Assembly (NCBI GenBank): GCA_003219695.1
Contig: QHQA01000056.1
Span: forward strand, 1 to 46,192
From: Verrucomicrobiota bacterium
GTDB taxonomy: Bacteria; Verrucomicrobiota; Verrucomicrobiia; Chthoniobacterales; UBA10450
Length of the DNA: 46,192 bases
Direction of reading: 5' to 3'
A program made the position numbers and the translations under genes. The notes under the pieces were generated by a model that saw only the letters and a program-made list of their open reading frames with translations, did not search any database and had not been told where the DNA came from. Below are positions 1-46,192 of the stretch, in pieces. Positions within the stretch are counted from its first letter, which is position 1. Each line of letters starts with the position of its first letter.

Positions 1-1
1 A

Positions 2-589
2 ATCGGCAATCAAGGCGCGCCGCACGATGCCAACATCATCCGCTTAGGCGACCCGGCTACGCAGAGGAAAACCTTCATCGCCGGAATCAGCAGGACGGCG
101 GTGGCAGGTGGAGTTGCGGTTATGATCACCAACCAAGGCCAGCTTGGGGTAGCGACTTCGGCGGCCCGTTACAAAGAGAACATCCAGCCAATGGCTAAAT
201 CGAGTGAAGCGATCCTGTCACTTAAGCCAGTGACATTCCGTTACAAGAAGGAGTTAGATCCGGAAGCCATCCCGCAATTCGGGTTGGTGGCCGAAGACGT
301 GGCAAAGGTTGATCCTGATCTGGTAGCGCGGGATGACCAGGGCAAGCCCTACACCGTCCGCTACGACGCGGTGAACGCGATGTTGCTCAATGAACTTCTC
401 AAAGAGCATGGCATTGTGCAGGAACAAGGCCACAGGATTCACGAACTGGAAGCGACCATTGCTGAGTTAAAGTCAGCTATGATGCAACAGCAGAAGGGAA
501 TGAAAGCACTTGCTTCTGGCCTACAAAAAGTGAGTGCACAGCTTGAATTAAGCAACCCCACGCCGCAGATCGCCGCGGATAACCAGTAA
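2..589 (+). CDS. Tail fiber domain-containing protein, S74 chaperone domain (5' partial)
   Basis: The frame is open at the left edge, so only the C-terminal part is present. The first ~35 codons read as a repetitive stretch (IIRLGDPATQRKTFIAGI), typical of large verrucomicrobial surface proteins. Next comes an intramolecular chaperone (peptidase S74) domain: a Ser just ahead of ARYKENIQPM, then ILSLKPVTFRYKKE and QFGLVAEDV. In this family the Ser/Lys pair self-cleaves after the fibre has trimerised. The last ~70 residues are heptad-like and probably a trimeric coiled coil. In bacteria without phage genes such proteins are usually secreted or surface-anchored, and nothing else phage-like is present here. 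The start lies outside the window. Confidence 0.8.
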   Translation: MGNQGAPHDANIIRLGDPATQRKTFIAGISRTAVAGGVAVMITNQGQLGVATSAARYKENIQPMAKSSEAILSLKPVTFRYKKELDPEAIPQFGLVAEDVAKVDPDLVARDDQGKPYTVRYDAVNAMLLNELLKEHGIVQEQGHRIHELEATIAELKSAMMQQQKGMKALASGLQKVSAQLELSNPTPQIAADNQ

Positions 590-601
590 AACTGCATCGG
601 T

Positions 602-664
602 GTAGAGGCGCGTGGCGTCACCCGCAATCTCTGAAGTTTTGCGGCTGCGACAGCGCGCCTCTAC
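602..664. repeat. GTAG...CTAC inverted repeat between genes
   Basis: GTAGAGGCGCG at the left end is answered by CGCGCCTCTAC at the right end, about 40 nt apart. It sits just after the stop of the S74 protein and ahead of the OPT transporter. It could act as a transcription barrier, but no U-tract follows. Its ends resemble the other GTAG...CTAC elements of this window. Confidence 0.75.
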
Positions 665-699
665 ACCTTTCTCACGACCGCGCTAAGCTCTACTGCTTT

Positions 700-2754
700 T
701 TGATCGGCACCGTCTTGACCCCTCCGGCGACTCCAGACTATCCTCCGCTCTCGTCGCCCGGCGTTCATCAAGCAAATATGCGCAAGGAACTCACTATCCG
801 CGGCCTTATCATAGGCGTCGTCATCACGCTGGTGTTCACCGCGGCCAACGTGTACTTCGGTCTGAAGGCCGGACTCACTTTTTCCACGTCGATTCCGGCG
901 GCGGTAATTTCCATGGCGATCCTGCGCGGGTTCCGCGATGCGACCGTTCAGGAAAACAACATCGTGCAAACAGTCGCGTCAGCGGCGGGCACGCTGTCGT
1001 CGATCATTTTCGTGCTGCCGGGCCTGATCATGATTGGATGGTGGACTGGTTTTCCATTCTGGATCTCGTTCGCGATTTGCGGGTTGGGCGGGATTCTGGG
1101 TGTGATGTACTCGATCCCTCTACGCCGCGCGCTGGTGACGGGGTCCGACCTGCCGTATCCCGAAGGCGTGGCCTGCGCCGAGGTATTGAAGGTCGGCAGT
1201 GTCCGTGACGGCGCGCATGCATCGGATATCGAACACGGCCGGGCGGGTCTGCTTGCCGTCATTTGGGGATCGATTGTGTCCGCTGGATTCGCGGTGATCG
1301 TAGCGACGCAAATATTCGCTTCCGATGTGGCGCACACATTCCGGATCGGCAGGCGCGGCGCGGTGACCGGTTATGATTTCTCACTTTCCTTTGCGCTATT
1401 GGCCATTGGCCACTTGGTCGGCCTATCCGTGGGCATTGCCATGCTCATCGGCGCCGTGATCGGTTGGGGCTGGGGCGTGCCGCATTACTCAGCCCTGGCG
1501 GGCGACTTCACTACCGCCGCAGGCACGCTCGCGTTCAATACCTGGAGTCACAAAGTGCGTTTCGTTGGCGCCGGCGCGATTGGTGTTTCGGCAATCTGGA
1601 CATTGCTAAAACTCGTTAGGCCTGTTAGCAGCGGTCTCGCTGGAGCCATGGCCGCTTCGCGCGCGCGCAAAGCCGGCAAGGCCGACACGCTGCCAATCAC
1701 CGAGCGCGATATTCCCATCGGCATTGTCGGATTGGTCACGCTATTGTGTATGCTGCCAATTGCGTGGTTGCTCGGATATTTCGGCAATACGAGCGGTCTC
1801 GGTGCGCATGTAGCTACGCTCACCATCGGCGGCGTGGCCTACGTCGTGTTGATGAGCTTCTTTGTTTCCGCAGTCACAGGTTACATGGCCGGCTTGATCG
1901 GTTCCTCGAACAGTCCGCTTTCGGGAATTGGAATTTTGGTCGTGATTGGCGCGGCATTGCTCCTCGTGATTGGTGTAAAACCGTACGCCTCACCCGACGC
2001 GGGCAAGGCATTAATGGCGTTCGCACTTTTTACCACCGCGGTGATTTTCAACGTTGCCGCGATCGCGAACAATAATCTCCAGGACCTTAAAACCGGTCAG
2101 TTGGTCGATGCCACGCCGTGGAAACAGCAGGTCGCCCTCGTGATTGGCGTAGTCGCAGGCGCGTTTGTTATTCCGCCAGTGCTCGATCTGGTGAATCATG
2201 CTTACGGTTTCGTAGGCGCGCCGGGTGCCGAATCGCGTCCGAATCCGCTGCCTGCACCTCAGGCGGGGTTGATCTCGTCGCTGGCGCAAGGCGTCATCGC
2301 GGCTAATATCGATTGGAGTCTCATCCGGATCGGCGGATTGATCGGCGTCTGCATCATCCTGCTGGACGAGATCCTCGCGCGCACGACCCGGCACAGGCGT
2401 GTTCCTCCGCTCGCAGTAGGTCTTGGAATTTACCTGCCTACTCAAAGCACACTGATGATCGTGGTCGGAGCTGTCGCAGGCTGGTTCTTCGAGAGGCGCG
2501 CCGATCACACGGCCAGACCGCCAGCAGCGAAACAGCTTGGCGTTCTTCTCGCGTCGGGCTTAATCGTCGGCGAAAGCATTATCGGTGTGATTCTCTCCGC
2601 AATCGTCGTTTTTTCTGGCAAAGCGGCACCGCTCGCGCTCGTCGGTCGGGGATTTGAAACCGCAGGGATCATTATCGGTGGCAGCGTATTCGCAGTCACA
2701 GTGATCGTCCTCTATCGCTGGATTTTGCGCATGGCAACAGCAAGATCGACATGA
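700..2754 (+). CDS. OPT family oligopeptide transporter
   Basis: Integral membrane protein of 684 residues with about 14-16 hydrophobic segments. The N-terminal pattern ELTIRGLIIGVVITLVF then ANVYFGLKAG, and the segment SDLPYPEGVACAEVLK, are hallmarks of the bacterial OPT (YSL-like) family, which imports peptides or metal chelates by proton symport. Length fits the family (about 600-700). The TTG at 700 gives the longest form; an ATG at 778 (MRKELTIRG) starts nearer the conserved core and is a real alternative. The stop overlaps the ATG of the next gene by 4 nt (ATGA), so the two are probably translationally coupled. Substrate cannot be told. Confidence 0.88.
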   Translation: MIGTVLTPPATPDYPPLSSPGVHQANMRKELTIRGLIIGVVITLVFTAANVYFGLKAGLTFSTSIPAAVISMAILRGFRDATVQENNIVQTVASAAGTLSSIIFVLPGLIMIGWWTGFPFWISFAICGLGGILGVMYSIPLRRALVTGSDLPYPEGVACAEVLKVGSVRDGAHASDIEHGRAGLLAVIWGSIVSAGFAVIVATQIFASDVAHTFRIGRRGAVTGYDFSLSFALLAIGHLVGLSVGIAMLIGAVIGWGWGVPHYSALAGDFTTAAGTLAFNTWSHKVRFVGAGAIGVSAIWTLLKLVRPVSSGLAGAMAASRARKAGKADTLPITERDIPIGIVGLVTLLCMLPIAWLLGYFGNTSGLGAHVATLTIGGVAYVVLMSFFVSAVTGYMAGLIGSSNSPLSGIGILVVIGAALLLVIGVKPYASPDAGKALMAFALFTTAVIFNVAAIANNNLQDLKTGQLVDATPWKQQVALVIGVVAGAFVIPPVLDLVNHAYGFVGAPGAESRPNPLPAPQAGLISSLAQGVIAANIDWSLIRIGGLIGVCIILLDEILARTTRHRRVPPLAVGLGIYLPTQSTLMIVVGAVAGWFFERRADHTARPPAAKQLGVLLASGLIVGESIIGVILSAIVVFSGKAAPLALVGRGFETAGIIIGGSVFAVTVIVLYRWILRMATARST

Positions 2755-3560
2755 AACGAAAGTGGAATTGGCTGATCTTGATCGGGCTTCTGTTTGTCGT
2801 AGCTGGGTTCTCAATTGGCGGAGTTTTGCTCGTCGCAGGTCTCTTCCGAGCGTTTGGCAGACCCAGGCTTTATCACGGGAAAATTTTGGGTTCGATCTTC
2901 GTAGTTCTCAGCGCGCTCATGATTGCATTCTTTTGCTACGCTTTTTTCTACGGATTGCGCCAGGTGCCCGCTTCGACTGCAGCGCCGCATGTCGGAGAAA
3001 AAGCTCCGGAGTTCACGTTGCCCGATCAAAATGAAAAGCCAGTCACGTTGGCGGCTTTGCTCTCCGGCTCCAAAGCCGTCGTCCTGATTTTCTATCGCGG
3101 ATTTTGGTGAGCGCTCTGCAACTCCGAGTTGCGGAGTTTTCAGCAACGGCTTTCGGATTTTAACGCGCGTGGGATCCGCGTCATGGGCATCAGCGTTGAT
3201 CCGCCTGAGATTAACCGGCGCCAATCGCAAAAGCTCGGGTACGCTTTCCCGCTGCTCTCCGATCGCAAAGCGGAAGTCATTCGCCGTTATGATGTATTGC
3301 ACCCCGGCGCGGGACCGAAAGGAGCGGACATCGCGCGGCCGGCAGAGTTTCTGATTGATTCCAGCGGCGTGAATCGAGCCTGCCGGGCGATGATTGACGG
3401 CGCTCCCCCGAATCAATACGTTGAGCGCGCGTGCATCCGGAACTGGAACAACTGCTCGTTCTCCAAGATCGGCAACAAAAGATCAAACAGATTCAGACCG
3501 AGATCCAAACGCTGCCGTTGCAACGCAACCACCTCGAATCGCAGTTGGCCGGAAGCGTAG
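2751..3560 (+). CDS. Membrane-anchored peroxiredoxin-like protein with in-frame TGA at the active-site Cys; candidate selenoprotein
   Basis: The frame runs from ATG 2751 through a single TGA (3108-3110) and stays open to 3560. Residues 7-33 and 44-67 are two membrane helices. A redoxin domain follows (VGEKAPEFTLPD, VVLIFYRGFW), then TGA, then ALCNSELRSFQ and VMGISVDPPE, PAEFLIDSSG. In AhpC/TSA-like proteins FYRGxW is followed by CxxC; here the first Cys codon is TGA and the second is TGC, giving UALC with U at residue 120. UxxC redoxin selenoproteins are known in bacteria. A 10-bp hairpin begins 3 nt after the TGA. The 3' part overlaps the next gene by 130 nt and loses recognisable redoxin sequence after about 3370, so the true C-terminus is uncertain. 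Alternatives: nonsense pseudogene or sequencing error. ATGA overlap with the OPT gene. Confidence 0.7.
3114..3136 (+). promoter_or_regulatory. SECIS-like hairpin just after the TGA
   Basis: CTCTGCAACT pairs with AGTTGCGGAG (one T-G wobble) around a CCG triloop, so ten consecutive pairs start 3 nt after the TGA. Bacterial SECIS elements lie inside the coding region directly after the UGA, so position and stability fit. The loop is about 13 nt from the TGA, at or just below the usual spacing, and lacks the G often seen at the start of the loop. Function is inferred. Confidence 0.45.
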
Positions 3561-4132
3561 CGGGCGTCGAGGCCCTAAAACAAAAGGCGCGCCAGCTTGA
3601 GGTGGAGCGCAAGAAATTGGAGCTGGATGTAGGCACGCGCACCGAGACGATTTCGCGGCTCAAAACGCAGCAGTATCAGACCCGGAAAAACGATGAGTTT
3701 CAGGCGATCGGTCACGAGATTGATCGGTACGAAAATGAAATCCGCAAACTGGAAGATCAGGAGCTCGAACTCATGATCGAGGCTGACAAGTTCAAAGGTG
3801 AAATCGGCGCGGCGGAGGAAAAAGCGCGGGCAACAAAGGAATCGGTTTCGCGGCAGTTGAACGATCTCGAAGCGAAATCAAAAGCGCTGGAGAGTCAGCA
3901 GCAGGAGCTGGCAAAGGAGCGCGAAGCGCTCGCCAGCCAGATTGACGACGATTTGCTTAACCGGTTCGAACGTCTTTTCAACAGCAAAGGCGACGCGGCG
4001 GTCGTCGCAATCGAGCATGGCGTTTGCACCGGCTGCCACATGAAAGTGACAACTGCCACTGCGTCACGAGTCAGGGCGGGAAAAGAGATCGTGAGCTGCG
4101 AAAACTGCGGGCGGATTCTGTATGAAGGGTAG
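3431..4132 (+). CDS. CdsZ-like coiled-coil protein with C4 zinc ribbon
   Basis: 233 residues. The start is GTG 3431 because HPELEQLLVLQDRQ matches the family N-terminus. Residues ~10-190 form a long charged coiled coil (NDEFQAIGHEIDRYENEIRKLED-type heptads). The C-terminus carries the zinc ribbon CTGCHMKV then CENCGRILYEG, four cysteines in two CxxC pairs. The family (COG1579) includes CdsZ of Chlamydia, a zinc-ribbon protein involved in rRNA processing and growth control; a nucleic-acid-associated role is likely but not shown here. It overlaps the end of the redoxin frame. Its TAG stop is formed by the left end of a palindromic repeat. Confidence 0.85.
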   Translation: MHPELEQLLVLQDRQQKIKQIQTEIQTLPLQRNHLESQLAGSVAGVEALKQKARQLEVERKKLELDVGTRTETISRLKTQQYQTRKNDEFQAIGHEIDRYENEIRKLEDQELELMIEADKFKGEIGAAEEKARATKESVSRQLNDLEAKSKALESQQQELAKEREALASQIDDDLLNRFERLFNSKGDAAVVAIEHGVCTGCHMKVTTATASRVRAGKEIVSCENCGRILYEG

Positions 4133-4174
4133 GGACAGACCGCCGGGCCGTCCGGCTCGGCGAGCGCGCCCTAC
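4129..4174. repeat. GTAGGG...CCTAC palindromic repeat at a gene end
   Basis: GTAGGG at the left and CCCTAC at the right enclose a G/C-rich core with smaller inverted pieces. It lies between the convergent cdsZ-like gene and ychF, and its first bases make the cdsZ-like stop codon (TAG 4130-4132). It may work as a bidirectional terminator. Confidence 0.7.
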
Positions 4175-4177
4175 CAA

Positions 4178-5353
4178 TTACACGTTGAAGCGAAAGAAGA
4201 TAACGTCGCCGTCCTGCACTTCGTACTCTTTGCCCTCCAGTCGCAGTTTGCCAGCTTCACGAGCTCTCGCGAAAGAACCGAGCGCGGCGAGGTCGTCGTA
4301 ATGAATTGTTTCCGCCGCAATAAAACCGCGCTCGAAATCAGAATGGACCGCTCCGGCAGCGGCGGGCGCCTTGTCGCCCGCGTGAATGGTCCAGGCGCGC
4401 GTCTCCTTCTCACCGGTGGTAAAAAACGTGCGCAGACCGAGCAGATGATATGCAGCGCGAATGAGCGCGTGCACTCCGCTATCTTCCACGCCGAGACCAC
4501 GCAGATATTCCAGGGCTTCCTGCTCGCTCAGATCGACAAGCTCACTCTCGATCTGCGCACTGATCACGATGGCTTCCGTGGCGAAATGATGGCGCGCGTA
4601 GTCCTGAACAGTGCGAACCCATCGAGCGGGGTTGTAGCCGGGGGCGTTGACCCCGGCGCCTGCGAGATTGCCTGGCTCAATGCCGCCGCGTTCAGCGCCC
4701 GCGGCTACGGTCGCCAAATCTGTCTCCGCCACGTTGCAGGCAAAGATTGTTGGTTTTGATGTGAGCAGAAAAAATCCGTGCGCGATTGCTTTTTCTTCCG
4801 GCGTTAATTCGGCGGTGATCGCTGGCTTTCCGGCGTCGAGATGCGCGCTGAGTTTTTCGACGATCGCGTTTTCGATCTTTGCCGCTTTTTCGCCAGCGTG
4901 CAGTTGCTTTTGTAATCGGTCGCGTCGCCTCTGCAATGAGGCCAGATCAGCGAGGAGCAGCTCAGTATTGATTACTTCAATGTCGCGGATAGGATCAATG
5001 GTCGCGCTGACATGGTGCACATTGCTGTCTTCGAAACAGCGCACCACCTGCACGATCGCGTCCACTTCGCGAATGTGATGCAGAAACTGGTTGCCCAGCC
5101 CTTCGCCCGCGCTCGCGCCTTTGACCAGCCCGGCGATATCCACAAACTCAATCGCGGTCGGCGTGATTTTTTTCGAATGCGAAATTTTGGCAATTTTTTC
5201 CAGGCGCGGGTCAGGGACGGTTACCACACCCACGTTTGGATCGATCGTGCAGAACGGATAATTTTCTGCCGGCGCCTTGTGCGTGCGCGTGACCGCATTG
5301 AAAAGCGTCGATTTTCCAACATTCGGCAGCCCGACAATTCCAGCGCTGAGCAT
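4178..5353 (-). CDS. ychF: Redox-regulated ATPase YchF (Obg family)
   Basis: 391 residues from ATG 5353; upstream in-frame codons are repeat-derived and do not match the family, which starts [15 protein letters not shown] as here. Visible motifs: P-loop GLPNVGKST, switch region with [10 protein letters not shown] (DxxG), [16 protein letters not shown], and a C-terminal TGS domain ([35 protein letters not shown]). YchF binds ribosomes and hydrolyses ATP; it acts in the cytosol on stress responses and translation. About 25 residues ([15 protein letters not shown] onward to NAPGYN) between NVAETDL and [10 protein letters not shown] are not expected in the family and are coded by a palindromic repeat. 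Confidence 0.95.
4634..4708. repeat. GTAGCCGGGGG...CGGCTAC element inside ychF
   Basis: The left end GTAGCCGGGGGCGTTGACCC can fold by itself (CCGGGG with CCCCGG); the right end CGCCCGCGGCTAC mirrors it. The element is 75 bp, a multiple of three, and is read through in the minus-strand ychF frame without a stop. A close relative of almost the same size lies at 42924-43000 inside the dehydrogenase fusion. Confidence 0.85.
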
Positions 5354-5361
5354 GGCGCAAT

Positions 5362-5441
5362 GTAGCGCGAGCATCCCGTTCGCCACAGGACGAATCCGCG
5401 GTGGCGGACTTGCGCCGGAGAAATCGCAAGCGAGGAGCTAG
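5362..5441. repeat. Repeat-rich spacer upstream of ychF
   Basis: Contains GTAGCGCGAGCA followed by CGTTCGCCAC and GTGGCGGACTTGCGC, and then CGCAAGCGAGGAGCTAG. The CGTTCGCCAC/GTGGCG motif recurs at 24090-24122 and inside batB/C at 32338-32376. No gene is seen here. Confidence 0.5.
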
Positions 5442-5462
5442 AATGTCTTGATTACTAAAAAA

Positions 5463-5536
5463 TCGGGCCGGCGGGATTTGAACCCGCGACCTCTTGAACC
5501 CCATTCAAGCGCACTACCAAGCTGTGCTACGGCCCG
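5463..5536 (-). tRNA. tRNA-Pro (GGG anticodon)
   Basis: The minus strand folds as a full cloverleaf: acceptor stem CGGGCCG/CGGCCCG, D arm with GCAC...GTGC, anticodon stem CTTGA/TCAAG with loop ATGGGGT (anticodon GGG), T arm GCGGG TTCAAAT CCCGC and discriminator A. CCA is not encoded. It lies between ychF (same strand) and a plus-strand hypothetical gene. Confidence 0.95.
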
Positions 5537-5673
5537 GCTTGTTGCAAACTATCTACTCATTGCAACGAAATCGCCAGAGCTGAAAGTGTATCGGTCGCGC
5601 TTGACGGAAATTGAACACACAATCCGAATCAAACGGCTTGGTTCAGACATCGCGATCTGTCGCCGCGGCGACC

Positions 5674-5699
5674 GTACTACCGAGCTGTGCTACGGCCCG
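5674..5699 (-). pseudogene. Truncated tRNA-Pro copy (5' half)
   Basis: 26 nt match the 5' acceptor strand and D arm of the tRNA-Pro gene at 5511-5536 with two differences. After that the sequence diverges, with no anticodon or T arm. It is in the same orientation, about 140 nt from the intact gene. It looks like the remnant of a duplication or an insertion next to the tRNA. Confidence 0.75.
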
Positions 5700-5820
5700 C
5701 CAAAGCGAATACTCTTTGCCACTTCCGGGTTTGAGGGCAAACATTTCCGTCGGTGTGACGAATACGATCAGTCTAAAACACGCGTGTGTCCGTTTCACCT
5801 GCTTCGTAATCGTTCTCTGT

Positions 5821-6282
5821 GTGACCGATGCTTTCGCGCAGTCGCATGAGACCATCAGGTTGAACGAAAATGCGTTCGCCTTTGCCGAGCAACTCGTCGG
5901 AGAAGGACACTGCATCGCGGACGGCAAAGGCGCGTGGAGCGTGCATCGGCCTTCCGCAGACGAAGAGAATGAGTTTATTCGCCTCCACGGCTTCGGCGAA
6001 TATGCGAAATGGCATCTCGGTATCGACTCTCGCTTTCCTGAGAATACAAAGCGCAGATACAAATTTCCGTACGGCGATTTCAAAGATGTTCACCGGTGCG
6101 GGTTACTCGCAGTAAAAGCCAGAGCTCGCCAATATGGGTACAACCAAATCGAAAACGCAGCGGCAGAACTGGAACGGAGGCTGAAACCTAAGCCACAGAT
6201 TAACACGCGCCTCCGCGAGAAAGCTACTGCGACGCAGGCAGATTTTCACAGATTCAGAATTCATCTTTCGTCATGTATGTAA
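5821..6282 (+). CDS. Conserved small protein of unknown function
   Basis: The core contains TIRLNENAFAFAEQL, ENEFIRLHGFGEYAKWHLGI, RYKFPYGDFKDVHRCGLL and YGYNQIENAAAELE. This is a family of roughly 90-100 residues that I recall from many soil bacteria without a known function; HxGI, KFPYGDF and HRCG are its conserved blocks. The start is uncertain: the frame is open from ATG 5611, but that part runs over the truncated tRNA copy. GTG 5821 is the nearest start to the conserved core. Codons just upstream (about 5794-5840) read like a signal peptide (FVIVLCVTDAFAQS), which could be chance or a real export signal. The last ~30 residues extend past the family core. Confidence 0.65.
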   Translation: MTDAFAQSHETIRLNENAFAFAEQLVGEGHCIADGKGAWSVHRPSADEENEFIRLHGFGEYAKWHLGIDSRFPENTKRRYKFPYGDFKDVHRCGLLAVKARARQYGYNQIENAAAELERRLKPKPQINTRLREKATATQADFHRFRIHLSSCM

Positions 6283-6320
6283 ATCTGGAGCGCTGAGTCT
6301 GACCCGTGTCGGAGCGGTGC

Positions 6321-6420
6321 GAAAGCGGCGGAACACCGCCGCACTCCAAGACGCAAGCTTCTGTTGGACGCGGAAGTTGCGGCCACGTTTTGGAGTGCGG
6401 CAGTGCTCTGCCGCTTTTTT
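6321..6420. repeat. 100-bp inverted repeat, terminator-like
   Basis: GCGGCGGAACACCGCCGCAC followed by TCCAA at the left is mirrored by TTGGAGTGCGGCAGTGCTC and TGCCGC at the right, each arm also folding on itself, and the right arm ends in a T run (CCGCTTTTTT). It lies between the convergent hypothetical gene and the deacetylase gene and probably stops transcription from one or both sides. Confidence 0.7.
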
Positions 6421-6473
6421 GATTTTAGGTGTTTTACAAGTTCGATGAGGCGCAAACGAACTATCTGCTCGCG

Positions 6474-7376
6474 CTAGCTCTGCCAGGCCGTTAAAAATGC
6501 ATCGACCAACTCTGGCAACTCCTCGCTGTAACCGCCTTCGAGAATCGCCGCGACTGGAATGTCGATCTTGCTTAACCACTGACCGAATTCCGCAAAATCA
6601 TCGCGCTCGAGAGTCAATTGCAGCAGCGGATCGCGCGCATAGGCGTCGAACCCTGCCGACACGAGAAGCAGATCGGGTTCGAACGCGATCAGTTTTTCCA
6701 GTGCTTGGTTCGCAACCTGCATATGGTCCCTGCGCGGCGTGAAAGGAACAATCTGGTAATTGTCAATGTTTGCGAAGGATTTCGCCCCCGTTCCGGGATA
6801 GGCAGGAAATTGATGAACCGACGCGAATCGAATTCTGTCATTATGCGCGACGATCGCCTCCGTTCCGTTGCCGTGATGCCCATCAAAATCCCAAATCGCG
6901 ACGCGTTCCGCTGTAGCCGGGGTCGATGCCCCCGGCAGGCCGGCATCACCGATGCCGGCTACAGCCAGCACATCAAGTGCAGCGATGGCAACGTTGCTAA
7001 AATAGCAGAAGCCCATCGCGCGTTCTCGCGTGGCATGATGTCCGGGCGGTCGCATCAGGCTGAAGGCCGGTTCGCCGCGTAACGCCGCGCGCGCCACTTC
7101 AAGCGCCGCGCTCGCCGATTGCCGCGCATGCATCTTAATGTTGGGATAAGATGGCGTGTCGAGATCAAAATCCTCATGTGCATTGACGATGCGTTTGATG
7201 TGCTGGCGCGAATGTGCGCGCAGCAATTCTTCATCCGTTGCAGCGGCGGGCTTGCGCCATTCCCAATCGGGATGCCGATCTTTTAAAAGGGGCGCGGTGC
7301 GAGCGATGCGCTCCGGTCGCTCCGGATGGCCGGGGCTTGAATATTCGAGACAGCTTGGGTCGTAAAAAATCGTCAT
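6474..7376 (-). CDS. Histone deacetylase family hydrolase (acetoin utilisation/HDAC-like)
   Basis: 300 residues from ATG 7376 (MTIFYDPSCLEYSSPGHPER); longer upstream frame overlaps the divergent glycosyltransferase promoter and is not conserved. Motifs of the Zn-dependent arginase/deacetylase fold: RPPGHHATRERAMGFCYFSN, WDFDGHHGNGTEAI (Asp and His metal ligands), HQFPAYPGTG, SAGFDAYARDPL (second metal Asp) and EGGYSEEL. Likely deacetylates an acetyl-lysine, acetylpolyamine or similar substrate in the cytosol. About 18 residues between NVAIAALD and ERVAIWDFDG (VAGIGDAGLPGASTPATA) come from an in-frame palindromic repeat, directly ahead of the metal-binding strand. Divergent from the GT2 gene with a 43-nt gap. 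Confidence 0.9.
   Translation of the reverse strand: MTIFYDPSCLEYSSPGHPERPERIARTAPLLKDRHPDWEWRKPAAATDEELLRAHSRQHIKRIVNAHEDFDLDTPSYPNIKMHARQSASAALEVARAALRGEPAFSLMRPPGHHATRERAMGFCYFSNVAIAALDVLAVAGIGDAGLPGASTPATAERVAIWDFDGHHGNGTEAIVAHNDRIRFASVHQFPAYPGTGAKSFANIDNYQIVPFTPRRDHMQVANQALEKLIAFEPDLLLVSAGFDAYARDPLLQLTLERDDFAEFGQWLSKIDIPVAAILEGGYSEELPELVDAFLTAWQS
6911..6964. repeat. GTAGCCGGGG...CCGGCTAC element inside the deacetylase gene
   Basis: Two back-to-back hairpins (CCGGGG...CCCCGG and GCCGGCATC...GATGCCGGC) with GTAGCCGG/CCGGCTAC ends. Read on the minus strand it codes for about 18 Gly/Ala-rich residues without a stop. Confidence 0.85.
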
Positions 7377-7419
7377 CAAGGTTGCAAGGCAGCGATCCAA
7401 CGCATATTCGACTACGACG

Positions 7420-8157
7420 ATGCTAAACGGCCAGAAAATTGTGGTGGTAATGCCGGCGTATAACGCCGCGCGTACGTTGCGCCAGACGTACGATGAAGTC
7501 ATGGCGCATGGAATTGTCGATCTGGTCATCGTGGTGGACGACGCTAGTCACGATGAGACGGTGGCAATCGCGCGCACTTTGCCAAATGTGCAAGTGGAAG
7601 TGCACCCGGAGAACCGCGGCTACGGGGCGAATCAAAAGACTTGCTACCGCCTGGCGCTCGCAGCAGGCGCCGACATCATCATGATGATTCATCCGGATTA
7701 CCAATACACGCCGCAGCTAATTCCGGCCATGGCGGCCCTGGTGGCGAGCGGTCTTTATCCCTGCGTGCTTGCTTCACGGATTCTTGGCGGCGGCGCGTTG
7801 CGCGGCGGCATGCCGTGGTGGAAATACGTTTCGAACCGATTCCTGACCTTCGTGGAGAACTTTCTTATCGGCGCGAAGCTCTCGGAATACCACACCGGCT
7901 ATCGCGCATTCTCTCGACAGTTGCTGGAGCGGCTTCCTTTGGAAGCGAACTCGAATGATTTTGTTTTCGACAATCAGATCCTCGCGCAAATCGTTGCTCT
8001 TGGCTGCGCGATTGGTGAGGTGACCTGCCCGGCTCGCTACATGCCCGAAGCGTCCTCAATCAATTTTCGCAGGAGCGTGCGCTATGGGCTGGGCTGCCTG
8101 GCAACAGCGTTACGTTTTCGGCTGGCGCGATGGGGCCTGGCGCAGCCGCTCGTTTAG
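7420..8157 (+). CDS. Glycosyltransferase family 2 (dolichol-phosphate mannosyltransferase-like)
   Basis: 245 residues starting MLNGQKIVVVMPAYNAARTL. The GT-A fold signatures are VIVVDDASHDET (nucleotide-sugar binding), ENRGYGANQKTCYRLAL and MIHPDYQYTPQLIP in the DxD region. KLSEYHTGYRAFSRQLLERL is the acceptor-side block of DPM1/undecaprenyl-phosphate sugar transferases. No membrane helix is evident, so a soluble or peripheral enzyme making a lipid-linked or surface sugar is likely. The donor and acceptor cannot be named. Starts 43 nt from the divergent deacetylase; the downstream lipoprotein gene is convergent. Confidence 0.88.
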   Translation: MLNGQKIVVVMPAYNAARTLRQTYDEVMAHGIVDLVIVVDDASHDETVAIARTLPNVQVEVHPENRGYGANQKTCYRLALAAGADIIMMIHPDYQYTPQLIPAMAALVASGLYPCVLASRILGGGALRGGMPWWKYVSNRFLTFVENFLIGAKLSEYHTGYRAFSRQLLERLPLEANSNDFVFDNQILAQIVALGCAIGEVTCPARYMPEASSINFRRSVRYGLGCLATALRFRLARWGLAQPLV

Positions 8158-8184
8158 ATGATCGATTGCCGAAACACTATCCGC

Positions 8185-8478
8185 TCAGTAGCCGCGCACG
8201 GCATAATGACCTGGGACCCAAACTCTGACGCCGTGTCGCCATCTCCAATGGCCCGGCCGCCAGACGTAATACACGCGCCCCGACCAGTACCCGGGACCAC
8301 GATAGTAAGGCCGATCGCCAACCGCAACGGTTACTGACCCAGGATAACCAGCATAGTATGGCCCCGGACCGTAGTAAGGCCCGTAACCCGGATATGCGGC
8401 GTAATAATCGGTGCATCCACCGACCCCAAGCGTGGCGCAAATTAAAGCCAACAGCAAAACGGAGCCTTTCATTTTCAT
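8185..8478 (-). CDS. Small Tyr/Gly/Trp-rich lipoprotein (YXWGXW-like)
   Basis: 97 residues. Residues 1-21 form a signal peptide ending in the lipobox LGVGGC, so Cys22 is probably lipidated. The mature part is rich in Tyr, Gly and Pro (YPGYGPYYGPGPYYAGYPG), then has Trp/aromatic repeats (WSGRVYYVWRPGHWRWRHG, WVPGHY). This resembles YXWGXW-type proteins, usually outer-membrane associated and of unknown function. It lies convergent to the glycosyltransferase and downstream of gdhA on the same strand. Confidence 0.75.
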   Translation of the reverse strand: MKMKGSVLLLALICATLGVGGCTDYYAAYPGYGPYYGPGPYYAGYPGSVTVAVGDRPYYRGPGYWSGRVYYVWRPGHWRWRHGVRVWVPGHYAVRGY

Positions 8479-8554
8479 ATACTGATATTCGAATTCGAGG
8501 GAGGATTCACGTGCCCGTGTTCAGTGGTACTGGGGATTTCTTCCAAGGCCGCAG

Positions 8555-10235
<1,681 letters not shown>

Positions 10236-10254
10236 GGGCTGAATTAAACAGACA

Positions 10255-10326
10255 TGCGCGATGCTGGGTTCGAACCAGCGACTTCTTGCGTGTGAAGCAA
10301 GCGCTCTACCACTGAGCTAATCGCGC
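10255..10326 (-). tRNA. tRNA-Val (CAC anticodon)
   Basis: The minus strand folds as acceptor GCGCGAT/ATCGCGC, D arm with AGCTCAGTGGTAGAGC, anticodon stem CTTGC/GCAAG with loop TTCACAC (anticodon CAC), and T arm GCTGG TTCGAAC CCAGC, with discriminator A. CCA is not encoded. Confidence 0.95.
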
Positions 10327-10415
10327 GCGTTTTCAGAAGCCGACAAAATAAAGAGCGCGCCGGGTAGCGCAAGCCTGGCGCTTGCCCGATGCCCCGCTTC
10401 ATTCTATTTACAACC

Positions 10416-10868
10416 ATGTCCGAACATAAAACCACTCTCACTTGGAAACGCGGCGATAAGCCGTTCGAGTATCAGAAATATTCACGCGATCACACATGGA
10501 AATTTGACGGCGGGCACGAAATGCAGGCATCGGCCGCTCCCGCGTATCTGGGCAATCCACAGTTGGTCGATCCGGAAGAGGCATTCGTGGCTTCGCTTTC
10601 CAGTTGTCACATGCTGACGTTCCTGGCCGTCGCCGCGAAGAAGAAGTTCGTGCTCGATGAATACGTCGATGACGCGGTCGGCGTTATGGAAAAAAACGCT
10701 GACGGCAGACTTGCCATTACTCGTGTGACATTGAGGCAGCAGCTCAAATTCTCGGGCGAGAAGCAACCCACGCCGCAAGAAATCGAGGAGATGAATCATG
10801 CCGCACACGAGCAGTGTTTCATCGCCAATTCGGTTAAGACCGAGATCAAAGTCGAAACGCAAACCTGA
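10416..10868 (+). CDS. OsmC family peroxide/redox protein
   Basis: 150 residues from ATG 10416 (MSEHKTTLTWKRGD); a longer frame starts 27 nt upstream but adds unmatched residues. OsmC/Ohr-type features: VDPEEAFVASLSSCHMLTFL with the first redox Cys, and HAAHEQCFIANSVKTEI with the second, typical of the YhfA/OsmC-like subgroup. Members reduce organic hydroperoxides with a two-cysteine mechanism in the cytosol. Followed by a palindromic repeat, then glyS. Confidence 0.9.
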   Translation: MSEHKTTLTWKRGDKPFEYQKYSRDHTWKFDGGHEMQASAAPAYLGNPQLVDPEEAFVASLSSCHMLTFLAVAAKKKFVLDEYVDDAVGVMEKNADGRLAITRVTLRQQLKFSGEKQPTPQEIEEMNHAAHEQCFIANSVKTEIKVETQT

Positions 10869-10878
10869 CAGTGTGCTT

Positions 10879-10938
10879 GTAGCGGCGGCTCTGTCAGCCG
10901 CCAAAGCAAGGAAGGGCGTTTGGCACAAACGCCTCTAC
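10879..10938. repeat. GTAGCGGCGG...GCCTCTAC repeat upstream of glyS
   Basis: Two hairpins: GGCGGCTCTGTCAGCCGCC and GGCGTTTGGCACAAACGCC, bounded by GTAG and CTAC. Same type as 13191-13215 and 602-664. Located in the osmC-glyS gap. Confidence 0.75.
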
Positions 10939-10973
10939 AACATTTCCTGACTCGTGTAACCTGCGAGCGAGAC

Positions 10974-12335
10974 ATGAGTACATCGTCCGACGCCCAACGA
11001 ATGGAAAAAATCGTCAGCCTGTGTAAGCGGCGCGGTTTTATTTTCCAATCCAGCGAAATCTACGGTGGGCTCAATGGCGCCTGGGATTACGGACCCCTGG
11101 GCGTCGAATTAAAGCGCAACCTGAAGAATTACTGGTGGCACGCCATGGTGCACGACCGCGACGACGTGGTCGGTATGGACGGCGCGATTCTGACGCATCC
11201 AACAGTTCTGAAGGCGTCCGGGCACGTCGAGGGCTTCTCCGATCCGATGGTCGATTGTCGCACTTGCAAGGCGCACCTGCGGATTGATCAGCTCATCGAG
11301 AAAAAGGGAACAAAGCAGTGTCCGAACTGCGGCGGCAAAGATTTGACCGAAGCGCGTCAGTTTAATCTGATGTTCGAAACGCATGTCGGCGCCGCCGCGG
11401 ACGAGAGTTCCATAGCATACCTGCGCCCCGAGACCGCCCAGTCGATCTTCGTTCAGTTCAAAAACATTCTCGAAGTGTCGCGCAAGAAGTTGCCGTTCGG
11501 TATTGCGCAGATCGGTAAAGCATTCCGAAACGAAATTAATCCGCGCAATTTCACGTTTCGCTCGCGCGAGTTCGAACAAATGGAGCTGGAATATTTTTGC
11601 CGGGCAGACCAGGGAATGGAATTGCTTGAATATTGGAAGGAAGAACGCCTGAAGTTTTATGAAAACATCGGCATTCCACGCAGCAAACTTCATGCGTTGA
11701 CAGTGCCCGACGAAGAGCGCGCGTTCTATTCGAAGGGGACCTACGACATCGAATACGATTTTCCGTTCGGACGACAGGAACTCGAAGGCGTCGCTTATCG
11801 GACCGATTACGATTTGTCGAGGCATCAGAAGGAGAGCGGAAAATCGCTGGAGTATTTTGATGAAGAAACCAAACAACGATTTATCCCGCACGTAGTCGAG
11901 CCGAGCGCGGGCGTTGATCGGACCGTCCTGGCGGTGATTTGCGAGGCGTATTCAGAAGACGAAGCGCCGGATGAAAAGGGCAAAATGGAAACACGTATCG
12001 TTCTCCGATTCCATCCGCGCGTGGCACCCATCAAATGTGCGATCTTCCCGCTGCTTAAGAACAAAGAGCCGCTTGTCGCGAAGGCAAAAGAGATCGTTGG
12101 GCTCCTGCGACCGCACATGACGGTTTTCTATGATGAGAGCGGGGCCATCGGCCGCCGCTATCGGCGTCAGGATGAAATCGGCACGCCCTTTGGAGTGACT
12201 GTTGATTTTGAAACGCTCGGGGAAAAGGATGCTGCGCTGCGCGATACAGTCACGTTGCGCGATCGGGATTCGATGAAGCAGGAGCGAGTCCCAATCGGCG
12301 ATTTGGTGAGAATTTTGACCTCGCGTATTCGTTGA
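10974..12335 (+). CDS. glyS: Glycine--tRNA ligase (dimeric class II)
   Basis: 453 residues from ATG 10974 (MSTSSDAQRMEKIVSLCKRR). Charges tRNA-Gly. Family signatures: GFIFQSSEIYGGLNGAWDYG, the zinc-binding pair CRTCKAHL...CPNCGG, RPETAQSIFVQFKN, motif 2 FRNEINPRNFTFRSREFEQM, and the C-terminal anticodon-binding domain beginning VAPIKCAIFPLLKNKE. Length fits bacterial alpha2 enzymes of the eukaryote-like type, not the glyQ/glyS alpha-beta type. A palindromic repeat lies just upstream. Confidence 0.96.
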   Translation: MSTSSDAQRMEKIVSLCKRRGFIFQSSEIYGGLNGAWDYGPLGVELKRNLKNYWWHAMVHDRDDVVGMDGAILTHPTVLKASGHVEGFSDPMVDCRTCKAHLRIDQLIEKKGTKQCPNCGGKDLTEARQFNLMFETHVGAAADESSIAYLRPETAQSIFVQFKNILEVSRKKLPFGIAQIGKAFRNEINPRNFTFRSREFEQMELEYFCRADQGMELLEYWKEERLKFYENIGIPRSKLHALTVPDEERAFYSKGTYDIEYDFPFGRQELEGVAYRTDYDLSRHQKESGKSLEYFDEETKQRFIPHVVEPSAGVDRTVLAVICEAYSEDEAPDEKGKMETRIVLRFHPRVAPIKCAIFPLLKNKEPLVAKAKEIVGLLRPHMTVFYDESGAIGRRYRRQDEIGTPFGVTVDFETLGEKDAALRDTVTLRDRDSMKQERVPIGDLVRILTSRIR

Positions 12336-12378
12336 TTTTAAGCTTATGCACATGTACCCGTGGGACGTCGCCTGAATT

Positions 12379-12774
12379 ATGAAGGTCGAAATCTTTACGT
12401 TGTGCGATGCAGCTACAGTAGATGCTGCGGGAAAGTTGAACATTCTTGGATCATTTGATCGTCTGAATGCTCGCGAAGCCCCGGTCATTCATCCGCAATG
12501 CGCGTTGGCAATTAAATTACGTTTTGAACGCGTCGAAGAAGGCCAGAAGCGACTTCGGATCGCGCTTGTTGACCAGGACGGTACCGCAATTATGCAAAAT
12601 CTAGACGCCACTACCGAGGTGCGATTTCATGGCGACGACCCTTCTACAACTGTTTCTCTGGCTCTAAATATTCAGCAGCTCAGATTACCGAGATTTGACG
12701 AGTATTCGATTGATCTGGCGGTAGACGGTAGGCAGGAGGCATCCATTCCGCTTTTCGTTAAGCCTGCACAATAG
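12379..12774 (+). CDS. DUF6941-like conserved protein
   Basis: 131 residues starting MKVEIFTLCDAATVDAAGKL then NILGSFDRLNA. This N-terminus followed by an all-beta body (FERVEEGQKRLRIALVDQDG, TVSLALNIQQL, SIDLAVDGRQEASIPLFV) matches a family I recall as DUF6941, of unknown function and found as stand-alone cytosolic proteins. No catalytic motif is seen. It sits 43 nt after glyS, perhaps co-transcribed. Confidence 0.75.
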   Translation: MKVEIFTLCDAATVDAAGKLNILGSFDRLNAREAPVIHPQCALAIKLRFERVEEGQKRLRIALVDQDGTAIMQNLDATTEVRFHGDDPSTTVSLALNIQQLRLPRFDEYSIDLAVDGRQEASIPLFVKPAQ

Positions 12775-12845
12775 GGGATAGGGATGTGGTGGATTAGACT
12801 CGCGCACGAGATCATAGCTGTATTTTGTTTTTGAAAATTGTCCTA

Positions 12846-13193
12846 ATGGATCTCGCGCAGTTCCGCGAATACTGTCTGAGCAAATCGCGTGCGATTGAGA
12901 CCAGGCCATTCGGGCCCGATGTTCTCGTATTTAAAGTCGGCGGTAAAATGTTCGCACTGGCAGCTCTCGACGAAGTGCCGACCAGCGTGAACTTAAAATG
13001 CGATCCCGATTTGGCGCTCGACCTGCGTGATCGCTACGAGCAAGTCAGACCGGGTTATCACATGAACAAGAAACACTGGAACACGGTGGAGATCGACAGC
13101 GGAATACCAGATACAGAACTGCGCAAGATGATCGACCACTCCTACGAGCTAGTGGTCGAGAGTTTACCCAGAGCGAAGCGCAAATTGTTGTAG
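12846..13193 (+). CDS. MmcQ/YjbR family protein
   Basis: 115 residues from ATG 12846 (MDLAQFREYCLSKSRAIETR). The family pattern is clear: PFGPDVLVFKVGGKMFAL, VNLKCDPDLALDLRDRY, PGYHMNKKHWNTVEID and a C-terminal SYELVVESLP. CyaY-like fold, often annotated as DNA-binding; real role unknown. The stop TAG (13191-13193) is the start of a GTAGAGGCGG palindromic repeat. Confidence 0.88.
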   Translation: MDLAQFREYCLSKSRAIETRPFGPDVLVFKVGGKMFALAALDEVPTSVNLKCDPDLALDLRDRYEQVRPGYHMNKKHWNTVEIDSGIPDTELRKMIDHSYELVVESLPRAKRKLL

Positions 13194-13215
13194 AGGCGGC
13201 TGTGTCAGCCGCTTG
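13191..13215. repeat. Short palindrome starting at the YjbR-family stop codon
   Basis: AGGCGGCTGTGTCAGCCGC-type hairpin with a TAG start; half of the element type seen at 10879-10938. Lies between the convergent yjbR-like and murI genes. Confidence 0.65.
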
Positions 13216-13248
13216 ATGATGACTAGGCGCTCGCGGCGACGAGCGCTT

Positions 13249-14067
13249 TTACAATTTCGCCGGATGCAAAACCTCGCGCAGTTGCACTTTGCCGATTTCC
13301 AATTGCAGCGCGCGACGCGCCACGCCGAGGAAAGTGTCGGGCGCATCAGTGAGCGCGACTTGCAGGGTGCCTTCGCTGTCGCGCGGCGCATGAAGCGATT
13401 GCCGATCCAGAAGCTTCTTCACGGCCATAGCACAATTGCGGGCGGAATCGACCAGGCTCACCGTTTTTGGAAGCGCACGAGAAATAGCATGCACCAGTAA
13501 TGGATAATGGGTGCAGCCAAGCACCAGAGTATCGATCCCCTGGTGGACGAGCGGGCCGAGGTATCGCGCGATAACGCGATCTGTTAATTCATCTTCCAGC
13601 CAGCCTTCCTCGATCAAAGGAACTAGCAACGGGCAGGCGCACGCCGAGACGCGAACGTGCGGATTCAGCGCGCGCAATTCGCGCTCGTACGCGCCGCTTT
13701 TAATCGTTGCGCGCGTCCCGATCACACCGACGTGCTGGTTACGCGTGGCCGCGAGCGCAGCCTGCGCACCGGGCTTGATCACGCCGATCACTGGAACAGA
13801 AAGCGTTTCTTCCAGCTTCGGCAACGCCACTGCCGACGCCGAGTTGCAGGCGATCACGACGGCTTTCACGTCTTCCACGACAAGCAGATCAGTCATTTCG
13901 ATGCTGTAACGCTCGACTGTGCTCGCACTCTTTCCGCCATAGGGAACGCGCGCCGTATCGCCGAGATAGAAAATGTTTTCGTTCGGCAGCAGCTCGCGCA
14001 ACGCCTTCACTACGGTGAGGCCACCGATGCCGGAATCGAAAACGCCGATTGGTCGCGAGTCGCTCAT
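13249..14067 (-). CDS. murI: Glutamate racemase
   Basis: 272 residues from ATG 14067 (MSDSRPIGVFDSGIGGLTVV). It makes D-glutamate for peptidoglycan. Both catalytic cysteines are present: VVIACNSASAVALP and LVLGCTHYPLLVHAI; further signatures are FYLGDTARVPYGGKS and GVIGTRATIKSGAYERE. Length is normal. Divergent from valS, with a palindromic repeat in the gap. Confidence 0.95.
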   Translation of the reverse strand: MSDSRPIGVFDSGIGGLTVVKALRELLPNENIFYLGDTARVPYGGKSASTVERYSIEMTDLLVVEDVKAVVIACNSASAVALPKLEETLSVPVIGVIKPGAQAALAATRNQHVGVIGTRATIKSGAYERELRALNPHVRVSACACPLLVPLIEEGWLEDELTDRVIARYLGPLVHQGIDTLVLGCTHYPLLVHAISRALPKTVSLVDSARNCAMAVKKLLDRQSLHAPRDSEGTLQVALTDAPDTFLGVARRALQLEIGKVQLREVLHPAKL

Positions 14068-14094
14068 GCAGCCGGGAAAAGTGCCGGCGCAATT

Positions 14095-14158
14095 AGAGTA
14101 GCGCAAGCCTCTGGCTTGCGTTTGTTACGGTTCGCAAGCCAGAGGCATGCGCTACTCT
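14095..14158. repeat. AGAGTAGCGCA...TGCGCTACTCT inverted repeat between murI and valS
   Basis: Arms AGAGTAGCGCAAGCCTCTGG and CCAGAGGCATGCGCTACTCT with one unpaired base. It occupies most of the 99-nt divergent spacer, so it must overlap or separate the murI and valS promoters. Confidence 0.85.
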
Positions 14159-14166
14159 TATTGAAA

Positions 14167-16824
14167 ATGGCCGAACTTCCCAAGAGATACGATCCAAACT
14201 CAGTCGAACCGAAATGGTATCGGCGATGGATCGATCATGGCTATTTCGTTGCGAATCCGGAATCGCCGAAGCCGGCGTTCGCCATCGTGATGCCGCCGCC
14301 CAATATCACGGGCGTCTTGACGCTCGGCCACGTTTTGAACAACACCATTCAAGACATTCTGTGCCGGCGCGCACGGATGCAGGGCTTTGAAGTGCTTTGG
14401 CTGCCGGGGATGGATCACGCCGGGATCGGAACGCAAACCGCAGTGGAGAAGTATTTGCGGCGGACTGAAAACAAAACGCGGCGCGATCTCGGTCGCGAAG
14501 AATTTTTGCGGCGTGTTCTGCAATGGCAGGACAAACACGGCGGCATCATTATCGAACAGCTCAAGCGTTTGGGTTGTTCGTGCGATTGGTCACGGCAACG
14601 CTACACCCTTGACGATGCTTACGCCGCTGCTGTCCAAAAAGTTTTTGTCGATCTCTACAACAAAGGGCTGATCTATCGCGGCCGCCGGATGATCAACTGG
14701 GACCCGGCTGCGCAAACCGCACTCTCGGATGAAGAGGTCGTTTCCAAGCCGCAGAAAGGAAGTCTTTACTTCGTTCGCTACGAAATCGTCGAAGAACCGG
14801 GTCGCTTTCTCGAAGTCGCAACCACGCGGCCGGAAACCATCATGGCCGACACGGCGATGGCGTTTCATCCAGGCGACAAACGATACCTCGATCTTTTAGG
14901 CAAACATGCGTGGCGCCCGCTGGCGCGCGAGAAGATTCCCATCATCGCCGACGAAGCAATCGATCCGGAGTTCGGCACGGGCGTTTTGAAAGTCACGCCT
15001 GCCCATGATGCACTCGATTTTGAAATCGGCCAGCGCCACAACCTGCATGTGGTCGATGTTCTGCATCCGGACGGACGCATCAATTGCCCGGCAGTCCCAG
15101 AGTTGGATGGGCTGGATCGATTCAAGGCGCGAGAAAAAGCCGCAGAATTATTGCGGGCGAGGGGAGCGTTGGCCAAGACGGAGGCATATGAAAACAATGT
15201 TGGATTCAGCGATCGCAGCGATGTGCCGATCGAGCCGCGTGTCAGCGAGCAATGGTTCCTGCACTATCCAAAAACAAAAGAAGCGCTGGCCGTGGTGCGC
15301 GATCATCTCATCCGTTTCTTTCCCGTGCATTGGGAGAAGGTTTACGCTCAGTGGCTGGAGAACATTCGCGACTGGTGCATCAGCCGCCAGGTGTGGTGGG
15401 GACATCGGATACCGGCGTGGTACCGGAAATCCGAGGCTTCAAACTCCAAATCCCAAATGGATGGGGAGGTTTACGTCAGCGTCGAGCCGCCGCCTGATGC
15501 CGAGAATTGGATTCAGGACGAGGACACGCTAGACACATGGTTTTCATCGTGGCTTTGGGCGTACGAAACGATGGACGAGAAAACGCGCGCGAAATTTTAT
15601 CCAACCAGCGTGCTGGTAACTGCGCCGGACATCATTTTCTTCTGGGTGGCGCGGATGATCATCGCTGGCCTCGAGTTTAAGCCGGGCAAGTCCGACGGCG
15701 ACGAGGATAACGTCCCGTTTCGCCATGTTTATTTCACAGGTCTGATTCGCGACAAGCTAGGGCGAAAGATGTCGAAGTCGCTGGGCAATTCGCCCGATCC
15801 GCTTGAGTTGATCGACAAATATGGCGCCGACGGCCTGCGATTTGGGCTGATGCGCATTGCGCCCAGTGGCCAGGACATTCGGTACGACGAAAAACAAATC
15901 GAGGAAGGCCGTAACTTCGCAACAAAACTGTGGAACGTGGCGCGCTTTCGTCAGATGCACGGGGCGAGCGAGGCTGCCCCGACGATCGACAAGCAAACGC
16001 TGTCGGTTTACGCCGTGGAATTGCTCGCTCGCTTAAACGAGACGATTGATGCGATCGAGTCGGCGTATCGTGAATATCAATTCAACACAGTTGCCCAACG
16101 GCTCTATGATTTCGTTTGGAGCGATTATTGCGATTGGTTCGTTGAAGCGGCGAAGACCGACATCTTCAGTGACGACGAGGCGAAAAAGAAATCTGCGCTA
16201 GCAGTGATGGATTTCGTGCTGTCGGCGATTTTGCGACTGCTGCATCCCTTTATGCCGCACCTTACCGAAGAGCTATGGTCATTACTGGGGTTCGGAAAGG
16301 ATTCGATGCAATTTGCCGCTCTACCGGAAAAGATGTTGCTGGATAGGGTCGCCGACGTTCCACGCAAGCGTCAGCGTGCTTTGGCTGTTTACCAGACTGT
16401 GCAGGCTGGGCGCAATCTTCGTGCAGAATCCAAGGTGCCATCAAATAGGAAGATAGGCTTCATTTTACGTGCGGATGAGAAATTGATTTCCGGTCAGGTT
16501 CCGACATTGACCCGGCTGTTGAATGCCGAAGAAGTAAGACTGGATAGGAAATATCGCGCCTCTGCTGGCAATCCTGTGGCAGTCACTCCACTCGGCGAGA
16601 TTTTTCTGGCAATTGCAGCTACGGACAAGGCACGAGAACGGCAGCGGCTGGATAAAGAAATCGCAAAGGTTGAGGACGAACTGCGAATAGTAGAACACAA
16701 ATTGGAGCACAAGGCCTTTGTAGATCGCGCTCCCGCGGCCGTGGTCGAAGAGCATCGCGCGCGACTGAAAAATCTCAGCGCGCAACTGGCGAAGTTGAAA
16801 CAGGCGAGAGAAGCCCTGAGTTAA
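14167..16824 (+). CDS. valS: Valine--tRNA ligase
   Basis: 885 residues from ATG 14167 (MAELPKRYDPNSVEPKWYRR); the open frame continues upstream through murI, but that part is antisense to murI and was dropped. Class I motifs: PPPNITGVLTLGHVLNNTIQ (HIGH region) and GRKMSKSLGNSPDP (KMSKS). The editing domain (ATTRPETIMADTAMAFHP) and a C-terminal coiled coil (ARERQRLDKEIAKVEDELR) are present. Charges tRNA-Val. A stretch after AWYRKSEASNSKSQM looks like a short insertion. The last 50 nt overlap the convergent methyltransferase gene. Confidence 0.96.
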   Translation: MAELPKRYDPNSVEPKWYRRWIDHGYFVANPESPKPAFAIVMPPPNITGVLTLGHVLNNTIQDILCRRARMQGFEVLWLPGMDHAGIGTQTAVEKYLRRTENKTRRDLGREEFLRRVLQWQDKHGGIIIEQLKRLGCSCDWSRQRYTLDDAYAAAVQKVFVDLYNKGLIYRGRRMINWDPAAQTALSDEEVVSKPQKGSLYFVRYEIVEEPGRFLEVATTRPETIMADTAMAFHPGDKRYLDLLGKHAWRPLAREKIPIIADEAIDPEFGTGVLKVTPAHDALDFEIGQRHNLHVVDVLHPDGRINCPAVPELDGLDRFKAREKAAELLRARGALAKTEAYENNVGFSDRSDVPIEPRVSEQWFLHYPKTKEALAVVRDHLIRFFPVHWEKVYAQWLENIRDWCISRQVWWGHRIPAWYRKSEASNSKSQMDGEVYVSVEPPPDAENWIQDEDTLDTWFSSWLWAYETMDEKTRAKFYPTSVLVTAPDIIFFWVARMIIAGLEFKPGKSDGDEDNVPFRHVYFTGLIRDKLGRKMSKSLGNSPDPLELIDKYGADGLRFGLMRIAPSGQDIRYDEKQIEEGRNFATKLWNVARFRQMHGASEAAPTIDKQTLSVYAVELLARLNETIDAIESAYREYQFNTVAQRLYDFVWSDYCDWFVEAAKTDIFSDDEAKKKSALAVMDFVLSAILRLLHPFMPHLTEELWSLLGFGKDSMQFAALPEKMLLDRVADVPRKRQRALAVYQTVQAGRNLRAESKVPSNRKIGFILRADEKLISGQVPTLTRLLNAEEVRLDRKYRASAGNPVAVTPLGEIFLAIAATDKARERQRLDKEIAKVEDELRIVEHKLEHKAFVDRAPAAVVEEHRARLKNLSAQLAKLKQAREALS

Positions 16825-17548
16825 AAATCACCTTGTGCCGGTCAATTTTTGCGCCACGCTTTTCGAAGAATCTTTTTAGCTCAGGTGTGTAGAAGGTTCC
16901 GTCGGATTCCTGGTTCAATTCCAGCCAAACGCGACCCCGCGGGGCCAGATGTTTGGCCAGATCGTTGAGGAAACATTCCCATTCTGGCACGCCCCAAACA
17001 TTGGGCTGTTTATGTCGGTTGAAGCAGACCAGGAATGCCGTGATCAGATCAAATTTTCCGAGGTCGGGCAGGGGATCGAAAGCTTTGATTTGCCAGATCA
17101 CACGACGCACGCCGAGCAGATGCGTGAGGTCGCCAAACATGGGGAGCTGGTCCAGATCCAGCCCGAGCCCCTCGTGACCGAGCAGCTGCGCGATGTAAAG
17201 GAAATATCCCGCACCACAGCCAAGATCGAGAATGCGTTTCGGCCGGGCAAAGTCGAGCTCGACCTCGCGAATCCGGCGAATGTTGATGGTGATCCATCGT
17301 TCGAGGTCAAGAAATTTGGGCCAGTCCGCGCTGGGCCTTTCCACCGCGTAGCGCCGCCGAATCTGCTCGAACCCCTGGGGGTCGATCGTTTCAATCACTC
17401 GCCTTGTCTCGAGGCGAAAACGCTTCGGCCGAAGAAATCTGAGCGTATGCCTTCTTGCGCTGGCCAGGCTTCGGCCATCCACAAGTTTTTTGAGCTTATG
17501 AGGAAGTTTTTTTAGTTTATGGCGAGAGCGCACTGGAGGATAGACCAC
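16775..17548 (-). CDS. Class I SAM-dependent methyltransferase
   Basis: 257 residues, GTG start at 17548 (a second GTG at 17533 is possible). Motif I is RILDLGCGAGYFLYIAQLLG followed by the acidic GLGLDLDQ; motif II/III regions include FDLITAFLVCFNRH and LAPRGRVWLELNQES. The basic N-terminus (RSRHKLKKLPHKLKK) is unusual. Substrate unknown. The gene converges with valS (50-nt overlap) and diverges from cstA with a 44-nt gap. Confidence 0.8.
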   Translation of the reverse strand: MVYPPVRSRHKLKKLPHKLKKLVDGRSLASARRHTLRFLRPKRFRLETRRVIETIDPQGFEQIRRRYAVERPSADWPKFLDLERWITINIRRIREVELDFARPKRILDLGCGAGYFLYIAQLLGHEGLGLDLDQLPMFGDLTHLLGVRRVIWQIKAFDPLPDLGKFDLITAFLVCFNRHKQPNVWGVPEWECFLNDLAKHLAPRGRVWLELNQESDGTFYTPELKRFFEKRGAKIDRHKVIFNSGLLSPVSTSPVAR

Positions 17549-17592
17549 AGCTTGTGGCGCAGCGCAACAATTTCAACTAAACTGCAAATGAA

Positions 17593-19638
17593 ATGCGCTG
17601 GTGGAAAAAATTGCTCTGGGTTGGCATCTCCGCGTTGGGTGTGTGGGCGTTGGCGGTTCTGGCGCTCTCCCGCGGCGAACAAATCAGCGCGCTCTGGATT
17701 ATCCTGGCTGGATTGTGCGCGTTGTCCATCAGCTATCGTTTTTACAGCAAATGGCTGGCAACGAAGGTGCTCGTGCTCAATGAAGAGCGAGCTACTCCGG
17801 CGGTCCTGCAAAACGACAGCAAAGATTACGTCCCAACTAATCGCTGGATGGTTTTCGGGCATCACTTTGCGGCGATCGCTGGTCCGGGACCATTAGTCGG
17901 TCCGGTGCTGGCAGCGCAGTTTGGGTTCCTACCCGGGACACTCTGGATTCTGATCGGTGCGACGCTCGGCGGAGGCGTGCACGATATGGTTGTTCTGTTC
18001 GCCTCGATTCGGCGTGGCGGGAAAACGCTCGGCCAAATGGTGAAGGACGAAATCGGGCGCGGCGTAGGTTTGCTCGCTCTCATCAGCGTGCTGGCCATCA
18101 TGATTATCTTGCTTGCTGTTCTCGCACTGGTGGTGGTGCAGGCCCTGGCGCAAAGTCCGTGGGGGGTTTTCACCATCGCGGTTACAATTCCGCTGGCGTT
18201 GATCATGGGAGTCGGATTGCGCACGGGAAAAGTGAGCGTTGCCGCGATTACGATTTTCGGGTTGCTGGGTCTGGCGTTTGGCGTGTGGGGTGGACAATTT
18301 CTCGGGCACTTTCCTGCGATTGAAGCGTGGTTCCGCCACGACCAGAAATGGATCGCCTGGGCAATTATGATTTACGGACTGGCTGCGTCTGTGTTGCCGG
18401 TGTGGATGCTGCTCACGCCGCGCGATTATCTCAGCACATTCCTGAAGCTTGGCACAGTCGCCATGCTCGCGCTGGCAGTCGTGCTGATCCATCCAACGTT
18501 GCAAATGCCGGCGATTACAAAATTCATCGACGGCACCGGTCTGGTTTTTGCGGGTCCGGTTTTCCCCTTTGTCTGCATCACAATCGCCTGCGGTGCGGTC
18601 TCAGGTTTTCATTCGCTCATTGCTTCGGGCACGACGCCGAAAATGATTCGACGCGAATCACGAATACGGAGCATCGGTTACGGGGCGATGGTGACCGAAA
18701 TGATCGTCGCGTTGATGGCTATGATCGCAGCATGCGTGCTGAGCCCAGGCGAATACTTTGCCATCAACACAAAAGGCACACCCACGGAAGTCGTCGCAAA
18801 AGTTTCCGCCGCGGGTTTTCCAGTGACGGAAAAAGAGATGCAGACACTCGCGACCAATCTCGGCGAATCCACCATGTTTAACCGCGCAGGGGGCGCGCCG
18901 ACGTTTGCAGTCGGCATGGCGCACATGTTTGCGCGAGTCTCCGCAAAGCCGACCGCGTTGGCGCTGTGGTATCACTTCGCCATCATGTTCGAGGCGTTAT
19001 TCATTCTGACAACGATTGATGCGGGGACGCGTGTGGGACGATTTTTACTTCAGGACGTGCTGGGGCATCTTTGGCGACCGCTGGGAAACACCCGGTCCTG
19101 GACCGCGAATTTTTTCTCGAGCCTGTTGCTGGTCGCGGCGTGGGGCTGGTTTTTGTATGAAGGCGTGATTGATCCGCTTGGTGGCATCAATTCACTTTGG
19201 CCGCTGTTTGGACTCGCCAATCAATTGCTGTCAGTCGTCGCACTTTGCCTCGGCACAACGCTCTTGATCAAGATGCACAAAAGCAAATATGTGTTCGTGA
19301 CGCTCGTGCCGCTTTGCTTCATGTGCGCCGTCACTTTTTCAGCCGGCTATCTCAAAGTTTTTTCGCCTGATCCGAGACTTGGTTTTTTAAGCGGCTCGCG
19401 CTCGCTGTTGCGTGAGGCATCTGCAATGAGCGATCCAGCCAAGGCCGCCGACTTGGCACGACAGGCCGGCGTGTGGCGATTCGATGCGCTGGTTGCCGTT
19501 TTCTTTCTCGTGCTCGTGCTCGCGATCGTGCTCGGTTCCGCACGACAATGGTGGCAGCTAATTCGCGGAACAAGGCGTGTGGTTCTGCATGAAAACGAAT
19601 TCGTGCCGATCACCGCCGTGCAACTGGCAGAATTTTAG
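17593..19638 (+). CDS. cstA: Carbon starvation protein A family transporter
   Basis: 681 residues with about 16 membrane helices. Signatures: RFYSKWLATKVL, DYVPTNRWMVFGHHFAAIAG then GPGPLVGPVLAAQFGFLPG, GGGVHDMVVLFASIRRGGK, CGAVSGFHSLIASGTTPKM and FEALFILTTIDAGTRVGRFL. Family members import pyruvate or peptides in the inner membrane. Length fits CstA (about 690-700). No paired sensor gene (as with the E. coli BtsS/R system) is adjacent. Confidence 0.94.
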   Translation: MRWWKKLLWVGISALGVWALAVLALSRGEQISALWIILAGLCALSISYRFYSKWLATKVLVLNEERATPAVLQNDSKDYVPTNRWMVFGHHFAAIAGPGPLVGPVLAAQFGFLPGTLWILIGATLGGGVHDMVVLFASIRRGGKTLGQMVKDEIGRGVGLLALISVLAIMIILLAVLALVVVQALAQSPWGVFTIAVTIPLALIMGVGLRTGKVSVAAITIFGLLGLAFGVWGGQFLGHFPAIEAWFRHDQKWIAWAIMIYGLAASVLPVWMLLTPRDYLSTFLKLGTVAMLALAVVLIHPTLQMPAITKFIDGTGLVFAGPVFPFVCITIACGAVSGFHSLIASGTTPKMIRRESRIRSIGYGAMVTEMIVALMAMIAACVLSPGEYFAINTKGTPTEVVAKVSAAGFPVTEKEMQTLATNLGESTMFNRAGGAPTFAVGMAHMFARVSAKPTALALWYHFAIMFEALFILTTIDAGTRVGRFLLQDVLGHLWRPLGNTRSWTANFFSSLLLVAAWGWFLYEGVIDPLGGINSLWPLFGLANQLLSVVALCLGTTLLIKMHKSKYVFVTLVPLCFMCAVTFSAGYLKVFSPDPRLGFLSGSRSLLREASAMSDPAKAADLARQAGVWRFDALVAVFFLVLVLAIVLGSARQWWQLIRGTRRVVLHENEFVPITAVQLAEF

Positions 19639-19680
19639 CGTGGATCTTCTAGCGGACTTGATTTTCGCGCGGCCTTTTGG

Positions 19681-20466
19681 TTGGATCGCCCCGTGCCCGC
19701 CGATGATCAAGTGACGTCTCTGACTGCAGTTGGTCCGGCAGCTGCCGGACAAAATGGCGGGATCGCCTTCACTACAACTCACTGGAGCGTGGTGCTGACG
19801 GCGCAAGGCGAATCACCGGCAGCACGAGAAGCTCTCGAAAAACTTTGCCGCACTTATTGGCGGCCTGTTTATAGCTTCATCAGGCGACAGGGTATCGGAC
19901 CCGAGCAAGCGGAAGATCTTACACAGAGCTTTTTTGCGCTGCTGCTGGAGCGCCGCGATTTCGATGCTGTTCGCAGGGAAAAAGGACGCTTGCGTTCTTA
20001 TCTGCTGACGTCACTGAAACATTTCTTGGCCAGCGAGCATCGTCGCGCGACGACGGCCAAACGAGGCAAAGGCCAACGGCTGGTGCGCTTGGAACAACTG
20101 ACCGCGGCTGAGCGAAGCGAAATGGAACCGGCAGATTCTCTCACCGCTGACCGGCTTTATGAACGTCGCTGGGCTTTGACGCTTATGGAGCAAGTAATGC
20201 GGCGATTAAAGGACGAATACCGCGCCTCGGGGAATGAAGCGTTATTTGATTCGTTGAAACAATTGCTACCCGACGAACCGGGAGCACCGTCACGACCGGA
20301 GATCGCTTCGCAGTTGGGCATGACGGATAATGCGCTTCGGCAAGCATTCCATCGGTTTCGCCACCGTTACCAACTCCTGTTGCGGGAAGAAATCAGTCAC
20401 ACCGTCGCCGTTGCCAGCGATATTGAAGATGAGCTGCGTCACTTAATCGCTGTCTTGCGAGCGTAA
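19681..20466 (+). CDS. ECF-type RNA polymerase sigma factor (kinase-associated type)
   Basis: 261 residues, longest start TTG 19681, alternative GTG 19693. The start of region 2 is TTHWSVVLTAQ...LCRTYWRPVYSFIRRQG, then EQAEDLTQSFFALLLERRDF and GRLRSYLLTSLKHFL. Region 4 is RPEIASQLGMTDNALRQAFH followed by RFRHRYQLLLREE. This long WRPVY-type ECF factor is the kind found beside Ser/Thr kinases in Planctomycetes and Verrucomicrobia, and a kinase gene does follow at 21181. The two are separated by a repeat-flanked GxxExxY cassette. Confidence 0.88.
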   Translation: MDRPVPADDQVTSLTAVGPAAAGQNGGIAFTTTHWSVVLTAQGESPAAREALEKLCRTYWRPVYSFIRRQGIGPEQAEDLTQSFFALLLERRDFDAVRREKGRLRSYLLTSLKHFLASEHRRATTAKRGKGQRLVRLEQLTAAERSEMEPADSLTADRLYERRWALTLMEQVMRRLKDEYRASGNEALFDSLKQLLPDEPGAPSRPEIASQLGMTDNALRQAFHRFRHRYQLLLREEISHTVAVASDIEDELRHLIAVLRA

Positions 20467-20467
20467 A

Positions 20468-20669
20468 GACACGAATTACACGAATTGTCACCAACTTCAT
20501 GAGGCATAGACACGAATTCCACGAATTATCACGAAATTTATGAGGCTTGAAACTCTTGGATCAATTGGTGTGAATTGGCGAGATTCATGTCTCCAATAGT
20601 GTGCATTGGTGAAATTCGTGTCTCGATTAGTTTGAATTAGTGAAATTCGTGCCTCGATGGATGTAATTT
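20468..20669. repeat. Left repeat cluster of the GxxExxY cassette: two 41-nt and four 31-nt tandem units
   Basis: Two direct 41-nt units start GACACGAATTACACGAATT (20468) and GACACGAATTCCACGAATT (20509), each with a late ATGAGG. They are followed by four head-to-tail 31-nt units (20546-20669) in the opposite sense, with consensus near GTGAAATTCGTGTCTC and TTGAATT; the first is the most diverged. The next partial unit starts at 20670 and supplies the GTG start of the GxxExxY gene. No unique spacers, so not a CRISPR. Confidence 0.85.
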
Positions 20670-21044
20670 GTGTCTGAACTGCTTTACAAGGAAGAAATTT
20701 TCCAACTGGCGGGTATTTGCATGGAAATCCATCGCGAGTTGGGAAAGGGCCACGATGAAGTGATCTACAAGGACGCTCTCGTTGTTGAACTGACTCGTGC
20801 GGGAATTCCGTTTTCGCGCGAGAAAAATTACGAAATCACATACAAAGGAGTTATCCTGCCTCACTATTACTACGCGGACTTCGTTGTCTGGGATAAGATT
20901 CTCTTTGAAGCCAAAGCCGTCGAAAAACTGACCGATTCGCACCTCAAATAAGTGTTGAACTATCTCGCTGCCTCGAAACTTCGCGTCGGTCTATTAGTCA
21001 ACTTTGGCGGCGATGTGTTGGAATGGAAACGGGTCATTTTATAG
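20670..21044 (+). pseudogene. GxxExxY family protein (PD-(D/E)XK nuclease-like), interrupted by one TAA
   Basis: From GTG 20670 the frame gives SELLYKEEIFQLAGICMEIH, then LGKGHDEVIY (Gly27-x-x-Glu30-x-x-Tyr33) and HYYYADFVVWDKILFEAKAV, with the D...ExK signature of PD-(D/E)XK nucleases. A TAA at 20949-20951 follows SHLK; the same frame then continues VLNYLAASKLRVGLLVNFGG and ends at TAG 21042. In the family a Gln normally fills the position before VLNYL, so CAA to TAA is a one-base change. Total length (124 codons) is that of the intact family. The role of GxxExxY proteins is unknown. Flanked on both sides by related repeats. Confidence 0.82.
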
Positions 21045-21078
21045 GGAGTAATTGATGTCTGAAGAGTCACCAGCTTCG

Positions 21079-21103
21079 TGTGAATTCGTGAAATTCGTGT
21101 CTC
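21079..21103. repeat. Right-hand repeat of the GxxExxY cassette
   Basis: TGTGAATTCGTGAAATTCG followed by TGTCTC matches the 31-nt unit consensus of the left cluster in the same orientation. It lies between the GxxExxY gene and the kinase gene. Confidence 0.8.
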
Positions 21104-21180
21104 ATAAATACAGACAAGCGTAACGTATGATAGAATTCCGCGCAGTACAAGATGAGGAGCGCGCGGGCGACTTTCACATC

Positions 21181-24045
21181 ATGAGTAGCGCACCCAGGGT
21201 TTGTCGAAAGTGCGGATCGGAAATCTTTGCCGACGCACCCGAAGGCCTTTGTACCGCTTGCCTGTTTGAGACGGGGCTTGATCTGTTCACGGACAATCCT
21301 GTAGCCGAGGTCGACTTGTCCGCCGTAGCCTCGGCGAAGGCGGATGACCCCGGCCCGCTAGGCGAGCCACTTTCAGAGAGGAGAAAGAAATCGGATCGCG
21401 CAAAGGTGTTTGCCGACTTCGGTGACTATGAATTGTTAGAAGAGATCGGCCGTGGCGGTCAAGGTGTGGTCTATCGCGCCCGGCAGAAAAGTCTGAACCG
21501 CACTGTCGCTCTCAAAGTGATCGGGTTGGGCCATTGGGCTAGCGACGCACATTTGAAGCGCTTTCGCCGTGAAGCGGAGGCCGCCGCCAGGCTTGATCAT
21601 TCCGGCATCGTTCCCGTCTACGAAGTCGGCGAACGCGATGGCTCCTGCTATTTCAGCATGAAGCTCGTCGAAGGCGGCCAGCTCGACGAGGTGGCTAAGC
21701 GCGAGCCAATGCCAACCCGCCGCGCCGTCGAACTAATCGCCAAGGTAGCGCGCATTGCTCATTACGCTCACGAGCACCGCATTCTTCATCGCGACATTAA
21801 ACCGGGAAACATTCTGCTCGATGCGAAAGGCGAACCGCACCTTACCGACTTCGGCTTGGCGCGCCTGGTCGAAACGGAAAGCACGGTCACGCGCACTCTC
21901 GAACTGTTAGGGACCCCCAGTTACATGGCGCCTGAACAAGCCGTGGGAAATAACGACGCCGTAAGTAGCGCTACAGATGTTTATGGAATCGGCGCAGTGC
22001 TTTATCAACTGCTGACCGGCCATCCGCCTTTTGCCGGAGGAACAACGTACGAAACGATCAAGCTACTTCTTGACACTGAGGCGCGACAACCGCGCCTGTG
22101 GAATCCAAAGATCGATCGCGATGTGTCAACGATCTGCTTGAAGTGTCTCGAGAAAGATCCAAAGCGCCGCTATTCTTCGGCGCTCGCGCTTGCCGAAGAC
22201 CTTGAACGCTGGCTAAAGCATGAACCAATTCTTGCCCGGCGTACCGGGCCATTGATGCGCGGAGTAAAATGGGTGCGCCGCAATCCTACAACTGGGCTTT
22301 TGGCCGCGTCTTTAATCGCCCTCGCGGCAGCCGCCGGCTGGATCATTTCGAAGAGTGATATGATTCAGAAGCCCGCAACGACAGGAATCGCGGTGCTGCC
22401 ATTCGAAAATCTGAGCGATGAAAAAGAGAACGCATTTTTCGCCGACGGCGTGCAGGACGATATTTTGACCAAGCTCGCAAAAATCGCCGACCTGAAAGTG
22501 ATCAGCCGCAGCAGCGTGATGCAATATCGCGGTAAACAAGATGTGCGCCAAATCGGCAATGCACTGCGTGTGTCACACGTGCTGGAAGGGACGGTGCGAC
22601 GTTCTGGCGGCAAGCTGCACGTAAATGCACAGTTAGTGGATGCTCGTAGCGATGTTGGCATCTGGGCGGAGGAATACGATCGGGATTTGAATGATGTGTT
22701 CGCAATTGAAACGGAAGTCGCACAATCAATCGTCGATCGACTTAGAGCCAGGCTTTCAGCTCGTGAAAAGCTAGCCATACAGGAGCGACCGACAAACGAT
22801 CTTGTGGCCTATGACCTTTACGTCCGCGCTATGCCGTTGATCGAGGAGGCAGGGATCACAAATAATGAGAAGACTCTTCTCCAAGCGGTCGACTTGCTTG
22901 ATCAAGCGGTCAGTCGCGATCCCACTTTTCTTCTCGCATATTGCTGGTTGGCTCGGGCGCACGACACGTTTTACAACACGCAAGTTGATCATACGCCCAG
23001 CCGTTTGGCGTTGGCGAAGTTGGCAATAGATTCCGCCTTTCGCCTGAAACCGGACTCGGGCGAGGCGCACGTTGCTCTGGCTGTGCACCGCTATTGGGGC
23101 TACTTCGATTACGACGGCGCCCGCGCCGAACTTGGCATTGCCCGGCGCACTTCGCCTAACAACCCACAAGTTTTTGAAGTGACCGGATTGATTGACCGCC
23201 GGCAGGGTCGCTGGTCTGAGGCCGTGCACAACCTGGAGCGAGCGAGTGAACTGGACCCACGAAACGTTTTTTTGGTCGTGAATCTTGTAGGGACTTACTT
23301 CCGATCGCGTGCTTACGAACAAACTGGTAAGGCTTTGGATCGTGCGATCGCGCTCAAACCGAACGATGGCCGGCCGCATTACGGTCTGAGAATAGTCCGC
23401 TACGGCGACCTCGAAATGCATTCACGAGGCGATACCCGACCTTGGCGCGCGGTGCTTGAAAAGATTCTGGCCGATGATCCCGCCTCCGCAGAGGATCAAA
23501 GCGTGAAGCAGGAGCGCTTTCAACTTGCTCTGTTCGAGCGTGATTTTGTCGCCGCTGGTCGTTTCGCGACGGTACTTCCGCAAGACGATCCTCTTGACGA
23601 TGGATTCAGCCGTGACTTTTGGCTAGGCGTAGTGGCTCGTATGAAAGGAGACCTGCCTACGGCCAGCGCCGCATTTAATGCCGCGCGTACAGAGAAGGAA
23701 GCAGCGGTCCGCGCACGGCCTGATGATGCGTCTCTGACTTCTAGTTTGGGCGTCATCGACGCCGCACTTGGGCGGAAAGAAGACGCGCTGCGTGAAGGGC
23801 GGCGGGCGGTCGAGCTCTTGCCCATCGCAAAAGACACTTTAGATGCTCCGCCGCTTGTATCCAACCTGGCGTGGATTTATGCCTGGACCGGCGAACGCGA
23901 CCTGGCGATCGAGCAACTCGCGATAGTCGCGAAAATCCCGTGCGGTCCAACGTACGGCGAGCTGCGTCTGGATCCTAAGTGGGACTCTCTCCGCGGCGAT
24001 CCGCGCTTCGAGAAAATCGTCGCCTCACTCGCGCCGAAAGGGTAG
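21181..24045 (+). CDS. Membrane Ser/Thr protein kinase with zinc-ribbon N-terminus, TolB-like domain and TPRs
   Basis: 954 residues from ATG 21181 (MSSAPRVCRKCGSEIF). Domains in order: a C4 ribbon (Cys8, 11, 24, 27); Hanks-type kinase ~80-350 with GRGGQGVVYRA, VALKVI, HRDIKPGNILLD (~200), DFGLAR (~222) and MAPEQA; one membrane helix ~375-392; an extracytoplasmic TolB N-terminal/FlgO-like domain ~400-530 (GIAVLPFENLSDEKENAFFA, EGTVRRSGGKLHVNAQLVDA); then TPR repeats ~590-940. Such kinases probably sense an outside signal and control the neighbouring ECF sigma factor. The TAG stop is the beginning of a GTAGCGCA repeat. Confidence 0.92.
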   Translation: MSSAPRVCRKCGSEIFADAPEGLCTACLFETGLDLFTDNPVAEVDLSAVASAKADDPGPLGEPLSERRKKSDRAKVFADFGDYELLEEIGRGGQGVVYRARQKSLNRTVALKVIGLGHWASDAHLKRFRREAEAAARLDHSGIVPVYEVGERDGSCYFSMKLVEGGQLDEVAKREPMPTRRAVELIAKVARIAHYAHEHRILHRDIKPGNILLDAKGEPHLTDFGLARLVETESTVTRTLELLGTPSYMAPEQAVGNNDAVSSATDVYGIGAVLYQLLTGHPPFAGGTTYETIKLLLDTEARQPRLWNPKIDRDVSTICLKCLEKDPKRRYSSALALAEDLERWLKHEPILARRTGPLMRGVKWVRRNPTTGLLAASLIALAAAAGWIISKSDMIQKPATTGIAVLPFENLSDEKENAFFADGVQDDILTKLAKIADLKVISRSSVMQYRGKQDVRQIGNALRVSHVLEGTVRRSGGKLHVNAQLVDARSDVGIWAEEYDRDLNDVFAIETEVAQSIVDRLRARLSAREKLAIQERPTNDLVAYDLYVRAMPLIEEAGITNNEKTLLQAVDLLDQAVSRDPTFLLAYCWLARAHDTFYNTQVDHTPSRLALAKLAIDSAFRLKPDSGEAHVALAVHRYWGYFDYDGARAELGIARRTSPNNPQVFEVTGLIDRRQGRWSEAVHNLERASELDPRNVFLVVNLVGTYFRSRAYEQTGKALDRAIALKPNDGRPHYGLRIVRYGDLEMHSRGDTRPWRAVLEKILADDPASAEDQSVKQERFQLALFERDFVAAGRFATVLPQDDPLDDGFSRDFWLGVVARMKGDLPTASAAFNAARTEKEAAVRARPDDASLTSSLGVIDAALGRKEDALREGRRAVELLPIAKDTLDAPPLVSNLAWIYAWTGERDLAIEQLAIVAKIPCGPTYGELRLDPKWDSLRGDPRFEKIVASLAPKG

Positions 24046-24180
24046 CGCACTGCTTGCCCGCCGTGAGCGGGCGTCTCGTCCGCCATAGGACGGATTCGCT
24101 GTGGCGAACGTGCTGTCGAAGGCATCCCCGCGTTCGCGAACTTTTCTGGTTCGCCCGCAAATTACGCGAATGGACGCGAA
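24042..24180. repeat. Repeat remnants between kinase and HEPN genes
   Basis: Begins with GTAGCGCACTGC at the kinase stop, includes GCCCGCCGTGAGCGGGC and CGGATTCGCTGTGGCGAACG (motif also at 5373-5417 and 32338-32376). No gene is seen. It separates the convergent kinase and HEPN/MNT genes. Confidence 0.5.
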
Positions 24181-24554
24181 TCAATTAAAACTGGAAAGCT
24201 TTTCCTTACATGCGGCGATGCTACGTTGCGCCGCTTCCACAGCGCGGAGGGAATCCTTTTTCCTGACATGAGCCCCGCCGCCGTAGTCGCTGATCTCGCG
24301 TAAATCCATAAGAAAATCATAGTCTCTACCCAACTCGGCAGGCCAATCGCCCGTCTTGATCAAGTGCTTGTGCAAAGCACCACGCAACGCCGAATATTTG
24401 TTGAAGCTTTGACCACGCAAGGCGAAGACCGCCGTTAAGGCATGGAACGCTGCATAATAGGCCCGCGAAGTGGCCGATTCAGGATCGCTCTCGATGAGCA
24501 TGACCGCAGTCTTGATTGCGCACGTTGCCATTCGCTGCGAGCAAACTCCTTCAC
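24181..24554 (-). pseudogene. HEPN domain protein of a MNT/HEPN pair, probably frameshifted near its start
   Basis: The open part (ATG 24531 to 24181, 116 residues) holds a HEPN domain: ESATSRAYYAAFHALTAVFA, a candidate RNase-type R...H site in ALRGALHKHLIK, and DLREISDYGGGAH. A better start is GTG 24554, which overlaps the MNT stop as GTGA and reads MKEFARSEWQRA in another frame. One missing base after about 24515-24520 would join it to AIKTAVMLIESDPES in the HEPN frame and restore the usual N-terminus. Either the gene is damaged, or it is translated from the internal ATG, which has an AAGGAG about 13 nt upstream. HEPN proteins of such pairs are often RNase toxins. Confidence 0.72.
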
Positions 24555-24865
24555 CCAGCGACGCCCTCGCGATGCACTTGCTGGTACAACGGGCAATTCA
24601 ATGATTCGTACTGCTGCGCGTCCACCGGCTTGGCGCTGATGCGTCGTCCCACTTTCAAAGCAACGGGATAGAGCGCTTCCAAACAGCGCGAGATCTCATC
24701 CCCAATATCAGCGACCCGGTCCAGTAACACGAGCACGTCAATGTCGCTGTCGGTTCGCGATTCGCCGTGTGCTTCTGAGCCATACAATAATACGCCACGC
24801 AGCCGCCGGCCGTAAACGGCTTCCAATGCCGAGCGCATTGTCTTCAACAGCGAACCCCTTTCCAT
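24551..24865 (-). CDS. MNT-type nucleotidyltransferase (minimal nucleotidyltransferase)
   Basis: 104 residues from ATG 24865 (MERGSLLKTMRSALEAVYGR); ATG 24880 is another option and the longer frame to 25000 is not family-like. The nucleotidyltransferase signature is LYGSEAHGESRTDSDIDVLV: GS followed by DxD, with the third acidic residue expected near the strand PVALKVGRRISAKPVDA. Known MNT antitoxins AMPylate their HEPN partner. The stop overlaps the likely GTG start of the HEPN gene (GTGA), the classic order for this toxin-antitoxin class. Confidence 0.82.
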   Translation of the reverse strand: MERGSLLKTMRSALEAVYGRRLRGVLLYGSEAHGESRTDSDIDVLVLLDRVADIGDEISRCLEALYPVALKVGRRISAKPVDAQQYESLNCPLYQQVHREGVAG

Positions 24866-25157
24866 GCCTGATACTAACATGCAGGGTCGCTCTTTGCCAG
24901 CCTGTCTCAACGCGCGTCCCCAGGTGGAACGCCAATTATTCGCACCCGTCTGGCGCGCCCCCGCGACTGGCGAAGGCAGGTCATCCCTTAAACCCTTCAA
25001 CGGTTTAACGCTTCAACGATTTTAACGCGGCGAAGCCAACTTTCCGCGTAACAGCCAGCGGAATCTCGCGCAGTACATCAGTGAACGGTCAGAACTGACC
25101 CCGAAAGCCTTCGGGGCCAAAGACGGCCGAAACAATCAACCAAAGGAAAAAATAAAA
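24866..25157. other. Spacer with short repeats and a hairpin
   Basis: Holds CTTCAACGGTTTAACGCTTC near 24997, a motif also present at 33380-33415, 33530-33556 and 35238-35262, and a CCCCGAA-AGCC-TTCGGGG hairpin at 25099-25116 that could end or regulate transcription ahead of the secreted protein. AAAGGAAA just before ATG 25158 is its likely ribosome binding site. No gene is supported. Confidence 0.5.
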
Positions 25158-25640
25158 ATGAAAAAATTAAGCATTACATTCGGAACAATCCTGCTGGTGC
25201 TTGGCTGCATTGCGCTTTCGCCGGCGGTGAAAGCAGACCCGCCAATCGCAGGTTTATGGCATGAGTTTTATACCAGTGATTTCGGTCCGCCGTTTGAAAC
25301 CTACACGCAATGGCACAGTGACGGACTGGAAATCGAAACCCCAAATTTTCTAAATGGGGTGTGCATGGGGACTTGGAAACAGATAGCAATCAGGACTGCC
25401 CAGCTCTTCCACGTGGGATGGACCCCCGGTGGTATCCCACCCGCTCCTACGAGCGTACGGTTCGAGTTGAGGGAACTAAACACGGTCAGCGTCGACCGCA
25501 ATAGTTTCGACGGCACTTATGATCAGAAGTTCTTCGACGCGGATGGAAATCTCGTCTTCGAGGACATGGGTACGATCCATGCAACCCGTCTCTCTGTAGA
25601 TCAATTTGTCGATCAACCAAACGCCGCCGCAATTAGATGA
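25158..25640 (+). CDS. Secreted conserved hypothetical protein
   Basis: 160 residues with a clear signal peptide (MKKLSITFGTILLVLGCIAL, cleavage probably after VKA-DPP). The mature part shows GLWHEFYTSDFGPPFETYTQ, WHSDGLEIETPNFLNGVCMG, TWKQIAIRTAQLFHVGWTPG and a beta-rich C-terminus (SVRFELRELNTVSVDRNSFD, GTYDQKFFDADGNLVFE). I recall this as a widespread family of small exported soil-bacterial proteins without a known function; the fold may be lipocalin-like. No partner is evident. Confidence 0.75.
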   Translation: MKKLSITFGTILLVLGCIALSPAVKADPPIAGLWHEFYTSDFGPPFETYTQWHSDGLEIETPNFLNGVCMGTWKQIAIRTAQLFHVGWTPGGIPPAPTSVRFELRELNTVSVDRNSFDGTYDQKFFDADGNLVFEDMGTIHATRLSVDQFVDQPNAAAIR

Positions 25641-25730
25641 TCCATGTGAGAGCGTCTTCGGTTGTATGGAAACACGCCGGAGAGGCTCTCGGTATTCGAT
25701 CAAGCGCATTGCCAAGCTCAGTGCGCTTGA

Positions 25731-26519
25731 TTAGCCGTATAAATCCTCGCGGCGATGGCCTAACGACTGTACCCGCTTGCGAACCGAGTCTACAAGCTCT
25801 TGAGACAAGTCGGCGTGAATCAGTTCTTCGCGATCTGCAGAGGCGGCAGCAATCACAATCCCGCGCGGGTCGATGATGGCGGAGCTGCCGCAAAACCACA
25901 ACTCATCGTCTTTCCCGACACGATTCGACCCAATCACATAAGCTTGGTTTTCGATTGCGCGTGCCTGCGTAAGGACACTCCAATGTTCGACCCGAGGGAA
26001 TGGCCACGCGGAAGAAATCACGAACGCGGCGACGTTCTGCTCGGTCGCAAGTTTTCGGTACATTTCTGGGAAACGGAGATCGTAGCAGATGCTGAAGCCA
26101 AAGCGCAGGTCGCCGATTGCAAAGCTCGCGAACGCATCGCCTGGAGCAAAGCACGTTTGCTCTTCTACTGGTGCGACCGCATAGAGATGAGTCTTGCGAT
26201 ACTTCGCAACAATCTCGCCCGCGGCATCGACAAGAACTTGGGAATTGTAGATTGACGATCCGTCTCGCTCGGACACGCCGCTGACGATGGCAATGGAAAG
26301 TTTCGTCGCGATCTCTTGGATTCCAGGAACGAATCCGCTCGTCCACGATGCAGCATGCGTCCGAATTACCGGCATCGAGTAGCCGGTGTCAGTCATCTCC
26401 GGGAAAACGATCAGCTCGGCGCCCGTCTCTTTGGCTTGGCGAGAGAAGTCGCGAACCTTGGACAGATTCGCCTCAGGATCACCGAGCGAACACGAGATCT
26501 GAGCGACTGCAATTTTCAT
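25731..26519 (-). CDS. Carbon-nitrogen hydrolase (nitrilase superfamily, omega-amidase-like)
   Basis: 262 residues starting MKIAVAQISCSLGDPEANLS. The Glu-Lys-Cys catalytic triad is visible: ELIVFPEMTDTGYS, AKYRKTHLYAV and GFSICYDLRFPEMYRKLA. Further family features are ARAIENQAYVIGSNRVG and SAIIDPRGIVIA. Likely hydrolyses an amide such as a 2-oxo-acid omega-amide or deaminated glutathione in the cytosol. Single gene, with a 90-bp inverted repeat upstream. Confidence 0.9.
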   Translation of the reverse strand: MKIAVAQISCSLGDPEANLSKVRDFSRQAKETGAELIVFPEMTDTGYSMPVIRTHAASWTSGFVPGIQEIATKLSIAIVSGVSERDGSSIYNSQVLVDAAGEIVAKYRKTHLYAVAPVEEQTCFAPGDAFASFAIGDLRFGFSICYDLRFPEMYRKLATEQNVAAFVISSAWPFPRVEHWSVLTQARAIENQAYVIGSNRVGKDDELWFCGSSAIIDPRGIVIAAASADREELIHADLSQELVDSVRKRVQSLGHRREDLYG

Positions 26520-26574
26520 GTGCTTAGAAGTGGCGAGACCGCGACGGCTGCCCCGGCTGTTCTAGTAAGCAGCT

Positions 26575-26664
26575 TGTCATGTTGAGCGAAGCGAAACATC
26601 TCTGATTATTGTTGCAGCGCTGCCAGAGCCATATCAGAGATTCTTCGCTTCGCTCAGAATGACA
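26575..26664. repeat. TGTCAT...ATGACA inverted repeat, copy 1
   Basis: GTCATGTTGAGCGAAGCGAA then ACATCTCTGAT is mirrored by ATCAGAGATTCTTCGCTTCG then CTCAGAATGACA. Other copies are at 33430-33522 and 34612-34708. This repeat type is widespread in bacteria. Confidence 0.9.
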
Positions 26665-26673
26665 TCTATAAAA

Positions 26674-28086
26674 CTACGCTGCAATTGGCCTGCGGTAGCC
26701 AAAAAATTCTCGCTTCTTAATTATCTGGACCACCTCTGGCGGAACCATTCGCTCCCAACTGTTGTCGCCAGACTGCAATTTGGCCAACACGTCGGGCGGA
26801 TGAATTCGCAAGTACTCGGGATGATAATCCGTGATCTCCTGGACGTATTCATTGTCGGTCAAGTATCGAAACAACGAGCGAAGATTGGGCGCGACCTTCA
26901 CTTGCGTTGCGCTGATGATTTTCCCGGTTGCTTCGTCGATCATCGGATAAACGTAGAGTTTAAGTCCTCCCTTAAACATCCGGCCAAGCGCTTCCAAAAT
27001 TCCGCCTTCCAGATTCGCGTAATATTTTTCGTTGAAAATCTCGATCAAACTGGGCACGCCCATGACAAGGCCGATTGGTTTGTTTGTGTAACGAAAGAGA
27101 TATCCGGCGAGCCGGTAGTATTCGCCGAACTTCGAGATCAAGACGGTTCGGCCGAGCGCGCCGAGGATGTCCACTCGGGCGAGAAAATCGGCGTGATCGA
27201 GCTGTCCTCCTGCGAATAAGTGTTCGAGCGTCATCTCCATCAGCACGACGAGATCGTCTTCGGAACAACCCGATTGCTTAAGAAACACACGGCGGGCGCC
27301 GTCCAACATATCGTTTGTGGCATAGGTAACCGGTCGAAAACTCCCGCGCTCAACCAGAATCGCCTTTTTGTAGAAGACTTCGGCTGGCTGGATCGTCTCG
27401 CCGTCTGCCTTGAACATCACCGCGTTCGTCAGACCCTGGCTGACCAATTGCAAGCTCATCAATCGGTTATCGACGCTTTGAAAGAGCGGTCCGGAAAATT
27501 TGATCATGTCCACTTCGATTCGCCCCGGAGCGAGATTTTCCTGAAGCGGTGAAATCACTTTTTCCGGCTGGCTGTGATACAAGGCTCCATGGAGAAGATT
27601 CACTCCAATTACGCCAAGGGCTTCCTGTTGCTCGACGTTTGCCTGGTCGAGCAATCGAACGTGGATGATAATCTGGCTTGGTTGCGCGCGCGGCTCGGGT
27701 TGAAATCGCACACCCAGCCAGCCATGCGATTCGCTACGCTGTTTAAAACTCCGCGCCGCGACTGTATCGGCGAAAACGAAAAATGTTTTCGCCGCTCCAA
27801 ATTTTCTATCGAGCCGTTCGATGAGAAGACCATATTCGTGGTCGAGCATTGTCTGTAGGCGGGCACGGCTGACGTAGCGCTCCGCTGGCCCATAGATTGC
27901 ATCGCTGAATGTCATGTCGTAAGCCGACATGGTTTTGGCGATCGTGCCTGCTGCGCCGCCTACTCGAAAGAACCGGCGTGCTACTTCCTGGCCGGCCCCG
28001 ATTTCAGCGAAGGTCCCATACTTGGTTGGATCCAGATTGATCCGGAGAGCCTTCTCGTCAGTGCCGATTTCCATCTCTGGATTCAT
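26674..28086 (-). CDS. Conserved protein of unknown function (470 aa)
   Basis: 470 residues starting MNPEMEIGTDEKALRINLDP. Conserved-looking blocks: TKYGTFAEIGAGQEVARRFF, AYDMTFSDAIYGPAERYVSR, LGVIGVNLLHGALYHSQPEK, RIEVDMIKFSGPLFQ, LRSLFRYLTDNEYVQEITDY and the C-terminal FFGYRRP. I recall homologues in Bacteroidetes and cyanobacteria carrying unreliable enzyme names, so no function is assigned. No signal peptide or membrane helix is seen; it looks cytosolic. Upstream lies a 140-bp inverted-repeat element, so it is probably separate from the bat operon, although on the same strand. Confidence 0.7.
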   Translation of the reverse strand: MNPEMEIGTDEKALRINLDPTKYGTFAEIGAGQEVARRFFRVGGAAGTIAKTMSAYDMTFSDAIYGPAERYVSRARLQTMLDHEYGLLIERLDRKFGAAKTFFVFADTVAARSFKQRSESHGWLGVRFQPEPRAQPSQIIIHVRLLDQANVEQQEALGVIGVNLLHGALYHSQPEKVISPLQENLAPGRIEVDMIKFSGPLFQSVDNRLMSLQLVSQGLTNAVMFKADGETIQPAEVFYKKAILVERGSFRPVTYATNDMLDGARRVFLKQSGCSEDDLVVLMEMTLEHLFAGGQLDHADFLARVDILGALGRTVLISKFGEYYRLAGYLFRYTNKPIGLVMGVPSLIEIFNEKYYANLEGGILEALGRMFKGGLKLYVYPMIDEATGKIISATQVKVAPNLRSLFRYLTDNEYVQEITDYHPEYLRIHPPDVLAKLQSGDNSWERMVPPEVVQIIKKREFFGYRRPIAA

Positions 28087-28145
28087 ACAATTTCTCTAAG
28101 GGTGATTGCCGTGTGCCGCAAATCCCGAGCGAATTCCGCAGCCTC

Positions 28146-28285
28146 TGGGGAGCGCACGCGCCTCGCGTGTAGATTTCGGCGCCCCGCCGAAATCCCTCCC
28201 GGCGCGATGCGGCTCTGTGACGCCCGAGCATTCCCGGCGATTGGCGAGGCGCCAATCGCTGCACGCGAGGCGCGTGCGCTCCCCA
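28146..28285. repeat. 140-bp inverted repeat element
   Basis: TGGGGAGCGCACGCGCCTCG then CGTG at the left is the exact mirror of CACGCGAGGCGCGTGCGCTC then CCCA at the right; the core has further hairpins (GATTTCGGCGCCCCGCCGAAATC and GCGATTGGCGAGGCGCCAATCGC). It sits between batE and the 470-aa gene, just after the batE stop at 28291. Confidence 0.85.
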
Positions 28286-28290
28286 GAAAT

Positions 28291-29106
28291 CTAGAGTCGC
28301 ACTTGCTCGGCACTTTTCGCTGGAATCCAGCCGCGCAGATTACTCGGTAGCGCTGCGTAGATCCAATCGCCGCGCGTGCTGAGAATTTTGACTTGGCTGC
28401 CTGGCGGCAATGCCAGAACGCTGTTTGCAGTGTCGGCCGTGGCGATTCGCGCTTGCACATTATCAGCCGTTACGATGGCCAGAGCGCGCCCTTTAACGCC
28501 ACGATCTAGTTGCCAAATCGAGAAGATCGCCACGGCGAGGATCGAAAACATCGCCAACAGCAGGACTGCCGCCATGGCTGATCGCCGGCGTGCGAAAATC
28601 AATAGCACCAGACAGGAAACTCCGACCCAGAAAGCCACGGCTGCCGTGAAACTGTATTGATTGATGGTCGCAAATCGCAAGTAACGTTCCGGCCAGCTTG
28701 GTTGCAACTCCAGCGCGTGCGCTTCGTCACGCGCAATCTGCAAATTGGCTGTGGCTTCGGGGTGATGTGGTTCCAAGGCGAGCGCGCGCTCGTAGTTCAA
28801 GATGGCGCGTCCAAAATCACCCGTGCGGAAGTAAGCGTTACCCAGGTCGTAAAACAAATTTGCGTTCCATGGGCCGCCCCGAATTAGCGATTCGTAACTG
28901 GAGATCGATTCCTTGAAATCGCCCTGCGCGTACTCCTGGTTTGCCTTTGCGAATTGAGCGTCTGTCTGGGCCAGCGCCGATGGAGCTGCGACCACACAAA
29001 TCATCGTGCAGCAGGCGACTACAATGTAGCGCGAGCGTCCTCGCTTGCGTGCGAGGGCGGTTTCGCAAGCGGGGACGCTCGCGCTACTATCTTGTCGCGT
29101 ACTCAC
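28291..29106 (-). CDS. batE: BatE-like TPR/SH3 protein
   Basis: 271 residues from GTG 29106, which overlaps the batD stop as GTGA. After a signal peptide (core VVACCTMICVVAAPSALA) come TPRs (KANQEYAQGDFKESISSYES, LFYDLGNAYFRTGDFGRAI), two membrane helices (~150-200) and a C-terminal SH3-like domain (VTADNVQARIATADTANSV, GDWIYAALPSNLRGWIP). Last gene of the MoxR/Bat operon, thought to help cell-envelope stress resistance. The first ~24 residues after the start (SSASVPACETALARKRG...) come from a palindromic repeat, placing extra basic sequence before the signal-peptide core. Confidence 0.85.
   Translation of the reverse strand: MSTRQDSSASVPACETALARKRGRSRYIVVACCTMICVVAAPSALAQTDAQFAKANQEYAQGDFKESISSYESLIRGGPWNANLFYDLGNAYFRTGDFGRAILNYERALALEPHHPEATANLQIARDEAHALELQPSWPERYLRFATINQYSFTAAVAFWVGVSCLVLLIFARRRSAMAAVLLLAMFSILAVAIFSIWQLDRGVKGRALAIVTADNVQARIATADTANSVLALPPGSQVKILSTRGDWIYAALPSNLRGWIPAKSAEQVRL
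29026..29087. repeat. GTAGCGCGAGCGTCC...GGACGCTCGCGCTAC element in the 5' end of batE
   Basis: Perfect 15-nt inverted ends around a CTCGCTTGCG/CGCAAGCGGG core. Lies 18 nt downstream of the batE start codon and is read in frame. Confidence 0.85.
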
Positions 29107-31124
29107 GCTCGCAAATTTTCAATCAACTCCAGCACCTCGCGACGGTTTTCCCGCGAGATTCTTCCCGGGCCGTTGTGCGCTCCGCTATATTGCCACTCAT
29201 CGCTTTGCTCAAACAACCGGCGCAGCCGGTCGCGCGAGTCGCCGTTCAGTTTGAAAGCGTCCGCCGCCGTCTCCGCGTCCACCATGTTTGGATCGATCTC
29301 GCGGCCGCCCGACGCCAGCGCGGTTTTTACCCGAACAGCTCTGGAAGCTTCGGCATAATATTCTCGCGGCGAGGCGTCGTTACGGCGCAACTTGTGCATC
29401 AGCTCAGCTGCTTCATGCTGGAGCGCAGCAATGCGCCACGCCTCGCGATTGTCGATTTTCGCTCGTCGAATTTTCCAGCCAGCGAACCCAATCAGGGCGA
29501 GCAATGGAATCAACTGCGCTGCCCAGAAGACGCGCTGTGTGTAAACCGGCTCAAAGGATTCCACTGCACGAGGTCGCTCTGTCAGCTGATAAAGAATATC
29601 CTGCGGCTTGGTTGTAACCGGGGCGGGCGAGTTTGGTTTGGCCGCTGTAGCCGGGGGCGATGACCCCGGTTGACTTGTCGCCACATTCGCTGTAGCCGGC
29701 CCACCCTGCACAGTGATCGCAATCGGCTCGCTTCGCAGCGTCACGTATTGTTCTTTGACGGGATCGAAATAAGAAAATGCAAGTGTCGGCAGGCTTTGCT
29801 TTCTCTCGTTAGGCGCAAGCACCGTCTCGAAGGTCTTCGTCCCGCTGATCCCGACCTCGTCGTCCTGTTTGAACTTCGAAGACGGAGGATATTTGTGCCA
29901 GCCGCGCTCGTTCTCGGTCTCTGGGGCATTGACGCGATCGAAGTTGCCGCGCCCCGAAATCGTCGTCGTGACCGTAATGGGATCGCCCACTTGGACGCTC
30001 TTGGGCTTCGCATCCGTTGCCATTGTAAAATTCCCAATCGCGCCTGAGAAACTCGGCGGCGCATTTGGCGGCAACGGTTTTACTTCGAGCGCCACAGGTT
30101 CGCTCTTGACTTCTACTTCGCGTCGCTCGGCAAGTTGAGAAAACGGATTGCTAAAGAACGGGTCAGAGAATGGGTCATCCAAATCGAACAAGTCGAAGGG
30201 TGATCGCGCACGAGAGCGTGGCGCGCTTCGCGTCCGCGGCACGACCACCTGGGCCTTCGCTTTGGCCGGGCCGATTTCAAATTTTCCTGCACGGGCCGCA
30301 GCGATCGCGCTCTTAAAGGTCACCACGTCATAAGGTCTGCCGTTGATCGTTTCCAAATTTTCTCCCGACTGCTGCAACTTCTGCGCAGTAAACCCCTGGC
30401 CGGTGATTTCGGGCGGCTCCACAAGTCTTGGGTGAACACGCGCATCAAATCCCATCCGGATCTGAACGGGGACGATCTCGCCCACATAGGCGACCTTCTT
30501 TGGCACAATCAATTCGGCAAAAACCAGTTCGCTGGCGCTAGCCGGCTGGCTCTGCGCGCCGCGACTCGGCTGCCCGCCCGACGAACGCCCAGGCAAATCC
30601 GCGACGTTTAATGTCAGTTGCGGTGTTTGTAGCAACTTGCCGCCAGCACGAATTGTTTGCGGCGGGATCGTGAATCGGCCGGCCCTGAGCGGCAGGATCG
30701 TGTAATCATAGATCACGCTCGAGGTAAGCTTCAGATTTCTCATCTCGATGCGCTGGGAACTGCCCGTTCGATGAATTTCGAGCCCGTCGGCCAGGATCTC
30801 CTCGGTCGCCTCCGCATCAGGCGCTCCGGTGATTTGAATTTCCAACTGCACCGGCTGCCCCAATACGGTTTCGGAATTGTTTAACACCGCTGTGATGCTG
30901 GGTGAATCAGCGCGCGCAAATTGCGCCGCCGCAATCGTGATAAAAACCGCGATGGTTCGTAGCGCAGGTTTCCAAACCTGCCGTATCGCCGATTTCCAAA
31001 TCGGCACTTGGTCTGCCTCCGCGCGGCACGCAGGTTTGGAAACCTGCGACACGGCAGACTTAGAAGTCTGCGCTACAGCGGATACGGTTTCGCCACAATG
31101 TGGATAGCGCATCGACATCTCCAT
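29103..31124 (-). CDS. batD: BatD (oxygen-tolerance) family membrane protein
   Basis: 673 residues from ATG 31124 (31118 and 31112 also possible). Body: export signal with core IAVFITIAAAQFARA, then BatD beta-sandwich repeats (NSETVLGQPVQLEIQITGAP, LIVPKKVAYVGEIVPVQIRM, TTTISGRGNFDRVNAPETEN), and a C-terminal membrane helix (FWAAQLIPLLALIGFAGW) with a cytoplasmic tail. Typical length for BatD is about 600. The N-terminal ~45 residues ahead of the signal core (TSKSAVSQVSKPACRAEA...IWKSAIRQVWKPALR) are coded by a repeat block. A second repeat block near 29644-29702 codes a Pro/Ala-rich linker. GTGA overlap with batE. Confidence 0.87.
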   Translation of the reverse strand: MEMSMRYPHCGETVSAVAQTSKSAVSQVSKPACRAEADQVPIWKSAIRQVWKPALRTIAVFITIAAAQFARADSPSITAVLNNSETVLGQPVQLEIQITGAPDAEATEEILADGLEIHRTGSSQRIEMRNLKLTSSVIYDYTILPLRAGRFTIPPQTIRAGGKLLQTPQLTLNVADLPGRSSGGQPSRGAQSQPASASELVFAELIVPKKVAYVGEIVPVQIRMGFDARVHPRLVEPPEITGQGFTAQKLQQSGENLETINGRPYDVVTFKSAIAAARAGKFEIGPAKAKAQVVVPRTRSAPRSRARSPFDLFDLDDPFSDPFFSNPFSQLAERREVEVKSEPVALEVKPLPPNAPPSFSGAIGNFTMATDAKPKSVQVGDPITVTTTISGRGNFDRVNAPETENERGWHKYPPSSKFKQDDEVGISGTKTFETVLAPNERKQSLPTLAFSYFDPVKEQYVTLRSEPIAITVQGGPATANVATSQPGSSPPATAAKPNSPAPVTTKPQDILYQLTERPRAVESFEPVYTQRVFWAAQLIPLLALIGFAGWKIRRAKIDNREAWRIAALQHEAAELMHKLRRNDASPREYYAEASRAVRVKTALASGGREIDPNMVDAETAADAFKLNGDSRDRLRRLFEQSDEWQYSGAHNGPGRISRENRREVLELIENLRA
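29644..29702. repeat. Two GTAGCCGG half-elements in batD
   Basis: CTGTAGCCGGGGGCGATGAC then CCCGG, followed after about 20 nt by CTGTAGCCGGCC in the same orientation. Read in the batD frame as SQPGSSPPATA and GGPATANVA, forming a flexible linker before the membrane helix. Confidence 0.75.
30959..31076. repeat. 118-bp four-hairpin element in the 5' end of batD
   Basis: Ends GTAGCGCA and TGCGCTAC. Inside are four small hairpins: AGGTTTCCAAACCT, GCCGATTTCCAAATCGGC, CAGGTTTGGAAACCTG and GCAGACTTAGAAGTCTGC. The batD frame reads through all of it between the start codon and the signal-peptide core. Confidence 0.85.
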
Positions 31125-31151
31125 CAACTATCAACCATCAACCCTTCGCCG

Positions 31152-33368
31152 TCACCAGTCCTTATAGACATGGCGGGTTACTCTGCGTTCATCAAGTTGA
31201 ACTCGCGCCTCCTCGTCTTTCATCGATTCGAGGAGCGCCAGCGCCTGGCGTTCGCTCATCTGGCCCTCTTTTTCCGGTTCGGCCTCGGCAGCCTGCGCGT
31301 TTTTGTCCGGCGGATTTTGCGGTTTCTGTTCTCCCGCGCCCTTCACGTCGCCGGCAAACTTCTTTTGCGGCGATTCCGCAGGAGTAGGGGACGGGTTTTC
31401 TTCTTCGCCTTCTCCTGGCGATGGCGAGGGCATCTCATTTTCTCCTTCCCCGGGGCTTGGTGATTCTTCCGCTTGCCGTTCCCCAGGCGACGACGAAGGC
31501 TGGTTCGCCTGCTGCTTTTCCGCGCCTGGCGAGGGAGAAGGGCTCTCGCCGGGTTGTTGCTGCTGTTTCTTTTGCGGCTCGTTCTTCGCCTGCGCCTGCT
31601 CGTTTTGCTTTTGTTCTTTTTGCTCTTTGTCGTTGTCCGATTGGTTTTGCGATTGTTGATCCTGTGATTGCTGCTGCTGATCCTTTTTCTCTTGCTGGCC
31701 CTGACTCTGCTGTTGTTGGTTTTGCTCTTGCTGTTGATTCTGCTGCGGTTGTTTTTGCTGCTGCTGTTGCTGATTTTGTTTGTTCTGTTGGTTCTGCTTG
31801 TTCTGTTGTGGCGGGGATGGGGAAGGGGAGGGCTGTTGCGATTTCTTGTTCTTTAACTCCTCGATCTTCTTTTTGACGTAATCGTAGTTGTCTTTGGCTT
31901 CCTTGTTTTGTGGATCGAGTTTGAGCGTTTGCTCATAATGATCGAGTGCGTTTTCCCAATCGCTGAGCTTTTTCTTGTCGCTTTTCTCGGCTTCGCCGCG
32001 CTGATAAAGCGTGTTGCCAAGATTGTAATGGCCCTTGCTCTGCAAAGCCGTATCCCGCGTGAGCAGTGCCTGGCTGAACGATTCCAGCGCTTTGCTGTAA
32101 TCTTTCAATTTGTAAGCGGCCGCTCCCGAATCGAACTGGAGCTTGTCCTCGGCGCGTGATTCTGGATGCGATTTTAGCGTCTCCTGAAACTCGCTGTAGG
32201 CGTCTTCGAATTTCCCGTCTCGATATGCATCCATGCCGGGAGCCGAGCCAAACGCAAATGAAGCGAGCAAGATCAGCAGACCTGCTGCCGCGCCAGCAGC
32301 TTTGGCGGGCGAGATTACGTAAGCTCGTTCGCGCACGCGTTCGCCACGGCGAATCCATCCGGTGGCGGATTTGCGCTCGGGAAGCAGGATCGATAACGCG
32401 AGAGCAATCAACGCTGCGCTCAAGGGCCACTCGTAACGTTCGATTGCCTGGCGCGACAAACGCACATCCATTTCGGCTGCCTGCATTTTGGTCAATCCTT
32501 CACTTTGAACTTGTTGCATCGTGCGCGGCCCATTTTCCAAATGTACATAAAATCCGCCAGTGGCTTGCGCGATTTCGCGCAAGGGTTTGTCATCCAGCTT
32601 CGATTTGACGACCTCGCCCGCCGAATCCTTTACAAACGCAGTCTGGCCATCTTCGCCGGTAATGGGAATCAGCGAACCCTGCGGTGTTCCGACGCCGACT
32701 GTGAAAATTCGTACACCCGCGTCAGCCGCTTGTTTTACCGTTTTTACAGCGTCGCCGCTTTGCTCGGGATCGCCGCCATCGGTGAAGATGACGAGCGCCC
32801 GGTTCCCAGTGGCGCTTTTGCCAAAGCTCTGCGTGGCAAGCGCTATGGCGCTGGAGATGTTGGTCCCGCCTTCGGGAATCGTCTTCGTGTCCAGATCATT
32901 CAGCGCCTCAACGACAGCATCGTAATCAATCGTAAGTGGCGCCTGCAAAAAAGCGCGGCCCGCAAAAGCAATCAGGCCAACGCGGTCGCCTTGCAATTCA
33001 TTGATCAAATCCTGGACCGCCAGCTTGACGCGCTCCAGCCGGTTTGGCTGGATGTCATTGGAAAGCATGCTGCGCGATGTGTCCACTGCGATCAGCAGAT
33101 CGAGCCCTTTGCGCTTTACGTCCTGGAACGTATAGCCCCAGCGCGGTTGCGCGAGACTGACAATGGCCAGGGAAAGCCCGAGTAACTGAAGCGCAAACTT
33201 TATGATGCGCCGCGGCCGATTCACAGTGCCGGCGAGCTGCAGCAGCAAACGCGCTGAAACGAATTGCTGCAATCGCTTCAAGCCGCTGCGCTCGGCGCGA
33301 ACAAAGAGCGCAATCAACAGCGGGATGAGCAACAATCCCCAAAGCCATTCTGGTACACCGAAAGTCAT
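31152..33368 (-). CDS. BatB-BatC fusion: VWA domain, TPRs and a Gln-rich tail
   Basis: 738 residues. Residues 1-75: two membrane helices typical of BatA/B (WLWGLLLIPLLIALFV). VWA domain ~88-310 with MIDAS DTSRSML (~94) and IFTDGGDPEQSGD. A helix ~315-330 and another ~350-370 lead to BatC-type TPRs (~375-500: AYRDGKFEDAYSEFQETLK, GHYNLGNTLYQRGEAEK, HYEQTLKLDPQNKEAKDNYD). Then a Gln/Asn/Lys-rich low-complexity tract (~515-600) and a Pro/Ser/Glu-rich tract end in QALALLESMKDEEARVQLDE. BatB and BatC are usually separate genes, so this is a fusion. Between the two helices, ATGWIRRGERVRERA is repeat-derived (32326-32378). Confidence 0.9.
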   Translation of the reverse strand: MTFGVPEWLWGLLLIPLLIALFVRAERSGLKRLQQFVSARLLLQLAGTVNRPRRIIKFALQLLGLSLAIVSLAQPRWGYTFQDVKRKGLDLLIAVDTSRSMLSNDIQPNRLERVKLAVQDLINELQGDRVGLIAFAGRAFLQAPLTIDYDAVVEALNDLDTKTIPEGGTNISSAIALATQSFGKSATGNRALVIFTDGGDPEQSGDAVKTVKQAADAGVRIFTVGVGTPQGSLIPITGEDGQTAFVKDSAGEVVKSKLDDKPLREIAQATGGFYVHLENGPRTMQQVQSEGLTKMQAAEMDVRLSRQAIERYEWPLSAALIALALSILLPERKSATGWIRRGERVRERAYVISPAKAAGAAAGLLILLASFAFGSAPGMDAYRDGKFEDAYSEFQETLKSHPESRAEDKLQFDSGAAAYKLKDYSKALESFSQALLTRDTALQSKGHYNLGNTLYQRGEAEKSDKKKLSDWENALDHYEQTLKLDPQNKEAKDNYDYVKKKIEELKNKKSQQPSPSPSPPQQNKQNQQNKQNQQQQQQKQPQQNQQQEQNQQQQSQGQQEKKDQQQQSQDQQSQNQSDNDKEQKEQKQNEQAQAKNEPQKKQQQQPGESPSPSPGAEKQQANQPSSSPGERQAEESPSPGEGENEMPSPSPGEGEEENPSPTPAESPQKKFAGDVKGAGEQKPQNPPDKNAQAAEAEPEKEGQMSERQALALLESMKDEEARVQLDERRVTRHVYKDW
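32326..32378. repeat. CGTTCGCCAC.../GGTGGCGGATTTGCGC repeat inside batB/C
   Basis: CGTTCGCCACGGCGAATCCA then TCCGGTGGCGGATTTGCGC is imperfectly palindromic and resembles 5373-5417 and 24090-24122. In the gene it codes a basic loop between two membrane helices. Confidence 0.65.
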
Positions 33369-33561
33369 GCGTTCGTTAAGACGTTGAAGGGTTGAAGCGT
33401 TGAACGGTTAAAAAGGGCGTGAGCGTGATTGTCATTCTGAGCGGAGCGAAGAATCTCTGATTATATTTCCAGCAGTGCTCGAACATGCTGATCAGAGATG
33501 TTTCGCTTCGCTCAACATGACAGGGTGAACGCTTCAACGCTTCAACGCTTTAACCCTTTTC
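33369..33561. other. Spacer between batA and batB/C
   Basis: Contains a TGTCAT...ATGACA element (33430-33522) framed by inverted CGTTGAAGGGTTGAAGCGTT and GAACGCTTCAACGCTTCAAC motifs, so the whole spacer is nested palindromes. No gene. Confidence 0.7.
33430..33522. repeat. TGTCATTCTGAGC...ATGACA inverted repeat, copy 2
   Basis: TGTCATTCTGAGCGGAGCGA then AGAATCTCTGAT is mirrored by ATCAGAGATGTTTCGCTTCG then CTCAACATGACA, around a ~30-nt core. Confidence 0.9.
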
Positions 33562-34617
33562 TCATGGTAATTTCTTCCAGATGGTTTGAGATAAAAGCAT
33601 TTGCGCCAGCAGCAAGCCGCAGCCGCTCATCAGGCACAAAGGAAACAGATCGCGGTATTGCTGATATTTCTTTACGCTGACCGTAGATTTTTCCAGCTTG
33701 TCTATGTCCTCATAAATTTGTTCGAGAGATTTTGTGTCAGTCGCTCGGAAAAATTTCCCGTCCGCGATTTTCGCAACTTCTTTCAGACCGGTCTCGTTAA
33801 ACTCTACGCGCTGGTTCTCGTAGAGAATGTTACCCAGCGCATCGGTCAAGGGACCGCGATTGGTGAAGATGGGCGCTGGTGCAATTCCGTTGATGCCAGC
33901 TCCAATGGCATAAAAATGAATCTTTAACGCTTTCACTGCCTCGGCGGCAGTGTTTGGCGGAATTTTTCCGGCATTATTTTCTCCGTCGGTCAACAGCACG
34001 AGAACCCGGCTCTTTGAATGTTTATCGTTCAGCCGGCTGGCGGACGCTGCCATTGCCGATCCAATCGCGGTGCCGTCTTCGACGAGGCCTATGCGCACGC
34101 GATCCAGATTTTGCAACAGCCAGTCATGATCCAGTGTCATCGGGCTTACCACGTATGGCCGGCCTGCGAATGCTATGATGCCAATCCGATCGTTCGGCCG
34201 GCTTTCGATGAATTTGCGAGTCACTTCACGGATCGCATCCACTCGCGTCGCTTCCTGTCCCCCGATGGTAAAATCTTTCGTCAGCATCGAACCGGAGACA
34301 TCCAGCACCAGCATGATGTCGATTCCGCTGGCTTCGATTTGGGTAAGGCTCTTGCCGAGCTGCGGCCGAGCGAGTGCAACGACGAAGGCTGCAAGCGAAA
34401 GCAGCAGCAGTGTCCGGAGAATTTTACCTGCGCGCGCGGCGCTGTGTTTTCCAATCGCTCTCAGGCTCGCAGTGGATGAATACGTCAGTGCGGCAGCCGG
34501 GCCGCGTTTCCCCCGTAAATACGCCAGTAAAGGGATCGCCAGCAGCAACAGCAGCAGCCACGGGCGCGCAAACGTCAGCGCGCTGTTTGCCGGCCAGAAA
34601 TCAAATAGATTTGTCAT
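33562..34617 (-). CDS. batA: BatA-like VWA domain membrane protein
   Basis: 351 residues from ATG 34617. Helix ~16-33 (FARPWLLLLLLAIPLLAYL), second helix ~62-85, VWA domain ~98-290 with MIDAS DVSGSMLTKDF (~104) and VLLTDGENNAGKIPP, C-terminal helix ~325-345. Works with MoxR ATPase and the other Bat proteins at the inner membrane. The start codon plus next codon (ATG ACA) are exactly the end of a TGTCAT...ATGACA repeat, so the repeat either inserted at, or now supplies, the initiation site. Confidence 0.92.
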   Translation of the reverse strand: MTNLFDFWPANSALTFARPWLLLLLLAIPLLAYLRGKRGPAAALTYSSTASLRAIGKHSAARAGKILRTLLLLSLAAFVVALARPQLGKSLTQIEASGIDIMLVLDVSGSMLTKDFTIGGQEATRVDAIREVTRKFIESRPNDRIGIIAFAGRPYVVSPMTLDHDWLLQNLDRVRIGLVEDGTAIGSAMAASASRLNDKHSKSRVLVLLTDGENNAGKIPPNTAAEAVKALKIHFYAIGAGINGIAPAPIFTNRGPLTDALGNILYENQRVEFNETGLKEVAKIADGKFFRATDTKSLEQIYEDIDKLEKSTVSVKKYQQYRDLFPLCLMSGCGLLLAQMLLSQTIWKKLP

Positions 34618-34708
34618 GTCGAGCGAAGTCGAGACATCTCGGGATTTTCAGGACGTCCAACACGAAGCGGATAACGGCCAGAGATTCCTCCACTTCGGTC
34701 GGAATGAC
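34612..34708. repeat. TGTCAT...ATGACA inverted repeat, copy 3, overlapping the batA start
   Basis: TGTCATGTCGAGCGAAGTCG then AGACATCTC at the left and GAGATTCCTCCACTTCGGTC then GGAATGACA at the right. The minus strand of its left end gives ATGACA, the first two codons of batA. Confidence 0.85.
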
Positions 34709-34728
34709 AGAAAGAGACTGGACACGAA

Positions 34729-35238
34729 TCAAACAGTTGCAAGTTGACCTCCTTGCACGAAGCGAATCGCTTCTTCCAGTAGCAACTCGCTGTCAGAGGT
34801 GGTCGCTTCGTATCGTGCGAACTTAATCAAGTCGCAGCGGTTTAAAAAATCTTCGAGCAACAATTTCTCCTCAGTGGAGAACGGCGACGCCTTTGTCGCA
34901 GCAGTTAAAAACTCTATGGAAGTTTGTCGTATTGCCGGCAAGCCATACTGCTGTGTGACGTATCTCCGCAAAATGTCTGAGACACGGATGCTGAACCGAT
35001 ACGGACTCATCTTTGAAATTTCGCGGCGAATTTGCTCGAGTTCTTCGAACGCAATTTCGCGCGGCAATTTTGGCGGTAACGGCGGTTTGCGCCTGCGCGC
35101 GAACAACCACACCACCAGTCCGACGAGTGAGAGCGCGACAAATGCAACCACAAAAACCAGCCATGGCGGAATGAGTGAGTAATCCACCGGCTGCGCAATG
35201 TCGTGGAATTCTTCGGCGATCAAAATCGACATGTTCAC
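34729..35238 (-). CDS. DUF4381-like membrane protein of the Bat operon
   Basis: 169 residues; start 35238, with a second Met two codons on. A helix at ~26-47 (WLVFVVAFVALSLVGLVVWL) is followed by a cytoplasmic part: PREIAFEELEQIRREI, SIRVSDILRRYVTQQYGLPA and TSIEFLTAATKASPFSTEEK. Small DUF4381-type proteins sit between DUF58 and BatA genes in many MoxR loci, as here. Function unknown; probably a complex member. Confidence 0.82.
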   Translation of the reverse strand: MNMSILIAEEFHDIAQPVDYSLIPPWLVFVVAFVALSLVGLVVWLFARRRKPPLPPKLPREIAFEELEQIRREISKMSPYRFSIRVSDILRRYVTQQYGLPAIRQTSIEFLTAATKASPFSTEEKLLLEDFLNRCDLIKFARYEATTSDSELLLEEAIRFVQGGQLATV

Positions 35239-35278
35239 GCTTCAAAGCTTCAACAGTTTAACTCTCTAACCATCCAAT

Positions 35279-36163
35279 TCATCGAACACCGAGCCGGCGT
35301 TCGCGTTGTTTGAAAAACGAGCGGAGAGCCGGCAGATAATCCCGTCCGGTTTGGAGCGCGATCGCGTCAATATTATTTCGCCGGAGCGTATGCGAAAGTT
35401 CTATGTCGTGCCCGTGGACAAGATCTGTAAAGAGAGTCCGCGTTCTGCGATCAGCTGTGTTGACCTCGATCTGTTCCCCAGTCTCGGCGTCCTCCAATGT
35501 AATGATGCCGATGTTTGGCAATGCCTTTTCTCGTTCGTCGTGAATATGGATGGCTACGAAATCGTGTCGCCGCCCACTTATCGCCAGCGACCGAGAGAAA
35601 TCGGGCGCCTGAAAATCCGAAATGAAAAACACGACTGCGCGCCGCGTGACGATTTTGTTTAGGTAATCAAGGGCCAGCGCCGGTTCGGTGCTGCGTCCCT
35701 GCGGTTGGAAAAACAAAATCTCGCGAATCAGACGCAGCGTGTGCGAGCGTCCTTTCTTTGGCGGAATAAAAAGCTCAACGCGATCCGTGAAGAGCAGCAG
35801 GCCTACCTTGTCGTTGTTGCGAATGGCGCTGAAGGCGAGCAGGCAGGCGACCTCCGCAGCAAGCTCGCGTTTCGATTGCGTGGTGCTCCCGAAATTTCCT
35901 GAAGCGCTGACATCCACGACTAGCATCACGGTTAGCTCGCGCTCCTCTGTGAACTTTTTCACGAACGCGTTGCCCATCCGCGCCGTGACATTCCAATCGA
36001 TTGCGCGAATTTCATCGCCCGGTTGATATTCCCGCACATCTTCAAAATTCATCCCGCGTCCTTTGAAAACGCTGTGGTAATCGCCCGCGAAGGCTGTTTC
36101 GACCAGGCCGCGTGTTTTGATTTCGAGCGTTCTGATCTTTTTTAGGATTTCGGTTGTGTCCAC
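35279..36163 (-). CDS. DUF58 domain protein of the MoxR/Bat operon
   Basis: 294 residues from GTG 36163 (VDTTEILKKIRTLEIKTRGL); the 11 codons upstream are repeat sequence. DUF58 signature: GRGMNFEDVREYQPGDEIRA, IDWNVTARMGNAFVKKFTEE, and a VWA-like part with MLVVDVSASGNFGS. DUF58 proteins partner with MoxR AAA+ ATPases. It normally follows moxR directly; here a four-helix-bundle gene separates them. Confidence 0.92.
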   Translation of the reverse strand: MDTTEILKKIRTLEIKTRGLVETAFAGDYHSVFKGRGMNFEDVREYQPGDEIRAIDWNVTARMGNAFVKKFTEERELTVMLVVDVSASGNFGSTTQSKRELAAEVACLLAFSAIRNNDKVGLLLFTDRVELFIPPKKGRSHTLRLIREILFFQPQGRSTEPALALDYLNKIVTRRAVVFFISDFQAPDFSRSLAISGRRHDFVAIHIHDEREKALPNIGIITLEDAETGEQIEVNTADRRTRTLFTDLVHGHDIELSHTLRRNNIDAIALQTGRDYLPALRSFFKQRERRLGVR

Positions 36164-36165
36164 GT

Positions 36166-36192
36166 GTGATCGGTGATCAGTGATCAGTGATC
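36166..36192. repeat. Left inverted repeat of the four-helix-bundle cassette
   Basis: GTGATCGGTGATCAGTGATC then AGTGATC: a GTGATCA tandem that is the mirror of 36621-36648. It begins 3 nt from the DUF58 start codon and also encodes the last residues of the four-helix-bundle protein. Confidence 0.85.
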
Positions 36193-36617
36193 CCAAATTC
36201 GCCTTCCTCGCGCGTGATCGATCGATAATCTGTTCCCGGAGAGTGTTTACAAAAATCGTCGACTCGATCGATCATCCTTGAAAGCATGCCGCCAATACCG
36301 TCGTAGCGTCTGTCAAGCTCGTTAAACTGATCTTTGGATAGATATGCGCCATCCACAGTATCATCCAACCAAGATTGCGTTTCATATGCCTCTCCCAGAG
36401 CTTCGTCGATCTTGTTCACGAACGCGGCCTTGTAGCGGCGGCGTGCCCATGCTTCCGCTATCATCGCCTTCACCGCGGGCGAACTTCTTCGAATCTGGTC
36501 TGTAAGCGAATACCGTTCTTCATGGGGGAAGCCCTTTGAGTAATCAAACACCAGTCGCGCTGCCTCGCGCGCGGCCTGATATACCTTTAGATCCCGAAAC
36601 GATCTCGCGGGTTCCAT
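36177..36617 (-). CDS. Four helix bundle protein (S23/23S-IVP family)
   Basis: 146 residues starting MEPARSFRDLKVYQAAREAA. Family features: SFRDLKVYQ, FPHEERYSLTDQIRRSSPAV, AWARRRYKAAFVNKIDEALG, SWLDDTVDGAYLS and MLSRMIDRV. Such proteins were first found in intervening sequences of 23S rRNA and resemble the Avd accessory protein of diversity-generating retroelements; they form multimers and probably bind nucleic acid. No reverse transcriptase or rRNA is near. The gene lies inside the moxR-DUF58 pair, bounded by inverted GTGATCA repeats, and its last codons are repeat sequence. Confidence 0.88.
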   Translation of the reverse strand: MEPARSFRDLKVYQAAREAARLVFDYSKGFPHEERYSLTDQIRRSSPAVKAMIAEAWARRRYKAAFVNKIDEALGEAYETQSWLDDTVDGAYLSKDQFNELDRRYDGIGGMLSRMIDRVDDFCKHSPGTDYRSITREEGEFGITDH

Positions 36618-36620
36618 TTC

Positions 36621-36648
36621 TGATCACTGTTCACCGATCACTGATCAC
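36621..36648. repeat. Right inverted repeat of the four-helix-bundle cassette
   Basis: TGATCACTGTTCACCGATCA then CTGATCAC. Its reverse complement aligns with 36166-36192. It lies between the four-helix-bundle start and the moxR stop (36658). Confidence 0.85.
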
Positions 36649-36657
36649 TCTCGAAAA

Positions 36658-37644
36658 TCACGGCACAGGCAATCCGGCAAAAATCCGCTCGATGATGGTC
36701 TCGCTGGTGACCGCTTCCGCCTCGGCTTCGTAACTGACGATGATCCGATGCCGCAACACGTCGGGGCCGATGCTTTTCACGTCCTGAGGAGTCACGTAAC
36801 CGCGTCCATTCAGGAACGCGTGCGCCCGCGCGCCGAGAGCAAGATAAATGGTGGCGCGGGGCGATGCGCCGTAACGGATGAGACCTTCCAGTCGCAGATT
36901 GTATGACGCAGGCTCCCGGGTCGCCCAGACCACATCCACGATGTAATCTTTCACCCGGTCGTCGATGTATATCTCGTTTACCACGTCGCGCGCTGCGATG
37001 ATTTGTTTTGGCTCAATCACCGGAGCCACTCGCAAATCGGGCGCGGAAGTTGCCATCAAATCCAGAATGGTTCGCTCCTCGCTTTTCTGCGGGTAGCCGA
37101 TGTTCAATTTGAACATGAACCGGTCGAGTTGCGCCTCGGGGAGTTGGTATGTGCCTTCCTGCTCGATCGGGTTTTGGGTCGCCAGAACCAGGAACGGATC
37201 GGAAAGAGGATACGTCTTTTCACCGATCGTGACCTGCCGCTCTTGCATCGCCTCCAGCAACGCGCTCTGAACTTTGGCCGGCGCGCGATTGATTTCATCA
37301 GCCAGAATCAGGTTTGAAAAAATCGGGCCAAGTTTGGTCGTAAATTCGCCGGTGCGCGGATTGTAAATGAGTGTCCCAATCAAGTCCGCCGGTAAAAGAT
37401 CGGGTGTGAATTGCAACCTTTGAAACCCGGTTTGAATGCATGCGGCCAGCGTTTTCACCGTGAGCGTTTTTGCCAGTCCGGGAACGCCTTCGAGCAGGAG
37501 ATGACCATTGGCCAGCAGACCCAGAAGAAGGCGGTCCACCAAATATTTCTGGCCCACCACGACATGAGCAATCTGCTGGCGGAGCGCCGGGATCCATTGG
37601 CCGAGCTCGCGCACGTCCTGCGTAATTTCCTGCGTCGATTTCAT
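36658..37644 (-). CDS. MoxR family AAA+ ATPase
   Basis: 328 residues starting MKSTQEITQDVRELGQWIPA. Walker A GVPGLAKT, Walker B LILADEINRAPAKVQSALL, sensor 1 VLATQNPIEQEGTYQLPEAQ, and LDRFMFKLNIGYP all match MoxR. It powers a chaperone-like complex with the DUF58 and VWA proteins downstream. First gene of the Bat operon; 70 nt after der on the same strand. Confidence 0.95.
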   Translation of the reverse strand: MKSTQEITQDVRELGQWIPALRQQIAHVVVGQKYLVDRLLLGLLANGHLLLEGVPGLAKTLTVKTLAACIQTGFQRLQFTPDLLPADLIGTLIYNPRTGEFTTKLGPIFSNLILADEINRAPAKVQSALLEAMQERQVTIGEKTYPLSDPFLVLATQNPIEQEGTYQLPEAQLDRFMFKLNIGYPQKSEERTILDLMATSAPDLRVAPVIEPKQIIAARDVVNEIYIDDRVKDYIVDVVWATREPASYNLRLEGLIRYGASPRATIYLALGARAHAFLNGRGYVTPQDVKSIGPDVLRHRIIVSYEAEAEAVTSETIIERIFAGLPVP

Positions 37645-37714
37645 ATGGTCTGGTCAGACACGTACCGCAGCGAGAATGTTCGATCAAACGCAGGGCTGCT
37701 TCGTTCTCCGGCGC

Positions 37715-39169
37715 CTATTTCCTCCGCCGCTGCGAGCTGCGCGCGGCTCGCACCTTGTTCCCGGTGCGGGGACGGAGCGTTAAAATGATCGGCAAACCGG
37801 GATACGGTTCGGTTTTGCGAATGCGAGATTCGAGATAACGACGGTATGTTTCATTCAACAACCGAGGGTCGTTAACGAAGAGCACAAATTCCGGAGGTGA
37901 AAGCTCGCGGCGCCGCTTTGGAAGGAGCCGCGATTTCTCGAGCGTTCCTTCGGCGGACGTGAGACCGCCGCTCCTTGGATGCGTGGCGTAAAAGAGTTTG
38001 AGCCGACGGCCTTTTATCATTGGCGGCGGATTAATTTCAAACGCCTGGCGCAGCAATCGGTTGAGCATCCCGGTGCCGATACGCCGCCGCGCTGCGCGCC
38101 GGATTTTTTCGATCAACCCAAATAGCTTATCGATGTTTTCTCCGGTGAGCGCAGAGGCAACTAATACCGGCGCATATTCCAGAAAGAACAATCTCGTCCG
38201 CGTTTCATCGACAAGCTGCGAGATCGTCTGCTTCTGTCTCTGTCTCGGTCTGAGCAAATCCCATTTGTTCAAAACAATGATCGCGGCTCTGTGCTCCTTC
38301 TGGATCAATCCGGCGATTCGTTTGTCTTGCGCCGTTACGCCTGCCGTGAGATCGACAATCAGAACGCAGAGGTCAGCGCGGCGAATGCTTCGCTCCGCCC
38401 GCATGACGCTGAAAACCTCGACCGAACTCGAGCGTTTTCCCCGGCGGCGAATTCCTGCGGTGTCGATGAAGATGAATTTTTGGCCATCGCGCTGGTAAAG
38501 AATGTCAATGGCGTCGCGCGTGGTTCCGGGCAATTCGCTCACAATTGCGCGCTCGCCGCGCATGATGGAATTGATGAGGGACGATTTCCCGACGTTTGGG
38601 CGGCCGACGATGGCCACTGCAAGTGAATCGTGACTGGTGAATAGTGACTTGTTAGAAGTCGGGGGCAGAAGCCGTTCGATTGTGCCTAACAAGTCCGATA
38701 CGCCGCGATCGTGTTCTGCGCTGATCGAAAAACTCGACCCAAAGCCTAACGAATCGAACTCGGCAGCCAGCGGCTCGTGCTTCTCGTTATCGATCTTGTT
38801 AATCACCAGCACAACCGGTTTTTGCGATTTTCGCAGCATGCGCGCCAGCTCTTCATCCATCGGCGACAAGCCTTCTTTTGCATCGACAACGAAAAGCAGA
38901 AGATCGCTTTCGTGCAGCGCATCCCCCGCGGCACGGCGCACTTGCACGTTCAGTTCACGCTCGCCCACGCCGAAAATCCCGCCGGTGTCCCACAGTGCGA
39001 ACAGGCGCGGACCGCGAGTGCAAATCGCCGAAATCCGGTCCCGCGTAATTCCGGGCTGACCATGAACGATGGCAATCTTGCGGCCAATCAGGCGATTAAA
39101 TAACGCAGACTTGCCGACGTTTGGCCGGCCGACAATTGCGACATTGGGCGGTGCGTTCGTCTGATTCAC
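37715..39169 (-). CDS. der: GTPase Der (EngA), ribosome assembly
   Basis: 484 residues from GTG 39169 (VNQTNAPPNVAIVGRPNVGK); upstream codons cross pgsA. Two tandem GTPase domains: first with GRPNVGKSALFNRLIGRK, DTGGIFG, NKID; second with GRPNVGKSSLINSIMRGE, DTAGIRRRGK, NKWDLL. A C-terminal KH-like domain ends PPEFVLFVNDPRLLNETYRR. Needed for 50S subunit assembly. About 25 residues after FYATHP (RSGGLTSAEGTLEKSRLLPK) are extra relative to the family, and part is coded by a palindromic repeat. Confidence 0.95.
   Translation of the reverse strand: MNQTNAPPNVAIVGRPNVGKSALFNRLIGRKIAIVHGQPGITRDRISAICTRGPRLFALWDTGGIFGVGERELNVQVRRAAGDALHESDLLLFVVDAKEGLSPMDEELARMLRKSQKPVVLVINKIDNEKHEPLAAEFDSLGFGSSFSISAEHDRGVSDLLGTIERLLPPTSNKSLFTSHDSLAVAIVGRPNVGKSSLINSIMRGERAIVSELPGTTRDAIDILYQRDGQKFIFIDTAGIRRRGKRSSSVEVFSVMRAERSIRRADLCVLIVDLTAGVTAQDKRIAGLIQKEHRAAIIVLNKWDLLRPRQRQKQTISQLVDETRTRLFFLEYAPVLVASALTGENIDKLFGLIEKIRRAARRRIGTGMLNRLLRQAFEINPPPMIKGRRLKLFYATHPRSGGLTSAEGTLEKSRLLPKRRRELSPPEFVLFVNDPRLLNETYRRYLESRIRKTEPYPGLPIILTLRPRTGNKVRAARSSQRRRK
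37940..37978. repeat. GGAGCGGCGGTCTCACGTCC-type palindrome inside der
   Basis: On the plus strand GAGCGTTCCTTCGGCGGACG then TGAGACCGCCGCTCC: the GGCGG/CCGCC arms fold. It falls in the KH-like domain and adds residues to Der in frame. Confidence 0.7.
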
Positions 39170-39183
39170 CCAAGGGACCGCAT

Positions 39184-39789
39184 TTAGGATTTCGTTGGGT
39201 GCGCGTGGCCTGCAGCCTGCAATTGCCGGACGCCATCGGCTACGTAAACGATTCCGGAAATTAAAGTGAAGAAGCCAGCCGCGATCACGACATAGAGCAG
39301 CGGAAACAGCCGAAGCTGCAGCATGACCCAGCCGATAGCGACCATCTGCAGAACGGTTGCCACTTTTCCTGTCCACTTTGGTTTCACGTGCACTTTTCCA
39401 ATAAGCAAATATAAGACGGCTGCGCCGACGAAAAGAATAGCGTCGCGCGAGATCACAAGAACGGGAAACCAGATTGGAAATCTACCGTAGTCGGAATCGA
39501 TGTCGCTCCAATTGCTAATGCTCAGCGTAATAATACCGCTCAAAAGTAGTCCCTTGTCTGCGATGGGATCGAGAATAACTCCCAACGAGCTCTTTTGGTT
39601 GTAGCGGCGTGCGATGTAGCCATCCAGGCCATCGCTGACGGCAGCGATCAGAAAAATGGCAATCGCGGTAAAGCGCATCCATTCGAGCGGCGCACCACGC
39701 TGAATGCTTTGCCCGTAATAAATGGCCATCGCGACGAAAGCCGGAATCATCAAGATCCGGACGACGGTGATCTTGTTCGCGGTGGTCAT
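39184..39789 (-). CDS. pgsA: CDP-diacylglycerol--glycerol-3-phosphate 3-phosphatidyltransferase
   Basis: 201 residues starting MTTANKITVVRILMIPAFVA. The CDP-alcohol phosphotransferase motif is complete: DGLDGYIARRYNQKSSLGVI then LDPIADK. About five membrane helices. Makes phosphatidylglycerophosphate at the inner membrane. Stop is 14 nt from the der start, so they are likely co-transcribed. Confidence 0.93.
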   Translation of the reverse strand: MTTANKITVVRILMIPAFVAMAIYYGQSIQRGAPLEWMRFTAIAIFLIAAVSDGLDGYIARRYNQKSSLGVILDPIADKGLLLSGIITLSISNWSDIDSDYGRFPIWFPVLVISRDAILFVGAAVLYLLIGKVHVKPKWTGKVATVLQMVAIGWVMLQLRLFPLLYVVIAAGFFTLISGIVYVADGVRQLQAAGHAHPTKS

Positions 39790-39832
39790 GGAAAGGGCGC
39801 AAACAGTTTATGGCGTTTCCGCAAAACGCCAA

Positions 39833-41386
39833 TTACGTTCGGTAAATTCGGCTTAGATACTCGCAAACTGAGTGACTATCGAGACGCTGAGTGCGCAAGC
39901 CGATGTATCCATCCGGCCGGACGAAAATAATTTCTGGTTCGCTCAAGCCGAGCGCCGTCTGCAAATGTTGGCCGCCGTCAATAATAGGATTGCGTCCATT
40001 CAACGCCGCTTCATTCGCGTCGACCTCCGATGTAAAAACGTAATGGACGTGAATTTGAGAATTCAAAGATGCCAGCTTTTGCTCGATGGCTTCGAAAGAA
40101 GCCAGGGTCCTCGCAGTGGGGTTCATGCCTGCGAAGAATAACAGAGTTGCTGTTGGCCCGCGCAAGATTTCAAAGAGTGTCTCCGCTCGACCATCTCTTT
40201 TGCACGGCGCATCAGGGAGATGCCAACCAGCACGTGTATGCGTGGTTGCCTGTCGAGAATCATGTAGCGAAAGCGGGCTATCTTCGTAATTAACGTTCAG
40301 CATTCCGAGCCGCGCCAGTGCAGCATCACCGAACGACCGAATCGACTGGATCGCTTTGAATATTTCCCCGCCAATCCATCGGCTGATTAAGCCGTGGGGA
40401 ACCTCGATGTGGTGAAACGTCTGCGTTCTGCGAAGAACGCTACGGGCATTCGGCAATCGTTCGGCTTCGTAGCTGTGTAACAACGTCGTACCCTGGCCGC
40501 CAGCTGCGCTGTGCACATGAGCTGCATCGCCAGCGAGAATGGCACGACCAACAATGAAATGTTCCGGCATGCGCTGATTGACCTTCAATGTGTCGGTCCA
40601 GTCCGGATTGCTGAGTGTGGCCTCGTAGTTAGCGGTGCGCTTGCGAAATAATGCACACATCTTCGCAAGGTCAGGTGCGCCGTCGGAATCTCTACGGCAT
40701 TCGATAGCCACATGCCATTTACCGGTAAAGTCGATGTAGTCCGCCGTGGCGATCCCATCTCTGTGCCACCACTCGTACAGTGTATCTCGCGATCGTTTCC
40801 AACTGATGTCGAACTCGCCTAACCAGAAGCAACCCGGCATCGTGGTGCCCTGCATCTGCAAACCGAGAACGTGCCGAACGGTGCTGTGCCCGCCATCACA
40901 ACCAACGATCCAGCTTGCACGAATCGCGTCCCGCTTTCCGCCGCGATCAACTTGTGCGATGACGCCGTCGGCATTCATCTCAAATGACACCAGACGAGTC
41001 CCGCGCGCGACTTGAAGGCCACGACCGGCGAGCTCGCTTTCCAACACCCGCTCGATTCGCTGTTGCCAGATTATAATCAAATATGGATACGGGACGTGAA
41101 GGAAGCTTGAGAAATCGATTCGTGCGATCGTTCTCTGACCCGCAAGAATGAGAAACGGCGGCTGCGGGTTCTGCGCCGCCGCGATGATCGATTTGGCGAG
41201 ACCGATTGTGTCAAGTGCTTCCAGTGTTCGAGATTGGAGAGCGTGGGCGCGTGAACGCCGCGTTGGTTCAGCCAATTGATCGATAATGCGGCACGAAACA
41301 CCACGGGCAACAAGATCATTCGCTAACGTCAGGCCGACGGGCCCTGCTCCGACAATGAGGACATCGACCCGTCGATCTGCGCTCAA
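39833..41386 (-). CDS. FAD-dependent aromatic monooxygenase (PheA/TfdB family)
   Basis: 517 residues starting MSADRRVDVLIVGAGPVGLT. FAD-binding GxGxxG (VGAGPVGLTLANDLVARG), the middle motif WIVGCDGGHSTVRHVLG, and the second FAD motif AILAGDAAHVHSAAGGQG, though the usual GMN after GGQG is replaced by TTL. C-terminal thioredoxin-like part (GRNPIIDGGQHLQTALG, FVRPDGYIGLRTQ). Such enzymes hydroxylate phenols or polyketide-like aromatics with NAD(P)H. The substrate is unknown, and no pathway genes are adjacent. The gap in the second motif may lower confidence in activity. Confidence 0.87.
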   Translation of the reverse strand: MSADRRVDVLIVGAGPVGLTLANDLVARGVSCRIIDQLAEPTRRSRAHALQSRTLEALDTIGLAKSIIAAAQNPQPPFLILAGQRTIARIDFSSFLHVPYPYLIIIWQQRIERVLESELAGRGLQVARGTRLVSFEMNADGVIAQVDRGGKRDAIRASWIVGCDGGHSTVRHVLGLQMQGTTMPGCFWLGEFDISWKRSRDTLYEWWHRDGIATADYIDFTGKWHVAIECRRDSDGAPDLAKMCALFRKRTANYEATLSNPDWTDTLKVNQRMPEHFIVGRAILAGDAAHVHSAAGGQGTTLLHSYEAERLPNARSVLRRTQTFHHIEVPHGLISRWIGGEIFKAIQSIRSFGDAALARLGMLNVNYEDSPLSLHDSRQATTHTRAGWHLPDAPCKRDGRAETLFEILRGPTATLLFFAGMNPTARTLASFEAIEQKLASLNSQIHVHYVFTSEVDANEAALNGRNPIIDGGQHLQTALGLSEPEIIFVRPDGYIGLRTQRLDSHSVCEYLSRIYRT

Positions 41387-41409
41387 GTTCGGAATCCTAG
41401 ATTACGTTT

Positions 41410-41776
41410 CCAGACCTGCGCCTGCCGTTTGAGCCATCGCTTCATGCTTTCCTTCGCAGAATCCTTCGATCATTTTTTGTTGAGCGCGGGGCTGTCGTCC
41501 GGCTTGCGGCTTATCACCAGTCTGTTATCGACCACGACTTCTTCGTTCACCCATTTGCCGCCGGCGTTCTTCACGTCGGTCTTGATGTTCGCCCACGAAG
41601 AAGAAATGTCTAACAAGTTCCAACGCCTCCGGAGTTCGGCGCAGCTCGTCCGGATTCACTAGTCCACGGGGAATCATCAGCGCGTCGAATTCCTTCGGCC
41701 GCGCTTCTTTCACAGTGAGATCGACATCGAATTTTGTCCCCTTTGTCTGCATGACCCCAAAGAAGCTCCGAATCAT
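41410..41776 (-). pseudogene. Decayed DJ-1/PfpI family gene
   Basis: The minus strand reads KFDVDLTVKEARPKEFDALM, IPRGLVNPDELRRTPEALEL and VRHFF, as in the N-terminal half of PfpI-type general stress proteins. At HFF the frame shifts and resumes as SWANIKTDVKNAGGKWVNEE then VVVDNRLVISRKPDDSPALN. The roughly 30-residue segment with the nucleophile Cys (ICHGP) is missing. A second shift in an A-run after ALNKK leads to MIEGFCEGKHEAMAQ. The family's N-terminal strand is also absent. Clearly non-functional; it fills the gap between the FAD monooxygenase and the dehydrogenase. Confidence 0.85.
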
Positions 41777-41854
41777 GTTAGCGCACTGCTGATCGAGCGT
41801 GCTATGCCCGTTGACGGTCGGAAGCGACGAAAGTGAAGGCGGCCGTAACTGGAG

Positions 41855-44800
41855 CTACTTACCACGAAGCAGAGCGTTTCTTTGCCTCGGGATTTTGAAT
41901 CCCTCAATCTGGCTTTTGACTTCGTTGGCGAAAGCTGCGGCGCCAGCGCCGTTTACGACCCGGTGATCGAATGTGAGCGAAAGCGTAATTACCTTTGCGC
42001 TTTCATTTCTGTTCTTGTTGGGAATTAATTCGCGGTGGGCAGTGCCGACGAAAAGCGTGGCAACTGACGGCGGCACAACAATCGGTGCGCCCGCCTTGAC
42101 TCCGAACGCGCCGAGACTTGTAATCACGACCGGTGCATTCATGGCGTCAACGCGACCGCCGCGAGTGGCAACCACTGTTTCGTTGTAAGTCTTTACGAAC
42201 TCAGGCCAGCTTTTTTTATTTGCATTCGTGATTACCGCAGTCGCCAAGCGATCACTCTCCAGCGCGACGGCAACGCCGAGATCGAAATCGTCATTCTGGA
42301 CGATCTGATCGTCTTCGAGAATGAGTCGGCGGAATGGCGCATGTTTTTCCATGGCGCGCACAACCGACCACGCAATCATGACGGAAGGGGAGGGAGCATG
42401 CTTCGGGTCTTTCGTTTTCGCGACCTCTCGGGCTTCCCGAATCGCGTCCCAGCGTGCGTCGATTTGCAGGTTGGCAGGAATCACGCGGCTGAGCTTGCGC
42501 GTGATCGTAGGCGATAGCGCCGGTTCGACCGCCATAGCCGAGGTCGGTGGCCTCGGTCGTGTGACTTCGCGCTCAGTCACTGCGCGACCGCGATCATCTC
42601 GACGAGTCGGGACTACAACTGGCGAGGTCTCAGCGGCCGCTTGAAACCGCCCAGCAAATGCCGGCTCGCTCGTGAGAATCGTGCCCAATTCCTGACCAAT
42701 CTCGACAGTATCGCCGACTTTCGTTTTCCATTCGCCCATCACTCCCTCGAACGATGATTGAATGGGATAGACGGCTTTGTCGGTTTCGACTTCGCAAAGT
42801 TCATCGTCCAGCGCGATGGGATCGCCCGGCTTTTTCAAAAGCGAAACAACTTTCGCATTGCGAATTCCTTCGCCCATTACCGGCACAGTGATGCTTTGCA
42901 CGCGGCGTTTGCCGGTCTCCGCTGTAGCCGGGGGCGCTGACCCCGGCTGGATGAATTCTGGTTCCGACGCGGCAGGACCGCGGTCAACGCGCGCGGCTAC
43001 AACTGCGCGTTCGCGTTTCGTTGTAACCGAACGCCTGATCGCAGCGATAATGCGCTCTACATCCGGCAGCGCGGCATATTCGTAGATCGGGTTGTAACCA
43101 ATCACGACGTTGGCTTTGCTAACGAGAGTCGGCGGGCTGATCATTTCATTCCAGAGCTCGGGCGTGCTTGTGATGTGAAAAATAATCATTTGCCCCACGC
43201 TGCAGTTCTCGGTGTCCTCTTGTACGACAACCAAGCGGCGAGTTTTGCGCACTGATTCTTCGATCGTGCGCTTGTCCCACGGAACGATCGAACGCAAATC
43301 AATCAACTCGACGCTTATTTCTTTGTCGATCTTCGCAATCGCTTCGAGAGATTTCTCGATCGTGTTTCCCCAGGCGATCACCGTCACGTCGGAGCCGCTC
43401 GCGCATTGGCGCGCACGACCAAGTGGAACAGCCTGGATTGGCTCCGCATATTCGTGTTCGGCCCAAAGTAAATGTTTTGGAATTAAGAAGATCACCGGGT
43501 CCTCGCAGTGCATTGCGGTCCAGAGCAACCCCGCCGCGTCCGCGGGCGTGCTGGGAATAACAATGTTTAAGCCGGGATAATGCGCGAACGCAGACTCATT
43601 CGCCTGACTGTGCCACAAGCTGCCGCCGGGAAGATACGCGCCATACGGTGCATAAATCACCGCTGGACATTTCCAATTGCCAAACGACCGCCAGCGCAGA
43701 GTCGAGATATTGGTGACCAGCTGATTGAATCCTGGATAAATGAAATCGATGAATTGCAGTTCGAACACAGGTCGCTTTCCGTATGCAGCCAGACCACAGG
43801 CGACCCCGAGAATGGTCGATTCAGCAAGAGGTGAATTGAAAACCTGTTTTGGAAATTCCGTTGAAAGCTTTTGCGTGAGACGGAACACGCCTCCCTTAGG
43901 ATCTTCGATGTCTTCACCGAAGAGAATTCGTCGCGCATCCTCCTCCAGACCGGCTCGCAAGGTTTTGTTCACCGTATCGCCGATGCGATATTTCCCGGGC
44001 GGCAGGACTTCTTTCTCGATCTTTGGCGTCGGTTTGGTGACGTTAGCGAGAAGCTCGTTAGGCGAAGGATCCTCGGCTTTTTCGCCTTCGCTGTATTCGC
44101 GACGAACGCGCTCCTTAATTTCGCTGTCGAGTTTGGCGAATTCCTCTGCGCTAATGATGCCTTCCTCGATGAGCCGATCCTTCCAACATTTAAGGGGATC
44201 GAATTTTTCGAGCTCCCGCAGTTCTTCCTCGCTGCGATACAGTTTTTGATCGTCCGAACTGGTGTGGCTGGAGAGCCGCTCCATCTTGATCCAGAAGAAG
44301 AATGGCCCGTCGCCGGCGCGAATCTTGTCGAACGCTTCCGCGGTAGCGTCGTAAAGCTGTTGCACGTTTTGTCCGTCGATCCGACGCCAGTTGTCCGGCT
44401 CGAGAATGTCCAACGCGAGCGGATTGGTCTTGCGCGTGGGCATGCTGATGCCGTAAGCGTTGTCTTCGACGAGAAAGAGCAGCGGAAGTTTTTTCTCCCT
44501 GGCGAAACAAATCGCTTCGAAAAAATCTCCCTGGCGAGTTGCGGCATCGCCGACCGTGGTTACGACGAGATTTTTTTTGCCGTCTAGCTGAATGCCCCAC
44601 GCAATGCCGCAGGCGGGAAGAAGCTGCGAACCGGTCGGCGTTGGCACGCTCCAGATGTGCAGGTCTGCATTACTGTAATGCGACGGCATCTGGCGGCCAC
44701 CGCTCCCGGTGTTCCGTTTCGCGAAATATTCGAGACCTAGCTGACGGGTGGTCATGCCGCGCCCGAGCTCGAGTCCGCGATGCCGATAATACGAGACGAT

Positions 44801-44977
44801 ATAGTCGTCGGGCTCCATTTGGATGGAGACCGCTGCCAGTCCCTCGTGGCCCATTCCGGAAACGTGGAAGTGTCCCTTGCCCTGGCGGATCAAATTCTGT
44901 TCGCGCAAATCCGCATGCCGGCTCTCCAGCATCATGGTCAAGAGCCGCAGCTGGTCTTTTTTGCCAAGGGCCGGCAT
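41855..44977 (-). CDS. Single-chain 2-oxoacid dehydrogenase: E1-alpha, E1-beta, lipoyl and E2 domains
   Basis: 1040 residues. 1-300: E1-alpha, with RHRGLELGRGM, and ThDP site GDAATRQGDFFEAICFAREK...VEDNAYGI (~142-175). ~330-655: E1-beta, with GEDIEDPKGGVFRLT, LAESTILGVACGLAAYGKRP and YAPYGAYLPGGSLWHSQANE. ~659-684: repeat-coded linker (RGPAASEPEFIQPGSAPPAT). ~690-765: lipoyl domain, VETDKAVYPIQS with the lipoylated Lys (~732). ~840-1035: E2 acyltransferase with TFDHRVVNGAGAAAFA (catalytic His ~1006). No clear E3/E1-binding (PSBD) domain. Normally three genes; all are one frame here. Probably a pyruvate or branched-chain 2-oxoacid complex using an E3 encoded elsewhere. Confidence 0.92.
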   Translation of the reverse strand: MPALGKKDQLRLLTMMLESRHADLREQNLIRQGKGHFHVSGMGHEGLAAVSIQMEPDDYIVSYYRHRGLELGRGMTTRQLGLEYFAKRNTGSGGRQMPSHYSNADLHIWSVPTPTGSQLLPACGIAWGIQLDGKKNLVVTTVGDAATRQGDFFEAICFAREKKLPLLFLVEDNAYGISMPTRKTNPLALDILEPDNWRRIDGQNVQQLYDATAEAFDKIRAGDGPFFFWIKMERLSSHTSSDDQKLYRSEEELRELEKFDPLKCWKDRLIEEGIISAEEFAKLDSEIKERVRREYSEGEKAEDPSPNELLANVTKPTPKIEKEVLPPGKYRIGDTVNKTLRAGLEEDARRILFGEDIEDPKGGVFRLTQKLSTEFPKQVFNSPLAESTILGVACGLAAYGKRPVFELQFIDFIYPGFNQLVTNISTLRWRSFGNWKCPAVIYAPYGAYLPGGSLWHSQANESAFAHYPGLNIVIPSTPADAAGLLWTAMHCEDPVIFLIPKHLLWAEHEYAEPIQAVPLGRARQCASGSDVTVIAWGNTIEKSLEAIAKIDKEISVELIDLRSIVPWDKRTIEESVRKTRRLVVVQEDTENCSVGQMIIFHITSTPELWNEMISPPTLVSKANVVIGYNPIYEYAALPDVERIIAAIRRSVTTKRERAVVAARVDRGPAASEPEFIQPGSAPPATAETGKRRVQSITVPVMGEGIRNAKVVSLLKKPGDPIALDDELCEVETDKAVYPIQSSFEGVMGEWKTKVGDTVEIGQELGTILTSEPAFAGRFQAAAETSPVVVPTRRDDRGRAVTEREVTRPRPPTSAMAVEPALSPTITRKLSRVIPANLQIDARWDAIREAREVAKTKDPKHAPSPSVMIAWSVVRAMEKHAPFRRLILEDDQIVQNDDFDLGVAVALESDRLATAVITNANKKSWPEFVKTYNETVVATRGGRVDAMNAPVVITSLGAFGVKAGAPIVVPPSVATLFVGTAHRELIPNKNRNESAKVITLSLTFDHRVVNGAGAAAFANEVKSQIEGFKIPRQRNALLRGK
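42924..43000. repeat. GTAGCCGGGGG...CGCGGCTAC element inside the E1-E2 gene
   Basis: GTAGCCGGGGGCGCTGACCC then CGG at the left and CCGCGGTCAACGCGCGCGGC then TAC at the right. Same plan and almost the same length as the ychF element (4634-4708). It codes the linker between E1-beta and the lipoyl domain. Confidence 0.85.
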
Positions 44978-45043
44978 ACGGTTGACTTTACATCGCGCTT
45001 ATCGATCGACAATCACGCGGATTTACTCGGATAAGAAATCTGG

Positions 45044-46144
45044 ATGGATTCGACAACAGCAAAATCGCAGCGGAGCAGAGGAGTAATCGAGCGTTACCGC
45101 GAATTTCTTCCGGTCTCTCCAGCGACACGGATCGTTTCCCTGGGCGAGGGGAACACGCCGCTGATCCATTGCCCGCAATTAAGCAAGCGAGTGGGCCGCG
45201 GCTGCGAAGTCTTCGTCAAAAACGAAGGAGTAAATCCCACAGGCTCGTTCAAGGACCGCGGCATGACCGTGGCTGTATCCGAAGCATTGGAGCATGGCGC
45301 GAGCGCAGTCATCTGCGCGTCAACCGGGAACACTTCGGCGTCGGCATCCGCTTATGCGACGCGGGCAGGAATTTCATGCGTCGTGATTTTGCCCGCGGGA
45401 AAAATCGCGACCGGGAAACTGCTGCAAGCCTTCGTTTACGGAGCGAAAATCGTCGCGATCGACGGCAATTTCGATGATGCGCTGCGAATCGTGTGCCAGC
45501 TCGGCGAGACCGGCGATTTGGCCATTGTAAACTCGATCAACTCGGACCGGATCGCGGGACAAAAAACCGCGGCGTTTGAGATTGCAGATGAACTGCGCGA
45601 TGCGCCAGATTTTCATTTGCTGCCCGTCGGCAACGCCGGAAACATCACTGCGTATTGGGCAGGATACCGAGAGTATTGTGCGCATGGAAGATCGACAAAA
45701 TTGCCAGTGATGATTGGATTTCAAGCGGCAGGTGCAGCGCCGATTTTTTACAACCGCATCATTGAAAAACTGGAAACGGTCGCATCCGCAATTCGAATCG
45801 GAAATCCTGCAAGCTGGAAACAGGCGCGGGCCGCAATCGCAGAATCGCGTGGAGCAATCGACGTGGTAAGCGACGAGGAGATTCTGGCAGCGCAAACATG
45901 GCTGGCGCGGCAGGAAGGAATTTTTGTGGAACCAGCAAGCGCCGCGTCAATCGCGGGACTTTTTAAATGCTGCGATTCAGGTGAAGCGGCGTATTCATTT
46001 CAGAAAATCCCGGAAGAAAGCCGGATTGTTTGCACGGTCACTGGACACGGATTGAAAGACCCTGATGTCATGATTGGACGGATGAAAGAATTAGAATCGG
46101 TCCCGGCGACCGTAGGCGATGTGCGGCGCGCGATCGGCCTTTAA
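45044..46144 (+). CDS. thrC: Threonine synthase
   Basis: 366 residues starting MDSTTAKSQRSRGVIERYRE. PLP enzyme of fold type II: EGNTPLIHCPQ, NPTGSFKDRGMTVAVSEALE with PLP Lys70, ICASTGNTSASASAYATRAG, and LLPVGNAGNITAYWAGYREY as the phosphate-binding Gly loop. Converts O-phosphohomoserine to threonine. Length (~350-370) fits the short class. Two nt before the next start, so thrC and the aspartate kinase gene form an operon for aspartate-family amino acids. Confidence 0.94.
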   Translation: MDSTTAKSQRSRGVIERYREFLPVSPATRIVSLGEGNTPLIHCPQLSKRVGRGCEVFVKNEGVNPTGSFKDRGMTVAVSEALEHGASAVICASTGNTSASASAYATRAGISCVVILPAGKIATGKLLQAFVYGAKIVAIDGNFDDALRIVCQLGETGDLAIVNSINSDRIAGQKTAAFEIADELRDAPDFHLLPVGNAGNITAYWAGYREYCAHGRSTKLPVMIGFQAAGAAPIFYNRIIEKLETVASAIRIGNPASWKQARAAIAESRGAIDVVSDEEILAAQTWLARQEGIFVEPASAASIAGLFKCCDSGEAAYSFQKIPEESRIVCTVTGHGLKDPDVMIGRMKELESVPATVGDVRRAIGL

Positions 46145-46146
46145 CC

Positions 46147-46192
46147 ATGCGTCTGATCGTTCAAAAATATGGCGGCACTTCCGTCGGCACAC
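46147..46192 (+). CDS. lysC: Aspartate kinase (3' partial, cut by window edge)
   Basis: Only 15 codons are visible: MRLIVQKYGGTSVGT. KYGGTSVG is the N-terminal signature of aspartate kinase, and the position directly after thrC supports it. Catalyses the first step of the aspartate pathway. The rest is outside the window; fusion to homoserine dehydrogenase cannot be excluded. Confidence 0.85.
   Translation, partial: MRLIVQKYGGTSVGT

Follow-up and report, generated by a model that had tools for sequence, protein, structure and literature searches.

Table 1 of PMC13188914 places a Prx-like thiol:disulfide oxidoreductase (PF00578) with a UxxC or UxxU motif among the high-confidence predicted selenoproteins, so that, going by this entry, a UxxC Prx-like selenoprotein is a kind of protein already known. 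Here we describe a gene from the Verrucomicrobiota, which we refer to as selenoredoxin, that lies in a stretch of 46,192 nucleotides analysed as a whole (the window). Compared with the Prx-like thiol:disulfide oxidoreductase selenoproteins by their Table 1 description (example WP_010940744.1), selenoredoxin has PF00578, the UxxC motif, the Prx-like fold and a bacterial SECIS-like hairpin in common with them; it differs in a predicted three-helix N-terminal anchor, in the repeated erosion of the gene in the window's lineage, and in that no Cys orthologue was found in its family among the matches listed. The TxxU peroxiredoxin selenoproteins of the same table share PF00578 with selenoredoxin, but carry Sec at the opposite end of the motif. 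Two other groups of redox proteins are close. The Bcp/PrxQ/AhpE peroxiredoxins supply the top sequence and structure matches; unlike them, selenoredoxin has UxxC in place of TxxC, Pro in place of Arg, and an added membrane anchor. ResA/TlpA resemble it in the active site, the first Cys of CxxC corresponding to Sec and the Pro before a strand being aligned, whereas selenoredoxin fits peroxiredoxins better overall and has three predicted transmembrane (TM) helices and Sec.

No NCBIfam model, those for selenoproteins included, scored above its curated cut-off with any of the four members scanned, and the family therefore appears to be unnamed there. Among the matches listed from open-licence literature, searched by titles and the starts of abstracts, there was no paper on the family, and the word stem for Verrucomicrobia was not found in the available parts of the selenoproteome papers examined or of PMC12013277. 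We conclude that selenoredoxin belongs to the known UxxC Prx-like selenoproteins, as a new member specific to its lineage.

The in-frame TGA and the selenocysteine machinery

The selenoredoxin-homologous coding region, encoding a membrane-anchored protein of the Prx/Trx fold when TGA is read as Sec, occupies positions 2751..3377 of the forward strand. An earlier sequence-only reading of the window had described a single frame interrupted by one TGA with a redoxin motif around it, and the frame is as described: the ATG at 2751 opens it, the sole interruption is the TGA at 3108..3110 (forward strand), FYRGFW precedes this codon and ALCNSELRSF follows it. The end given in that reading, 3560, holds in the sense that the frame is open that far, but the alignment with relatives stops near 3371-3377, and the frame reading and comparison with relatives mark 3378..3560 (forward strand) as an out-of-frame tail entering the next gene. 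With TGA translated as a residue, the Pfam AhpC-TSA domain matches residues 81-207, a span that includes the TGA, with an E-value of 1.8e-30, indicating that the match to the readthrough frame is not due to chance; Redoxin matches too. The family profile aligns 2808-3377 with model positions 43-232 (E 8.8e-100).

Upstream lies a gene for an OPT-family transporter (700..2754, forward strand; Pfam OPT, E 1.1e-103), whose TGA stop overlaps the selenoredoxin ATG (ATGA). Downstream is a gene for a CT398-like coiled-coil/C4 zinc-ribbon protein (3431..4132, forward strand; Pfam Zn_ribbon_9 and CT398_CC), which also neighbours the selenoredoxin locus in relatives. These two neighbours give no clear functional clue for selenoredoxin, and PADLOC, run on one protein, returned no match.

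We compared the readthrough protein with 83 genomes of the same family and found orthologues with TGA at 61-78% identity. When 213 genomes of the order were searched with a profile, 37 matches were obtained. The Sec site is covered by 33 of them, and at the nucleotide level its codon is TGA in all 33. The other four are fragments (in G009, G082, G050 and G053). The 33 genomes matched in this search all belong to the window's family. In a sample of 387 genomes of the phylum (E 1e-25), six were matched: three with the TGA form, all from the window's family, and three with no TGA inside the match. The sequence-only reading had proposed looking for TGA/Cys alternation at this site; none was found in close orthologues, since among the matches listed every one of at least 36% identity has TGA or misses the site, and those in the family without TGA are either fragments lacking the site or only 26-35% identical. 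Five of these weaker matches are in the window's own genome, comprising three TxxC peroxiredoxin-like proteins, a CxxC ResA-like protein and a fifth with no motif by pattern.

Homologues with Cys at the Sec position do exist farther away, as for known bacterial selenoproteins. A search seeded with a Cys-containing peptide gave 38 loci, with Cys in 35 and TGA in three (L056, L057 and L058), a ratio biased toward Cys because the seed contained Cys. One of the three, a planctomycete homologue (L058; Phycisphaerales, 43% identity), has TGA in FYRGHW-U-LTC, and selA is present in its genome. A plasmid collection yielded 189 records, of which none reached 60% identity or covered 80% of the query. 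In G029, a 28% match was considered as a further Sec protein and rejected: its TGA is the stop of an upstream frame that precedes an ordinary TxxC peroxiredoxin.

The window's genome is a draft of 3.14 Mb in 224 contigs (92.9% complete, 4.5% contamination). Contig C108 carries, adjoining one another within 5 kb, a tRNA-Sec gene (6630-6719; 71.2 bits against a gathering threshold of 47, with ARAGORN in agreement), selD (6845-7765), selA (7900-9264) and selB (9417-11291), each protein gene scoring above the curated cut-off. The selD gene has an in-frame TGA of its own, in a UxxK motif; UxxK is the motif given for Sec-SelD in Table 1 of PMC13188914. The search for sel genes that the sequence-only reading had suggested thus recovered selA, selB, selD and tRNA-Sec, and with these four genes in place the genome very probably decodes UGA as Sec, as that reading had supposed.

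The selenoredoxin gene occurs in 33 of the 83 same-family genomes (in two of them as fragments). A selA match is found in 29 of the 33 genomes with the gene and in 24 of the 50 without (p 1.6e-4), and tRNA-Sec in 27 of 33 and 20 of 50, respectively (p 1.5e-4), the test in both cases ignoring shared ancestry. Despite carrying the gene, G003, G005, G006 and G048 have no selA match; these are drafts with listed completeness of 78-89%.

TGA ends 11 of the 34 mechanical ORFs of at least 200 amino acids in the window, the upstream OPT gene included, and this bears on two other readings in opposite directions. It fits a TGA that simply ends translation, whether as a normal stop or through a nonsense mutation, in which case a 119-residue membrane protein would be made. 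We consider this very improbable, given that the protein sequence is conserved before as well as after the TGA, that every copy covering the site has TGA, that the Sec machinery is complete, and that the codons of the hairpin described below are frozen. The same usage as a terminator counts against TGA being read as tryptophan (code 4 or 25). A single in-frame TGA taken alone would be compatible with tryptophan, but in the Cys-seeded search the 35 homologous loci without TGA all have Cys rather than Trp, and tRNA-Sec and SelB are present; we regard the likelihood of this reading as negligible. Returning to Sec, we propose with high confidence that the selenoredoxin family is a selenoprotein family.

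A SECIS-like hairpin downstream of the TGA

Immediately downstream of the TGA, at 3120..3138 of the forward strand, is a candidate bacterial SECIS-like hairpin, AACUCCG-AGUUG-CGGAGUU, with a 7-bp stem and a 5-nt loop that contains GU and starts 16 nt past the UGA. Its predicted energy is between -8.4 kcal/mol (19 nt) and -9.0 kcal/mol (24 nt, 3117-3140), with a z-score of -3.3 for 3117-3140. According to Fig. 2 of PMC13188914, a bSECIS has a loop of 3-9 nt, a stem of 4-16 bp, a G in the first two loop positions, a distance of 16-37 nt from the UGA and an energy of -7.5 kcal/mol or lower; the window hairpin lies within these printed limits, with G at loop position 2.

The codons that form the hairpin are frozen at synonymous positions. 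Codons +4 to +9 past the TGA (AAC TCC GAG TTG CGG AGT) hardly vary across 30 orthologues: their entropy is 0-0.21, whereas 36 other conserved degenerate columns average 1.15. When codons +4 to +10, a stretch chosen after seeing the data, are compared with these columns, the Mann-Whitney p is 2.9e-4. Codon +10 varies and codon +11 does not. Of 33 copies, 30 have the hairpin without any change. Among the others, G080 has a U-G pair, G056 has the loop GGUUA, and a second copy of the gene in the window's genome, on contig C60, has a C-G to U-A exchange and has lost one end pair, its hairpin alone reaching -6.0 kcal/mol, which is weaker than the printed limit of -7.5. This C60 exchange is the single two-sided change in the alignment, and the covariation score was reached by 32 of 500 shuffles (15 distinct sequences chosen from 31 alignment rows). 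Covariation this sparse does not amount to proof.

A longer hairpin in the window RNA shares the same bases and is more stable (-18.8 kcal/mol, 39 nt). However, this competing structure is not conserved: it uses the freely varying codons +2 and +3, and many orthologues fold otherwise. In the planctomycete homologue no significant folding excess was detected (z -0.66). With TGA conserved across the family and a SECIS-like hairpin downstream of it, the earlier description of the gene as a UxxC redoxin with Sec is supported.

Insertion of Sec through SelA, SelD and SelB is established biochemistry. By this route, SelA would form Sec-tRNA using selenophosphate from SelD, and SelB, bound at the hairpin at 3120-3138, would bring Sec to the UGA.

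Predicted fold, membrane anchor and active site

We built an AlphaFold model from 16 orthologues that are 61-80% identical to the first. Mean pLDDT is 79; most of the domain exceeds 90, while the active-site block (141-150) stands at 71 and the anchor at 55-78. The modelled protein has helices at 7-26, 37-59 and 67-92, followed by a peroxiredoxin-like domain. TM prediction likewise gives three TM helices for intact relatives, and both lines of evidence agree with the suggestion in the sequence-only reading that this is a membrane protein. By the positive-inside rule, the redox domain would lie outside the inner membrane, on the periplasmic side.

The best structural matches to the model are Bcp4 and AhpE, and the best matches by sequence and structure together are 2cx3, 3hjp and 1xvw. 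Peroxiredoxins typically have a peroxidatic Cys in a T/S-x-x-C motif plus a catalytic Arg. In the profile alignment to 2cx3, Sec lies opposite Ser, the downstream Cys lies opposite the motif Cys, and Pro220, which is invariant in the family, lies opposite an Arg that we take to be the catalytic Arg of peroxiredoxins. In the alignments to solved structures, the T/S position of a typical peroxiredoxin is thus taken by Sec, and its Arg position by Pro. When the planctomycete sequence is aligned with ResA (4nmu), Sec falls on the first Cys of CxxC and the Pro on the ResA Pro, presumably the cis-Pro of thioredoxin folds.

The sequence-only reading had put Sec at the peroxidatic Cys of a peroxiredoxin-like protein. 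The alignments disagree: it is the downstream Cys that occupies the peroxidatic position, and Sec falls three residues before it, on the Thr/Ser. A true peroxiredoxin that has its peroxidatic residue in Sec would account for the top fold and sequence matches being Bcp/AhpE/PrxQ peroxiredoxins, and Sec at a CxxC position could still attack peroxides. We nonetheless find this reading doubtful, not only on account of the correspondences to Ser, Cys and Arg in 2cx3 but also because three peroxiredoxin-like matches from the window's own genome (L022, L024 and L026) have Thr where the selenoredoxin family has Sec. Taken together, the alignments and the model suggest an oxidoreductase that combines a peroxiredoxin fold with a thioredoxin-like U-x-x-C motif. 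A three-helix membrane anchor would come first, and the peroxiredoxin-like domain behind it would have an active site of the thioredoxin style. Nucleophilic attack would fall to Sec and resolution to the Cys three residues on, in which case the most likely reaction is disulfide exchange or reduction of small peroxides outside the membrane.

Deletions in the window copy and at the locus

Two deletions distinguish the window copy from its relatives. Relative to seven orthologues, an in-frame stretch of 69 bp is missing from it at a junction at 2812..2813 (forward strand; position accurate to a few bases either way). This deletion removes some of each of the first two TM helices along with the loop, and fuses two predicted TM segments into one, so that the topology should be inverted or spoiled. 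Compared with G068, the nearest orthologue, which is listed in the window's genus, it also lacks 74 bp out of frame at 3371..3372 (forward strand; again to within a few bases). With the second deletion the final strand is lost together with most of the final helix, and the original stop no longer lies in frame, which produces the tail that runs to 3560 and overlaps the next gene at 3431-4132. The copy on C60, 50% identical to the window copy, retains the TGA and goes out of frame near its C-terminus.

Damage recurs in the family. Of 33 copies covering the Sec site, nine are damaged: both copies in the window's genome (G000) and those in G004, G010, G050, G053, G056, G071 and G078. Three further copies, in G006 and G077 and the second copy in G063, end at a contig end or an N run and are not fully judgeable for damage. 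Scattered stops and frameshifts in orthologues, named in the sequence-only reading as grounds for abandoning the Sec interpretation, are therefore partly present; they concern whether single copies work, and do not touch the Sec coding of the family. By comparison, no internal stop was seen in the zinc-ribbon neighbour among the matches listed in 76 genomes, a few of which are partial. The difference in damage between selenoredoxin and this neighbour has a p of 9.0e-6 with zero neighbour frameshifts, and of 9.5e-4 if three are allowed, a number assumed rather than counted.

We also counted substitutions against G068. The window branch has 30 synonymous and 32 non-synonymous changes and the G068 branch 17 and 15, with 15 unpolarised. 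The ratios are similar, and faster protein change on the window branch is not seen in these counts, so that the case for decay rests on the deletions; either the decay is recent or the deletions are assembly errors. In the latter event the window copy would be truly intact and a normal selenoredoxin would be made. The assembly is a draft of 224 contigs, the redox core and flanking genes align cleanly either side of the junctions, and there is no clear relaxation on the window branch, all of which fits such errors. Set against this are two separate clean deletions within one gene, and the recurrence of damage in relatives next to a neighbour free of internal stops, which makes a general assembly error rate a poor explanation. 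We judge assembly error unlikely, and the window copy itself probably non-functional or nearly so, as read from its two deletions.

For 14 genomes lacking the gene we fetched the neighbourhood of the locus. In eight (G051, G054, G057, G058, G061, G066, G069 and G075), a close OPT homologue adjoins the zinc-ribbon gene. Between the two, G058 has a remnant consisting of residues 1-49 and 220-260 only, and G051 and G057 have remnants of about the last 70 nt. These sequence remnants show loss of the gene by deletion in G051, G057 and G058, and the same is likely for G054, G061, G066, G069 and G075. A distant OPT (28-31%) occupies the locus instead in G046, G047 and G081, no OPT match was found within the stretch fetched for G023 and G036, and the stretch for G059 comprises 87 bases only.

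We consider it highly likely, from sequence comparison, that the window contains the locus of a Verrucomicrobiota UxxC selenoprotein into which Sec is inserted by means of SelA, SelB, SelD and the hairpin, and that the window copy is decaying through its two deletions. In this copy the Sec codon and the hairpin are still present, as is most of the redox domain, with 69 bp and 74 bp gone, and it may represent one stage in a repeated decay of the gene at this locus. We lean, by a narrow measure, toward a broader picture in which one family of Verrucomicrobiota keeps selenoredoxin as a Sec-only protein and repeated deletions at a fixed locus remove the gene, the Sec machinery being retained.

In draft genomes, conservation of the Sec codon is no proof that a given copy is functional. 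With this analysis the Verrucomicrobiota gain a selenoprotein family that is well supported and apparently without a name, and whose members would be shortened by annotation in which TGA has no meaning other than stop. The locus, with its step-by-step deletions in genomes that mostly keep selA, allows a look at selenoprotein loss by a path other than via cysteine. If this picture is true, the locus is a natural experiment in which selenoproteins die without replacement of Sec by Cys.

Probable selenoprotein genes in the genome of the window

The genome from which the window derives (G000) carries a second selenoredoxin gene on the minus strand of contig C60 (917-1594), with the TGA set in FYRGYW-U-GNC. 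This copy shows 50% identity and lies in the same genome as the window copy; it, too, is out of frame close to the C-terminus. The selD gene on contig C108 (6845-7765) has its own in-frame TGA within a UxxK motif, and the selenophosphate synthetase of this genome is therefore probably a selenoprotein too.

The locus and tRNA-Sec genes in relatives

Between the OPT transporter and zinc-ribbon genes of a relative, G058, we found a selenoredoxin remnant (2246-2516 of locus L104) from which the redox core has been deleted. Another relative, G048, has its selenoredoxin gene on contig C27 and the zinc-ribbon gene on a separate contig, C153, where a distant OPT gene adjoins the latter.

Two genomes without a selA match carry a tRNA-Sec gene: G037 (92% complete; contig C340, 26405-26500) and G049 (75% complete; contig C61, 5101-5196). 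Contig C160 of G075 holds an adjoining pair of tRNA-Sec genes with equal scores (8152-8241 and 8417-8506).

A homologue in Phycisphaerales

A selenoredoxin homologue in Phycisphaerales (JADZBE010000023.1, 3193) has a TGA at the same site, and its genome bears selA. The predicted selenoredoxin family extends beyond Verrucomicrobiota.
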